Below, piece after piece: positions 1-49,169 of a stretch of DNA of 49,169 bases. The notes beneath the pieces were generated by a model. That model had not been told where the DNA came from, did not search any database, and saw only the letters and a program-made list of their open reading frames with translations. The stretch comes from Nitrospirota bacterium (GTDB lineage: Bacteria; Nitrospirota; Thermodesulfovibrionia; Thermodesulfovibrionales; UBA1546), in NCBI GenBank assembly GCA_016195565.1, contig JACPZK010000027.1, positions 1 through 49,169 of the forward strand, written 5' to 3'. The stretch's first letter is position 1. Every line of letters starts with the position of its first letter. A program made the position numbers and the translations under genes.

Positions 1-1
1 T

Positions 2-94
2 ACCTATAGGCCGCATGAGGCGCTGGGATATGATATCCCGGCTAATTATTATAAACTTGAAAATCTGGTGGGACTAACTTTAAACTCGAAATAG
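2..94 (+). mobile_element. 3' end of an IS transposase (integrase-core family), cut by window edge
   Basis: An open frame from base 2 to a TAG at 92-94 gives a 30-residue C-terminus containing YRPHEALGYDIPANYY. This is the typical RPHEALGY-P-x-x-YY tail of DDE/rve transposases of the IS3/IS481 type. Only the last ~30 residues lie in the window, so the IS family and the intactness of the element cannot be judged. The right terminal inverted repeat should lie within about 95-150, but without the left end it cannot be delimited. Confidence 0.75.
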
Positions 95-171
95 TTGTTC
101 CGAAAAAGTCGAGCAGGACAATGTTATCCGCATATATGGTGCGGGGTATTGGAGAAAAGGGAGGAAGATAT

Positions 172-411
172 ATGAAGAGCAAAATAAAATATACAGATGA
201 ACCGATGGGCAAGCTGAGAGTTATTAAAGATTTTCTTCCCCCGCCGGATAAGCTGGTGATGAAGGAAGAAAATATTAAAGTAACTATTTCCTTGAAAAAA
301 TCGAGCATTGCTTTTTTTAAGAAAGAAGCGCAAAAACACCATACGTCGTACCAAAGAATGATTCGGCGGCTTATAGACCTCTACACTTCACAACATCAAA
401 AGAGTGCGTGA
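172..411 (+). CDS. CopG/BrnA-like antitoxin, apparently orphan
   Basis: A 79-residue basic protein with the layout of small ribbon-helix-helix antitoxins: an acidic/proline N-terminal arm (FLPPPDKLVMKEE), a beta strand VKVTISL, then two helices ending in SYQRMIRRLIDLY. I chose ATG 172 over an in-frame ATG at 121 because a GGGAGG ribosome site sits 7-8 bases upstream of it. Such antitoxins normally follow a BrnT-like toxin gene. Here the upstream DNA is instead the end of an IS transposase, so the toxin is missing or was displaced. Assignment rests on residue pattern only. Confidence 0.7.
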   Translation: MKSKIKYTDEPMGKLRVIKDFLPPPDKLVMKEENIKVTISLKKSSIAFFKKEAQKHHTSYQRMIRRLIDLYTSQHQKSA

Positions 412-436
412 CATTCCGCAATAACGAACAACTAAT

Positions 437-1489
437 ATGAACAAACCAAAGGCAATCGCTCTTTTTTCAGGCGGGCTTGACAGCACCCTTGCCATCATTA
501 CAATGCTCAGGCAGAGGATTGATGTCACTGCCATAACATTCCTCACGCATTTTGGCTGCGACATATCCGATAAATCATCATGCTCAAAGGACCCTTTCTC
601 TGCTGCTGAGAAATTCGGATTTACAGTAAGACTCTGCCATCTTTCAGACAAATTCATTGAGATAGTTAAAAATCCCGCGCATGGCCACGGCAGGAATATG
701 AACCCGTGTATTGACTGCAGAATTCTTATGCTCAAAGAGGCAAAGGAATTAATGGACATGACAGGAGCTGATTTTATAATCACTGGAGAGGTTATCGGGC
801 AAAGGCCCATGAGCCAGATGAGGAATACGCTTGCTATGATTGACAAAAAAGCCGGTGTGTCAGGAATTGTCCTCAGGCCTTTGAGTGCAAAGCTGTTTGA
901 ACCCACCATTCCTGAAATAAACGGTATTGTTGACAGAGATAAGCTTCATGATTTTAACGGCCGCTCAAGAAAACAGCAGATGGCGCTGGCAAAGGAGTTC
1001 GGGCTTACAGACTACCCCATGCCTGCCGGAGGATGCCTGCTTACAGAGCCGAACTATTCTTTCAGGCTTAGAGAGCTTTTGAATTATAATCCGAATCCCT
1101 CTTTGAAAGATTTGCATCTCTTAAGAACAGGAAGGCATTTCAGGATCTCGCCGCCCTGCAAGATAATTGTCGGCAGGGATGAAAAAGACAATGATAAGAT
1201 AGAATCCCTTGCAGGAGAAGGCGATTACATCTTAAGTGTTGAAAATTTCGGCAGCCCGGTAACACTTCTCACAGGCGGTGGCTCTCAAGATTTCATCAGC
1301 CTTGCGGCAGCAATATGCGCAAGATACTCTGACGCAAAACATCTTCCGTCTGTTGCGGTAAGCGTGTATTCATCCGCCTCGGGCGGTGGTGAAAGATTCA
1401 TTTTAAAAGTAAGTCCTGCAACGGAAGAAGTGATAGAGAGATACAGAGTACAGCTGCCTGAAAAGAAAAAAGCTGTGTTACCGGCTTAG
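437..1489 (+). CDS. PP-loop tRNA thiouridylase-like protein with NFACT-R-like C-terminus
   Basis: A 350-residue protein. The N-terminus has the ATP-pyrophosphatase P-loop SGGLDST (residues ~12-18), as in ThiI, MnmA and TtuA. A C-x2-C pair (NPCIDCR, ~92-95) and a third cysteine in PAGGCLLT (~201) are spaced as in the Fe-S-dependent tRNA thiolases; this suggests an iron-sulfur site and is inference. From ~240 on the protein resembles the NFACT-R/DUF814 RNA-binding module ([14 protein letters not shown]). There is no N-terminal THUMP domain, so it is not a classical ThiI. The likely role is sulfur insertion into a tRNA uridine; the exact position is unknown. It converges on hisF with a 4-bp overlap. 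Confidence 0.75.
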
Positions 1490-2325
1490 AGCCTTACAAC
1501 AACTCCCTTTTCTTTCAGATATTCCTTTGCCTCTTTGATTGTGTATTCCCTGTAGTGAAATATGGATGCAGCCAATACAGCATCAGCCTTGCCAAGCACA
1601 AGCCCTTCATAGAGATGCTCTAAATTGCCTGCGCCGCCTGAGGCGATAACAGGAATTGATACAGCCTCTGATATCGTTTTTGTAAGTTCAATGTCGTATC
1701 CGTCCTTTGTGCCGTCCCTGTTCATGCTCGTAAGAAGAATCTCGCCTGCGCCTAATTCCTCCATCTTCTTAGCCCATTGCACGGCATCAATCCTTTTCAT
1801 CTTTCTTCCGCCGTGTGTAGATATCGCCCATGTCAATCCTTCATTTAAATCTCCGAGCAAGACTCTTCTCAAGGATTTATCATTAAACCATTTCTCTTCT
1901 TCTGTAAATGTCATCTCTTTTGTAACTCGCTTCGCGTCAATTGCAACTACGATGCACTGACTTCCGAATTTCTCTGCTGCGCGGCTTACAAAATCAGGAT
2001 CTCTTACAGCAGATGTATTCACAGAAACCTTATCGCAGCCTGATTTCAGAAGCTGTCTTATATCATCAAGAGCGCCGATTCCTCCGCCGACTGTAAGCGG
2101 CATAAATACATCATTTGCAGTCCTTTCAACAACGTCAAGGATAATATTTCTCTTCTCATGTGATGCTGTTATATCAAGGAATACGAGTTCATCAGCGCCC
2201 TGCTCATCATAAAAGATCGCATTATCAACGGGGTCTCCGGCGTCCCTGAGATTGACAAAGCTTACGCCTTTTACAACTCTTCCGTCTTTAACATCAAGGC
2301 ACGGGATTATGCGTTTTGCAAGCAT
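1486..2325 (-). CDS. hisF: Imidazole glycerol phosphate synthase cyclase subunit HisF
   Basis: HisF closes the imidazole ring from PRFAR and HisH-derived ammonia, giving IGP and AICAR in histidine synthesis. The protein begins [20 protein letters not shown] and has both catalytic aspartates at canonical positions (D11 in CLDV, D130 in AID), plus the phosphate loops TVGGGIG and IASGGAG. At 279 residues it is ~26 longer than the usual ~253. The extra length is a charged insert just after D130 (about residues 133-165, around [13 protein letters not shown]). No other his gene is nearby; hisF is the last gene of the minus-strand queH-to-ybeY run, after a 145-bp repeat-bearing gap. Confidence 0.97.
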
Positions 2326-2351
2326 CAGTTTTTATCCTTTCTCGCATTGTC

Positions 2352-2464
2352 TGTCACCCTGAACTTGTTTCAGGGTCTTACAACTATCTATTCCTTAGAT
2401 GCTGAAATAAGCCTGCCCTGAAGATTCTGAACTTGGTTCAGAATCTTCAGGGTTCAGCATGACA
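2352..2464. repeat. Dispersed palindromic element 1, with perfect 17-bp hairpin
   Basis: The element begins TGTCACCCTGAAC and ends GTTCAGCATGACA. It contains a small CCCTGAA/TTCAGGG hairpin on the left and a perfect 17-bp stem (2416-2432 with 2436-2452, loop TTG). It lies between ybeY and hisF, both minus strand, and as RNA it could attenuate or terminate. It shares its TGTCA...TGACA ends with six other elements in the window. Confidence 0.8.
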
Positions 2465-2470
2465 CAATAG

Positions 2471-2932
2471 TTACAACTTACTAATGTATTCTAATAATTC
2501 TCTCTCCTTCGTCCGCATCTTCCTTTCAGCGTATTTGCTCCTTTCATGGTCATATCCTATAAGGTGAAGAACTCCATGAACAAGAAGCCATCTTAACTCC
2601 TCATTGAATGACAGCCCATGCTCAGGCGCCTGTCTTTTGGCCGCCTGAAGGTTTATAACGATATCACCAAGCATAAAGTTGAAAGTTGAAAGTTGAAAGT
2701 TGAAAGTTGCTGAACGCTGAACGCTGAACGCTGAACGCTCTTGCTGCGGGAATGAAAGCACATCCGTAGTCCTGTCAATGCCGCGGTATTTATGGTTCAA
2801 TTCTTTCATCCTGCCGTCATTAACAAAAAGTATGCTGAGTTCTGCATCTTTCAGTCCGAGAAGCCGGAGCAATGCCGCTGAATCACGCTTTATCTTTGTC
2901 AGTTTTTGCTGGTTTTTTATTAGAACCTTCAT
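2471..2932 (-). CDS. ybeY: Endoribonuclease YbeY (rRNA maturation factor)
   Basis: The 153-residue protein has the YbeY zinc signature HGVLHLIGYDHE (H-x3-H-x5-H) near the C-terminus and the family motifs NHKYRGIDRTTDVLSFP and GDIVIN. YbeY acts in 16S rRNA 3' maturation and ribosome quality control. Between LSFP and GDIVIN is an unusual segment (about residues 62-87) encoded by tandem heptamers. The start overlaps the upstream pgpH-like gene by 50 bp, in the conserved phoH-pgpH-ybeY order. Confidence 0.95.
   Translation of the reverse strand: MKVLIKNQQKLTKIKRDSAALLRLLGLKDAELSILFVNDGRMKELNHKYRGIDRTTDVLSFPQQERSAFSVQRSATFNFQLSTFNFMLGDIVINLQAAKRQAPEHGLSFNEELRWLLVHGVLHLIGYDHERSKYAERKMRTKERELLEYISKL
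2678..2736. repeat. Tandem heptamers inside ybeY
   Basis: Four GTTGAAA units (2678-2705) are followed after a short join by four GCTGAAC units (2709-2736). They are translated in ybeY as a Phe/Gln/Ser-rich stretch. A change of one unit would shift the reading frame. Confidence 0.9.
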
Positions 2933-4397
2933 TAATCTGCCTTTGCGCTTCCTGAGATTTTGAAGAGCCGCCGTTGAAATTGAACCCCGGATAATCTATT
3001 CTCTTGTGCAGGATTCCCGTGAGTATGTATGAGAAGTGTTTCTTTATCTCTGATATGTCTTTCAATGTGAGTTCGCATTCGTCAAGTTGTCCTTCAAGGA
3101 ATATATGGTTTATTATCTTGTCAACGAGAGCGGCAACTCTTGCAGGCGTAGGGTCGTTTAAAACCTTTGACGCAGCCTCAACAGCATCTGCCATCATAAC
3201 GAGCGCAGCTACGCGTGTCTGAGGCTTGTGCCCCGGATATTTATATTCTTCTTCAGAAGGCTCGTTCTCATCTCTCTGGCCTTTTGCCTTCTGGTAAAAA
3301 AAAGTCATCAGGCTTGTGCCGTGATGCTGTTCTATTATATCTATAATCGGCTGCGGGAGCTTATGCTGCTTTGCAAGTTCTACGCCTTCTTTTACGTGCG
3401 AAGATATTATCATGGCGCTCATGTGGGGAGTGAGATTCTCATGCTTGCTCAGAGAATTGCTCTGATTTTCAACAAAATATTCCGGCATCTTGATCTTGCC
3501 TATGTCGTGGTAATATGAGCTTACCCTTGCAAGCAGGGGATTAACGCCTACCGCCTCTGCCGCGGACTCAACGAGATTGCCGACTATAACGCTGTGGTGA
3601 TACGTCCCGGGAGCAGTTATCATGAGATTTTTCATGAGCGGCTGTTCCATATCAAGGAGTTCAAGCAAACTTATATCGGTTGTGACTTTAAACGTGTATT
3701 CAAGAAGGGGCAGCATTACAGAGACAACTGCCGTGACGCTTATCCCTGAGGACAGCGCAAACATTACTGCAGGGAATGCCTTAACAGAAAAGAACTCTCC
3801 TGTAAAAAGCAGCAGGATGCTTGCAGTGGCCCCGCTTATCACTCCAACATAAAAACCGCCCATCAAGAGCGCTGACCGCCTTTTACATCTTATAACGCTG
3901 AATGCGGCAGTAAGGCTTCCTACAAAGGCATATACCGGAAAAATTGCGCTGTTGAGCCACAGCCCGCTTAAGAGGCTCACGACAAAGGAAAATACTATTG
4001 CGGTGTGAAAATCAAATAAAAGAGTGACGAGCATTGCGCCTGCTGCTATGGGGATGCCGAACAATGTGATTTCTATTGGCGCCAGGCCGATTCCTCGTGC
4101 AAGGTTTACCAGTATATACTCAAAAAATCTTCCGAGAAGAAGTGTGCTGACAATCATAAAGCCGAGAAGGACGAGCATGTTGTAGTTTTTAAAATAAGCA
4201 GGTTTATACCGCGTAATATCCCTGTACAGAATGGCTAAAAGAAGGCAGGCGGTGAGCAGTCCTCCTACAAAACGTTCAGCGCTGGCTCTCTCCTGTATTG
4301 CGATGGCAGATAAGAATCCAAATACAATCAGCAGCAAATATTTTTTTACGTCAATCTTTCTGCTAATTTTCTGTGTTCCGTTTTTCATATCTTTCAT
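2883..4397 (-). CDS. 7TM-HD family phosphohydrolase, PgpH/YqfF-like (short form)
   Basis: The 504-residue membrane protein has about seven hydrophobic segments (residues ~20-240) followed by a cytoplasmic HD domain: H in GTYHHSVIVGNL, HD in YYHDIGKIK, HH in IIEQHHGTS, and a late D in MMADAVEAA. PgpH of this family hydrolyses c-di-AMP. Classical members have ~700 residues with a large extracytoplasmic 7TMR-HDED domain near the N-terminus; this protein starts almost directly at the membrane part and lacks that sensor. The C-terminal tail is charged and low in complexity. It lies between phoH and ybeY with overlaps on both sides (35 and 50 bp), so co-translation is likely. Confidence 0.88.
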   Translation of the reverse strand: MKDMKNGTQKISRKIDVKKYLLLIVFGFLSAIAIQERASAERFVGGLLTACLLLAILYRDITRYKPAYFKNYNMLVLLGFMIVSTLLLGRFFEYILVNLARGIGLAPIEITLFGIPIAAGAMLVTLLFDFHTAIVFSFVVSLLSGLWLNSAIFPVYAFVGSLTAAFSVIRCKRRSALLMGGFYVGVISGATASILLLFTGEFFSVKAFPAVMFALSSGISVTAVVSVMLPLLEYTFKVTTDISLLELLDMEQPLMKNLMITAPGTYHHSVIVGNLVESAAEAVGVNPLLARVSSYYHDIGKIKMPEYFVENQSNSLSKHENLTPHMSAMIISSHVKEGVELAKQHKLPQPIIDIIEQHHGTSLMTFFYQKAKGQRDENEPSEEEYKYPGHKPQTRVAALVMMADAVEAASKVLNDPTPARVAALVDKIINHIFLEGQLDECELTLKDISEIKKHFSYILTGILHKRIDYPGFNFNGGSSKSQEAQRQINEGSNKKPAKTDKDKA

Positions 4398-5328
4398 ACG
4401 CCTTTACTATTTCCTGAACGAGCTTATGCCTTACGACATCTTTCTCGGAAAAATATATAACTTTTATGCCCTCTATGTCATTCAGTATTTTTTCAGCCTC
4501 TATAAGCCCTGAAAGTTTTCCTGACGGCAGGTCAATCTGTGTGATGTCTCCTGTAATTACGGTCTTTGAGTTAAACCCCAGCCTTGTAAGGTACATCTTC
4601 ATCTGCTCTGATGTTGTATTCTGCGCCTCATCAAGGATTATAAAGGAATCATTCAATGTGCGCCCTCTCATAAAAGCTAACGGCGCAATCTCTATGATAC
4701 CACGCTCAATAAATTTACTTGCCTTTTCCGCCTCTATCATATCAAAAAGGGCGTCATAAAGGGGCCTCAGATAAGGGTTAACCTTTTCGTACATATCGCC
4801 GGGCAGAAAGCCGAGTTTCTCTCCGGCTTCCACGGCAGGCCGCGCAAGAACTATCCTGCTCACCTGTTTTTTCAGAAGGGCGTTTATTGCCATTGCCATT
4901 GCAAGGTAGGTCTTGCCTGTGCCTGCAGGCCCTATCCCTATAACAATATCATAATTACGCATCGCCTCAATATACTGTCCCTGAACCTCGGTTTTCGGTA
5001 TGATAAATCTCTTTTTTGAGGACACAGGTATATTGTTCAGGAATAAATCTTTGAGGGATGTTTTATGTCCGGCTGCCGCTGATCTTATTGCGTAACTGAT
5101 GTCTTCAGGCTTAAGCAGATAACCATCCGCACTGATGGAGCGCATCTCGTTTATGAGCTTTTCAGCTTTTGCAGCAGGCCCGGGTTCTCCCTGAATAAAT
5201 ATCTTGTTCCCCCTGAAGCTTGCGGTTATATTGAAAGCCTCTTCTATAAGTTTGAGGTTTTTATCAAATCCGCTGTAAAGGAAGGTTAATTCCTTTACGC
5301 TGTCAAGTTCTATCTCTATGGTTACCGT
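4363..5328 (-). CDS. phoH: PhoH-like ATPase, apparently with a non-standard start codon
   Basis: The PhoH (YbeZ-type) ATPase is recognised by the Walker A motif GPAGTGKTY, the ARPAVEAGEKLGFLPGD block, the Walker B ILDEAQN and a TGDITQIDLP motif. It works with YbeY in RNA/ribosome maintenance. The first standard start (ATG 5145) would give 260 residues and remove the usual N-terminal KH-like region. The same frame stays open 61 codons further upstream and encodes a good PhoH N-terminus (LTFLYSGFDKNLKLIEEAF, then FRGNKIFIQGE) but contains no ATG, GTG or TTG. An ACG at 5328 lies 5 bases after a GGAG site and gives 321 residues, the normal length; an ATA at 5319 is another option. The gene overlaps the SPOR-gene stop by 7 bp. 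The identity is firm; the start is inferred. Confidence 0.9.
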   Translation of the reverse strand, partial: TVTIEIELDSVKELTFLYSGFDKNLKLIEEAFNITASFRGNKIFIQGEPGPAAKAEKLINEMRSISADGYLLKPEDISYAIRSAAAGHKTSLKDLFLNNIPVSSKKRFIIPKTEVQGQYIEAMRNYDIVIGIGPAGTGKTYLAMAMAINALLKKQVSRIVLARPAVEAGEKLGFLPGDMYEKVNPYLRPLYDALFDMIEAEKASKFIERGIIEIAPLAFMRGRTLNDSFIILDEAQNTTSEQMKMYLTRLGFNSKTVITGDITQIDLPSGKLSGLIEAEKILNDIEGIKVIYFSEKDVVRHKLVQEIVKAYERYEKRNTEN

Positions 5329-5996
5329 ATATTCTCCTTTTTGGCGGCGCCGGGCTGGGATGAATTTTTAACCCCGCGAGCCTCTTCGTTTTTCAAAGTT
5401 ACAAAAGCCTTCAGCCCTTCATTTTTCAGTTTGAGCGCAAGCGCTGCTGCTTCTTCCCTGGCAGCAAATTCTCCTGTCCTTACCTTGTATAGCTTCGGGT
5501 TTTTGGATTTAGCATATTTCTTTATGTAGGCCTTGTACCCTTTAGCTTCAAGTTTGTGTTTGAGCGCTTCCGCTTCCTTCAAGTTTTTGAATGCGCCGGC
5601 CTGAACAGTGTATTTTATATCATACTGATGAGAGTTATCAGCTTCAACCTTGGGTTCGGCAGGCTCTTTTTGAACAACAGGCTGAACAGGCAGAGGCGAT
5701 AAGGCTTGTTTCGGAGGCGCCTTTTCCGCTTTGATTTGCGGCTGAGATGCTCCGCCAGATGCAGCTGTAATCTGAGGCGCATTGCCCTGAGCGGGCTGTT
5801 CCTGAACCTGAGGGATTGCCTCAAGTTTCGGAGCTGCGATTATCTGATATTCAGGCTGTTTTCCTTTTTCTCCTGCCCCGCCTACAAAATAACCGAGGCT
5901 GAAGCTAAGCGCAGAGGTAACTGCAATAATAGCTATGATGAATTTCCTGTCCGGCAAGGCCGTTTTCTGTTTTACTTTAAGGCCGCTGTGTCTCAT
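5322..5996 (-). CDS. Membrane-anchored SPOR-domain protein
   Basis: A 224-residue protein with a short cytoplasmic N-terminus, one transmembrane helix (FIIAIIAVTSALSFSLGYFVG), a Pro/Gln/Ala-rich periplasmic linker (~residues 45-125) and a C-terminal SPOR domain (YTVQAGAFKNLKEAEALKHK to the end). SPOR domains bind denuded septal peptidoglycan; FtsN and DamX have this layout. It follows queA with one base between the TGA and this ATG, so it is co-translated. I preferred ATG 5996 to the in-frame GTG at 6020, which lies inside queA. Confidence 0.85.
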   Translation of the reverse strand: MRHSGLKVKQKTALPDRKFIIAIIAVTSALSFSLGYFVGGAGEKGKQPEYQIIAAPKLEAIPQVQEQPAQGNAPQITAASGGASQPQIKAEKAPPKQALSPLPVQPVVQKEPAEPKVEADNSHQYDIKYTVQAGAFKNLKEAEALKHKLEAKGYKAYIKKYAKSKNPKLYKVRTGEFAAREEAAALALKLKNEGLKAFVTLKNEEARGVKNSSQPGAAKKENIR

Positions 5997-5997
5997 T

Positions 5998-7017
5998 TCA
6001 CAGGATAAGCATAGCATCACCGTAGGAGAAAAATCTATATTTTTGACTCACAGCAATGCTGTATGCGCCGCTCAGTTTTTCAGCGCCGCAGAAAGCAGAG
6101 GCCAGCATAAGCGGTGTTGAGCGCGGAAGGTGAAAATTAGTGATAAGCGAATCAACAGCCTTGAATTCAAAGCCTGGATATATAAAGATATTTGTATAAC
6201 CGCAGATTGGCTGAGCAGGTGAATGAGCGAATGAGTGAATGGGTGAATATTTGCCGCTCAAATATCCCTCAATCGCCCTTGTTGTTGTAGTTCCCACAGA
6301 AAAGACTCTTTTGCCTGAGGCTTTTGTTTTTTGTATCTCTTCAATAATCTCTTTTCCTATCTCAAAATATTCTGCATCCATAGAATGTTCGCTTAAATTC
6401 TCTGTTTTTATAAGTTTGAAGGTCCCTATCCCTACATGAAGTGTCAGGCGCCTGACCTTCACGCCTTTGTCCTTTATCGTGCCTATCAGTTCTCCTGTAA
6501 AGTGCAATCCGGCGGTCGGGGCTGCGATGGAACCCTCTTTTTCCGCATATACTGTCTGATACCATTCTCTGTCAGCGGGCTCCGGCTTGCGCTTTATATA
6601 CGGCGGCAAAGGCATATCTCCGTATCTCCACAAGTTTTCCATTAAATCTCCCGAATATGAAAAAAGTGCAGTCTGGTTTTCTATGTTTGCTGAGAACCCT
6701 TCTGCTATTGATATTCCCCCTCTGTATTTCCCTCTTGATAGTATTTCCCACTTGTCAATGCCGATTTCTTTTACCAGCAGAAATTCAAATCTTCCTCCTG
6801 TTGGTTTTATCCCTGCAAGTCTTGCCGGAAAAACTTTGGTGTTATTAAGTAAAAGCAGGTCGCCTTCATTAAGATATGCAGGAAGATTACTGAAAGTTCT
6901 GTGCTCTATCTCTCCGTTTTTGTGAAGCACTAAAAGTTTTGAGAGGTCTCTTTTGTCAGAAGGTTTTTTTGCTATCAGTCCTTCCGGCAGGTGAAAATAA
7001 AAATCAGCGGCCTTCAT
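5998..7017 (-). CDS. queA: S-adenosylmethionine:tRNA ribosyltransferase-isomerase QueA
   Basis: QueA transfers and isomerises the ribosyl part of SAM onto preQ1-tRNA to make epoxyqueuosine. The 339-residue product begins MKAADFYFHLPEGLIA and carries the family blocks LLLNNTKVFPARL, APTAGLHFT, LHVGIGTF and TNFHLPRSTPLML. ATG 7017 is chosen over the upstream extension, which runs back into spoIID. A tandem octamer array adds the stretch YSPIHSFAHSPAQP just before the conserved GYTNIFIYPG. queH, for the next step of the pathway, is two genes upstream in the same run. Confidence 0.96.
   Translation of the reverse strand: MKAADFYFHLPEGLIAKKPSDKRDLSKLLVLHKNGEIEHRTFSNLPAYLNEGDLLLLNNTKVFPARLAGIKPTGGRFEFLLVKEIGIDKWEILSRGKYRGGISIAEGFSANIENQTALFSYSGDLMENLWRYGDMPLPPYIKRKPEPADREWYQTVYAEKEGSIAAPTAGLHFTGELIGTIKDKGVKVRRLTLHVGIGTFKLIKTENLSEHSMDAEYFEIGKEIIEEIQKTKASGKRVFSVGTTTTRAIEGYLSGKYSPIHSFAHSPAQPICGYTNIFIYPGFEFKAVDSLITNFHLPRSTPLMLASAFCGAEKLSGAYSIAVSQKYRFFSYGDAMLIL
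6219..6250. repeat. Tandem octamers inside queA
   Basis: Four units of an 8-base repeat (GTGAATGA, GCGAATGA, GTGAATGG, GTGAATAT) lie within the queA reading frame and encode a His/Ser/Pro-rich loop. Confidence 0.85.
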
Positions 7018-8017
7018 ATAATTGGATTTCTGTTCCGGGATAAAAGAAAGAAAGGATTTCCTTGTAGTTTTTTCCCTTCTTTGCCATTTCAAGCGCGCTC
7101 CACTGGCAGAGGCCTACTCCATGACCGTAGCCTTTCCCCTCAAAGATTATGGAATCGTTTAGTTTTGTCATGGTGAAATTGGTGCTCGGCAGCCTTTGCC
7201 ATCCGAGTTGTTTTCTTAAGTCGTTGGATTTGATTGTGCGCTCTCCTGATTCGGATGTTACAGTCAGCTCTTTTACTCTTCCGGTTGAGGTATAAGACTT
7301 GACAGCCATATCTTTAAAGGCGGAGATATTTAATGATTTTTCTATCTCTGACAATGGAATTTTTCTTTCCCATATCCAGTACGGCGAGGCTTCACAGCTT
7401 GATTCCACTGATTTAATATAAGGGTAGCTTTTACCAAACACTTCTTCGGGAAGCTCTGTCTTGCCGCCGCATGTGGAATGGTACAACGCCTCTATCGGTT
7501 TTCCGTTGAACGTGAGTATCTCGCCTGATGTTTTTTCTACGGCATGAGCTGCCATGACATCAGAGGCGCTCCCCTTGTACACCTGATGAAGAACAGAGGA
7601 TGTTAAATGATAACGGAGGTTCCCGTTCATGTTTTTTTGATATACAGCATACGTCCTTGAAATAACTGCCTGCGCCTTGAGCGCTTCCATTTCCCAGTTT
7701 GTCCCGGCCTCAGCCGTGACAACGCTTTTGACATATTCCTCAAAGGGGAGTTCATTTACGACATAAAGCCCGTTTTTCCCTTTCCATACCTCAATCTCGC
7801 CGGTGTAATGAACTCCGCTCACAAGGAAATCGCCTTTTATTTTTTCACTGATTCTCTCCAGAGGTTCATTCTTTGCAGGGATACGCGGCGAATCTTCATC
7901 CACGATAAGCACTCTTATTGTATCGGCAAAGGAGAGCGGAGTGAGAAGTAAGAAGTAAGAAGCAAGAAGTGAGAAGCAAAGAAAAATAAATTTTATTTTA
8001 TGTTTTTCACTTCTCAT
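7004..8017 (-). CDS. SpoIID/LytB-domain protein, exported
   Basis: The 337-residue protein has a signal peptide (residues ~1-31, hydrophobic core FIFLCFSLLASYFLLL, end SFAD) and a SpoIID domain: ELPFEEYVKSVVTAEAG, ALKAQAVISRTYAVYQ, STCGGKTE and the late GYGHGVGLCQWSA. SpoIID is a lytic transglycosylase acting on denuded glycan strands; in non-sporulating bacteria such proteins (LytB type) act in wall remodelling, which fits the SPOR gene nearby. ATG 8017 is preferred to TTG 8029 because a GGAAG site precedes it. Both the ribosome site and part of the signal peptide are encoded by tandem heptamers. The end overlaps queA by 14 bp. Confidence 0.9.
   Translation of the reverse strand: MRSEKHKIKFIFLCFSLLASYFLLLTPLSFADTIRVLIVDEDSPRIPAKNEPLERISEKIKGDFLVSGVHYTGEIEVWKGKNGLYVVNELPFEEYVKSVVTAEAGTNWEMEALKAQAVISRTYAVYQKNMNGNLRYHLTSSVLHQVYKGSASDVMAAHAVEKTSGEILTFNGKPIEALYHSTCGGKTELPEEVFGKSYPYIKSVESSCEASPYWIWERKIPLSEIEKSLNISAFKDMAVKSYTSTGRVKELTVTSESGERTIKSNDLRKQLGWQRLPSTNFTMTKLNDSIIFEGKGYGHGVGLCQWSALEMAKKGKNYKEILSFFYPGTEIQLYEGR
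7941..7982. repeat. Tandem heptamers encoding the SpoIID signal peptide
   Basis: Six units of the G(T/C)(G/A)AGAA type (GTGAGAA, GTAAGAA, GTAAGAA, GCAAGAA, GTGAGAA, GCAAAGA). Read on the minus strand they encode the hydrophobic core of the signal peptide. Confidence 0.88.
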
Positions 8018-8020
8018 TTT

Positions 8021-8055
8021 AACTTCCAACTCTTAACTTTTAACTTCTAACTTTT
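8021..8055. repeat. Tandem heptamers between queH and spoIID
   Basis: Five units of the AACTTTT type (AACTTCC, AACTCTT, AACTTTT, AACTTCT, AACTTTT). Read on the minus strand the last unit supplies the GGAAG ribosome site of the SpoIID-like gene; the other end reaches the queH stop codon. Confidence 0.88.
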
Positions 8056-8580
8056 TTTAAGGTGTTTCTCCATCTCGGAGTAGATGCAGCCGCAATATTT
8101 CTGTCTGTAAAGTCCGAGTTCCTTAGAAAGCTCAACCCCCTGCTTCCAGCCGGGCCTGAAGTCTTCAAAATAAAATTGCACAGAGTGCTTTTTCTCCATT
8201 TCCCTGCCGATATCTATTATAGCATCAAATTTCTGGTAGGGGCTTATAAGGAGCGAGGTTGTAAAGCCGTCAGCTCCAATCTCGCGGGCTTTTTGGGCTG
8301 TCTTGTCAAGCCTCATCTCATAACACACATTGCAACGATTCTCACCGCCGTTGCCTGTCCTCTGTATGAATTCCTTTATGCCGTAGTAGTCTATATAATC
8401 AATGGAAAGTTCCCATGCTTTCTGCAGCCGGGTTACGGCGTTCAGCCGCGTGGAATATTCCGCATAAGGATGAATATTGGGATTAAACCAAAGTCCTGTT
8501 ACGGAAACGCCCTTTTCAGAGAGTGTTTTGATGGGATATAAACTGCAGTTTGCGCAGCAGATATGCATCAAAAGCTTCAT
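8047..8580 (-). CDS. queH: Epoxyqueuosine reductase QueH
   Basis: QueH (formerly DUF208) reduces epoxyqueuosine to queuosine in tRNA and is unrelated to QueG. The 177-residue product shows the family cysteine pattern: MHICCANC at residues 5-12, NRCNVCYEMRL in the middle and YCGC near the C-terminus; these bind an Fe-S cluster and a second metal in the family. It is the first gene of the minus-strand run and forms a queuosine pair with queA two genes on. Confidence 0.95.
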   Translation of the reverse strand: MKLLMHICCANCSLYPIKTLSEKGVSVTGLWFNPNIHPYAEYSTRLNAVTRLQKAWELSIDYIDYYGIKEFIQRTGNGGENRCNVCYEMRLDKTAQKAREIGADGFTTSLLISPYQKFDAIIDIGREMEKKHSVQFYFEDFRPGWKQGVELSKELGLYRQKYCGCIYSEMEKHLKKS

Positions 8581-8614
8581 AAAATATTATAAATTAAATT
8601 TCTCAAGTTTTTCC

Positions 8615-8986
8615 CTACACCGCTATCTCCAATGCTATCTTGTCATAATCTATGACTGGTTTTGTCTTATGGTCTGTTGCTTTCTTCTCAACCAACCCAA
8701 TCTGCTCTAAATATTTCACATCCTCTGCAATATTCTTAATATCCCTCTTGGCCACTCTTGCAAGCTCATTGATAGAGGAGGGTTTTTTTGTCTTGATCAT
8801 ACGCAGGAGTTCAAGCCTCTTGGGCGTCATGGCCTTTCTGAATGCCTCAAAGCTTGTGAAATAGATTTCAGGTTCTTTAACAGGCTTTAACCTGTCTCCA
8901 CGTTCAAGTTTTTTCATTGTCTCTGCAGTATCCTTTAAAATTCCCCTAACGCTTTTAATCCCTATGTTCACTTTTTTAACTCTCAT
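8615..8986 (-). CDS. TumA-like winged-helix antitoxin
   Basis: A 123-residue DNA-binding protein with a C-terminal winged helix (MTPKRLELLRMIKTKKPSSI, ELARVAKRDIKNIAEDVKYL, then LVEKKA). This is the HVO_A0114-like family found next to DUF6516/TumE toxins. ATG 8986 is chosen over an upstream ATG at 9010 because a GGGGG ribosome site precedes it; it overlaps the end of the toxin gene by 11 bp. It probably neutralises the toxin and represses the pair. Confidence 0.8.
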   Translation of the reverse strand: MRVKKVNIGIKSVRGILKDTAETMKKLERGDRLKPVKEPEIYFTSFEAFRKAMTPKRLELLRMIKTKKPSSINELARVAKRDIKNIAEDVKYLEQIGLVEKKATDHKTKPVIDYDKIALEIAV

Positions 8987-9272
8987 ATTTACCCCCGTTA
9001 TATCTTTCAATATCTTTATAAAAATCCTCTAATAGCCTTTCTATGCTTTTAAAACTATACGGCTTTTCAGCATCCTTATAATGCCTGTGGTCTCCTTTGC
9101 CCTCTGCATTGTCATAGCCTATTACCCTCACATCTTCCGCAATATAAACCAGTGAATATTTATATCGGTGCAGTTTACTTTCTCTTGATTCCGGCAACTG
9201 CCATACTTTTATTTCAATGATGTTGTTTAATTCATCTATGGCTTTTACATATTTAATTAATTGTGCTTTCAC
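8976..9272 (-). CDS. TumE-like (DUF6516) toxin, probably leaderless
   Basis: A 99-residue protein with the DUF6516 pattern: EIKVWQLPES, a basic HRYKYSLVYI segment, then VRVIGYDNAEGKGDHRHYKD. The frame can be opened by TTG at 9308, but that codon is the first part of a clear -35 box. GTG 9272 lies 7 bases after the -10 box and is the probable start. Toxin first and antitoxin second, with overlapping ends, is typical of TumE-TumA. The activity of the family is not evident from sequence. Confidence 0.8.
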   Translation of the reverse strand: MKAQLIKYVKAIDELNNIIEIKVWQLPESRESKLHRYKYSLVYIAEDVRVIGYDNAEGKGDHRHYKDAEKPYSFKSIERLLEDFYKDIERYNGGKYES

Positions 9273-9279
9273 TATTGGT

Positions 9280-9308
9280 AGTTTAAGCCAATGGGCAGGG
9301 CATGTCAA
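9280..9308 (-). promoter_or_regulatory. Sigma-70-type promoter of the TumE/TumA pair
   Basis: On the minus strand TTGACA (9308-9303), a 17-base spacer and TAAACT (9285-9280) form a strong promoter. Only 7 bases separate the -10 box from GTG 9272, so the transcript would begin at or next to the start codon and carry no ribosome-binding leader. Confidence 0.75.
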
Positions 9309-9356
9309 TTATTTTATTGAACTTGTGTGTTGCACATAGGTCATATATGTTGTTGC

Positions 9357-9422
9357 TGTCATTCTGTTTGCCCAGAATCTTTCTTAACGATTCGGAGGGA
9401 TTCCGGACAAGCCGGAATGACA
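9357..9422. repeat. Dispersed palindromic element 2
   Basis: Begins TGTCATTC and ends GAATGACA; the right half contains the hairpin ATTCCGGACAAGCCGGAAT. It lies downstream of the RACo-like gene's stop and upstream of the TumE promoter. Confidence 0.8.
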
Positions 9423-9431
9423 AAAAAGAAA

Positions 9432-11297
9432 CTATTTTTTTTGTATTAACTTTTCTACATTAGGGAACAATCCCATATCCGTGTGCGGCAGAAAAAGGGC
9501 TGACATGTATTCATCCATAAAATTCCTTGAAACTGAAAGCTCCATGTATGTCATCTTCCGGGCAATTTCCTCTGCTTCTTTCCTGAGTTTTTCTGAGAGT
9601 AGGCACAGATACGCCCCGGCGACTGATGTGTTGCCTAAAAATCTGAATTTTTCTTTTGGAATGTCAGGGAGCATCCCGATTATTACAGCCCTGTCAACAT
9701 TCAGATAATTGCCGAAACCTCCTGCGATATATACGCGCTCTATATTATCCAGCGTGAACCCAATCTCTTTTATAAGCGATGATATCCCGGCATAAATCGC
9801 TGCCTTGGCCCTCATGATATTCTCAATGTCAACCTCTGTCAGGATAATGTCTTTTGCTCCTTTATAGAGGACAAATTCCGCGCCTTCGTCTCCCTCTCTT
9901 ATGCGGCCTGTTTTTATTTCACGCACAAATTTTCCTTTCCGGTCTATGACGCCTGAAAGGAACAGCTCTGACATTGCGTCTATCATTCCTGAGCCGCAGA
10001 TTCCTATCGGCACAGTATTGCCGATAACAGAGATGGAAGGTTCAAATGTGTCAGGCGCAATCTTTACAGCCTCTATCGCGCCTTCGGTGGCCCTCATTCC
10101 GTGCTTTATCCCGCTTCCTTCAAAGCAGGGACCCGCAGAACATGCCGCTGCCATAAGCCATTCATTGTTGCCTATTGCAATCTCTCCGTTTGTGCCGATA
10201 TCCATGAATAAGGCCATCTCACTATTCCTGTGCATCTTTGACGCAAGCACGCCTGAGACAATATCGCCCCCCACATAACTTGCAACACACGGCAAAGTAT
10301 AAACAGGCGCCTGTTTATTAATATGAAGCCTTGCCGTTCCTGCCCTCCACAGCGGGAAGGAATTTACAGTAGGTATGTACGGCTCTTCCCTGATATGTCC
10401 GGGATCAAGCCCCCAGAAGATATGAGACATGGTTGTATTCCCTGAGATTACAGCGCATTCTATGTGCTCTTTATTTATGCCATGTTTTTCAATAATAGTA
10501 TCGGTGATGTTGTTTATATCATCCGTGACAGTTCCCCTTAGCTCTTCAAGCCCGCCGCTTTCTGTTGCATGGACTATCCTTGTGATAACATCGTCGCCAT
10601 ATCGTATCTGTGAATTGTATGTTGAGCCCACATCAACGAGTTTTCCGTCAGAAAGGTCTATGAGATATACGACAATCGTGGTTGTGCCGATGTCAACTGC
10701 AATGCCGTATCTTGAGGTTTGCTTTTCAGATGTAACAAAGATTGCCTCAGGCCCGTCAACATAAGCAAGATGTATTTCCCAGTTATGCCTTCTGAGGCCA
10801 TCTGCCATTGATGATATAAATGTCCGGGAGAACCTCATGCCTTTGAAGCCTTGCAGCTCAAGCTCTCTTTTCAGCCTCTCAAGGTCGCTTATGTGATCCT
10901 CTATCGTAGGAGGCGGAAGTTTGATATTAAGCCTTTTTACGATGGGTGTTATCTCTTTGTCAAAGGACCTGAGAAGCTCTGAGAGGTCTTTTGATTTTGC
11001 AAGCGCAATCCTGTCTCCTACAACAAGCCGCGCCTCTTCAAGTATCTCTGCGGAGACGTCACTTTCAGGAAATGTTCGGCAGGCAAGGACAATGCCTTTC
11101 TCTTTGTCAGCCTGAGAAAGTTTGCCTGATGCGGAGGTCCTGTATTTTCCGGAGTGAATTTTTATACGGCATTTTCCGCATGTTCCCTTACCGCCGCATG
11201 CTGTAACAAGATATACGCCTTTCTTTTTGAGCGCAGAGAGGATGCTTTCACCTGCTGCTGCGGGTATGCCTTCTCCTGTTGCGAGCGTTATGTTCAT
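9432..11297 (-). CDS. RACo-like ASKHA ATPase with N-terminal [2Fe-2S] ferredoxin domain
   Basis: The 621-residue protein starts with a plant-type ferredoxin domain with cluster cysteines C34, C40, C43 and C73 (ACGGKGTCGKC ... LACR). A linker follows, then a DUF4445/ASKHA ATPase core (YGIAVDIGTTTIVVYLI, SGNTTMSHIF, FMDIGTNGEIAIG, IAGGFGNYL). This is the architecture of RACo, the ATP-driven reductive activator of the corrinoid iron-sulfur protein in the Wood-Ljungdahl pathway and of methyltransferase corrinoid activators. A cooC-type gene is also in the window, but no corrinoid protein is adjacent. No ribosome site is visible; the upstream leader is heptamer repeat. Confidence 0.88.
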   Translation of the reverse strand: MNITLATGEGIPAAAGESILSALKKKGVYLVTACGGKGTCGKCRIKIHSGKYRTSASGKLSQADKEKGIVLACRTFPESDVSAEILEEARLVVGDRIALAKSKDLSELLRSFDKEITPIVKRLNIKLPPPTIEDHISDLERLKRELELQGFKGMRFSRTFISSMADGLRRHNWEIHLAYVDGPEAIFVTSEKQTSRYGIAVDIGTTTIVVYLIDLSDGKLVDVGSTYNSQIRYGDDVITRIVHATESGGLEELRGTVTDDINNITDTIIEKHGINKEHIECAVISGNTTMSHIFWGLDPGHIREEPYIPTVNSFPLWRAGTARLHINKQAPVYTLPCVASYVGGDIVSGVLASKMHRNSEMALFMDIGTNGEIAIGNNEWLMAAACSAGPCFEGSGIKHGMRATEGAIEAVKIAPDTFEPSISVIGNTVPIGICGSGMIDAMSELFLSGVIDRKGKFVREIKTGRIREGDEGAEFVLYKGAKDIILTEVDIENIMRAKAAIYAGISSLIKEIGFTLDNIERVYIAGGFGNYLNVDRAVIIGMLPDIPKEKFRFLGNTSVAGAYLCLLSEKLRKEAEEIARKMTYMELSVSRNFMDEYMSALFLPHTDMGLFPNVEKLIQKK

Positions 11298-11306
11298 AGT
11301 AAATTA

Positions 11307-11341
11307 GTTAAAAGTTTAGAGTTATGAGTTAAGAGTTTTAA
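11307..11341. repeat. Tandem heptamers upstream of the RACo-like gene
   Basis: Five GTT-type units (GTTAAAA, GTTTAGA, GTTATGA, GTTAAGA, GTTTTAA) begin 10 bases from the RACo-like start codon and replace any recognisable ribosome site. Confidence 0.85.
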
Positions 11342-11352
11342 TAACCCCATTC

Positions 11353-11427
11353 GTCATTCCCCAGCTTGACTGGGGAATCCAGTCCTTTTTGTCTTTCTGG
11401 ATTCTCTGGTCAAGCCAGAGAATGACA
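11353..11427. repeat. Dispersed palindromic element 3
   Basis: Begins GTCATTCCCCAG and ends CCAGAGAATGACA. It has two hairpins, CCCCAGCTTGACTGGGG and a CTCTGG/CCAGAG stem. It lies between asd and the RACo-like gene. Confidence 0.82.
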
Positions 11428-11507
11428 AGGAATTAATCTGTTGCATTTCTTTAATTATATTTTCCTTCTTTTCAACTTTTTTACGAAAGAACCAAAAAAA
11501 ATCATAC

Positions 11508-11542
11508 AACTTTTCACTTTTCACTTTAAACTTTTAACTCTT
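11508..11542. repeat. Tandem heptamers at the 3' end of asd
   Basis: Five units of the (A/C)ACTTTT type. The last one and a half overlap the end of the asd coding region, so the repeats provide its stop codon. Confidence 0.8.
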
Positions 11543-12562
11543 ATTCGCCATCTCAATCAGCTTTTCAGCTATCTGAACAGCATTCAGCGCTGCGCCTTTT
11601 CTGAGATTATCAGCGACTATCCACATGTTTATTCCATTATCTATGGACTCATCCTCTCGTATCCTGCCGACATAAGTCTCATCCTTCCCTGCAACATCAA
11701 CAGGCAGAGGATAGATGTTTTTCTCAGGCGCATCAAAGACAACAATGCCCGGAGACTTAGAAAGCACAGCCCTCACCTCATTCGGTGTAATCTTTTTTTC
11801 TGTCTCTATGTTCAGGCTTTCAGCGTGGCATCTGAAAACAGGGACGCGCACTGTGGTTGTAGTGAGCCTTATTGAGTCGTCCCCCATTATCTTTATTGTC
11901 TCATGCACCATCTTCATCTCTTCTTTCGTATAGCCGTTTTCAAGAAACTTGTCTATGTGAGGCAGCACGTTAAATGCGATCTGGTGAGGATAAACATTGC
12001 ACTTTACTTCCTTAAAATTCAGTATGTCGGTTGTCTGCTGTAACAGTTCATCCATTGCCTTCTTGCCTGTGCCTGAGACAGACTGGAATGTTGTTACAAC
12101 AACTCTCTTTATCTTTGCAGCATCATGTATAGGCTTTAAGACCACAACCATCTGAATCGTTGAGCAGTTCGGGTTTGCGATAATCCCCTTATGCCATTTC
12201 AGGTCATGGCTGTTAACCTCAGGCACGACAAGCGGCACTTCAGGGTCCATCCTCCACTGGCTTGAATTATCAACTACAACACAGCCTGATTTTGCCGCAA
12301 CCGGCGCCCATGTCTTGGACCTCTCGGCTCCCGCAGAGAAAAGCGCAATGTCAATTCCCTTAAAGGAAGATTCATTTAAATTCTCAACAGGGATTTCATT
12401 CCCCTGAAATTCAAGTGTTTTACCCTCTGAGCGCTCTGAGGCAAAGAGCCTGAGTTTTTCAACAGGGAAGTTCCTTTGCTCAAGGGTTGCAATCATTTCA
12501 TTTCCGACTGCGCCTGTTGCGCCGACAACAGCAACAATGTATTTCGCCTTCTTCTTAATCAT
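11534..12562 (-). CDS. asd: Aspartate-semialdehyde dehydrogenase
   Basis: The enzyme reduces aspartyl phosphate to aspartate semialdehyde, the branch point to lysine, threonine and methionine. The 342-residue protein has the NADP-binding N-terminus VAVVGATGAVGNEMI, the catalytic cysteine in NPNCSTIQ (C133), and the RVPVFRCHAE block with the catalytic histidine region. Length and motifs are standard. lysA at the other end of the window acts later in the same pathway. Confidence 0.97.
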   Translation of the reverse strand: MIKKKAKYIVAVVGATGAVGNEMIATLEQRNFPVEKLRLFASERSEGKTLEFQGNEIPVENLNESSFKGIDIALFSAGAERSKTWAPVAAKSGCVVVDNSSQWRMDPEVPLVVPEVNSHDLKWHKGIIANPNCSTIQMVVVLKPIHDAAKIKRVVVTTFQSVSGTGKKAMDELLQQTTDILNFKEVKCNVYPHQIAFNVLPHIDKFLENGYTKEEMKMVHETIKIMGDDSIRLTTTTVRVPVFRCHAESLNIETEKKITPNEVRAVLSKSPGIVVFDAPEKNIYPLPVDVAGKDETYVGRIREDESIDNGINMWIVADNLRKGAALNAVQIAEKLIEMANKS

Positions 12563-12696
12563 CTATCCAGATCCTTTCATCTGATTATTTTGGATTTACT
12601 AATTTATCACAGAGGGACGGAAAATTTCTATCATAATTAAAAACTCTAAGCGGGCATGCTACACTATGAGAGCACCCCCTGAGAACATAAACGAAA

Positions 12697-13122
12697 ATGA
12701 AAAAAGCCTACACTCTCGGCACAGGCAGAAGGAGCGAGGAAGATTTTATGGAAATCCTCTTCGCCTATGACATCAAAACCCTTGTTGACGTCAGAATCTT
12801 TCCAAAGAGCAAGATGCCGGTATTCACGAGAGAAAATCTTGAAAACCTTCTCAAAAAAGAAGGCATAAACTATGTTTTCCTCGGCAGAGAACTCGGCGGT
12901 TTCAGGAAAGGAGGCTATGAGGCATATACGACTACCGAAGAGTTCAGGAAGGGAGTTGATGTGCTTGAAGATATTGCCTCAAAAGGAATAAGCGTAATCA
13001 TTTGCGCAGAGAGATTTCCGTGGAAGTGCCACAGGAGGTGGATTTCAAGGGAGCTTCACAGGCGCGGCTGGCAGGTGGAGCATATCCTTGACAAAGGAAA
13101 GGTCTGGGCTCCTAAAGGTTGA
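12697..13122 (+). CDS. DUF488 family protein
   Basis: A 141-residue protein matching the DUF488 pattern: an N-terminal YTLGTGRRSEEDF, LVDVRIFPKSK, YVFLGRELGG and a C-terminal CAERFPWKCHRRWIS with two conserved cysteines. The family has no firmly known function. It is divergent from asd, with a 134-bp gap that would hold both promoters. Confidence 0.88.
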   Translation: MKKAYTLGTGRRSEEDFMEILFAYDIKTLVDVRIFPKSKMPVFTRENLENLLKKEGINYVFLGRELGGFRKGGYEAYTTTEEFRKGVDVLEDIASKGISVIICAERFPWKCHRRWISRELHRRGWQVEHILDKGKVWAPKG

Positions 13123-13141
13123 GAGAAGTGTTTCCTCACTA

Positions 13142-13212
13142 TGTAATCAATTACACGCCCCTATAAACTTTTCCAGCCTATTGACATTAAATTAAAAAAT
13201 ATTGTTAACTAT
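13142..13212 (+). promoter_or_regulatory. Operator palindrome and promoter of the first pseudopilin
   Basis: A perfect 14-bp palindrome TGTAATCAATTACA (13142-13155) precedes TTGACA (13181-13186) and an 18-base block AAAAATATTGTTAACTAT (13195-13212). The palindrome and the 18-base block recur upstream of the VapBC module, so this control region was duplicated or is under common selection. Confidence 0.65.
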
Positions 13213-13288
13213 GCCCGTAAGAAATTAAGAGCAGTGCGTCTGAATCTCCAGGATTGTATATTAAATTTTTGGAAATCATAATTTACAG

Positions 13289-13783
13289 ATGAAGGACTGC
13301 GCAGGCGTTACCTTAATAGAGCTGATAACCGTTATTTCAATAATCGGCGTTCTGGTATTTGCCCTTGGATTTTCATTTCAAGACTGGAATGCCGCCTATA
13401 AAATTGAAAGCCAGATAAAAGAAATGCATTCCGATATAATGCACGCAAGGGTAAGGGCCATGTGCAAAAAAAGAGCGCACTTTGTGAAGTTGGAAGCAGC
13501 GCAATATACAATATACGAGGACACAAATCCTATGCCTGACGGCAATAACACGTTAGAGACAGAAGCAGACAATCTGGTTGTTCAAAAAGCCAGCGATTAT
13601 CCCATTGAATTTAATCTCGGTTTCGGTGACACACAATTCAGATTTGATAAGGACGGCTCCTCCTCACGTAATGGCAGAATCAGACTTGTTTCAACCGCGT
13701 CGCCCGATTACGACTGCATAAAACTGTTTTCAACGAGGATAAACCTCGGTAAGTGGGACAGCGCAGACTGTAACGCCAAATAA
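13289..13783 (+). CDS. Type IV minor pseudopilin, GspH/FimT type (copy 1)
   Basis: A 164-residue prepilin with a 6-residue leader ending in G, then VTLIELITVISIIGVLVFALGFSF; the E at +5 of the mature protein is kept and V replaces the common F at +1. FimT/FimU proteins are minor pilins of the priming complex at the pilus tip. The C-terminal SPDYDCIKLF and a final cysteine (SADCNAK) suggest a disulfide. It is clearly paralogous to the gene at 20053 (shared ALGFSFQDW and SPDYDCI). It stands alone, cut off from the main operon by a toxin-antitoxin module. No good ribosome site is seen before ATG 13289. Confidence 0.88.
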   Translation: MKDCAGVTLIELITVISIIGVLVFALGFSFQDWNAAYKIESQIKEMHSDIMHARVRAMCKKRAHFVKLEAAQYTIYEDTNPMPDGNNTLETEADNLVVQKASDYPIEFNLGFGDTQFRFDKDGSSSRNGRIRLVSTASPDYDCIKLFSTRINLGKWDSADCNAK

Positions 13784-13828
13784 GAATGCCTGTCTCCGAA
13801 TGCTGCACCCGCACAAAATAGAGCACTA

Positions 13829-13888
13829 TGTAATCCATTACACAATCAGTTCCCCTGTTGACACAAAAATAAAAATATTGTTAACTAT
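13829..13888 (+). promoter_or_regulatory. Operator palindrome and promoter of the VapBC module
   Basis: TGTAATCCATTACA (13829-13842) is followed by TTGACA (13858-13863) and the same 18-base block AAAAATATTGTTAACTAT (13871-13888) seen upstream of the first pseudopilin. A weak -10 (TTAACT) falls at 17-base spacing. Confidence 0.65.
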
Positions 13889-13922
13889 TAATGTGAGTTT
13901 ATAATTAACAAGGAGTTTAACT

Positions 13923-14195
13923 ATGAGTGTTAAAACAAGAGCGCATGTAATTGTTGACGAGAGCATTTTAAGAGAAATAGACCGCCTTGCCGGAAAGAAA
14001 AAAAGGAGCAGTTTTATTGCTGATGCGGCGAAAAAAGAACTGCAAAGACTCAATCAGCTATCTCTCCTCAATAAACTCAAGGGAGCATGGAAAGACGAAG
14101 ACCATCTTGATATGAGGGGCAAAGACGGCACATACAAAGTAGTGCGAAAACTGCGGCAGGAGAATGAAAAAACACTGAGGGAAAAACTTGCCTGA
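13923..14195 (+). CDS. VapB-type ribbon-helix-helix antitoxin
   Basis: A 90-residue protein whose N-terminus RAHVIVDESILREIDRLAGKKKRSSFI is a MetJ/Arc-type ribbon-helix-helix; the rest (AWKDEDHLDM and on) is an acidic toxin-binding tail. An AAGGAG site precedes ATG 13923. Its stop overlaps the toxin start by 8 bp. Such antitoxins normally bind a palindrome in their own promoter, here probably TGTAATCCATTACA. Confidence 0.85.
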   Translation: MSVKTRAHVIVDESILREIDRLAGKKKRSSFIADAAKKELQRLNQLSLLNKLKGAWKDEDHLDMRGKDGTYKVVRKLRQENEKTLREKLA

Positions 14196-14577
14196 TTATC
14201 TGCTTGATACTACTGCAATCATTGACTATCTCAGAGACAAAGGCGGAGTTCCTGAACTGCTTGAAAGATTGTGCATGGAGGGCGGACTGTTATGCTGCTG
14301 TCCTATAAATATTGTTGAGGTATATGCAGGAATGAAAGACAAGGAAAAGAATGTGACTGATGAATTTTTGAACAGTCTTAAATGTTATGAGACAACAGCA
14401 GGGATAGGCATTCTTGCAGGAGAATTAAAGAGAAAATACGCAAAGACAGGCATAACACTGAGCACAGCCGATGTTCTTATTGCTGCAACGGCAATAAAAC
14501 ACCACCTTACTCTTGTAACAAACAATGCAGCACACTTTCCACATGAGAGACTCGCGATGCTTAGCTATGAGAGATAA
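14188..14577 (+). CDS. VapC PIN-domain ribonuclease toxin
   Basis: A 129-residue PIN domain with the acidic residues in LLDTTAIIDYL (D7), NIVEVYAG (E) and LSTADVLIAATA (D); the last site is TNNAAHF, a common VapC variant. The start is TTG 14188, 8 bp inside the antitoxin, so translation is coupled. VapC toxins cleave tRNA or rRNA; the target of this one is unknown. The module sits between two parts of a pilus locus. Confidence 0.9.
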   Translation: MPDYLLDTTAIIDYLRDKGGVPELLERLCMEGGLLCCCPINIVEVYAGMKDKEKNVTDEFLNSLKCYETTAGIGILAGELKRKYAKTGITLSTADVLIAATAIKHHLTLVTNNAAHFPHERLAMLSYER

Positions 14578-14591
14578 ATATTGCATTAGCC

Positions 14592-14647
14592 ATTACACTA
14601 TGTAATCTATTACACACTCTGGAAGCCGATTACATAAAATTGTAACG
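14592..14647 (+). promoter_or_regulatory. Cluster of TGTAAT/ATTACA half-sites upstream of the pilus operon
   Basis: Half-sites lie at 14592 (ATTACA), 14601 (TGTAAT), 14609 (ATTACA), 14629 (ATTACA) and 14641 (TGTAA). The middle pair forms the perfect palindrome TGTAATCTATTACA (14601-14614). The cluster is roughly 70-120 bases upstream of the expected start of the sigma-54 promoter, where enhancer-binding proteins usually bind. Confidence 0.65.
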
Positions 14648-14688
14648 GCTTGACACTTCAACCCCTTGATTGGCAAGGATTTTCTTTG

Positions 14689-14704
14689 TGGCACGCAAGT
14701 TGCA
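14689..14704 (+). promoter_or_regulatory. Sigma-54 promoter of the PilY1 operon
   Basis: TGGCACGCAAGTTGCA matches the sigma-54 (RpoN) consensus TGGCAC-N5-TTGC(A/T) exactly, with 10 bases between the -24 GG and -12 GC. The first gene starts at 14749, giving a leader of about 35 bases. Sigma-54 control with PilR is established for type IV pili in several proteobacteria. Confidence 0.85.
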
Positions 14705-14748
14705 GAACAATAGAAAAGGTTATGGAAAAGGCTGAAAATGGAGGGGTT

Positions 14749-15081
14749 ATGAGAAAAAGAAAAACAATTATATTATTGCTGGCGGCATTTTCGGTATTTA
14801 TAGTCTCGGCATTTATAGACGGTTTTTATGCACTTGCCGACACTCCAACGGTTAAGGCAACCGGGACATGGACCTCGATAGAAGATGATGGAAGCGTTAT
14901 TATTGATGGAAAGGGCTATGGGGTTGATCCCTCTGTAATGGTTATAGACCGCAAGGGGAAGAGAGTTCCTCTTCGCAGCCTTTCACTCCCGGCAAAAGTC
15001 AGATTTGAATACATACAGGCAAAAACAGGCTTTATAATCGTGCTTATAGAGGAAGTTAAAAATAAAAGGAGTCAGCCATGA
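14749..15081 (+). CDS. Small exported protein before pilY1 (PilY2-like position)
   Basis: A 110-residue protein with a signal peptide (MRKRKTIILLLAAFSVFIVSA ... ALA) and a small beta-rich body (TGTWTSIEDDGSVIIDGKGY; FIIVLIEEV). ATG 14749 has a GGAGGGG site; an in-frame codon at 14650 lies upstream of the sigma-54 start and cannot be used. It overlaps pilY1 by ATGA. Pseudomonas has a similar-sized exported PilY2 next to PilY1; I see similarity of size and place only. Confidence 0.75.
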   Translation: MRKRKTIILLLAAFSVFIVSAFIDGFYALADTPTVKATGTWTSIEDDGSVIIDGKGYGVDPSVMVIDRKGKRVPLRSLSLPAKVRFEYIQAKTGFIIVLIEEVKNKRSQP

Positions 15082-18000
15082 AAAGCAATAATAGAAATAT
15101 GCCCAAGATATTATTCTCCCTGATTTTTTTAATCGTGCTGCTGCCTCTAACATTTGCCGAGGGCGCCCTCAATGACTATTGCGTTACCCCGCCGTTTTTA
15201 TCCCAAAGCATTCCGCCGAATGTACTTATCGTGCTGGATAACTCAGGCAGTATGTGCGACCAGGCTTATTCAAGCACCTACGACCCCACCCAGTTTGCAA
15301 AGATCTGCAGTAACGACTCAACAAAGAGCTGCACCACGAGCGCTGACTGCACCTCACCCGGAGTCTGTGACAGCTATTACTATGGATATTTTGACGGCTC
15401 AAAGAATTACAGATATACCACTAACAACAGGTGGGAGGAGACCACAAATGCGATGAGCACCGGCACTGTTGCTAACCCCATTGCCAGCGGAAGTTTTTTA
15501 AACTGGGCAACAATGGAAAGGGTTGAGGTAGCCAAAAAACTCTTGATGGGCGGCAAGGCAAATCCGCGTTCCTGGAACGGCTCGGTTACTGTAAAACTCA
15601 CTGGTGAAACTAACTGTTCTGTAAGTTTTCAGAAAGACTATGATACCAGCGCAGGAAACCTCATATATCCATTTGCAGGGAATTACCGTTTCAGCAGGTC
15701 AAATAGTAGTGATGATTTGAACATAAGTCCTATTAGCGGCGGAACTAATACATACTATACATATCCAAACGCTAATGTCAGTGTCCCTTCCGGATGGAGT
15801 GTCTATCCAACGTCAACAAGCGCCTATGCGGATGTGGATGAGGCAACCTCAGATGGAGATTCAACCTATATCCAGAATAACAATACCACTAGCCCTGTTA
15901 TACTGGATTATGACTACACACAGAGCAAACTTGCCGGCACTATTACTGTTACAGTGCAGGTAAGGGCAAAAAAAACAGCCAGCGGGGGCACAAGAAGAAT
16001 AAAAGGGGTGCTCAGGATAGGCGGGGTTGATTACGAGTCAAGCTATTCTAATCTTGGCACTTCATATTCCCTCTATTCTTTTGCATGGACCACCAATCCT
16101 GCAACAGGCGCGGCCTGGGCTTGGAGTGACATTAAATCAGCAGGGGTGGGGAGTATTCAGGGTTTTGGAGTTAAAGCTGATGGCAATTATACATCCATAT
16201 TTCCCCGTGTAACACAGGCCTATCTTGATGTTTCAGTTACCACTCCATCTGGCGGGCCTTATAATACGATAGTTGACCAGGGGTTGGTAGATGCAACAGG
16301 GATTATAGATACTCTGGCCAGTGACGTCAGGTTTGGACTGGCTTATTATAATACCAGTGAAGGTGCGTATGTGAATAACTATGTTGATTTTAGCACGTCC
16401 TCGAGCATGATCACCGCTATCAATAATATGAGCCCCTCTACATGGACGCCGCTGGCAGAGACTTTATATGAGATGACAAGGTATTTCAGACAGGATGATC
16501 CATATTATTCCTCCGGTGACTATAGCAAGGGCAATACTAACATCGTTCGCGATCCGTATTGGTATAAGTACTCTACTCTTGACCCTAGCCTCACTGACCA
16601 GTATGTGCCCTGCGCAAAGTCATTTGTCCTTTTCCTGACAGACGGCGAATCCACACAGGATAAGAACATCCCAGGAACAGGTTCAGGCGCCTGTTCCCTG
16701 ACGAATATAAAAGGGTGTTCCAGCGGATACAGATTTGCAGGAACTACCGTTGGAACGACATATCCGAACTATGGCACGGATTATTTGATTGATGTTGCCT
16801 TCTGGGCCAGGACAAATGATATGCGTTCAGGCTCATGCACTACCACTCCAACCTCATGGCAGCAGTGCATTCCCGGAACTCAGAATATAACCCTTTATTC
16901 CGTATTTATGTTTGGCACAGGCTCAACTCTACTTAAGGATGCGGCAATTGACGGAGGGTTTAATGACCTGAACGGGAATAACTTACCTGACTGCACCACT
17001 CTCCCTGCTGAATGTTACAGGGATACGGACAACGACGGAGTTATCCGCTCTGACGGCACGGATGACCCTCTCACATATTATGAAGGGGATGACGGCTATG
17101 CCCTTAAGACCAGCATCACAAACGCAATATCAGCTATCTTGAAGCGGGCGTCTTCAGGAACAGCGGCCTCTGTGCTTGCCTCAGGCGAGGGTTCAGGCGC
17201 AAACATCGTTCAGGCTATCTTTTATCCGAAAAGGACCTTTGATACTACAGAGATTGACTGGACAGCGACCCTGCAGAATCTTTGGTACTATCTGGACCTG
17301 AAACGGGGCAGCACAATCAGGGAGGACACTGTCAGCGATAAAGCGCTTAAGCTGGATCAAGATTATATAGTGCATTTCTCTTTTGACCAGACTGCGCAGA
17401 AGACACAGGCGAGCCGTTATAACAGTGATGCATACGGTACTGAGGGCGCTATCGTAGATACAGTAGATAGCGAGAACCTTAACTATCTCTGGGAAGCAGG
17501 CAGTATCCTGCAGAGCAGAAATATAGGAACTGATCCGAGGACTATATATACAACGATAAATGGAACCTCATTATTAACAGGAAATTTTACGACAGGGAAT
17601 GCCTCTGCGCTTCAGAGCATTCTTCAGGCGTCTTCTCTGACAGATGCTCAGAATATCATAAACTATGCCCGGGGCGACAGCGATGTGAATACAGGTCTTT
17701 ACCGTGCCAGGACCGTAACAAATGCCGGAACAACCGCAATATGGAGGCTTGGAGATATTATAAATTCCACCCCTCGCATTGCTTCATGGATACCACTGCA
17801 TAAATACGATGTAACATATAGCGATACAACCTACAAAAGCTTCATTGATTCATCCACATACACTAACAGGGGAATGGTTTTTGCCGGCGGCAACGATGGG
17901 ATGCTCCATGCCTTTAAACTCGGGAAGCTGGAACTTCCTAATGACAGTCATGCTGATACATGCACATTTGGGACAAATGATAAGGCCTGCCTGTCAAATC

Positions 18001-19637
18001 CGACAGGTTATCTCGGCGGTTCCAGCGTTCCTTTGGGCCATGAGATGTGGGCTTTTATTCCCAAGAATACGCTCCCGTATCTTAAATATCTCATGGACAA
18101 AAATTACTGCCACCTGTTCTATGTTGACGCAACGCCGTTTGTCTTTGACGCAAGCATTGGCATACCAACTGCATGCTCAGAGACTACAGATTACTGGAAA
18201 TGCGCAAAGACAGTTGATAGCTGGCGGACGATACTTATCGGCGGGATGAGATTGGGAGGAGCATGCAAGGCGCCTACATATACGGGGAGCCAGGGGGTAA
18301 AGATGCCTGCGACAGGCGAGGGGTATTCATCGTACTTTGCCCTTGATATAACAGATCCGTCAAGCCCTACTCTTTTATGGGAATTTAGTCATACTGATCT
18401 GGGTTATTCAACCACAGGCCCGACTGTAATGAGGATAAATGCAAGAACTGCGTCTGGCGGAGTCAGCACTGCTGACAAGAACAAGAACGGCAGGTGGTTT
18501 GTTGTATTTGCCTCAGGGCCGACAGGCCCCGTAGATACAACAGCGCATCAGTTTAAAGGTTATTCCGATCAGAACCTGAAATTATTCGTTCTCGACCTTA
18601 AGACAGGAGTAATTGCGACAACTGTTTCAGGAACTCCAACGCCTATAGATACCGGAATACCATACGCCTTTGGAGGCTCCCTGAACAATGCAGGCATAGA
18701 CTATGATTCTGACTATCAGGATGACGCGCTTTATATGGGTTATACAAAATCTGAAGATACAACTCCGGGCTCCTCAACAAGATGGACGCAGGGAGGGGTC
18801 ATAAGGCTTATTACGCGTGAAGACCTTACAGGCGATAACCTTGATGTTACCAGCGGCAATACTGCCCTTAATCCGAACAACTGGCTGTGGAGTTATGTGG
18901 CAAAGGATATCGGCGCTGTAACTTCTTCTATTGCGCATCTTGCGCATTATCCGACTAATGATACCACGCCTGACGCCGCATACTTGTACTTCGGCACAGG
19001 AAGGTATTTTTACAAGACAACCGAGGTGGATAATGCAAATGTGCAGAGAAGCCTCTTCGGGATAAAGGAGCCGTGTCTTGACACGATGAAGTTAATTTTT
19101 AACACAGGGGATGCTGTTTGTGACGGCACAAATACTGTTTGCGACCTGATGACGGCAGGACACTTAGTTGACAGCGGCAGTCATGCCTGCATTTACAATG
19201 CAACGGCGGACACTGCCACTACAACCGACCCGGACGGCTGGTACATAAATCTGGATGCATCGGCAGGCACTTCTTTTGCCGAAAGGACTATAACAGACCC
19301 ATTGGCAACAACTATCGGCGCGGTATTCTTTACAACATACGCCCCAAATTCGGACATCTGCACCCAGGGCGGTTCGACGTATCTCTGGGGCCTGAAGTAT
19401 GATACAGGCGGGTCAATAAATGGAATGCTGCAGGGAACGGCTCTCATTCAGGTTTCAACCGGAGCAATAGAAGAGGTTAATTTGGGGACGGCATTTGTGG
19501 ATAAAACGGCAGGAGGCAGGGCAGACGAAGGAAGAAGGACAGGCGCTATTACGGGCGCGCCTCCTACAGGACAGGGACTCTCTATAGTCGTGCCGCCTGC
19601 GCCTTTAAAGAAGATGCTGCATATAAGGAAGGAATAG
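15078..19637 (+). CDS. pilY1: PilY1-like type IV pilus tip adhesin
   Basis: The 1519-residue exported protein has a signal peptide ending near residue 28, and a von Willebrand A domain with MIDAS motif DNSGS (residues 54-58) and a later TDGES loop. From about residue 700 to the end it is the PilC/PilY1 beta-propeller (MVFAGGNDGMLHAF, FALDITDPSSPTLLWEF, YLYFGTGRYFY). A calcium-loop-like D-x-D-x-D pattern (IDYDSDYQDDALYMG) lies near residue 1207. The vWA domain is interrupted: residues ~165-395 hold an extra beta-rich region, whose second half (~269-390) resembles a jelly-roll binding module. A cysteine-rich patch lies at ~75-98. PilY1 primes pilus assembly and acts in adhesion and surface sensing. 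The ribosome site is AAAAGGAG. Confidence 0.93.
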   Translation: MKSNNRNMPKILFSLIFLIVLLPLTFAEGALNDYCVTPPFLSQSIPPNVLIVLDNSGSMCDQAYSSTYDPTQFAKICSNDSTKSCTTSADCTSPGVCDSYYYGYFDGSKNYRYTTNNRWEETTNAMSTGTVANPIASGSFLNWATMERVEVAKKLLMGGKANPRSWNGSVTVKLTGETNCSVSFQKDYDTSAGNLIYPFAGNYRFSRSNSSDDLNISPISGGTNTYYTYPNANVSVPSGWSVYPTSTSAYADVDEATSDGDSTYIQNNNTTSPVILDYDYTQSKLAGTITVTVQVRAKKTASGGTRRIKGVLRIGGVDYESSYSNLGTSYSLYSFAWTTNPATGAAWAWSDIKSAGVGSIQGFGVKADGNYTSIFPRVTQAYLDVSVTTPSGGPYNTIVDQGLVDATGIIDTLASDVRFGLAYYNTSEGAYVNNYVDFSTSSSMITAINNMSPSTWTPLAETLYEMTRYFRQDDPYYSSGDYSKGNTNIVRDPYWYKYSTLDPSLTDQYVPCAKSFVLFLTDGESTQDKNIPGTGSGACSLTNIKGCSSGYRFAGTTVGTTYPNYGTDYLIDVAFWARTNDMRSGSCTTTPTSWQQCIPGTQNITLYSVFMFGTGSTLLKDAAIDGGFNDLNGNNLPDCTTLPAECYRDTDNDGVIRSDGTDDPLTYYEGDDGYALKTSITNAISAILKRASSGTAASVLASGEGSGANIVQAIFYPKRTFDTTEIDWTATLQNLWYYLDLKRGSTIREDTVSDKALKLDQDYIVHFSFDQTAQKTQASRYNSDAYGTEGAIVDTVDSENLNYLWEAGSILQSRNIGTDPRTIYTTINGTSLLTGNFTTGNASALQSILQASSLTDAQNIINYARGDSDVNTGLYRARTVTNAGTTAIWRLGDIINSTPRIASWIPLHKYDVTYSDTTYKSFIDSSTYTNRGMVFAGGNDGMLHAFKLGKLELPNDSHADTCTFGTNDKACLSNPTGYLGGSSVPLGHEMWAFIPKNTLPYLKYLMDKNYCHLFYVDATPFVFDASIGIPTACSETTDYWKCAKTVDSWRTILIGGMRLGGACKAPTYTGSQGVKMPATGEGYSSYFALDITDPSSPTLLWEFSHTDLGYSTTGPTVMRINARTASGGVSTADKNKNGRWFVVFASGPTGPVDTTAHQFKGYSDQNLKLFVLDLKTGVIATTVSGTPTPIDTGIPYAFGGSLNNAGIDYDSDYQDDALYMGYTKSEDTTPGSSTRWTQGGVIRLITREDLTGDNLDVTSGNTALNPNNWLWSYVAKDIGAVTSSIAHLAHYPTNDTTPDAAYLYFGTGRYFYKTTEVDNANVQRSLFGIKEPCLDTMKLIFNTGDAVCDGTNTVCDLMTAGHLVDSGSHACIYNATADTATTTDPDGWYINLDASAGTSFAERTITDPLATTIGAVFFTTYAPNSDICTQGGSTYLWGLKYDTGGSINGMLQGTALIQVSTGAIEEVNLGTAFVDKTAGGRADEGRRTGAITGAPPTGQGLSIVVPPAPLKKMLHIRKE

Positions 19638-19688
19638 CTGATAGCAATCAGCTATCAGCTTTCAGCAGAAAATAGCTGAGAGCAGAAA
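19637..19688. repeat. Left heptamer array of the IVP unit
   Basis: Units GCTGATA, GCAATCA, GCTATCA, GCTTTCA, GCAGAAA, then 3 bases, then GCTGAGA and GCAGAAA. The array starts at the last base of the pilY1 stop codon and ends 6 bases before the IVP start. Confidence 0.85.
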
Positions 19689-19693
19689 GAGAT

Positions 19694-20053
19694 ATGAAGG
19701 ATTTCAAGGAATTGAAAGTTTGGCAAAGAAGCCATGAATTAGCCCTAAAAGTTTACAGGGCTACAACATTATTCCCAAGGGAAGAGATTTATGGACTGAC
19801 AAGCCAAATTAGGCGCTCCTGTGTTTCTATATGCGCTAATATTGCAGAAGGCTGCGGGAGAAATGGAGACGCCGAGCTTGCTCGTTTCTTTCAGATAGGA
19901 ATGGGTTCGGCAAGTGAATTAGAATGTCATTTATTGCTTGCTCGTGATCTGGACTTATTGAACACACCGGAATACGAGCAGCTTACAGGTGAGTTGATCG
20001 AAGTGAAACGCATGCTGACATCATTTATTCAGAAGCTGAGGGCTGATAGCTGA
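19694..20053 (+). CDS. Four-helix-bundle protein (IVP/S23, TIGR02436 type)
   Basis: A 119-residue all-helical protein with the family signature FKELKVWQRSHELALKVYRA, YGLTSQIRRSCVSICANIAEG, and FFQIGMGSASELECHLLLA. Relatives are encoded by intervening sequences in 23S rRNA genes and share a fold with the Avd protein of diversity-generating retroelements; the function is unknown. It is a foreign body in this operon, between pilY1 and the minor pilins. Heptamer arrays border it on both sides, and its last codons are made of them. The stop overlaps the next ATG (TGATG). Confidence 0.9.
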   Translation: MKDFKELKVWQRSHELALKVYRATTLFPREEIYGLTSQIRRSCVSICANIAEGCGRNGDAELARFFQIGMGSASELECHLLLARDLDLLNTPEYEQLTGELIEVKRMLTSFIQKLRADS

Positions 20054-20062
20054 TGGCTAATA
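20035..20062. repeat. Right heptamer array of the IVP unit
   Basis: Four units (GCTGAGG, GCTGATA, GCTGATG, GCTAATA). They encode the last residues of the IVP protein and provide the start codon and first residues of the following pseudopilin. Confidence 0.85.
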
Positions 20063-20532
20063 CAAGAGGCGTAACGCTGACAGAATTAATAATTGTTATT
20101 GCCATAGTCGGCATTCTTGTCGTTGCCCTTGGTTTTTCGTTTCAAGACTGGATAGGAAAGTATAAGGTTGAAGCGCAAACGAAACAGATATACTCTGACC
20201 TGATGAACGCAAGGGCCAGGGCAATGCAGTTTAACCGCATATATTATGTGCAGAGTGTAGGAGCTCGTTCTTATAGTCTAATTGAGGATGCAAATGACAA
20301 CAGCGTTAATGATGACGCAGCCATTGCGGGGTTCCCAAAGCCAAATTTTGAATATGATATAACATGGGGCGTAGTAGCAATGCCCATTACCTTTGACAAG
20401 AGAGGCAACATAACAAATACTGGAACTATAAGCATAGCGAGCACTTTCAGCCCGGATTATGACTGCATTTTCATTGAACAAACACGAATAAATATGGGAC
20501 AGTTGAGCGGAGGAAACTGTGTTGCAAAATAA
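20053..20532 (+). CDS. Type IV minor pseudopilin, GspH/FimT type (copy 2)
   Basis: A 159-residue prepilin: leader MANTRG, then VTLTELIIVIAIVGILVVALGFSF with E at +5. The body and tail (STFSPDYDCIFI, final GGNCVAK) match the pseudopilin at 13289. It heads the minor-pilin block FimT-PilV-PilW-PilX. Its start codon lies in the heptamer array that ends the IVP unit, so its original upstream sequence was probably replaced. Confidence 0.9.
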   Translation: MANTRGVTLTELIIVIAIVGILVVALGFSFQDWIGKYKVEAQTKQIYSDLMNARARAMQFNRIYYVQSVGARSYSLIEDANDNSVNDDAAIAGFPKPNFEYDITWGVVAMPITFDKRGNITNTGTISIASTFSPDYDCIFIEQTRINMGQLSGGNCVAK

Positions 20533-20938
20533 AGGCGTAACTCTTGTTGAGGTGATGATTGCGCTTGTTGTGCTCCTTATCGTTTTTATGGGGCTTATAC
20601 AGGCGTCATTGGTGAGCATTGACCAGAACGTGCGGAACGAGGTGAGGGATGAGGCTGTCAGGATAGCGGCAGAGTATATGACAAGGACGAAGGCTACTGC
20701 CTTCAGCGCTGTTACAGCAACGGGTATTAACTGTGCTGCAGGTCCAGCGACCTGGACTGCATTTCCGGGAACCCCTACAGTTGCAAGAGACTTCAGGAAT
20801 ATGCCGATAACATACAATATAGGCAGATGTGTCGATGATCTGGATACTGAAAACAAGAGAGTTGGTGTTGTGGTTACATGGCCTTATAAGGGCGAAAATT
20901 TTACGCATACGATTTTATCTACTCTGAGGTCTAAATGA
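20519..20938 (+). CDS. pilV: Type IV minor pilin, PilV-like
   Basis: A 139-residue prepilin with leader MLQNKG and hydrophobic helix VTLVEVMIALVVLLIVFMGL. The start is GTG 20519 with a GGAGG site, inside the end of the preceding gene (14-bp overlap). The body has a cysteine pair (GINCAAG and GRCVDD). Position, size and the RVGVVVTWPYKG motif fit PilV of the tip complex. Confidence 0.85.
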   Translation: MLQNKGVTLVEVMIALVVLLIVFMGLIQASLVSIDQNVRNEVRDEAVRIAAEYMTRTKATAFSAVTATGINCAAGPATWTAFPGTPTVARDFRNMPITYNIGRCVDDLDTENKRVGVVVTWPYKGENFTHTILSTLRSK

Positions 20939-22113
20939 TAAAGAAACAGGATGGATTTACCTTAGTGGAGCTTATGATAACAATGGTAATCTTTGTGCTT
21001 GCCATTGCAGCAGCCTCCAACATATTCACAGCGATATTAACCCAGTTTAAACAGCAGAGCAAGATAGCAGAGACAAATATAGAGGGAGTCGTCGGTTTTG
21101 AAACTCTGAGATATGATGTTGAACAGGCAGGATACGGCCTGCCGTGGGATATGAATGGAGCCACATATGCAGCAGAGGCTGTAAATGATGGGATGACTGT
21201 TCAGAACGAGACCTTATATAATGACGCCCCCAATGGGATACCGAGGGCTGTTGTAAGTGGGGACAATGTTGGGATGAACGGTTCGGATGTGCTTGTTATT
21301 AAGGCGACAAATGCCTCTACTGCTGCTGCTGCGCGGAGATGGACGTATGTTTCAAATTCAGGAGCGGCGAACACATTCAGAACATGGGCTGGAGTCATAG
21401 ACGAAACTTGGCAAGGCACAGACAGCATAATAGTTATTAAGCCGGTGTTAGGTGACAGGCAAAGAGTTCTGATTAATAATGCAGGCTTTTCTATATTACT
21501 TAATGCGCTGCCATCTTTTGGTGCTGGGGGGGCTGCCACTGCCTTTGAACCCTTAGCCGGCACTGATGATACATATATTGTCTATGGTATTGGTGACGCT
21601 GTTGCAAGAATGCCGTTTAACAGAACGGACTATTATGTCAGAAGACCTGCAGGGAATGCGATGCCTTCACAATGCGCTCAAAATACTGGGGTTCTCTACA
21701 AGGCTACTGTTAACCATGGTGATGGAAATTTAACTGAATTTCCTTTAGTTGACTGTGTGGCTGATTTTCAGGTGGTTTTTCGACTGGATATGGATGAGGA
21801 TGGTACGATCGGGACATCTGCAAATGCTGACGGAAGTACTGTAAGCAGTTCTGAAGGCGCTAATGTTGCTACTGTTCAGGCTACACTTGCCGATGCAGCA
21901 TTACTCAGACAACGATTAAAGGAGATAAGAATTTATATTATCGCGCATGAGGGGCAATTGGATGCTACATATACCTCTGCTTCAACGATAACAATGGACG
22001 ATATAGGAGGCATCGGGGCGTTCAAGGTTTTTGATTTCGCGGCCCTGGGTATAAGCCGGAATTACAGATGGAAGTTATATACACTTGTGGTAACACCGAC
22101 TAATTTGAGGTAG
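20935..22113 (+). CDS. pilW: Type IV minor pilin, PilW-like
   Basis: A 392-residue prepilin: leader MIKKQDG, then FTLVELMITMVIFVLAIAA. It is large for a minor pilin, as PilW proteins are, with LRYDVEQAGYGLP typical of the family right after the helix. It starts in an ATGA overlap with pilV. The body is rich in Ala, Gly and Thr, with few cysteines. Confidence 0.87.
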   Translation: MIKKQDGFTLVELMITMVIFVLAIAAASNIFTAILTQFKQQSKIAETNIEGVVGFETLRYDVEQAGYGLPWDMNGATYAAEAVNDGMTVQNETLYNDAPNGIPRAVVSGDNVGMNGSDVLVIKATNASTAAAARRWTYVSNSGAANTFRTWAGVIDETWQGTDSIIVIKPVLGDRQRVLINNAGFSILLNALPSFGAGGAATAFEPLAGTDDTYIVYGIGDAVARMPFNRTDYYVRRPAGNAMPSQCAQNTGVLYKATVNHGDGNLTEFPLVDCVADFQVVFRLDMDEDGTIGTSANADGSTVSSSEGANVATVQATLADAALLRQRLKEIRIYIIAHEGQLDATYTSASTITMDDIGGIGAFKVFDFAALGISRNYRWKLYTLVVTPTNLR

Positions 22114-22115
22114 AT

Positions 22116-22748
22116 ATGGAAATTCAAAATTCAAAATTCAAAATTCAAAATTTAAATGAAAAAGGCATTGCCCTTGTGATGGTCTTGGTTCTCTCCGCTA
22201 TTGCGCTTGCGATGGTATCTGCCTTGCTTTTTATGGTCATTCACGGCACAAGGCTCTCAGGCTATCACAGGTTTTTCAGAACAGCGGAAGAAGCAGGACT
22301 TGGCGGCGCTGAAATAGCGGCAGCATTTATTGAAAGTAGAGGGGTGCCGACCGCCAATCTGACGGCTATGGTGTCGACTCAAGGTAGTGCTTGTTTAGCG
22401 CAAAAAATGTCCACTACAAGAGGCGGAGTTTGGCCGGCATCCGCAGGCTGGACAAGCTGTGTTGCTGCTAATGACGTCTCAATGGATCCCACGACAAATC
22501 CCGATCTTCAATTTGATTTGAGCAACTTCAGGGTTTATACAAAAATCGTTGATACTGTTGAAGGCAATACTGCTTCAGGCGGACTTGTTACAGGGGGCGG
22601 CTCATTAGGCGGCTCAGGAGTTGTTTCTGCCTCTTCAGGAATTACCAGTCCTCCCCGTATACCCTATTTATACAGGGTAGAAATTCAGGCGGAGGCTACT
22701 GCTAATCCAAGAGAACGTTCAAGGTATTCGGGCTTATATGCCTATTGA
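22116..22748 (+). CDS. pilX: Type IV minor pilin, PilX-like
   Basis: A 210-residue protein with a PilX N-terminal pattern: leader up to NLNEKG, then IALVMVLVLSAIALAMVSALLF and later FRTAEEAGLGGAEIA. Position +5 of the mature helix is V rather than E, as often in PilX/GspK-like pilins. Its first ~12 residues are encoded by tandem heptamers. A Gly/Ser-rich stretch (SGGLVTGGGSLGGSG) lies near residue 155. Confidence 0.85.
   Translation: MEIQNSKFKIQNLNEKGIALVMVLVLSAIALAMVSALLFMVIHGTRLSGYHRFFRTAEEAGLGGAEIAAAFIESRGVPTANLTAMVSTQGSACLAQKMSTTRGGVWPASAGWTSCVAANDVSMDPTTNPDLQFDLSNFRVYTKIVDTVEGNTASGGLVTGGGSLGGSGVVSASSGITSPPRIPYLYRVEIQAEATANPRERSRYSGLYAY
22122..22156. repeat. Tandem heptamers at the start of pilX
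   Basis: Four ATTCAAA units and one ATTTAAA. They encode the repetitive IQNSKFKIQN part of the prepilin leader. Confidence 0.9.
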
Positions 22749-22757
22749 GAAAAAAAC

Positions 22758-23696
22758 ATGCCGCTAAGAAAATTTTTCTGTTGTGCGGGTTTATTGATAT
22801 TGCTGTCATGCTCGCCTGAAAAACCGGCTGAATTAAAAACACAAAAGCCTCAAGAGGCAGCGGCAAAAGGCGTTTCAGGCGAAGCCGAAACTCACGCCAT
22901 AGTCAGCGATTCCAGTTACTCATTGAGTATAACCCCTGCGCAGGCTTATCGCGGTTCAACTTTAAGCCTTATCCCGATTGGCTTTAACCTCTCTGACGCA
23001 AAAATAGAATGGCTGGTGAATGGAAACCCTGTTATTAGCGAGTTCCCCTCTCAATTTAAAGCGGCAGAGACAAAAAAAGGGGATACGGTTCAGGCAAAGG
23101 CAATGCTTAAGGACAGAGAGATTTTATCCGGCATTGTAAAAGTGAAAAATACTCTCCCTGTGATTAGCAAGGTAAAAATTATGCCGGAAACCTTTAAAGC
23201 AGGAGATACACTGTATGTTGATGTTACTGGAAGCGATATAGACGGCGATGAGGTGGCTATTCTTTATGAATGGACTAAGAATGGAGAACCGGCAGGCAAA
23301 GAGAAGCAGATAGGCGTTCCTATTAAAAGGGGTGATAAAATCTCAGTTAAGATAACTCCGTTTGACGGAGAAGGTTATGGGAAGCCTTTTATCTTGAACA
23401 GTGAGATACGTAATCTACCGCCTGTGATTATAGAAGATAAAAACTCATTAAAGCCCCATTTTGACGGAAATAATTTTTCTTATCAGGTTAAGGCGATAGA
23501 TCCTGACAATGACACTCTTACTTATTCTCTTAAGACTGCACCTTCAGGCATGACTATTGAGAAAACAACAGGCTTGATTCAGTGGACTGTCCCGCAGGAT
23601 TTCAAAGGGAAGGTATCTGTTACGTTTATCGTAAATGACGGCCACGGCGGAGAGGCGCTTCAGAGTTTTGCTTTTGAGCTGACTACAACAAGATAA
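22758..23696 (+). CDS. Lipoprotein with Ig/cadherin-like domains, last gene of the pilus operon
   Basis: A 312-residue protein with a lipoprotein signal (MPLRKFFCCAGLLILLSC, lipobox LLSC, Cys 18). A charged linker is followed by three beta-sandwich-like segments (~50-125, 130-215, 220-312). The last has the cadherin-like pattern AIDPDNDTLTYSLKTAP ... GLIQWTVP. It starts 9 bases after pilX and is probably part of the sigma-54 operon. It may anchor or chaperone the tip complex at the outer membrane; this is inference. Confidence 0.75.
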   Translation: MPLRKFFCCAGLLILLSCSPEKPAELKTQKPQEAAAKGVSGEAETHAIVSDSSYSLSITPAQAYRGSTLSLIPIGFNLSDAKIEWLVNGNPVISEFPSQFKAAETKKGDTVQAKAMLKDREILSGIVKVKNTLPVISKVKIMPETFKAGDTLYVDVTGSDIDGDEVAILYEWTKNGEPAGKEKQIGVPIKRGDKISVKITPFDGEGYGKPFILNSEIRNLPPVIIEDKNSLKPHFDGNNFSYQVKAIDPDNDTLTYSLKTAPSGMTIEKTTGLIQWTVPQDFKGKVSVTFIVNDGHGGEALQSFAFELTTTR

Positions 23697-23711
23697 AAGA
23701 GACTGATAGCT

Positions 23712-24272
23712 TTAACGTCCTCCGGCTTCTTTTAACAGCATTTCCTGCTCCTGATCAAGACTGCTCATTTCATCATTGAACTTTTTAATCTTAGTTTCAA
23801 GTTCCGAGAGCTGTTTCTCAAGCTCCCTTTTTTCACGGATTGCTAACACCCGCCCTTTTTTCTTAATATCTTCATCAAGCTTCTTTCTTTCTTCAGAAAG
23901 CTTTTCTCCTTCGGCTTTCATCTCTTCCTTCTTTTTCGCTATTTCTTTTAGCCTATTCACAGTCTCCTGCCCCTGCGGCTGTGAGCTTTTTTCCACTGCC
24001 GGTTTTTCAGGAGTATCTTTAGTTGTCTCAGGAGCGGAGCTTTCCTCCGCCGGTCTTGGCGCTTTAGTTTCTTTGATGTCTTTTATGATGTCCTTGTCAA
24101 GCTCTATCTCTCCGCCTTCCCTATAGAACTTTATCTTGCTGCCCATGTCCTTATAGTCATCTACAACAAACTCCCTGCCGTTTTTGAGGATGATTTTATA
24201 ATCAGCAAAAGAGGGGGTGTAAATAAGCATGAATAAAGAAAACAGGACAATAAAGTATATAGCCTTTTTCAT
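23712..24272 (-). CDS. Exported coiled-coil protein of unknown function
   Basis: A 186-residue protein: signal peptide MKKAIYFIVLFSLFMLIYTPSFA, a small beta unit (YKIILKNGREFVVDDYKDMG, as in periplasmic proteins of unknown role), a Pro/Glu/Thr-rich linker, then a long charged coiled coil (~105-180). ATG 24272 is chosen because a GGGG site precedes it and the upstream extension would be encoded by a dispersed repeat. Confidence 0.75.
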   Translation of the reverse strand: MKKAIYFIVLFSLFMLIYTPSFADYKIILKNGREFVVDDYKDMGSKIKFYREGGEIELDKDIIKDIKETKAPRPAEESSAPETTKDTPEKPAVEKSSQPQGQETVNRLKEIAKKKEEMKAEGEKLSEERKKLDEDIKKKGRVLAIREKRELEKQLSELETKIKKFNDEMSSLDQEQEMLLKEAGGR

Positions 24273-24291
24273 GTGAAAATACCCCAAATCC

Positions 24292-24351
24292 GTCACTCCC
24301 GCTTGTCGGGAGTCCTTCCGAAAGAAAGATTCCGGACAAGCCGGAATGACA
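24292..24351. repeat. Dispersed palindromic element 4
   Basis: Begins GTCACTCCCGCTTGTCGGGAGT and ends ATTCCGGACAAGCCGGAATG plus ACA, two clear hairpins. It lies upstream of the coiled-coil gene. The right half is nearly the same as that of the element at 9357. Confidence 0.82.
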
Positions 24352-24402
24352 AGATTACAGACGACATGGGACATTAGATTTGCAGTTCTCAATAACACCA
24401 GC

Positions 24403-24645
24403 TTATGCCGGTTCTTTTTTGAGTTCAAAGGTTTCAACATCTTTTTCTGTATATTCCTTGACCGTTGGCTTCAGTATCTTTTCTATTGGATAATCTCCGG
24501 GGTTGAGGATTTCAATGCCTATCAGATTGCCTTTCTCATCCAGATCAATGTTCAGGTTCTCATTAATTTCAAGAGTTCTTTCCCGCTCTTTTTCCTGAAC
24601 CCTGATATAAAGAGCCTTCGCATAATGGTCATATTCTATTTTCAT
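24403..24645 (-). CDS. DUF2283 protein (pair 1)
   Basis: An 80-residue protein with the DUF2283 pattern YDHYAKALYIRVQ, LNIDLDEKGNLIGIEIL. It follows a DUF4258-type gene by 8 bases. The pairing of a small DUF4258 protein with DUF2283 resembles a toxin-antitoxin pair; a second such pair is at 39392-39849. Confidence 0.85.
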   Translation of the reverse strand: MKIEYDHYAKALYIRVQEKERERTLEINENLNIDLDEKGNLIGIEILNPGDYPIEKILKPTVKEYTEKDVETFELKKEPA

Positions 24646-24653
24646 GCCACCTC

Positions 24654-24875
24654 CTACTGGTTGCGGTCAATAATAGTTATAATCTCGTAACCTGCCAACC
24701 CGCGTCTAAAAACTATTTTTAATAGTTTATTCCCCGATGCCTTTATTGCAATCTCTTTCCCGTCAGCCTGAATATAATAACTGTCAGGATTTTCAATGCA
24801 CTCTATAATTTCAAAAACGGTTGCCTGTATCTTTCTATTGCGATTTTTAGCATGTCTTGTGAACTTTAACCCCAT
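24654..24875 (-). CDS. DUF4258 protein (pair 1)
   Basis: A 73-residue protein: FTRHAKNRNRKIQATVFEIIECIENPD, then KIVFRRGLAGYEIITIID. This is the RelE/HigB-like outline of DUF4258, with an N-terminal RHA-x-x-R motif. It is encoded directly before the DUF2283 gene; toxin-like behaviour is possible but not shown. Confidence 0.8.
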   Translation of the reverse strand: MGLKFTRHAKNRNRKIQATVFEIIECIENPDSYYIQADGKEIAIKASGNKLLKIVFRRGLAGYEIITIIDRNQ

Positions 24876-24899
24876 TTGCTATATCTTAACAGAAAGTTT

Positions 24900-25724
24900 T
24901 TACTTTTGCGTAGCTGGTTTTCCACTTATGCTTTTCTTTTTTGCCGAGTCTATAAGCTCTATAAGTTTATCAGCCTGTAAAGAACCTGTGAGTACAGAGC
25001 CGTCAGGCAGGATTGACGTCGGCGTGCCTGAGATGCCGAGGCGTGCCGCAAGTTTGATATTTTTGTCAATCACATCTGTTTCACAGGCAGTTTTCGGTAT
25101 GGATTTTTTCTCAAAATTATCCTCAAGAAGTTTCAGTGATTTTTCGCATGTTATGCTTTTTGATTTCCAGTAGGCATCAGGATGGAGTTTTGTCAGAGGG
25201 AACAGTTTGATGTAAAAGGCGATGTCTTTTCTTTTTTCAACAACTTTTTTGATTTCTTCGTGAAGCTTGCCGCAGAACGGGCAGTCAGGGTCTGTAAAGA
25301 CAATCACCTTGTTTGCCGCTTTTTTATCGCCTAAAATTAAAGCGTCTTTAAGCGGGATGAGCGAGCGGTTAATCCGCCTTTCTTTGTTAAGAGCATCGAG
25401 CCGTTCTTTCGTCTTGTCAATTGCCGCATTTACTTCGATGATGCTGCCGTTTATCAAATACTTCTTTGAAAAGTCCACATAAAACAGCCCGCGCTGGCCC
25501 TTATTGTCTATGGAAACTTCCCACAGCCCTCTCGCAGGGCTCATCTGCACCTTTAATATCTTTGCGTCGGGCGCATTGATCTTTGCGAGGATATTGCGGA
25601 CTTCATCCGTGCTGATGGTGTGGCATTTCGTACAGTCTGTATCGCACGAGCCTGAGGCGTGAACAGGGCTGAAAGCTGATAGATGAAAACTGACAGCTAA
25701 AATGAGCAATAATAAAATACGCAT
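24900..25724 (-). CDS. DsbC/DsbG-like thiol:disulfide interchange protein with N-terminal CxxCH
   Basis: A 274-residue exported protein. After the signal peptide (end HASG) comes CDTDCTKCHTIS, which holds a CxxCH motif of the c-type haem kind. A DsbC-like dimerisation region follows (~40-115), then a thioredoxin fold with active site DPDCPFCGKL and a cis-proline loop SGTPTS. Two further cysteines (ITCEKS, KTACETD) may pair. It probably isomerises or reduces periplasmic disulfides, perhaps for cytochrome or pilin folding. Heptamers encode part of the signal peptide. Confidence 0.85.
   Translation of the reverse strand: MRILLLLILAVSFHLSAFSPVHASGSCDTDCTKCHTISTDEVRNILAKINAPDAKILKVQMSPARGLWEVSIDNKGQRGLFYVDFSKKYLINGSIIEVNAAIDKTKERLDALNKERRINRSLIPLKDALILGDKKAANKVIVFTDPDCPFCGKLHEEIKKVVEKRKDIAFYIKLFPLTKLHPDAYWKSKSITCEKSLKLLEDNFEKKSIPKTACETDVIDKNIKLAARLGISGTPTSILPDGSVLTGSLQADKLIELIDSAKKKSISGKPATQK
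25668..25702. repeat. Tandem heptamers in the DsbC-like signal peptide
   Basis: Five units (GCTGAAA, GCTGATA, GATGAAA, ACTGACA, GCTAAAA); on the minus strand they encode the hydrophobic end of the signal peptide. Confidence 0.82.
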
Positions 25725-25768
25725 AGATAATTATAATACATTTAACATGAAAAATGCATTTAATCAGG

Positions 25769-25802
25769 GAGGCTGCGTCTGTCTTGAGGCAAGATTCACG
25801 GG
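25769..25802. repeat. Solitary left end of the MITE-like element
   Basis: The 34 bases starting GAGGCTGCGTCTG and ending AGATTCACGGG match the left end of the element at 46640 with 3 differences. No right end is seen nearby. Confidence 0.75.
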
Positions 25803-25812
25803 CCTGTTTTAG

Positions 25813-25894
25813 AGCAGCAGAGCAGCAGCCCAGCAGAGCAGCAGTTTTCAAAACCTACTGCTCTATTGCGCTACTGAGCTACTGAGCTATTGCT
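25813..25894. repeat. Octamer arrays upstream of murA
   Basis: Four AGCAGCAG-type units (25813-25844) and four CTATTGCG/CTACTGAG-type units (25863-25894). The two arrays are partly complementary (AGCAG versus CTGCT around the joint) and occupy the space where the murA promoter is expected. Confidence 0.8.
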
Positions 25895-25918
25895 CTAATT
25901 ATGATATGATAAATCTCC

Positions 25919-27175
25919 ATGGATAAATTAATCATAAAAGGCGGGAAGACCCTTAAAGGCGAGGTTGAGATAAGCGGCGCAAAGAATGCGGCATTGCCTG
26001 TTATCGCAGCCACCCTCCTTGCGCCAGGAGAGCACACAATAAGCCGGGTCCCTGACCTCAGGGATATAAAGACAATGGGCAGGCTGCTTGAGAACATGGG
26101 CGCGGAGTTTCATTACGAGCCGCATAAAGCAGTCATTGCCGCTGACAAGATAAAGAATCTTGAAGCGCCATACGAGCTTGTTAAGGAAATGAGAGCATCC
26201 GTGCTTGTGCTGGGGCCCATGCTGGCAAGGTTTGGCCGCGCAAAGGTCTCTCTGCCCGGAGGCTGTGCGATAGGCGCAAGGCCGATAAACCTTCATCTTA
26301 TGGGACTTGAAAAGATGGGGGCAAAAATAGAACTTGAATCAGGTTATGTTATGGCATCGGCAAAAAGGCTGAAGGGCGCTGTAATATATTTTGACATATC
26401 AACTGTAACAGGGACTGAAAACCTTATGATGGCTGCGTCTCTTGCGAAAGGCGTGACAGTTCTTGAAAATGCAGCAAGAGAGCCTGAAGTTGTAGACCTT
26501 GCAAATGCGCTGACAGCAATGGGCGCAAAGATTAACGGCGCAGGAGAGAGCATTATAGAGATAGAAGGCGTAGATGAACTCAGGCCTCTTACCCATAAAG
26601 TAATCCCTGACAGGATTGAGACCGGGACATTTATGGCCATAGCAGGGATAACAGGCGGGGATATCACGATACGGGGATGCATGCCGGAACACGTACATGC
26701 TTTTTTGATAAAGCTTAAGGCAGCAGGGCTGAAGGTCGAAGAAACAGCGGATGGAGTGCGGGCAGTTGGCACTGCAAGGTCGAAGGCAGTTGATATAGAG
26801 ACAGCGCCTTATCCCGGATTCCCAACAGATATGCAGGCGCAGTTTATGGCATTAATGAGCACAGCGCAGGGCACAAGCATAATCACAGAGACAATCTTTG
26901 AAAACAGGTTCATGCATGTTGCCGAACTCAGGAGAATGGGAGCCGACATAAGTTTTAAAGGAAGCATGGCAACTGTGAGGGGAGTAAGGAAATTAAAAGG
27001 AGCGAATGTGATGGCTACAGACCTCAGGGCCAGCGCCTCGCTTGTTGTTGCCGCGCTCGGAGCAGAAGGAGAAACCACTATCCACCGTGTCTACCACCTG
27101 GACAGGGGATATGAAAAGATAGAAGAAAAACTTACCATTCTTGGTGTGGATGTCAGAAGGGTCTATGACTCGTAG
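25919..27175 (+). CDS. murA: UDP-N-acetylglucosamine 1-carboxyvinyltransferase MurA
   Basis: First committed step of peptidoglycan synthesis: transfer of enolpyruvyl from PEP to UDP-GlcNAc. The 418-residue protein starts [20 protein letters not shown], with KN in GAKNAA, and has the catalytic cysteine in [11 protein letters not shown] (C116), so it should be fosfomycin-sensitive. The family block [14 protein letters not shown] is present. The last codons (GTC TAT GAC TCG) are duplicated just downstream in a perfect hairpin. Confidence 0.98.
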
Positions 27176-27179
27176 AGGA

Positions 27180-27208
27180 AAGTCTATGACTCGTTGAGTC
27201 ATAGACTT
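27180..27208. terminator. Perfect 13-bp hairpin between murA and rpsU
   Basis: AAGTCTATGACTC (27180-27192), loop GTT, GAGTCATAGACTT (27196-27208). It lies between convergent genes and could end both transcripts, although no T-run follows on the plus strand. The left arm repeats the last murA codons. Confidence 0.6.
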
Positions 27209-27226
27209 ATTGAGAGACAAGCCTTC

Positions 27227-27427
27227 TTACCTCTCTCCCGTAAGCCTGATCCTTTTAAGGGCTTTTTTACGCGCAGCAATAGCCTTCTTTTTCTTTTTTA
27301 CGCTTGGCTTTTCGTAATGCTCTCTCTTCTTTATTTCCGAGAGAATTCCTTCACGCTCACACTGCTTTTTAAACTTCCTGAGAGCATTCTCAAAAGAATC
27401 ACTCTCACGCACCTTCACAGAGGGCAT
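27227..27427 (-). CDS. rpsU: 30S ribosomal protein S21
   Basis: A 66-residue basic protein, [20 protein letters not shown] ... [12 protein letters not shown], then a lysine-rich tail. Size and sequence are typical of bS21. A GGGGGG run lies upstream of the ATG. It is monocistronic here, not linked to dnaG-rpoD as in enterobacteria. Confidence 0.97.
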
Positions 27428-27538
27428 TTATAATCCCCCCCTTCTCATAAATTTTATACTTTAACTAATCCTATATAAAGCAGGATACTTTACCAATTAA
27501 ATCGTAGTCATGTCAAGGAATCGGAAATGCGCCTTTAC

Positions 27539-27583
27539 CCCATTAAAAAGCAGGGGAAACCCTATCCTTTCCTTTCTAATGGG
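27539..27583 (+). other. Nested hairpin in the leader of the ROK kinase gene
   Basis: CCCATTAAAAAG (27539-27550) pairs with CTTTCTAATGGG (27572-27583) with one mismatch. Inside it AGGG-GAAA-CCCT forms a GNRA-loop hairpin (27552-27563). The rest of the 217-bp gap between rpsU and the kinase shows nothing else clear. Confidence 0.45.
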
Positions 27584-27644
27584 TTTACACTGCAAATATT
27601 TTTGTGGTAAACTTCAAAATCTTCATTTTAAAACCTCAAATCGT

Positions 27645-28589
27645 ATGCCAGAAAAATATGTCATAGGGATAGATATCGGCGGGACAAATCTAAGGGCTGC
27701 TTTAATATCCGGCAGAGGAGAAGTAATCAGGAAGATAAAAGAGCCCTCAAGAGTTAATGTGGCGGAGTCTCTTCAAAAGGCTGTTGAAAGCCTGTTTTCA
27801 GATGACGTCAGGGGAATAGGCATTGGAGTGGCAGGGCTTGTGGACAGAAAGGAAGGGGTTGTCCTGTGCTCACCCAATCTTCATGGCATTGAAGGGGTTA
27901 AGTTTAAAGAGTCTCTGGGTAAACAATTCCCGGTTCCGGTGCTGGTTGAAAATGACGCCAATGCCGCGGCATTCGGAGAAAAATGGATAGGAGCAGGCAA
28001 AGAGTTTAATTCTTTTGTTCTTCTTACGCTCGGCACAGGCATTGGAAGCGGTATAATTTACAAAGGGATGCTCGCTGACTGCGCCGCTGAGATAGGGCAT
28101 ATGAGCATTAATGCGGATGGGGAGAAATGCCCTTGCGGTAATTACGGCTGCCTTGAATTGTATGCGGCGGCAAACGCAATACATGCAAAAGTGGTTTCTG
28201 CCCTCGAAAAGGGCAGTGAAAGCCTATTGAGAGAATGCGGCAACGGCAATATTTATAAGATTACGGCAGAGGATATTTACAAACATGCGATTGAAGGAGA
28301 CAATCTTGCGAGAGAAGCGCTCAAGGAGGCAGGAAGGTATCTTGGAATCGGGTTTGCGAATATAATAAACATAATAAGCCCTGAGGCTATAATCCTCACG
28401 GGAGGACTTATCGGAGCATGGAACATCTATGTGCAGGAGGCTGTTAAGGAAGCGTCAAGAAGGGCCTTTAAGGCTCTTCTTGATAAAGTCAAAATCATCC
28501 CCTCTTTATTGGGAGATGATGCAGGGATGATAGGCGCGGCAGGGCTTGTATTTTCTGCGCAGTCAGGCATAGAGAAGAAAATAAGGTAA
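27645..28589 (+). CDS. ROK family sugar kinase (glucokinase-like)
   Basis: A 314-residue kinase: phosphate loop GIDIGGTNLRAALI, VENDANAAAFGE with the catalytic Asp, LGTGIGSGII, and the ROK zinc motif CPCGNYGCLE preceded by H in AEIGHM. Glucose or N-acetyl-sugar phosphorylation is likely; ROK members differ and the substrate cannot be read directly. ATG 27645 is chosen as it begins the conserved fold; the frame is open ~45 codons upstream but that part is unlike the family and contains the leader hairpin. Confidence 0.92.
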   Translation: MPEKYVIGIDIGGTNLRAALISGRGEVIRKIKEPSRVNVAESLQKAVESLFSDDVRGIGIGVAGLVDRKEGVVLCSPNLHGIEGVKFKESLGKQFPVPVLVENDANAAAFGEKWIGAGKEFNSFVLLTLGTGIGSGIIYKGMLADCAAEIGHMSINADGEKCPCGNYGCLELYAAANAIHAKVVSALEKGSESLLRECGNGNIYKITAEDIYKHAIEGDNLAREALKEAGRYLGIGFANIINIISPEAIILTGGLIGAWNIYVQEAVKEASRRAFKALLDKVKIIPSLLGDDAGMIGAAGLVFSAQSGIEKKIR

Positions 28590-28625
28590 TATAATAGTTA
28601 CACAGTGAATGAGGAGAAACGCTGA

Positions 28626-29237
28626 ATGACAAACAAAAAGCAGATAATATGGGAGTATGCAAAGGCGATAATCACCGCGCTTATACTGGCTATGCTGATA
28701 AGGACCTTCATTATACAGGCATTCAAGATTCCGTCAGGCTCGATGATTCCCACACTGCTTGTAGGCGACCATATTCTTGTGAACAAATTTCTTTACGGCA
28801 CAAAAATTCCCTTCTCGGACAAGAGGGTTCTTATGTTCAAGAAACCCGAGAGAGGGGATATAATAGTTTTTAAATACCCGGAGAATCCCTCTAAGGATTT
28901 CATAAAAAGAGTGGTGGCGGCAGAAGGCGATGTAATAGAATCAAAAAACAAAATGATACATGTTAACGGGAACAAGGTAAATGAGCCGTATGCACAGCAT
29001 ACAGACAGTTCTATGCGGCCGATGGGGATTGAGCCGAGGGATAATTTCGGGCCCGTTATAGTTCCCAAGAATAAGTATTTTGTAATGGGAGACAACCGTG
29101 ACCAGAGCTATGACAGCCGCTACTGGGGATATGTGGATATAAAGGACGTAAAAGGAAAGGCGCTTATTCTTTACTGGTCCTGGGACTCTGAAAAAAGCTG
29201 GGCGAGATTCGGAAGGATTGGGAGTCTGATACATTGA
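28626..29237 (+). CDS. lepB: Signal peptidase I
   Basis: The 203-residue membrane protease has one N-terminal transmembrane helix (AIITALILAMLIRTFIIQAF), the nucleophile in KIPSGSMIPTL (S38), the general base in KDFIKRVVAAEGD (K94), and GDNRDQSYDSRYWG. It removes signal peptides from exported proteins. A GAGGAG site precedes it; it lies 36 bases after the kinase. Confidence 0.96.
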   Translation: MTNKKQIIWEYAKAIITALILAMLIRTFIIQAFKIPSGSMIPTLLVGDHILVNKFLYGTKIPFSDKRVLMFKKPERGDIIVFKYPENPSKDFIKRVVAAEGDVIESKNKMIHVNGNKVNEPYAQHTDSSMRPMGIEPRDNFGPVIVPKNKYFVMGDNRDQSYDSRYWGYVDIKDVKGKALILYWSWDSEKSWARFGRIGSLIH

Positions 29238-29248
29238 AAAAGGCACAA

Positions 29249-29593
29249 ATGCTGAACAACGAGAAAGGATTTTTCAAGTTTGTTTTTGTCATTGGACTTA
29301 TCGCGTTTCTCATGTACGCAGGTTTTCAGCTTGGAATGCCTTTTTACAGGTATACATCGTTCAAAACAGATGCAGCGGAGATTGCAAGGGTTAGTGTCAG
29401 CGGAGATATTGAAAGGACAAGGGCGCAGGTTTTTGAGCGGGCACAGGAATTAAATATCCCAATCAAAGAGAAGGATATAGAAGTTATGAAGACAACCCTG
29501 GGCATGAGGGTGAAAACAGCGTGGTCAGAGGAAGTGGATATATTAGGAATATATCAGAAAACCTTTGACTTTAAAATTGACGTAGAGGAGTGA
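29249..29593 (+). CDS. Small membrane-anchored protein, DUF4845-like outline
   Basis: A 114-residue protein with one N-terminal helix (FFKFVFVIGLIAFLMYAGFQLG) and a periplasmic alpha/beta part (AQELNIPIKEKDIEVMKTTL, VDILGIYQKTFDFKIDVEE). ATG 29249 with an AAGG site is preferred over TTG 29234, which overlaps the lepB stop. Small proteins of this kind often follow lepB; their function is unknown. Confidence 0.7.
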   Translation: MLNNEKGFFKFVFVIGLIAFLMYAGFQLGMPFYRYTSFKTDAAEIARVSVSGDIERTRAQVFERAQELNIPIKEKDIEVMKTTLGMRVKTAWSEEVDILGIYQKTFDFKIDVEE

Positions 29594-29594
29594 T

Positions 29595-30239
29595 TTGTTT
29601 ACAGGCCTTATAATTGAAATGGGGGAGATAACATCCGTTAAGATGCGCAGCGGAGGCGCAGTCCTTTCACTCAAGGCCCGGGAGGCGGCATCTTCCGCAA
29701 AACTTGGAGACAGCATTTCCGTGAACGGTGTGTGCCTTACTGTCATAGAGAAAAACTCCGGCCTGCTTTCTTTTGACCTCTCTGACGAAACTCTTAGCAG
29801 CACAAATCTGGGCAGACTTAAAAGAGGAGACAGGGTTAACCTTGAGGCGTCATTGAGCCCTGATTCAAAGATCGGAGGCCATTTTGTGACAGGACATGTT
29901 GATGCAGCCGGGACTATGCGTTCAAAGGTAACCATTGGCGATATGCTTAAAGTTGAAATCGGAGCTCCGGCAAAGGTAATGAATTTTATTGTAGAGAAAG
30001 GCTCGGTTGCTGTTGACGGGATAAGCCTTACAATTGTTGATGTGTTAAATGACGGTTTTACAGTTGTTATCATCCCGCATACGGCAAAGCTCACTACAAT
30101 CGGATTCAAGAGTACAGGCGATACCGTAAACATCGAGGCGGATATTTTAGGGAAATATGTAGCGAAGTTTTTGAATAAAGCTGGGGGAAAGGATTCAGGG
30201 CTTATGAATACATTGATGAGTGAGGGATATATAAAATAA
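29595..30239 (+). CDS. ribE: Riboflavin synthase, alpha subunit
   Basis: The enzyme dismutates two 6,7-dimethyl-8-ribityllumazines to riboflavin. The 214-residue protein begins MFTGLIIEMGEI and has two similar barrels, each with a GDSISVNGVCLTV or KGSVAVDGISLTI motif; GGHFVTGHVD is at mid-length. The start is TTG 29595 with a GAGGAG site. It is followed by ribBA; ribD and ribH are not in this window. Confidence 0.96.
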   Translation: MFTGLIIEMGEITSVKMRSGGAVLSLKAREAASSAKLGDSISVNGVCLTVIEKNSGLLSFDLSDETLSSTNLGRLKRGDRVNLEASLSPDSKIGGHFVTGHVDAAGTMRSKVTIGDMLKVEIGAPAKVMNFIVEKGSVAVDGISLTIVDVLNDGFTVVIIPHTAKLTTIGFKSTGDTVNIEADILGKYVAKFLNKAGGKDSGLMNTLMSEGYIK

Positions 30240-30240
30240 A

Positions 30241-30268
30241 GTTAGAAGTTAAGAATTAAAAGTTAAAA
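30241..30268. repeat. Tandem heptamers between ribE and ribBA
   Basis: Four units (GTTAGAA, GTTAAGA, ATTAAAA, GTTAAAA) fill most of the 39-base gap before ribBA. Confidence 0.82.
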
Positions 30269-30278
30269 TTGAGGGAAA

Positions 30279-31493
30279 ATGGAAAAATATAAATTCAACA
30301 CCATAGACGAGGCAATTGACGACATTGCAAAAGGCAGGATGGTTATCCTTGTAGATGATGAAGACCGTGAAAATGAAGGCGACCTCTGCATGGCAGCAGA
30401 GAAGGTGACTTCTGATGCAATTAATTTCATGGCGAAACACGGCAGGGGACTTATATGTCTTTCACTTACGCCTGAGCGCGTGGGAGAACTGAAACTACAG
30501 ATGATGACAGATGACAACACCTCTCCCTTCGGCACTGCATTCACAGTTTCAATAGAGGCTAAAAGAGGGGTTACAACAGGCATCTCTGCTTCTGACAGGG
30601 CAACTACAATACTCACAGCAATAAATCCAAATACGAAGCCTGAAGATATTTCAAAGCCGGGACATGTATTCCCTTTGCGGGCAAAGCGTGGCGGAGTTCT
30701 CCAGAGAGCCGGCCAGACAGAGGGTTCTGTGGACCTTGTAAGGCTTGCAGGGCTTTACCCTGCAGGCGTTATCTGCGAGATTATGAATGATGACGGCACA
30801 ATGGCAAGGGTGCCCCAGCTTGCGGAATTCGCAAAGAAACACAGCATGAAAATAGTTACAGTAAAAGACCTCATCAAATACAGGATGAGGGCTGAGCTTT
30901 TCGTAAGGCGTATAGCAGTGACAAAGCTGCCGACTGAATTCGGCGGAGATTTTACGGCTGTTGCCTACGCCAATGATATGGACAGCAATGTTCATATTGC
31001 TCTTGTCAAAGGCGAGATAAAGCACGAAGACGAGGTGCTTGTGAGGGTGCATTCTGAATGTCTTACAGGCGATGTGTTTGGTTCAAAGAGGTGCGACTGC
31101 GGAGAGCAGCTCCACAAAGCTATGGAACTCATAAAAAAAGAAGGGAAAGGCGTTGTCTTATATATGAGGCAGGAAGGAAGGGGTATCGGGCTCGTTAATA
31201 AATTAAAATCATATGAGCTTCAGGATAAGGGACTGGATACAGTTGAGGCGAATATAAAACTTGGATTTAAACCCGACCTCAGGGACTACGGCATAGGCGC
31301 TCAGATACTTGTTGACCTTGGGGTAAGAAAGATGAGGCTGATGACAAACAACCCGAAGAAGATTATCGGACTTGAAGGATACGGGCTAAAGGTAGTGGAG
31401 AGAGTTCCTGTAGAGACCAAGCCGCACGATAAAAATATCATTTATCTAAAGACAAAGAAAAAGAAATTAGGGCACATGCTTGACAGCGTGTAA
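30279..31493 (+). CDS. ribBA: Bifunctional DHBP synthase / GTP cyclohydrolase II RibBA
   Basis: The 404-residue fusion: residues 1-~205 are 3,4-dihydroxy-2-butanone 4-phosphate synthase ([31 protein letters not shown] replaced by QTEGSVDL). The rest is GTP cyclohydrolase II with the zinc motif [15 protein letters not shown] and RQEGRGIGL. It supplies both riboflavin precursors. The HTEG histidine position reads Q in RAGQTEGS, worth checking. Confidence 0.96.
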
Positions 31494-31611
31494 GAGATAG
31501 CAACGAGTCTGTAGAAAAAGTCCAAAATCAAACATCTGTTCTATTGCCTCAACGGTTGAAATCAGCGGCGCAGGGAAACGGAGCCAGCAAGAGTGATTTG
31601 TTATGCCATCA

Positions 31612-32034
31612 TCAGATATCAAAAATAATATCCGCCTCCCAGACATCTCCTGTCTTCTCTACCTTCAGTCTATGATATGTCGCTGCCTTTATCAATAACT
31701 TTCTCTCATGCCTTTCAGTATCAAATTCCTCTCCTCTTATCTCTGCCTTTAAAGCTGAAGGCTGACTGCTGAGTGCTTTTATGCTTATATCCTTCCCGAT
31801 AAAATTATATGCGTCAAAATGAAATATGAGTTCATTCAGCCATGAAACAAGAAGCCCTTCAAGGGAATTGCTCTCTACAGAAATGCTTATTGTTTTTTCT
31901 TCCTTAACACCCTCAAGGTTAGTTATCAAACTGTACATGCCGAGAGCGGAGTTCTTAAAAACCTCTTCAATGCTTTTGCCAAAAGCCCTTATCCCGACAT
32001 CGCCTGATATGTCTATTATCTCAAATTGCTTCAC
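31612..32034 (-). CDS. Archease
   Basis: The 140-residue protein has archease features: ISGDVGIRAFGKS near the N-terminus, LEGLLVSWLNELIFHFDA, and a final WEADIIFDI, whose acidic residues bind metal in the family. Archease speeds GTP-dependent activation of the RNA ligase RtcB, which is not in this window. An in-frame heptamer array gives ALSSQPSALKAE in the middle. It overlaps rsmA by ATGA. Confidence 0.9.
   Translation of the reverse strand: MKQFEIIDISGDVGIRAFGKSIEEVFKNSALGMYSLITNLEGVKEEKTISISVESNSLEGLLVSWLNELIFHFDAYNFIGKDISIKALSSQPSALKAEIRGEEFDTERHERKLLIKAATYHRLKVEKTGDVWEADIIFDI
31754..31781. repeat. Tandem heptamers inside the archease gene
   Basis: Four GCT-type units (GCTGAAG, GCTGACT, GCTGAGT, GCTTTTA) lie in frame in the archease gene. 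Confidence 0.85.
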
Positions 32035-32792
32035 AGCACATCCGCCAGTTTTGCAAATTCCTCAATGCTCAAAGTGCCGGGCCTTCTCTGCGGATCTATC
32101 CCTGCATGGACAATCTTATCCTTTATATCCGCTGACAACGATTTGAGCGAATTTGCAAGCGTCTTTCTCCTTTGTGTAAAAGCGGTCTTGACCACTCTGA
32201 AGAAAAACTTTTCATCCTTAACGCTAACGAGAGGCGATTTTCTGATTTCCAGATGAACGACGGCAGAATCAACCTTTGGCACAGGCCTGAACGCACCTTT
32301 AGGAATCATAAACTTTAATTCAGGAATAGCATAATACTGAAGCATGATAGAAAGAACGCCGTAGTCTTTAATGCCGGGTTGGGCCGCGATTCTCTTTGCA
32401 ACCTCTTTCTGAACAGTGAGCGTCATGGATATTAGATTCCCCCGGCTCTCAATAAGCCTGAATATTATCGGAGTAGTGATGTAATAAGGGATATTTGCAA
32501 CTACCTTGAATTCAGGAAGGCCTTCATAGGGATATCTGAGCGCATTCCCGCAGTCAAGCTCAACATTCCCGTACTCGTTAAATTCGGTCTTGAGTTTCTC
32601 GCAGAGTTCCCTGTCAAGTTCTATCGCTATAACTTTTTTTGCCTTCTCTGCAAGCAGCGCTGTAAGACTGCCGTGGCCGGCCCCTATCTCAACAACTGTA
32701 TCTCCGGAAGATATTTCTGCCGCCTCTACAATCTTCCTGAGTATGGATGGATCATAAAGAAAATTCTGGCCGAGATGTTTTTTAGGTTTCAT
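32031..32792 (-). CDS. rsmA: 16S rRNA (adenine-1518/1519) dimethyltransferase RsmA/KsgA
   Basis: The 253-residue SAM methyltransferase begins KKHLGQNFLYDP and has VVEIGAGHGSLT (SAM site), ANIPYYITTPII (catalytic NIPY) and QRRKTLANSL. It dimethylates two adenosines near the 3' end of 16S rRNA. Loss of the gene gives kasugamycin resistance in other bacteria. Confidence 0.97.
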   Translation of the reverse strand: MKPKKHLGQNFLYDPSILRKIVEAAEISSGDTVVEIGAGHGSLTALLAEKAKKVIAIELDRELCEKLKTEFNEYGNVELDCGNALRYPYEGLPEFKVVANIPYYITTPIIFRLIESRGNLISMTLTVQKEVAKRIAAQPGIKDYGVLSIMLQYYAIPELKFMIPKGAFRPVPKVDSAVVHLEIRKSPLVSVKDEKFFFRVVKTAFTQRRKTLANSLKSLSADIKDKIVHAGIDPQRRPGTLSIEEFAKLADVL

Positions 32793-32823
32793 AATTTAAT
32801 TATACCAGAAGAATTTTGGGGGC

Positions 32824-33648
32824 TTACCTCACATAAACCCCGTAAATACTGTAGATGAAATGTCCTTTGACGGTGAGTTCTTCCTCTTTCCAGTCCTCAG
32901 GCAACGGCCAGTAAGGCGCGGCATCTTTAAGCGCCTTCATCGCTGCTTCATCAAGGTTTCTGTGTCCTGAGGTCCTGACGAGTTCCACCTTGCTTAGGCT
33001 CCCGTTCTTTTTAATCGTAAAGCTGAGATAGAGGTCTCCGTAAATCCCCCTCATTGCCGCAGCAGAGGGATACTGCCATATGCCTTCAATCTTATCTTTA
33101 AGCCTCATCATGTAGGCGTCATATTTAAATCCCTTAACATCAAATGAGATACTGCTTTTCTCTTTCTTATCCTCTGTCTTCTTTGCGATCTTCTGTCCTG
33201 CCTCCTTTGCGCTCTGTCCTACCGAGAAACCCTTGCCCTTATTCGTCTCTATATCTTCTCTTTTGCCGGGGAATTGCAAGCCTGAGCCCGAAGGCATTCC
33301 TGATTGCGAACTTTTCAAATCCTCTGACCCATTGCTCATTGAGCCTGACGGCGCTGTCGTATGTGCAGGGGATTCCTGACTCTTAGCGCTCTGCGGACTC
33401 TTTGAAGCGCTGGATTTAGCAGAAGGAACAGAAGGCTTCTTCGAGGAGCGCGGCAAGGATGCGGACTTCCGCGAAGGGACAGGTAGCGGCGCTGCTTTTT
33501 CCCCGCCTCCCGGTATATCCTCTGCGGTAACAAGCCTCGCAAAGAATGGCTTGCCCTTTTGTTCTTTAGCAACTGGCGCAATAAAAAGAAGAGACATTGC
33601 AAGCAGGTGAATTATCAGAGAGTACGATATGAATCTTTTCTGTATCAA
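32824..33648 (-). CDS. TonB-family energy transducer
   Basis: A 274-residue protein with an N-terminal anchor helix (YSLIIHLLAMSLLFIAPV), a long Ser/Pro/Lys-rich periplasmic linker (~55-170) and a C-terminal TonB domain (IEGIWQYPSAAAMRGIYGDL, VELVRTSGHRNLDEAAMKAL). TonB carries proton-motive energy to outer membrane receptors. No exbB or exbD is adjacent, so partners must be elsewhere. It overlaps the next gene upstream by ATGA. Confidence 0.87.
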   Translation of the reverse strand: MIQKRFISYSLIIHLLAMSLLFIAPVAKEQKGKPFFARLVTAEDIPGGGEKAAPLPVPSRKSASLPRSSKKPSVPSAKSSASKSPQSAKSQESPAHTTAPSGSMSNGSEDLKSSQSGMPSGSGLQFPGKREDIETNKGKGFSVGQSAKEAGQKIAKKTEDKKEKSSISFDVKGFKYDAYMMRLKDKIEGIWQYPSAAAMRGIYGDLYLSFTIKKNGSLSKVELVRTSGHRNLDEAAMKALKDAAPYWPLPEDWKEEELTVKGHFIYSIYGVYVR

Positions 33649-34739
33649 TTTAAAACTTTTCTGAAAAAGTTTGCAAAAGAGATTAGCTTCCTTCCATCAG
33701 AAGACTTTTCAAGCCAGAGCCTCATCGTAGCTGCCTGAATCTCCTGTCTTCTGTAGAGGGAAACAAGTTTCTCGGCAGAATTGTCATCTCTCAGAAAATA
33801 ATTGCAGAGCTTTCTCATGATCATAAACCTGCTGTTAAACCTCTTGCGCCACAGTTTCTTATAATCAGAGGGTTTTCCCGCTATTATTGCCATCGCTGCA
33901 AACTCACCAGCCTTCATCGCATAGTATATACCCTCATAGGTCAGCGGCATTACCTGCCCTGCCGCATCTCCAATGAAGAGTATATTATCTTTATTATATA
34001 ACTCTCCGCTCCATAATGGCACCTTGTACATCCTTGTTGCAGTATAATCAGCGCCCATACCCCTTCTTCCAAAGAATGCCCTGAGCATGCCTTTCAACTC
34101 TCCGGGGTCAGAACTGCCGGTGCCTGCTGATATGCCTTCAGCCTCAGGAAAGATCCATGAATATGACTTGCGGGCATGTGATGCGCCAAACCAGAACTCA
34201 CACATATCGGCATTGTCCTTTTTTATCTTCGTGGTGAGCGTATAGACAGCAGCAGGCAGCTTCAACCCGAGCACAAGCCTTACCCTTGAATTCACGCCGT
34301 CAGCGGCTATAAGGTAGTCAGTTCTTATTTGCTCTTCCTTGCCGTTAATATTTACCCTCGCAGTTATCTGCGTACCCGTCTCCTCAAAATGACTGAACCC
34401 GGCTTCGATTAACTGTGCCCCTTTAACTTTTGCATCCTCCCTCAATAGAGAATCAAATTCGCCCCTTTTGACTATGGCAATAAAACCGCCCTCAAGCCTG
34501 ATATCAACAGCGTTATTCAGAGGAGACACCAACTTTATATTTTTGACGTCTTTTTTGATAATATTTCTGGGTATGCCTAATTCATCAAAGGCAGTATCAG
34601 GAATTCCGCCGCCGCAGGGTTTGACGAAAGAAAAATTCCTTTCAAGCAGGATTGTGTCTATTCCTTCTTTTGCAAGGAAACGGGCTGCTGTTGAACCCGC
34701 AGGCCCACCGCCTATTACAAGAACCTTAGTCCTGAACAT
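33645..34739 (-). CDS. FAD-dependent geranylgeranyl reductase family oxidoreductase
   Basis: The 364-residue flavoprotein has the dinucleotide motif VLVIGGGPAGSTAARFLAKE, a CGGGIP motif, YLIAADGVNSRVR and GDAAGQVMPLTYEGIYYAM, all typical of the GGR/ChlP family. Members saturate isoprenoid chains of quinones or lipids. The substrate here is unknown; menaquinone is plausible given the setting. Confidence 0.85.
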   Translation of the reverse strand: MFRTKVLVIGGGPAGSTAARFLAKEGIDTILLERNFSFVKPCGGGIPDTAFDELGIPRNIIKKDVKNIKLVSPLNNAVDIRLEGGFIAIVKRGEFDSLLREDAKVKGAQLIEAGFSHFEETGTQITARVNINGKEEQIRTDYLIAADGVNSRVRLVLGLKLPAAVYTLTTKIKKDNADMCEFWFGASHARKSYSWIFPEAEGISAGTGSSDPGELKGMLRAFFGRRGMGADYTATRMYKVPLWSGELYNKDNILFIGDAAGQVMPLTYEGIYYAMKAGEFAAMAIIAGKPSDYKKLWRKRFNSRFMIMRKLCNYFLRDDNSAEKLVSLYRRQEIQAATMRLWLEKSSDGRKLISFANFFRKVLN

Positions 34740-34758
34740 AATTTATTATACAGCGGAA

Positions 34759-34825
34759 TTAGGGTTTGGGGGGTTAGGAATTAGTAAAAGAGGACTTAAC
34801 CAACCCCTAATCCCAAATCCCCGAC
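34759..34825. repeat. G-rich/C-rich imperfect inverted repeat
   Basis: GGGTTTGGGGGGTTAGG and, ~30 bases on, CCAACCCCTAATCCC with AAATCCCC. The 93-bp gap between the JAMM gene and the reductase gene is largely this repeat. Confidence 0.5.
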
Positions 34826-34832
34826 AACCCTT

Positions 34833-35339
34833 TCAGAATCCGGGCGGAAATGGGCAGTGAATCCTCGCCCTTTTTATCCCTGAAGAGCCGCTAAGGAAAT
34901 ATGCGGCTATCTTAAAAAAGAATTCTCCGACAGAGCCCGATATTGTGCAGTCCCTGTTTTCACCCCAGTTAAGGGTTTTTTCATTGTTGTTTATAGCAAC
35001 TATCAGATATACCTGCCCATCTTTCATCTCTTTGATGTCTTCGTCGCTTGGTATAGGCAGCCCCTTTGTCACACCGAACTGAGTATGAGAATGGAAGTCG
35101 CCTATGATCTGAAGCCTGTCAAATTTCTCTAATATAGGTTCTATCTTCTTATGATTCTTGTGCTGGAAGGTAACCCCCTTATGCTTCCTTCTTGCAGTCT
35201 GAAAACTGAATGCATGTTCAATTATAAATCTGCCTTCAGGTTTATAACCCAGAAGAAAGCCCAGGCTCTCGCGCTTATATACCTCTGCAGAGCTTAATAA
35301 AAGGTCTATAAACGCAGTCTCGGATAAATAGACCCTCAC
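34833..35339 (-). CDS. JAB/MPN (JAMM) metalloprotease domain protein
   Basis: A 168-residue stand-alone JAMM protein. It has the catalytic glutamate in YKRESLGFLLGY (E24), metal ligands in DFHSHTQFG (H83, H85) and S98/D101 in IPSDEDI, matching E-HxH-x12-S-x2-D. Bacterial JAMM proteins cleave C-terminal tails of small ubiquitin-like sulfur carriers or act as isopeptidases. No ThiS- or MoaD-like gene is adjacent, so the substrate is unknown. It overlaps uspA by ATGA. The last residues run into repeat DNA. Confidence 0.87.
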   Translation of the reverse strand: MRVYLSETAFIDLLLSSAEVYKRESLGFLLGYKPEGRFIIEHAFSFQTARRKHKGVTFQHKNHKKIEPILEKFDRLQIIGDFHSHTQFGVTKGLPIPSDEDIKEMKDGQVYLIVAINNNEKTLNWGENRDCTISGSVGEFFFKIAAYFLSGSSGIKRARIHCPFPPGF

Positions 35340-35794
35340 TTCCTGACCTCATGATCAGGCAATCTTACGCTGAGCACAGGACACGGCGCGTCTCTTACCA
35401 CCTTTTCCGCGGTGCTTCCGAAGATAACCCTGTCAAGCCCTTTCCTGCCATGCGTGCCTATAATTATAAGGTCCGCCTTATTCTCTCCGGCAAATTTTAA
35501 AATCTCAGCGTATGGCCTCCCCTTTACAACAATACGTTCAAGGTCCTTTATCCCTCTGAGTTCTTCAACGCCATACCTGTCCATCTCTTTTGCCGCATTT
35601 TTCTCAATATCCCTGTACAGTTCGTCCAGCGATATATGGGGAACATACCACCCCGTTGCATCGGCCAGGTCCTGTATCACATGAAGCAGATAAAGTTTTG
35701 CGCCATAATGCTTTGCCATATCAGCCGCATAAGGCAGGGCATTATCCGAGCCCTCTGAAAAGTCCGTAGGAAAAAGAATCTTCTTAACGTTCAT
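35336..35794 (-). CDS. Universal stress protein UspA family
   Basis: The 152-residue protein begins VKKILFPTDFSEGSDNALPYA and carries the ATP-binding motif GTHGRKGLDRVIFGSTAEKV near the C-terminus (G-x2-G-x9-GS), so it is the nucleotide-binding type. It lies between galT (1 base) and the JAMM gene (4-bp overlap). Confidence 0.93.
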   Translation of the reverse strand: MNVKKILFPTDFSEGSDNALPYAADMAKHYGAKLYLLHVIQDLADATGWYVPHISLDELYRDIEKNAAKEMDRYGVEELRGIKDLERIVVKGRPYAEILKFAGENKADLIIIGTHGRKGLDRVIFGSTAEKVVRDAPCPVLSVRLPDHEVRK

Positions 35795-35795
35795 A

Positions 35796-36806
35796 TCACG
35801 CCTCCCTTAAATATTTAGCTGCATCCTCAGGGGATGTTGTTATCACATAGAAACCCGAACCCCACTCAAAACCGCTTACTCTCGTAAGTCTCGGCATTAC
35901 CTCTATATGCCAGTGAAAATCTTCTCCGAGCGTATGCCAGTGATTACGCCTCGGGATCATGTTCGGCGCTGTGTGCATAACATAATTATACGGTGGATTT
36001 TTGAGTATGGTACCGAGTTTTTTCATCATAGCTGACAGCATCAAACCAAGGTCTTCCATCTCCTCTGAGTTTATCTCCTGAAACGCACAGGAATGCCTCT
36101 TCGGCATTATGCAGAATTCAAATGAAAACCTCTGGGCGTAAGGGCAAAAGGCAATAAATTTTTTTGTCTCGAAGATTACCCTCTGGCCATACCGCAGTTC
36201 TTCCCTTATTATATCGCAGAATATACACCGGTCCTTGTAAGAATAATACTGCTTTGCGCCGTCAAGTTCTTCCTTTATGCGCCTCGGGATAATCGGCATT
36301 GCGATAATCTGAGAATGGGGATGAGAATAAACAGCGCCTGCCTCCCTGCCGGAATTTTTATATATCAATACATATCTCAGCCTTAAATCTTTCTCAAGGT
36401 CGGCAATCCTCTCTTTATAAAGTGAAACTACCCTTATCATCTGTTCAAAGCCAATATCACCGTCTGCTTTATTATGCTCAGGCGTCTCTATGATAATTTC
36501 ATTTGCGCCTATGCTGTTCATCCTGTCGTACATGCCGACACCGCGCCTGCCGAGGTCGCCTTCCACATGGAGTATTGGTTTAAAACTTGGGATTACCCTT
36601 GCCAGCCAGCCGGGCTCATTGGGAAGCGAACCATTTCCCCTGATTGCAGTTATTTCAGGAGTGGTTTCTTTTTCTCTGCCTGAACACAGAATGCATTCGG
36701 ATTCTTTTGCCTTCTCTTCCTGCAGATTATATTCCCCGGGCGCCATCGAATCTGACATAACAGCAACCCATCTGTTCATCAAGGGGTCTTTTCTCAGTTC
36801 ATGCAT
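35796..36806 (-). CDS. galT: Galactose-1-phosphate uridylyltransferase
   Basis: The 336-residue HIT-superfamily enzyme shows ELRKDPLMNRWV, the zinc pair CILC (residues 39-42), the active site SHPHSQ with the uridylylated histidine, and HWHIEVMPR. It swaps UMP between UDP-glucose and galactose-1-phosphate, though homologues without galK (none is seen here) may act on other sugar phosphates. It leads the uspA/JAMM run. Confidence 0.93.
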   Translation of the reverse strand: MHELRKDPLMNRWVAVMSDSMAPGEYNLQEEKAKESECILCSGREKETTPEITAIRGNGSLPNEPGWLARVIPSFKPILHVEGDLGRRGVGMYDRMNSIGANEIIIETPEHNKADGDIGFEQMIRVVSLYKERIADLEKDLRLRYVLIYKNSGREAGAVYSHPHSQIIAMPIIPRRIKEELDGAKQYYSYKDRCIFCDIIREELRYGQRVIFETKKFIAFCPYAQRFSFEFCIMPKRHSCAFQEINSEEMEDLGLMLSAMMKKLGTILKNPPYNYVMHTAPNMIPRRNHWHTLGEDFHWHIEVMPRLTRVSGFEWGSGFYVITTSPEDAAKYLREA

Positions 36807-36845
36807 TATGCACTCCTCTTCATTGTAACCACTTCACCATAAAAG

Positions 36846-36916
36846 TGTCATTCTGAACTTGATTCAGAATCTCGCCAGGCATTGATTTCAGATGCTGAAA
36901 CGAGTTCAGCATGACA
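36846..36916. repeat. Dispersed palindromic element 5
   Basis: Begins TGTCATTCTGAACTTGATTC and ends GTTCAGCATGACA; contains the hairpin ATTCTGAACTTGATTCAGAAT. It is closely related to the element at 2352, and lies between coaX and galT. Confidence 0.82.
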
Positions 36917-36918
36917 TA

Positions 36919-37683
36919 TCATTGCTGATTTCTCTCGTAAATGGATCTCAGCCCTTTTAAGACAAGCGCCTGTTCAATATAGTCAACCTTCCTGAGAAAC
37001 GGCACAATAAGGTCAGCATTGCCTCCTGTTACAACTATTTTAAAGCTTTCCGCTTCCAGCTTTTCTGTCTCTGATATAATCCTTTCCACTGCCCCTGCTG
37101 TTCCGTATACTATACCCGAACGGATGCATTCCACAGTATCCTTTCCAAGAGGAGACATAGGCTTAGAAACTGTAACATCCGGCAATTGTGCCGTATCGCT
37201 GAAAAGTAATTTCCTCATAAGTTCCAGTCCAGGCATAATTGCACCGCCCTTATATTTATTTCCACTCCCTATAAAATTAAGCGTAGTCGCTGTGCCAAAA
37301 TCAATTACTGCAACAGGAGCGCCAAACAGGTCACATGCGCCTGCGGCAGCAGCAATCCTGTCTGTACCTAACTTTTCAGGCTCTTCTATCTGGAAATCAA
37401 TACCTGTCTTCATCTTATGAGTTAATACCACAGGCTCTTTTTTGCTCAGAGCGCTGCATGCCTTTTTAACGGCATCTGTATGCCCCGGCACCACAGAAGA
37501 TATTATAATGCCGTCAGGCATTTTGTCTATATTTTTTTCTCTTATAAACTCTGCAAAGAGCACAGAGTATTCCGAAGACGGCAACAGCGGTTTTGTATCA
37601 ATTTTTTGAACAAAAAGCTCCTCCTCAATAAAAAAACCTATATCTATTGAAGAGTTACCAATATCTATGGCAATCAGGTTCAT
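36919..37683 (-). CDS. coaX: Type III pantothenate kinase
   Basis: The 254-residue ASKHA kinase begins LIAIDIGNSSIDIGFF and has GTDRIAAAAGA, VIDFGTATTLNFI and GGAIMPGLELM, standard for CoaX, the first step of coenzyme A synthesis. This type is not inhibited by CoA and needs a monovalent cation. birA is often next to coaX but is absent here. Confidence 0.96.
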   Translation of the reverse strand: MNLIAIDIGNSSIDIGFFIEEELFVQKIDTKPLLPSSEYSVLFAEFIREKNIDKMPDGIIISSVVPGHTDAVKKACSALSKKEPVVLTHKMKTGIDFQIEEPEKLGTDRIAAAAGACDLFGAPVAVIDFGTATTLNFIGSGNKYKGGAIMPGLELMRKLLFSDTAQLPDVTVSKPMSPLGKDTVECIRSGIVYGTAGAVERIISETEKLEAESFKIVVTGGNADLIVPFLRKVDYIEQALVLKGLRSIYERNQQ

Positions 37684-37858
37684 TTCGGCTGCACCTCAAA
37701 AGAGTTATATTATACCCTGAATTAACCAGAAAAATGCAGTTACCGCTTCCCCTGGGTTTTTCCCTTGAAGAAATCCTCAATGGTGCTGTAAACTTTGTTT
37801 GATGGTAAAAATACCAGATTGGCATAATCACTGTTGGAAGGTAACAGAAGGGGATTCA

Positions 37859-38356
37859 ATGAAGAACGGTATCAAGTTCATTTTTTTGCTGGCGACGGTG
37901 TTCCTCTCAGGGTGCGTTACGATTCCGGTCGTCTCACTCAGGCCAGGCGCAGAAGCAGTTAAGGTAGGAAAGGCGGACCCACTCGATAATTACCAAGAAG
38001 TAGGGCCAGTAAGCGGGTATGACGGGAAAGGGTGCGGTGGTTTCGGCTACTACGGAACTTACGAACGCGCTGTGACTGACATAAAAAATCGCGCTTACGA
38101 AAAAGGGGCGGATTACATCCAGATATTCACGATTACAGAACCGCATCTTCGGGGCGACTGCTTTGATAACCTATATAAGCTAAGCGGCACCGCGTACAAG
38201 AAAGTCCGTGATATGCCCTCGCCGACACCAATTGTTAACAAGCCCACAGGAAATGATGCGCTTGTCGAGAAGATGAGGTTCTTAAAGCAACTACGCGATG
38301 AAGGCCTAATCACGGAAAAGCAATTCGAAGAGAAACGGCAGCAATTATTGAAATAG
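37859..38356 (+). CDS. DUF4156-like lipoprotein with C-terminal SHOCT domain
   Basis: A 165-residue protein: lipoprotein signal KFIFLLATVFLSGC (lipobox LSGC), a DUF4156-like core (DNYQEVGPVSGYDGKGCGGF, AYEKGADYIQI) and a C-terminal SHOCT helix pair (ALVEKMRFLKQLRDEGLITE). ATG 37859 has a GGGG site; the upstream extension is rejected. It ends 7 bases before an attC-like site. The function is unknown; probably attached to the outer membrane. Confidence 0.8.
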   Translation: MKNGIKFIFLLATVFLSGCVTIPVVSLRPGAEAVKVGKADPLDNYQEVGPVSGYDGKGCGGFGYYGTYERAVTDIKNRAYEKGADYIQIFTITEPHLRGDCFDNLYKLSGTAYKKVRDMPSPTPIVNKPTGNDALVEKMRFLKQLRDEGLITEKQFEEKRQQLLK

Positions 38357-38363
38357 CCAAGCA

Positions 38364-38424
38364 TCCTAACACGCGCTTGGAGGTGGACACGGGGAGACTG
38401 CGCCGCTGATTTAGCTCGTTAACC
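38364..38424 (+). other. attC-like recombination site 1
   Basis: 61 bases from TCCTAAC (R''-like) to GTTAACC (R'-like). After the TAAC/GTTA ends, short arms can pair (GCT with AGC, GGTGG with CCGCT using wobbles). Each 7-base core misses the consensus by one base. It falls right after one gene and 5 bases before the next ATG, as in integron cassettes. A decayed site or coincidence is possible. Confidence 0.4.
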
Positions 38425-38429
38425 ATTTT

Positions 38430-39236
38430 ATGATAATCAACAATCTTAAGAATTTGACGGAAGCTGATCTCGATTTCACAATATGGAGATACTTAACATT
38501 CTCAAAGTTTATATCATTACTAACTTATCAAGCCATTTGGTTTTCTAAATTACAGATTCTTCAGGACCAATATGAAGGAACTTTGCCAGCGCCCGCCAAA
38601 CTTAACATGCATGAAGAGTTGCAAAAATGGAAAACCTTATTTACTAATCCCGATCATCATCGACAGATCGACGAAATGCCTGACAGAAATGTCGAAGATG
38701 GAAGAGAATTGACGGTTGTCAATTGTTGGTTTCTTGGTGATCAAGAATCACAAAGAATGTGGAATGAATATGTCGGTCACTCAGAAGGTGTAGCAATCAA
38801 ATCAACTATCAGAAAATTATGTAGCTATATTTTCGTCTATCCAGAAGTTAGTCATATTGGTAAAGTAAAATACGTTGAACTTAATAAACATAACATGAAT
38901 TTATATGAAGCAAATCAAGCCCATGAACGCACATTTCTAAAAGATAAAAATCGATATTCACACGAACAAGAGATACGACTTGTTACCATGAGCTTGAAAA
39001 CGCCCATGTGTGTCAACATGAACGGAAAACCTCTGACAGAGCAAGAATACACAGGGAAGAACATGAACAATTTTGATAATCCGGGGCTTTATATCAAGGC
39101 TGACCTAAGCAATCTTATAAATTCAATCGTATTGGCGCCACGTACTACAAAGTGGTTCGAAATGCTGATAAGGCGAATATCTGAATTGGCAAAGTTAAAT
39201 GCTTTAGTAGAAAGATCTCAAATTGAAAATGTCTAA
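38430..39236 (+). CDS. DUF2971 family protein, possible integron cassette
   Basis: A 268-residue protein with DUF2971 features: IWRYLTFSKFISLLT, FSKLQILQDQYEG, MWNEYVGHSEGVAIKS and LKDKNRYSHEQEIRLVT. The family is common in mobile DNA and has no set function. The coding region is more AT-rich than its neighbours and uses codons such as AAT, TTA and AAA freely. Its stop codon falls inside an attC-like core (GTCTAAC), and its start is 5 bases after another, which is typical of a gene cassette. Confidence 0.82.
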   Translation: MIINNLKNLTEADLDFTIWRYLTFSKFISLLTYQAIWFSKLQILQDQYEGTLPAPAKLNMHEELQKWKTLFTNPDHHRQIDEMPDRNVEDGRELTVVNCWFLGDQESQRMWNEYVGHSEGVAIKSTIRKLCSYIFVYPEVSHIGKVKYVELNKHNMNLYEANQAHERTFLKDKNRYSHEQEIRLVTMSLKTPMCVNMNGKPLTEQEYTGKNMNNFDNPGLYIKADLSNLINSIVLAPRTTKWFEMLIRRISELAKLNALVERSQIENV

Positions 39237-39321
39237 CCACAACCTCAACCTGACGCAGGATAAACGTAGTTTGATTTTGGCTCACGGTGGTCACCCTATC
39301 GAGTTATTTCTGTCGTTATGC
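39231..39321 (+). other. attC-like recombination site 2
   Basis: 91 bases from GTCTAAC (full match to RYYYAAC) to GTTATGC. The arms TAAC-ACA-AAC on the left pair with matching bases before the right core. The DUF2971 stop codon is inside the first core. Confidence 0.42.
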
Positions 39322-39391
39322 TGATAGTAAAATGAACGACATAATTATTGTTGAAAATTGCGTAAAATGATATTCTATCTATAAGCACAAA

Positions 39392-39634
39392 ATGGATGAG
39401 TACAAGTTCACAGAATATTTTGAAAAAGAAGTTTTAAGGAAACGGCAATATCTCAAAAAAGAATGGTGCATTCAAATAATTAAGAACCCGCTCAAGGTTG
39501 AGCCGCAGGAACATAACCGTTTCAGGTTTTGGGGCATAGTTGAGGAACTCGATGGCCGTGTGCTGCGAGTAGTTACATTGGAGGATAAAAGAACAATTCA
39601 CAATGCATTTCCTGATAGGGGGTATAAGCCATGA
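39392..39634 (+). CDS. DUF4258-like protein (pair 2)
   Basis: An 80-residue protein: FTEYFEKEVLRKRQYLKKEW, NPLKVEPQEHNRFRFWGIVE, LRVVTLEDKRTIHNAFPDRG. This well-conserved small family usually precedes a DUF2283 gene, as here (4-bp ATGA overlap). It may be a toxin-like partner; no activity is known to me. Confidence 0.8.
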   Translation: MDEYKFTEYFEKEVLRKRQYLKKEWCIQIIKNPLKVEPQEHNRFRFWGIVEELDGRVLRVVTLEDKRTIHNAFPDRGYKP

Positions 39635-39849
39635 AACTTAATTATTATCCTGAGACCGACTCTCTTTATATCGACCTCTCCGAGAAAACAAGCGTCGAGA
39701 GCAAAGAGATTTCTGCAGGTATTGTCCTTGATTATGACGCCGAAGGCAATTTAGTGGGCATTGACATAGACAACGCCAGCGGAAAAGTCCAACTCAAAGA
39801 ATTGATTCTTAACAGGCTCCCATCCGATATTCATACAGTTGCGGCATAA
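39631..39849 (+). CDS. DUF2283 protein (pair 2)
   Basis: A 72-residue protein with the DUF2283 pattern LNYYPETDSLYIDLSEK, GIVLDYDAEGNLVGIDI. It overlaps the gene before it by ATGA. Same domain pair and same order as at 24403-24875, although the two pairs differ much in sequence. Confidence 0.87.
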   Translation: MKLNYYPETDSLYIDLSEKTSVESKEISAGIVLDYDAEGNLVGIDIDNASGKVQLKELILNRLPSDIHTVAA

Positions 39850-39919
39850 CGAATCGTTCCATTGGATATGGTAAACTACACAGCAACTCTTAACTTTTCA
39901 TTTTACACAGGGGGGCGTC

Positions 39920-41101
39920 TTGAAAATAGCATATTTTGACTGTTCTTCCGGAATAAGCGGGGATATGTGCCTCGGCGCGCTTGTTGACGCAGGTATTCCT
40001 GCAGCAAAACTGGAGAAAGAGCTCAGGAAAATTCGTATTAAGGGCTATAAGCTCATATCCAAAAAAGTTAAGCGTGCAGGATTTAGGGCGACAAAAATAA
40101 ACGTCCAGCAGTCAGCTGTCAGTAGTCAGCTGTCAGCTAAGAAATGGAAGGATGTTGAGCGGATAATCAGAACCTCTTCACTGTCTGAAGAAATAAAACA
40201 AAAAGGGCTGAGCATATTTAAAAGACTCTTTACAGCAGAGGCAAAAGTCCACGGCGAAACATTTAATACAGCGCACCTGCACGAACTTGGCGCTGTTGAC
40301 TGCATAGTAGATATTTTCGGCACAATTATCGGTCTTAAACTTTTAGGGATAGAGAAAGTTTATTCATCCGTCGTTAACACCGGCGGCGGCTCTGTCAGGA
40401 CAAAACACGGGATACTGCCTGTGCCTGCGCCTGCCACAACAGAGTTGTTAAAAGATATTCCTGTTTATTCTGATGGTATTAACTATGAACTAACAACTCC
40501 GACAGGCGCGGTCATATTAAGGGAAATCTCATCTTCCTTCGGAAGCATTCCTGATATGGTTATTGAAAAAATAGGGATTGGCGCCGGCAATAAGGATTTC
40601 AAAGATAAACCGAATGTACTGAGAATTCTTATCGGCCAGAGTAAAGATCAAAGCGCAGAAAACAGAGAACAAAAGGTTGTGGTAATTGAAACCACTATAG
40701 ATGACATGAATCCGCAGATATACGAATACGTGATGGAAAGGCTGTTTAAGGCAGGCGCGCTTGATGTCTATCTGACACAGTTGATAATGAAAAAAGGAAG
40801 GCCCGGAATAAAGCTGACCGTGTTATGCAACAGCAAAGAAAAAGAAAAGATGATGAAGATGCTATTTGAAGAGACAACAACAATAGGCCTCAGGTTTTAT
40901 GAAGCAGGGAGGCAGACGCTGGGAAGAGAGATAAAGGAAATCAATACCGCATTAGGCAAAGTGAGAGTCAAAATCTCAAAACTCGGCAACGATATTATTA
41001 AAACAACACCTGAATACGAAGACTGTAAAAAACTCGCAAAAAAACTAAAGATGCCTCTGATAGAAGTGATGGAAAGAGTAAAAAGTCAGCGAAAGTCCTA
41101 A
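39920..41101 (+). CDS. larC: Nickel-pincer cofactor nickel insertion protein LarC
   Basis: The 393-residue protein begins KIAYFDCSSGISGDMCLGAL, then HLHELGAVDCIVDIFG, a glycine-rich NTGGGSVRTKHGILPVPAPA and TTIDDMNPQIYEYVMERLF. LarC inserts nickel into the pincer cofactor of lactate racemase-type enzymes, using CTP. larA, larB and larE are not in the window. The start is TTG 39920 after a G-run. It holds an in-frame heptamer insertion (QQSAVSSQLSAKK, ~63-75). It converges on argF with a 3-bp overlap. Confidence 0.94.
   Translation: MKIAYFDCSSGISGDMCLGALVDAGIPAAKLEKELRKIRIKGYKLISKKVKRAGFRATKINVQQSAVSSQLSAKKWKDVERIIRTSSLSEEIKQKGLSIFKRLFTAEAKVHGETFNTAHLHELGAVDCIVDIFGTIIGLKLLGIEKVYSSVVNTGGGSVRTKHGILPVPAPATTELLKDIPVYSDGINYELTTPTGAVILREISSSFGSIPDMVIEKIGIGAGNKDFKDKPNVLRILIGQSKDQSAENREQKVVVIETTIDDMNPQIYEYVMERLFKAGALDVYLTQLIMKKGRPGIKLTVLCNSKEKEKMMKMLFEETTTIGLRFYEAGRQTLGREIKEINTALGKVRVKISKLGNDIIKTTPEYEDCKKLAKKLKMPLIEVMERVKSQRKS
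40111..40138. repeat. Tandem heptamers inside larC
   Basis: Four units (GTCAGCT, GTCAGTA, GTCAGCT, GTCAGCT) in frame. A weaker run (CAGAAAA, CAGAGAA, CAAAAGG) lies at 40656-40676 in the same gene. Confidence 0.88.
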
Positions 41102-42003
41102 CTCAATAACATTTCCAGCAGAGCCTTTTGAACGTGCAGCCTGTTCTCTGCCTGATCAAATACAGCGCTGTGCAGGCCGTCCATAATCTCATCCGTTATC
41201 TCTTCGCCTCTGTGCGCGGGCAGGCAGTGAAGCACAATGACATCCTTCTTTGCGCAGGAAAGAAGCTTGCTGTTTATCTGATAATCTTTCAGCCTCTTTC
41301 TTTTTTCCTCAGCTTCTTCTTCTTGACCCATGCTGACCCAGACATCCGTATAAATCACATCAGCCCGTCCCGCAGCCTCTTTCGGATTCCTGAGAATAAT
41401 TATCTCGCTCTTTGCAGAAGCCTTTGCTTTTTCAAATACTTCGGAATCCGGCTCATAACCTTCAGGACACGCAACAGTAAGGTTCATTTCCACCCTTGAT
41501 GCAGCCTCAATCAGCGAGTTTGCAACATTATTGCCGTCGCCGATGTATGCAACCTTGATATCTTTTAGGCGTCCTTTTTTCTCAAGTATGGTTATTAAAT
41601 CAGCCAGCGCCTGACATGGATGATGTAAATCGCTGAGCCCGTTGATAACAGGCATGGAAGAATGCGATGCAAACTCTTCAAGCAAATCGTGCCCGAAGGT
41701 CCTTACAACAACTGCGTCCAGGTATCTGGAAAGCGTCCTTGCCGTATCCGCTGTTGTCTCGCCTCTGCCAAGCTGTATCTCATTAGGGGTTAAATAGACT
41801 GAATGCGCGCCTAACTGATAAATCCCAACCTCAAACGAAACCCTTGTCCTCGTAGATGCCTTCCCAAAAAGAAGCCCGATGCTTTTCCCAATCAGCGGGC
41901 ATTTGTTAGCATCAACGCCTGATTTCATATCAATTGCCCGCTTCAGGAGTTTATCTATCTCTTCTGAAGATAAATCCCATAATGTCAGAAAGTCTCTTTT
42001 CAT
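41098..42003 (-). CDS. argF: Ornithine carbamoyltransferase
   Basis: The 301-residue enzyme has the carbamoyl phosphate motif KASTRTRVSFE, the DLHHPCQALAD block, and HCLPAHRGEEIT. It makes citrulline in arginine synthesis. ATG 42003 with a GGAG site is chosen over an upstream extension. It lies downstream of argD on the same strand, separated by a palindromic repeat. Confidence 0.97.
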   Translation of the reverse strand: MKRDFLTLWDLSSEEIDKLLKRAIDMKSGVDANKCPLIGKSIGLLFGKASTRTRVSFEVGIYQLGAHSVYLTPNEIQLGRGETTADTARTLSRYLDAVVVRTFGHDLLEEFASHSSMPVINGLSDLHHPCQALADLITILEKKGRLKDIKVAYIGDGNNVANSLIEAASRVEMNLTVACPEGYEPDSEVFEKAKASAKSEIIILRNPKEAAGRADVIYTDVWVSMGQEEEAEEKRKRLKDYQINSKLLSCAKKDVIVLHCLPAHRGEEITDEIMDGLHSAVFDQAENRLHVQKALLEMLLS

Positions 42004-42039
42004 TTTAAATACTCCTGCCTGCCATTCTGCTCCCTCGTT

Positions 42040-42136
42040 TGTCATTGCGAGCGAAGCGAAGCAATCTCGTCTTTAAGATTGCGAAGCCTGTTTCTAACCT
42101 GTCTTTTGAGATTGCTTCGCTTCGCTCGCAATGACA
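42040..42136. repeat. Dispersed palindromic element 6, perfect 29-bp inverted repeat
   Basis: 42040-42068 (starting TGTCATTGCGAGCGAAGCGA) is exactly complementary to 42108-42136, around a 39-base loop that contains a partial copy of the same arm (AAGATTGCGAAGC). It fills the argD-argF gap. Confidence 0.9.
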
Positions 42137-42151
42137 CGCTTTCAATTTGTT

Positions 42152-43351
42152 TCATGTCACATTGCTCAACACTTCATCCAGTATATCAATCATGTTGTCT
42201 ATGTCTTTCCCATGCACAATCAGAGGAGGAGTAAAACGAAGCACATTCCCTGCTGTACAGCTAAGGAGAAGCCCCTTTTCCATACATGCCTTAACAATGG
42301 ATGAACAATCCCTTGTAAGCTCCATTCCTACAAGAAGTCCCATTCCTCTTATATCAGCTATCACAGCCGGAAATTCATTCTGGAGGCTTTTCAATTCCTT
42401 CCTGAGATATTCTCCCATCCGCTCGCACTGGTCAAACATAAAGCCGTCTTCAAGAATTGTCTCCATTGTCGCTATCGCTGCCGCACATACAAGCGGATTG
42501 CCGCCGAATGTAGATGCATGAGAACCCGGCACAAAGGCAGACGCCGCCTTGTCTGTGGCAAGCATTGCGCCTATCGGCACGCCGCTGCCAAGCCCTTTTG
42601 CCAGGGTCACTATATCAGGGACGGCATTAAAATGTTCGTAAGCAAAGAGTTTCCCTGTGCGTCCTATTCCTGTCTGAACCTCATCAAGAATAAGAAGCAG
42701 ATTATGCTTGTTGCACAGCTCACGCACTTTTTTAAAGTAATCATTGTCAGGGATCTTTACTCCTCCCTCACCCTGTATCGGCTCAAGCATAACAGCGCAG
42801 GTATTCTGTGTTATTGCAGATTCGAGCGCGCTGATATCATTAAAGGCTGCATGTTTGAAACCCGGAACCAATGGCTCAAAACCTTTCTGGAATTTCTCCT
42901 GGCCTGTCGCAGTAACAGTTGCAAGAGTCCTTCCATGAAATGAATTAACAGCGGTTATTATCTCAAATTTATCCTTGCCGAAATGCTCTTTAGCATATTT
43001 TCTGGCAAGTTTTATGGCTGCCTCGTTTGCCTCTGCTCCTGAATTACAGAAAAAAACCTTATCTGCAAAAGAGTGCTCCACAAGCAGTTTTGCAAGTTTT
43101 ATCTGCGGCTCTATATGATAGAGATTTGAGACATGAATCAGCCGCTGCGCCTGCTTCTGAATGGCGACAACGACCTTCGGATGGCAGTGTCCGAGCACAT
43201 TCACCGCTATCCCCCCGACAAAATCAAGGTATTCTTTTCCGTCCGCCCCCCACACCTTCATGCCGCGGCCTTTTCTGAGGACAATCGGAAACCTGTTATA
43301 CGTATTCATCAGATAATGCCCGGAATCTTCGAGAAGTTTCTTGATTTCCAT
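42152..43351 (-). CDS. argD: Acetylornithine aminotransferase
   Basis: The 399-residue PLP enzyme shows FVGGIAVNVLGHCHP, FCNSGAEANEAAIKLAR, LILDEVQTGIGRTG and the PLP lysine in DIVTLAKGLGSGVPIGA. It acts in arginine and possibly lysine synthesis (N-succinyl-DAP). ATG 43351 is chosen; an in-frame TTG lies 8 codons upstream and neither has a good ribosome site. Confidence 0.95.
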   Translation of the reverse strand: MEIKKLLEDSGHYLMNTYNRFPIVLRKGRGMKVWGADGKEYLDFVGGIAVNVLGHCHPKVVVAIQKQAQRLIHVSNLYHIEPQIKLAKLLVEHSFADKVFFCNSGAEANEAAIKLARKYAKEHFGKDKFEIITAVNSFHGRTLATVTATGQEKFQKGFEPLVPGFKHAAFNDISALESAITQNTCAVMLEPIQGEGGVKIPDNDYFKKVRELCNKHNLLLILDEVQTGIGRTGKLFAYEHFNAVPDIVTLAKGLGSGVPIGAMLATDKAASAFVPGSHASTFGGNPLVCAAAIATMETILEDGFMFDQCERMGEYLRKELKSLQNEFPAVIADIRGMGLLVGMELTRDCSSIVKACMEKGLLLSCTAGNVLRFTPPLIVHGKDIDNMIDILDEVLSNVT

Positions 43352-43505
43352 AAGTGATAATAACGAAAAATTCAATAAAAATCAAACGTAATAATAAATT
43401 GACATATTAGAAAACTTATGATAATTTTGCAGCAGAACCGCTATTAATACGGAGGCGGCAAAACCTTGCAGATAATTTGGATGTATGCAATTATAAGAAT
43501 ATAAC

Positions 43506-44909
43506 ATGGACAGCCAAGAAAAAGATTTTGTAAACGCCAAGGATATAATAAACCAGTTCACGGTTATTATAAGGACTGCTTATATCCACGACCCCGGCAA
43601 TATTGCCGTCACAACAGCAATGGACAGGTTTATTGCGCTTATGAGCCCTTTTATTGAGGCTGAGGGAGAACTGATGTTGGATCTTAGGGGAGAATTCTTC
43701 TATATCAATGATAAAAGAGTAAGATACCCTCTTGAGTTCCTGCCAAACTTTGATTTCCTGTCCAGGGAATTCAGGAAAAGAGGGCTTGGCAGTATTGCTT
43801 TTAAAGATACCTTGCAGCATGAAGACATCAGGGCCTTTTTGAAGGCATTTATAACATCTATGTTTTCAGAAACAACATTCGAGACTCTTGAAGAAAGCAT
43901 GTCCGGCATTGACAGCATTAAGGTTGGGAAACTGAAGAAGATAAGAACTGCCGGCGAAGGAAAACCTGACGTTCGCAGGGCTGTAAAAAAGACATATTTC
44001 AACGCTGTTTCGCATACAAGGGCTGTCATGAGCAAATTAAAAGCAGGGGAAGAAGTGAGTATGAGGAAGACCAAAAGAGTGGTAGAGTCAATGGTGGACC
44101 TGATTCTGGAGGAAGAACAGCTCCTTATTGGCATGACATCCATTAAAGACTATGACGAATACACCTATAATCATTCGGTTAATGTGAGCATACTGTCAGT
44201 TGCGCTCGGGCAGAGGATCGGACTGAACAGAAAGGCGCTGACAGAACTCGGAATCGTGGCGCTGTTCCATGACTTAGGAAAGATAGAAGTGCCAAAGGAA
44301 ATATTGAACAAGTCTACCAGCTTTACCGAGCAGGAATGGGACCTAGTAAAAAAACATCCCTTCTGGGGCGTAAGGGCGCTGTTGAGGATGAAAAAAATTG
44401 ACTACACCTCGATAAGATCTGCCATTACTTCATTTGAGCATCACATGTACTGCGACCTTTCCGGGTATCCGAAAATAAAAGAATCAATAGAACTGGACTT
44501 TTATTCAAAAATCGTCACGCTTGCCGACAACTATGACGGAATGACATCATCAAGGGTGTATGCAAGGATACCCATACCGCCTGACAAGGCCCTAAGCCTT
44601 ATGATGGAAAAGGCAGGGACGCAGCTTGACCCTACCCTTTTTAAATTTTTCACAAATATGATGGGTATTTTCCCTATAGGCACATTTGTTATGCTTGACA
44701 CAAAAGAACTCGGGCTTGTCTATCAAAGCGGCGCTATGTTTTTAAACAGGCCTCAGATTCTTGTCATTATTAACAGCAAAGAAGAAAAAGTTGACGGCTA
44801 TGTTGTGGACCTTGCAGAAAAAGACTCTGACGACAAATTCGTAAGGACGATTGTTAAAACCTTGGACCCCAATAAGTATAAGATTAATCTCTCAGATTAT
44901 CTGCTTTAA
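43506..44909 (+). CDS. HD-GYP domain protein (c-di-GMP phosphodiesterase-like)
   Basis: A 467-residue soluble protein. The N-terminal ~170 residues form an unfamiliar helical region. The HD-GYP domain follows: YTYNHSVNVSILSVALG, FHDLGKIEVPKEILNK, VKKHPFWGVRALL, EHHMYCDLSGYPK and LADNYDGMTSSRVY. The metal ligands are kept, and the signature reads LSGYP rather than GTGYP. It probably hydrolyses c-di-GMP, which controls type IV pili in many bacteria. A possible promoter, TTGACA at 43400 with an AT-rich -10, lies upstream. Confidence 0.9.
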   Translation: MDSQEKDFVNAKDIINQFTVIIRTAYIHDPGNIAVTTAMDRFIALMSPFIEAEGELMLDLRGEFFYINDKRVRYPLEFLPNFDFLSREFRKRGLGSIAFKDTLQHEDIRAFLKAFITSMFSETTFETLEESMSGIDSIKVGKLKKIRTAGEGKPDVRRAVKKTYFNAVSHTRAVMSKLKAGEEVSMRKTKRVVESMVDLILEEEQLLIGMTSIKDYDEYTYNHSVNVSILSVALGQRIGLNRKALTELGIVALFHDLGKIEVPKEILNKSTSFTEQEWDLVKKHPFWGVRALLRMKKIDYTSIRSAITSFEHHMYCDLSGYPKIKESIELDFYSKIVTLADNYDGMTSSRVYARIPIPPDKALSLMMEKAGTQLDPTLFKFFTNMMGIFPIGTFVMLDTKELGLVYQSGAMFLNRPQILVIINSKEEKVDGYVVDLAEKDSDDKFVRTIVKTLDPNKYKINLSDYLL

Positions 44910-44926
44910 AACAGCACGCTATTTAG

Positions 44927-44963
44927 GAGGCTGCGACTGTCTTTCGGCAATATTAAACTACCG
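44927..44963. repeat. Solitary right end of the MITE-like element
   Basis: 37 bases starting GAGGCTGCGACTGTC and ending TTAAACTACCG. They are an exact inverted copy of 46780-46816. The 302-bp gap between the HD-GYP gene and cooC holds this and element 7, with nothing else evident. Confidence 0.85.
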
Positions 44964-45015
44964 CTGTAAAAGTACAGGTGTTATTGAGAACTGCATAATA
45001 AATGTTTTCTGTTTC

Positions 45016-45102
45016 GTCATTCCCCGATTTAATCGGGGAATCCAGACGCTGTTCCGAAAGCCCTTATTTAATACTGGATTCCGCATCAAGTGCGGAATGA
45101 CA
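45016..45102. repeat. Dispersed palindromic element 7
   Basis: Begins GTCATTCCCCGATTTAATCG and ends TGCGGAATGACA; hairpins CCCCGATTTAATCGGGG and TTCCGCATCAAGTGCGGAA. Same layout as the element at 11353. Confidence 0.85.
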
Positions 45103-45211
45103 AAAAGGAACCCCAGCATCAAGACTACAGAGAATATCAAATTTTTGAGGTGAGATACAAAAATTTGAATTAATCAAAAACCGCTGTGGAATTATGAGTT
45201 ATAATACTTCC

Positions 45212-46003
45212 ATGAAGATAGCGATAACAGGAAAAGGCGGAGTCGGTAAAACAACCTTATCCGCTGTATTGAGCCATATCTTTGCATCTGAGGGGAAAAA
45301 GGTGATTGCAGTGGATGCAGACCCTGATGCAAACCTTGCCGCTGCCTTTGGCATAAGCCGCGCCGAGACTGCAAAGATTAAACCGATAGCAGAAATGACA
45401 TGGCTGGTTGAAGAACGGACAGGAGCAAAGCCCGGCAGTTCAGGAGGCATCTTCAAACTCAATCCGAGAGTGGACGACATCCCTGCCGAATACGGCTACA
45501 GGTTTGACAACATAACTCTGCTGATAACAGGAAGATCAAAAGAAGCGGCGTCGGGCTGTTACTGTCCTGAAAATGTATTTTTAAAAAGGCTTCTCAAACA
45601 TCTCATCGCTGAAAGGGATGAGGTTGTGATAGTGGATATGGAGGCAGGTATCGAACACCTTACAAGGGGAACCACCGAGCATGTGGATGCTTTTATAGTC
45701 GTTGTCGAGCCTGGACAGAGGAGCATTCAGACAGCACACACCGTCAAGGAGATGGCAGAAGGGCTTGGAGTAAAAAATGTTATGGCAGTCGCCAACAAGG
45801 TAAGAACAGCAGAAGACCTTGATTTCATAAAAACCAGTATGGCTGGCATGAAACTGATAGGTGTTATAAGCTTCAGCAATTCAATAATGGAAGCTGACAT
45901 AAAAGGCGTCTCTCCATATAAAAACTCGCCAGAAACAACAAAGGAAATAAAAAAAATCAAAGACACTCTTGAAGGCATCCTCTCTACGAGCCATCGGCAA
46001 TGA
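45212..46003 (+). CDS. cooC: CooC-type nickel-insertion ATPase
   Basis: The 263-residue MinD-like ATPase begins MKIAITGKGGVGKTTLSAVL (deviant Walker A) and has VIAVDADPDANLAAA and VIVDMEAGIEHLTRGT. Its CYC pair (SGCYCPEN) is the nickel/zinc-binding CxC of CooC. CooC and AcsF mature the Ni-Fe-S clusters of CO dehydrogenase/acetyl-CoA synthase. ATG 45212 matches the family start; an in-frame ATG at 45194 adds 6 residues and cannot be excluded. It overlaps the next gene by ATGA. Confidence 0.93.
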   Translation: MKIAITGKGGVGKTTLSAVLSHIFASEGKKVIAVDADPDANLAAAFGISRAETAKIKPIAEMTWLVEERTGAKPGSSGGIFKLNPRVDDIPAEYGYRFDNITLLITGRSKEAASGCYCPENVFLKRLLKHLIAERDEVVIVDMEAGIEHLTRGTTEHVDAFIVVVEPGQRSIQTAHTVKEMAEGLGVKNVMAVANKVRTAEDLDFIKTSMAGMKLIGVISFSNSIMEADIKGVSPYKNSPETTKEIKKIKDTLEGILSTSHRQ

Positions 46004-46599
46004 GAAAAAACAGCAATAAAAAAACAATAAGACAGGAAATCCTTCTGAAAAGAGACGCCATTTCAGAAAATATCAAAAGAGAAAAAGATGCCGCGATAAG
46101 ACAGCGCATAATCCGGCTCCCTGAATTCACAGATGCAAAAAAAATACTTTTCTATGCCTCTTTCAGAAACGAGGTTGATACGATGGAGATGATTAAAATT
46201 TCACTCAGTCAGGGTAAAAGAGTCATACTGCCGAAAGTTGATAAAGAAAATAAGATGTTAAAACTCTACGAAATAAAAGCTATGAGCGAACTCATGCAGG
46301 GCTACATGGGAATCTTAGAACCGTTTGTATCAGAGGAAAGATTAACAGGGCTTGACGATATGGACCTCGTCATCATTCCGGGCGCAGCCTTTGATATTTC
46401 AGGAAACAGGCTCGGCTACGGCGCAGGATTTTATGACAGGCTCCTTGCAGGAATAAAAAATAAAATCCCGGTAATTGCTTCTGCTTATGAGGAACAGATT
46501 GTTGATAATATACCTTCAGAGCCCCATGATGTAAAAGTCAGCAAGATTGTTACAGACATGAGAGTTATTGAGTGCGGAGATAAAAACAGCACAGTCTAA
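46000..46599 (+). CDS. 5-formyltetrahydrofolate cyclo-ligase
   Basis: The 199-residue protein has KKTIRQEILLKRDAIS, FYASFRNEVDT and the family signature GAAFDISGNRLGYGAGFYDR. It turns 5-formyl-THF into 5,10-methenyl-THF using ATP. The tie to cooC fits folate-dependent one-carbon flow of the Wood-Ljungdahl pathway. Confidence 0.95.
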   Translation: MRKNSNKKTIRQEILLKRDAISENIKREKDAAIRQRIIRLPEFTDAKKILFYASFRNEVDTMEMIKISLSQGKRVILPKVDKENKMLKLYEIKAMSELMQGYMGILEPFVSEERLTGLDDMDLVIIPGAAFDISGNRLGYGAGFYDRLLAGIKNKIPVIASAYEEQIVDNIPSEPHDVKVSKIVTDMRVIECGDKNSTV

Positions 46600-46639
46600 C
46601 CAGAAGAATATAGTTGGCTCTTCTCTGGCATGCAGACAT

Positions 46640-46819
46640 CATGAGGCTGCGGCTGGATTGAGGCAAGATTCACGGGTCTATCAGAATAGGGGCTGAAGTC
46701 GCAACGAAGTGGAGCGGATAGCCCCGCCTGAGAAATTGTAATGTCATAATATATTGAACTAACACTTACAGTATTACAACGGTAGTTTAATATTGCCGAA
46801 AGACAGTCGCAGCCTCATG
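46640..46819. mobile_element. MITE-like element with ~30-bp inverted ends
   Basis: The left end starts CATGAGGCTGCGGCTGGATT; the right end, read inverted, starts CATGAGGCTGCGACTGTCTT. Inside is a hairpin (GGGGCT at 46689 with AGCCCC at ~46720). No open frame is present. Solitary ends occur at 25769 (left type) and 44927 (right type). It ends 10 bases before the lysA stop. Target duplications are not clear. Confidence 0.7.
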
Positions 46820-46829
46820 GAACATCAAA

Positions 46830-48092
46830 TCACACGCTTTTTAAAAACTTAGGAATCCGCACATTTCTCAATATATCTTTGTACGTTTCCCTTTCCCTTA
46901 TTAAAAAATGCTCTCTTCCCTTTACCATTACTTCTGCAGGCCTGGGGCGGCTGTTATAATTTGAACTCATTGAAAAACCGTATGCTCCGGCTCCCATCAC
47001 AGCCAGATATTCTCCCTGCTTTACCGCAGGCATCTCCCTTTCTTTCGCAATAAAGTCTCCTGACTCGCAGATAGGCCCCACAACATCGGCAAATATGCCG
47101 CTTCTCCTTGTTTTCCTCAGAGGCAGAATGCGGTGATAGGCGCCGTAAAGCGAAGGCCTGAGCAGGTCATTCATCCCCGCATCCACTATCACAAACTCCT
47201 TTTCGCATCCCTCTTTAAGGTAAAGGGTCTTTGTAACGAGTATTCCCGCATTGCCGGCTATAGACCTGCCCGGCTCCATTATCAAGGTCATCTTTCTTCC
47301 CTTAAGCAGCGGCAGAAGATTTCTTGCAAGGTCTGAAGGCACAGGCGGCTCTTCATCCTTATACGAGATGCCAAGCCCGCCGCCTATGTCAAGGCATTTG
47401 ATATTTACTCCCTGAGCGCTGAGTTCATCAACAAGGACCAGAATCCTTCTGAGCGCATCAACAAACGGAGACACTTTTGTAATTTGAGAACCTATGTGCT
47501 TGTGTATGCCGATAACAGAAATATTTTTAAGCCTGCTTGCAGTTCTGTAATGTTCAACCGCATCGTCAATCGGTATGCCGAATTTATGCTGTCTGAGCCC
47601 TGTGGAAATATAAGGATGCGTTTCAGGGTCAATATCGGGATTAATCCTCAATCCGACAGGAGCCTTTGTCTTCATCTCTCCGGCAATCCTGTTTATCGCT
47701 CTGAGTTCATCTTCAGACTCTACATTGAACATGAGTATTTTTGATTTCAGCGCAAACCTTATCTCTTCATCGGTTTTCCCGACGCCTGCATATACAATCT
47801 TTTTCGGAGATATGCCTGCATTTAAAGCCGCGTATAACTCTCCGCCTGAAACAATATCAGCGCCTCCGCCGTTTTTTGCAAAAAGCCTCAAAATAGACGG
47901 ATTTGAATTTGACTTAAGCGCAAAGCAGATTATATGCGGATAACCGTTAAATGCGTTTTCATACGCCTTGAAATGCCTGAGAAGCGTTTTATAGCTGTAT
48001 ATGTAAAGAGGTGTTCCGTATTTCTCCGCAAGCCTCTTTACAGGCACATCCTCTGCAAACAGTTCATTCCTCTTATATCTGAAAAAATGCAT
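46830..48092 (-). CDS. lysA: Diaminopimelate decarboxylase
   Basis: The 420-residue PLP enzyme performs the last step of lysine synthesis. It shows TPLYIYSYKTLLRHF, FALKSNSNPSILRLF (PLP lysine), IVSGGELYAAL, LDIGGGLGISY, GPICESGDF and MGAGAYGFSMSSNYNSRPRP. ATG 48092 begins the conserved part; the frame extends 22 codons upstream but unlike the family. Confidence 0.97.
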   Translation of the reverse strand: MHFFRYKRNELFAEDVPVKRLAEKYGTPLYIYSYKTLLRHFKAYENAFNGYPHIICFALKSNSNPSILRLFAKNGGGADIVSGGELYAALNAGISPKKIVYAGVGKTDEEIRFALKSKILMFNVESEDELRAINRIAGEMKTKAPVGLRINPDIDPETHPYISTGLRQHKFGIPIDDAVEHYRTASRLKNISVIGIHKHIGSQITKVSPFVDALRRILVLVDELSAQGVNIKCLDIGGGLGISYKDEEPPVPSDLARNLLPLLKGRKMTLIMEPGRSIAGNAGILVTKTLYLKEGCEKEFVIVDAGMNDLLRPSLYGAYHRILPLRKTRRSGIFADVVGPICESGDFIAKEREMPAVKQGEYLAVMGAGAYGFSMSSNYNSRPRPAEVMVKGREHFLIRERETYKDILRNVRIPKFLKSV

Positions 48093-48246
48093 GATTTCAC
48101 TCTGATTTTCTTTTATATTTTTTAACACAGTCTGTCTTATAAAGTCAAAAACAGACAATCCAAGAATATATCAGGAACGGAAACATACGAGGAATTAAAC
48201 AAGGACAACATTTGACAGCCATTTTTAAAGGACTTATAATTACACG

Positions 48247-49169
48247 ATGATTCCTATAACCATATTTCTTCTATCCATAGTCCTGCAGCTTGCCACTGCC
48301 ATTTTTGCCATTTTATTGATACGCATTACAGGACGAAAACTTGCGTGGATACTAATCGCTCTCGCAATGGCGCTGATGGCGTCGCGCCGTATCGTTACCT
48401 TTGCAATGTTACTCTCGTCAGGTAAGGAAATGCCCCTTGATATCGCGGAAATAATTCCCTTTATCGTCTCCTGCCTGATGCTGCCAGGAGTCCTGCGTAT
48501 AAAACATTATTTCCTTTCCATTCGGTTAGCAGAGGATAGTCTGAGGGCATCCGAAAAAAATCCCGTGAATTACTTGAAACCGCATTAAAAGAGATGGAGG
48601 CGCGTAAAAAACTCGAAGAACAACTCCGCCAATCCCAGAAGATGGAAGCCGTAGGAACCCTGACAGGAGGCATAGCCCATGACTTCAATAACATTTTGAC
48701 GGCAATAATAGGCTACGGCAATATCCTCAAGATGAAACTGGAAAAAGAAAGCCCATTGCTGCCCTACACAGACCAGATACTTGCCTCGGCAGAGCGCGCA
48801 GCCAATCTCACACAAAGCCTGCTTGCCTTCAGCAGGAAACAAGTAATCAATCCCAAACCCGTAAACCTAAACGAGATAACGGCAAGCGTAGAGAAAATAC
48901 TTCTTAGGATAATAGGCGAAGACATAGAACTGAGGGTAATAACGCCCCCGCCTTCGGCACCCCCTCTTAATTTAAGAGGGGGTTGGGGGGAGTTAATTGT
49001 CATGGCAGACGCAGGACAGCTTGAGCAGGTCTTAATGAACCTTGCAGCCAATGCAAGAGACGCAATGCCCGAAGGAGGCACACTGACAATAGAGACAGGG
49101 CTTGAAGAGCTTGACATGGACTTTCTTAAGATACATGAGTATGGAAAGCCCGGGACGTATGCAGTGATA
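48247..49169 (+). pseudogene. Sensor histidine kinase, frameshifted at a poly-A tract and cut by the window end
   Basis: The first frame (48247-~48560) encodes about three transmembrane helices and a linker ending [12 protein letters not shown]-like ([11 protein letters not shown]). A run of seven A (48554-48560) then shifts the frame. With one more A the linker would read on into [17 protein letters not shown] and a full kinase core: [20 protein letters not shown] (H-box) and LMNLAANARDAMPEGG (N-box), open to the last base. This is a hybrid kinase or stand-alone kinase of the HDFNN type. The break may be a sequencing error, a real mutation or a slippage site. A palindromic repeat is inserted in frame at ~48945-48992. 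Confidence 0.85.
48945..48992. repeat. Palindromic repeat inserted in the kinase gene
   Basis: CCCCCTCTTAA (48960-48970) pairs with TTAAGAGGGGG (48972-48982), followed by TTGGGGGG. In frame it encodes PPPSAPPLNLRGGWGE between two conserved parts of the ATPase domain. Confidence 0.8.

Follow-up and report, generated by a model that had tools for sequence, protein, structure and literature searches.

The DNA analysed here, a 49,169-nucleotide stretch from a groundwater lineage of Nitrospirota that we call the window, carries an operon for a PilY1-like type IV pilus tip adhesin and minor pilins, preceded by a further pseudopilin gene, a toxin–antitoxin pair and three copies of a short palindrome. 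The features are as follows.

13142–13155, plus strand: palindrome copy 1, TGTAATCAATTACA, 5′ of GspH1, at the left edge of the presumed insertion
13181–13212, plus strand: promoter-like block TTGACA...AAAAATATTGTTAACTAT 5′ of GspH1, 39 nucleotides after the start of copy 1
13289–13783, plus strand: GspH1, encoding a minor pseudopilin with an N-methylation motif (GspH); it lies in the interval from copy 1 to copy 2
13829–13842, plus strand: palindrome copy 2, TGTAATCCATTACA, 5′ of vapB
13858–13905, plus strand: candidate vapB promoter region, with TTGACA 29 nucleotides after the start of copy 2, a block at 13871–13888, and TTGTTA-16-TATAAT at 13878–13905
13923–14195, plus strand: vapB, ribbon-helix-helix-like antitoxin (weak evidence)
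14188–14577, plus strand: vapC, PIN-domain toxin (PF01850, 2e-14)
14601–14614, plus strand: palindrome copy 3, TGTAATCTATTACA, matching both the lone site in GWC2_42_7 and the sites found 5′ of pilY1 in the order
14615–14637, plus strand: putative second half of the enhancer, in which ATTACA at 14629–14634 forms an outer dyad, TATGTAATC...GATTACATA
14659–14671, minus strand: IHF-like site, AATCAAGGGGTTG (exact WATCAANNNNTTR)
14689–14704, plus strand: predicted sigma-54 −24/−12 promoter, TGGCACGCAAGTTGCA, 88 nucleotides downstream of copy 3
14749–15081, plus strand: small ORF for a secreted product, heading the pilY1 operon (79% in GWC2_42_7)
15078–19637, plus strand: PilY1-like tip adhesin, so named from its gene neighbourhood; 41 of 61 genomes have a homologue
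20053–22748, plus strand: minor pilins GspH2, PilV-like, PilW-like and PilX-like

The vapB and vapC reading frames overlap by 8 nucleotides, with the PIN toxin gene 3′ of the antitoxin gene, as in VapBC type II modules, in which a small antitoxin gene overlaps a PIN toxin gene. The vapB product matches no Pfam family, and its hits to HicB3 and CdbA chains stay below threshold. No curated family in Pfam or NCBIfam exceeds its cut-off for the PilY1-like protein, which is therefore named by its gene context and by homology among these genomes. A small ORF inside the operon (19694–20053), which we take to be of the four-helix-bundle (23S rRNA intervening protein-like) type, lies elsewhere within the operon in relatives. 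GspH1 has a homologue in genome G004 (81% over 107 amino acids, frameshifted there), which sits directly 3′ of the DUF488 gene and is followed by a HEPN gene with a seemingly disrupted end (L184, G004:C133:1-3500); no palindrome is present in that segment. Rfam searches of 13000–15100 return no RNA element, even at an E-value of 1.

The three palindromes lie exactly where an earlier, sequence-only reading of this DNA placed them. Their six-base arms are perfect (TGTAAT-NN-ATTACA), the two-base spacer is asymmetric, and all three share the longer CACTATGTAATCNATTACAC; in the window's family, the C-first orientation of the spacer reads towards pilY1. The cluster of half-sites described around copy 3 is real as well, with ATTACA at 14592, 14609 and 14629, and an extra half-site 28 nucleotides after the start of the palindrome recurs across the family. 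A genome-wide count of the 14-mer, which the same reading had proposed as a check, finds three copies of TGTAATNNATTACA in the 2.30-Mb genome (G000), all within 1.5 kb, and a reversed control pattern finds zero in that genome; with two mismatches allowed, the remaining matches are dispersed over other contigs. Because the only exact copies sit at one locus and the control yields none, we do not regard the clustering as accidental. Intergenic DNA is AT-rich, and at three mismatches the window holds 18 matches against 13 expected, as pure chance or a simple-repeat artefact might produce, but the exact copies are clustered and absent from the rest of the 2.3 Mb, and the site is enriched 5′ of pilY1 throughout the order, leaving that explanation with a negligible probability.

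Among 61 relatives, the palindrome recurs a few hundred bases 5′ of pilY1. When one upstream region was taken for each of 46 pilY1 genes across the order and dinucleotide shuffles served as the expectation, the site was found with at most one mismatch in 21 regions from seven families (0.15 expected) and exactly in 14 (0.01 in shuffles); at one mismatch, 25 regions are without it. The nearest named records with the longer pattern are Nitrospirae/Thermodesulfovibrionales metagenome-assembled genomes (MAGs) such as GWF2_44_13, GWC2_42_7, CG1_02_44_142 and FW300_bin.22, and the same layout occurs 5′ of pilin genes outside the order, in a Troglogloeales MAG and in the deep-sea MAG Dive96_bin10.193. 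Judged by this distribution, the site appears to be old in the order Thermodesulfovibrionales, and copy 3 appears to be the ancestral enhancer-like site of the pilY1 operon. Most other genome-collection matches outside Nitrospirota we judge to be chance, as they do not lie near pilus genes like those of the window (exceptions, L154 and L158), and a single viral contig with the 19-base pattern carries it inside unrelated phage-like ORFs, which we also judge to be chance. A search of the literature, confined to an open-access library, retrieved no earlier account of the site or of the array.

Where a −24/−12 element of the form GG-N10-GC is recognisable across the order, it lies 68–144 nucleotides downstream of the site, and 222 at one locus. 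Two sites stand 21 nucleotides apart in four genomes (G020, G041, G049 and G050) and 20 apart in a fifth. An IHF site between enhancer and sigma-54 promoter is common, not obligatory; here, an exact IHF consensus occurs in 5 of 18 enhancer–promoter intervals, the window's included, against 0.14 expected, three of the five being orthologous. Together, the dyad, its tandem spacing, its distance from the promoter, the IHF-like site and the sigma-54 core are arranged as in enhancers that serve activators of the NtrC class. Upstream activating sequences of the NtrC family (NtrC, NifA TGT-N10-ACA, PilR) share this plan, being short dyads in tandem copies about two helical turns apart, placed 70–140 nucleotides before a −24/−12 element, often with an IHF-like site between, and with pilus genes among their targets. 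Control of pilus genes by sigma-54 activators is established in several other bacteria (PMC3333781). The site in the window, TGTAATC-N-ATTACA (TGT-N8-ACA), nevertheless differs from the Pseudomonas aeruginosa PilR site, described as TGT-N11-AGA plus GTCT (PMC6058289), and its target here is the pilY1 operon. The P. aeruginosa fimU-pilVWXY1Y2E operon likewise unites minor pilins and PilY1, and is controlled via AlgR/Vfr and dysregulated in pilR mutants (PMC4064291, PMC6058289), whereas in the window a predicted sigma-54 promoter lies directly before the pilY1 operon.

Taking these features together, we consider it likely that TGTAATC-N-ATTACA is the enhancer of a sigma-54 pilY1/minor-pilin operon, with GspH1 and toxin–antitoxin units inserted just upstream. 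Paired dimers of an NtrC/PilR-class enhancer-binding protein would occupy the site, and IHF would bend the DNA towards RNA polymerase at the 14689–14704 promoter. The window's genome encodes 16 full sigma-54 activators, one of them, PilR-like, in a pilB-pilT-pilC-pilS-pilR cluster; its gene is at 93613–94980 of contig C11 (L271:5614-6981, minus strand). The proposal of one activator common to pilus and toxin genes, for instance a PilR-like protein, is supported in its pilus half by the conserved enhancer-like placement of the site, its tandem copies, the IHF-like sites and the sigma-54 core; its toxin half is taken up below. The exact-site targets of the predicted regulator would amount to one locus, which is unusual for PilR.

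The stretch from DUF488 or relA to the enhancer is empty in GWC2_42_7, G007, G012 and G015, four relatives that are uninserted and have one site. Compared with GWC2_42_7, the window has an additional ~1.46 kb, made up of GspH1 and vapBC and bounded by two copies of the site; on the left the flanks align up to copy 1, matching the empty site as far as base 13156, and on the right they align from copy 3. Many of the genomes compared are fragmented MAGs, and parts of G003, G004, G008 and G013 lie beyond contig ends. In the window's family, most loci hold small toxin–antitoxin units beside or between enhancer repeats: VapBC in G000, G008, G010, G013 and G014; HEPN/MNT in G001 and G003; DUF2283 in G003 and G005; TumE in G011; and DUF7718/DUF5647 in G008. 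A TumE-like pair occupies the locus in G041, from another family. Further enhancer copies separate several of these units, culminating in four exact copies and a decayed fifth in G003, an array with no match among 72,556 plasmids. By pairwise alignment, the HEPN/MNT unit and the site that follows it are identical at 721 of 735 positions between G001 and G003, in different surroundings, and the DUF2283 unit with its site is 98.8% identical over 250 nucleotides between G003 and G005; for both units, similarity begins just 5′ of the start codon and stops at or soon after the repeat. Two further kinds of gene pair were seen at pilY1 loci. An opposite-strand unit of two genes (75 and ~104–112 amino acids), ~84% alike between G003 (L066:4971-5660) and G011 (L074:8077-8760) and matching no Pfam family, is possibly an undescribed toxin–antitoxin pair. 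TumA/TumE-like gene pairs, below or without a Pfam cut-off, lie at pilY1 loci of two families (L074:7401-8074, L079:8194-8837).

This variety bears on the first hypothesis of the sequence-only reading, namely that VapB, by binding the palindrome upstream of its own gene, co-regulates the pilus genes. Copy 2 is suitably placed 80–94 nucleotides before the vapB start, and all five VapB homologues found in the window's family (G000, G008, G010, G013 and G014) adjoin a site. Comparison with relatives in which vapBC is absent, another check that had been suggested, tells against VapB as the ligand: the palindrome is kept 5′ of pilY1 in G001, G005, G011, G012, G015, G020, G038, G041, G045, G047 and G050, in none of which a VapB homologue was found, and genomes of this kind form the majority of those with the site. 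The palindrome is also present at empty loci, accompanies other, unrelated types of toxin–antitoxin unit, and falls within vapB's own promoter region only in the window and G014; in G008, G010 and G013, a copy follows vapC instead. The palindrome in our data is thus not specific to VapBC, and we regard binding by VapB as very improbable. A better candidate for its operator would be the 18-base block at 13871–13888, whose GTTAAC core overlaps the vapB −35 element.

A second contrast separates the copies by their neighbours. A sigma-54 core accompanies 11 of 11 copies directly 5′ of pilY1 or the operon's small lead gene and 1 of 10 copies, weakly, 5′ of toxin–antitoxin genes (Fisher p = 3e-5), in a comparison that uses our own consensus and gene assignments, was not blind, and includes related loci that are not independent; G008, whose first copy is followed by a remnant of pilY1, was excluded for that reason. 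Lacking the core, the copies beside toxin–antitoxin genes look like duplicated remnants and not like working sigma-54 promoters. Most of them retain an exact palindrome despite the lost core, which hints at a second role or at recent copying. Taken with the empty sites and the recurring units, this contrast supports reading the window as a pilus enhancer that has been duplicated, GspH1 and vapBC sitting between its copies. The intergenic stretch just upstream of the enhancer would then be a hotspot for insertion of toxin–antitoxin units, here also of GspH1, and such insertions would often leave another enhancer copy as a border. GspH1 and vapBC have the marks expected of these insertions, namely sigma-70-type promoter-like sequences and adjacent enhancer copies without a sigma-54 core. 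The idea that VapBC belongs to the pilus circuit is not supported, because the sites on the toxin–antitoxin side are without the core and because several kinds of insertion, vapBC among them, are interchangeable here; its companion, that the module is no chance passenger, is right to the extent that placement is not random, with all five family VapB homologues next to a site.

In the window's species, GspH1 and vapB might nonetheless answer to the predicted pilus regulator through sigma-70-type promoters, so that the toxin and the extra pilin follow the pilus signal. As had been described, an 18-base block, AAAAATATTGTTAACTAT, occurs at both 13195–13212 and 13871–13888, and its 16-base core has no third exact occurrence in the genome, where the closest other match differs at two positions. 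With TTGACA 39 and 29 nucleotides after copies 1 and 2, the blocks sit about one helical turn apart relative to their palindromes, and for this reason we keep such a sigma-70 effect under consideration. There are only two examples, however, which may be one promoter copied along with its site, and the toxin–antitoxin genes of relatives have different upstream sequences, several with TGTGGTATAAT-like elements; we therefore think the effect unlikely.

The operon itself also appears, from its sequence, to have been swapped between species. PilY1 and the minor pilins (window 15078–22748; L067, L073, L074 and L077) fall into two very different allele groups that cross genera, one with the window, G005 and G014 and the other with G001, G010, G011 and G015, while flanking genes are ~70–94% identical despite the differing alleles. 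G001 belongs to the window's genus, and its PilY1 is 28% identical to that of the window and 64% to that of G010, from another genus, although G001 and the window share 93% identity in asd and 90% in DUF488. The right-hand neighbours of the operon are conserved across the family, and in G008 a 26-residue N-terminal remnant of pilY1 lies between two enhancer copies. Successive replacements of the operon, through homologous recombination around the enhancer, would account for this pattern, leave extra enhancer copies behind and need no special enzyme.

Alternatively, the repeat could be the recombination border of a cassette system, integron-like with a different site, in which units move as a gene plus its repeat. 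Chromosomal integron arrays similarly alternate repeats with small interchangeable units rich in toxin–antitoxin pairs, and several observations would fit: the G003 array, the ~98% likeness of units between species with breaks at the repeat, the vapC stop codon formed by the repeat itself in G008, G010, G013 and G014, and the TIGR02249 integron integrases that exceed the cut-off in 6 of 16 family genomes (L276–L281). Yet the site is single-copy at insertion-free loci and tracks sigma-54 promoters in other families, as a promoter element with single-copy orthologues and not an attC would; no copy of it lies in the sequence retrieved around the six integrase genes, only one of which shares a contig with pilY1 (G010, ~64 kb away); and G000, G003, G011 and G014 have arrays or insertions with no integrase over the cut-off. 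We rejected an integron attC, given that no integrase is linked and the consensus CTATGTAATCCATTACACAATCAGGAAGGCGATTACATAAAAT contains neither GTT nor AAC, and so has no GTTRRRY or RYYYAAC core boxes. The dif/pdif modules of Acinetobacter plasmids also bound toxin–antitoxin units by short repeats, but the repeat described here, which we take to be unrelated to the dif sequence, is chromosomal and tied to one operon. Homologous recombination would yield the same junctions; site-specific cassette exchange is less likely, and a dedicated cassette system is in our estimation doubtful, somewhat more so than the sigma-70 effect. A broader conjecture, about as improbable as that effect, is that the enhancer repeat doubles as an exchange border at which toxin–antitoxin cassettes and whole alleles of the pilus-tip operon swap between species, with the addiction modules locking in new tips.

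Read as a pilus enhancer with units inserted beside it, the palindrome provides a concrete, testable regulatory site for the type IV pilus tip of uncultured subsurface Nitrospirota. The locus also represents a chromosomal hotspot at which unrelated toxin–antitoxin pairs accumulate next to a promoter element and between its copies, with no obvious recombinase. More broadly, tests can now be directed at the activator responsible for PilY1 control in these bacteria, and at the reason why toxin–antitoxin units gather at an adhesin operon that is itself apparently swapped between species.
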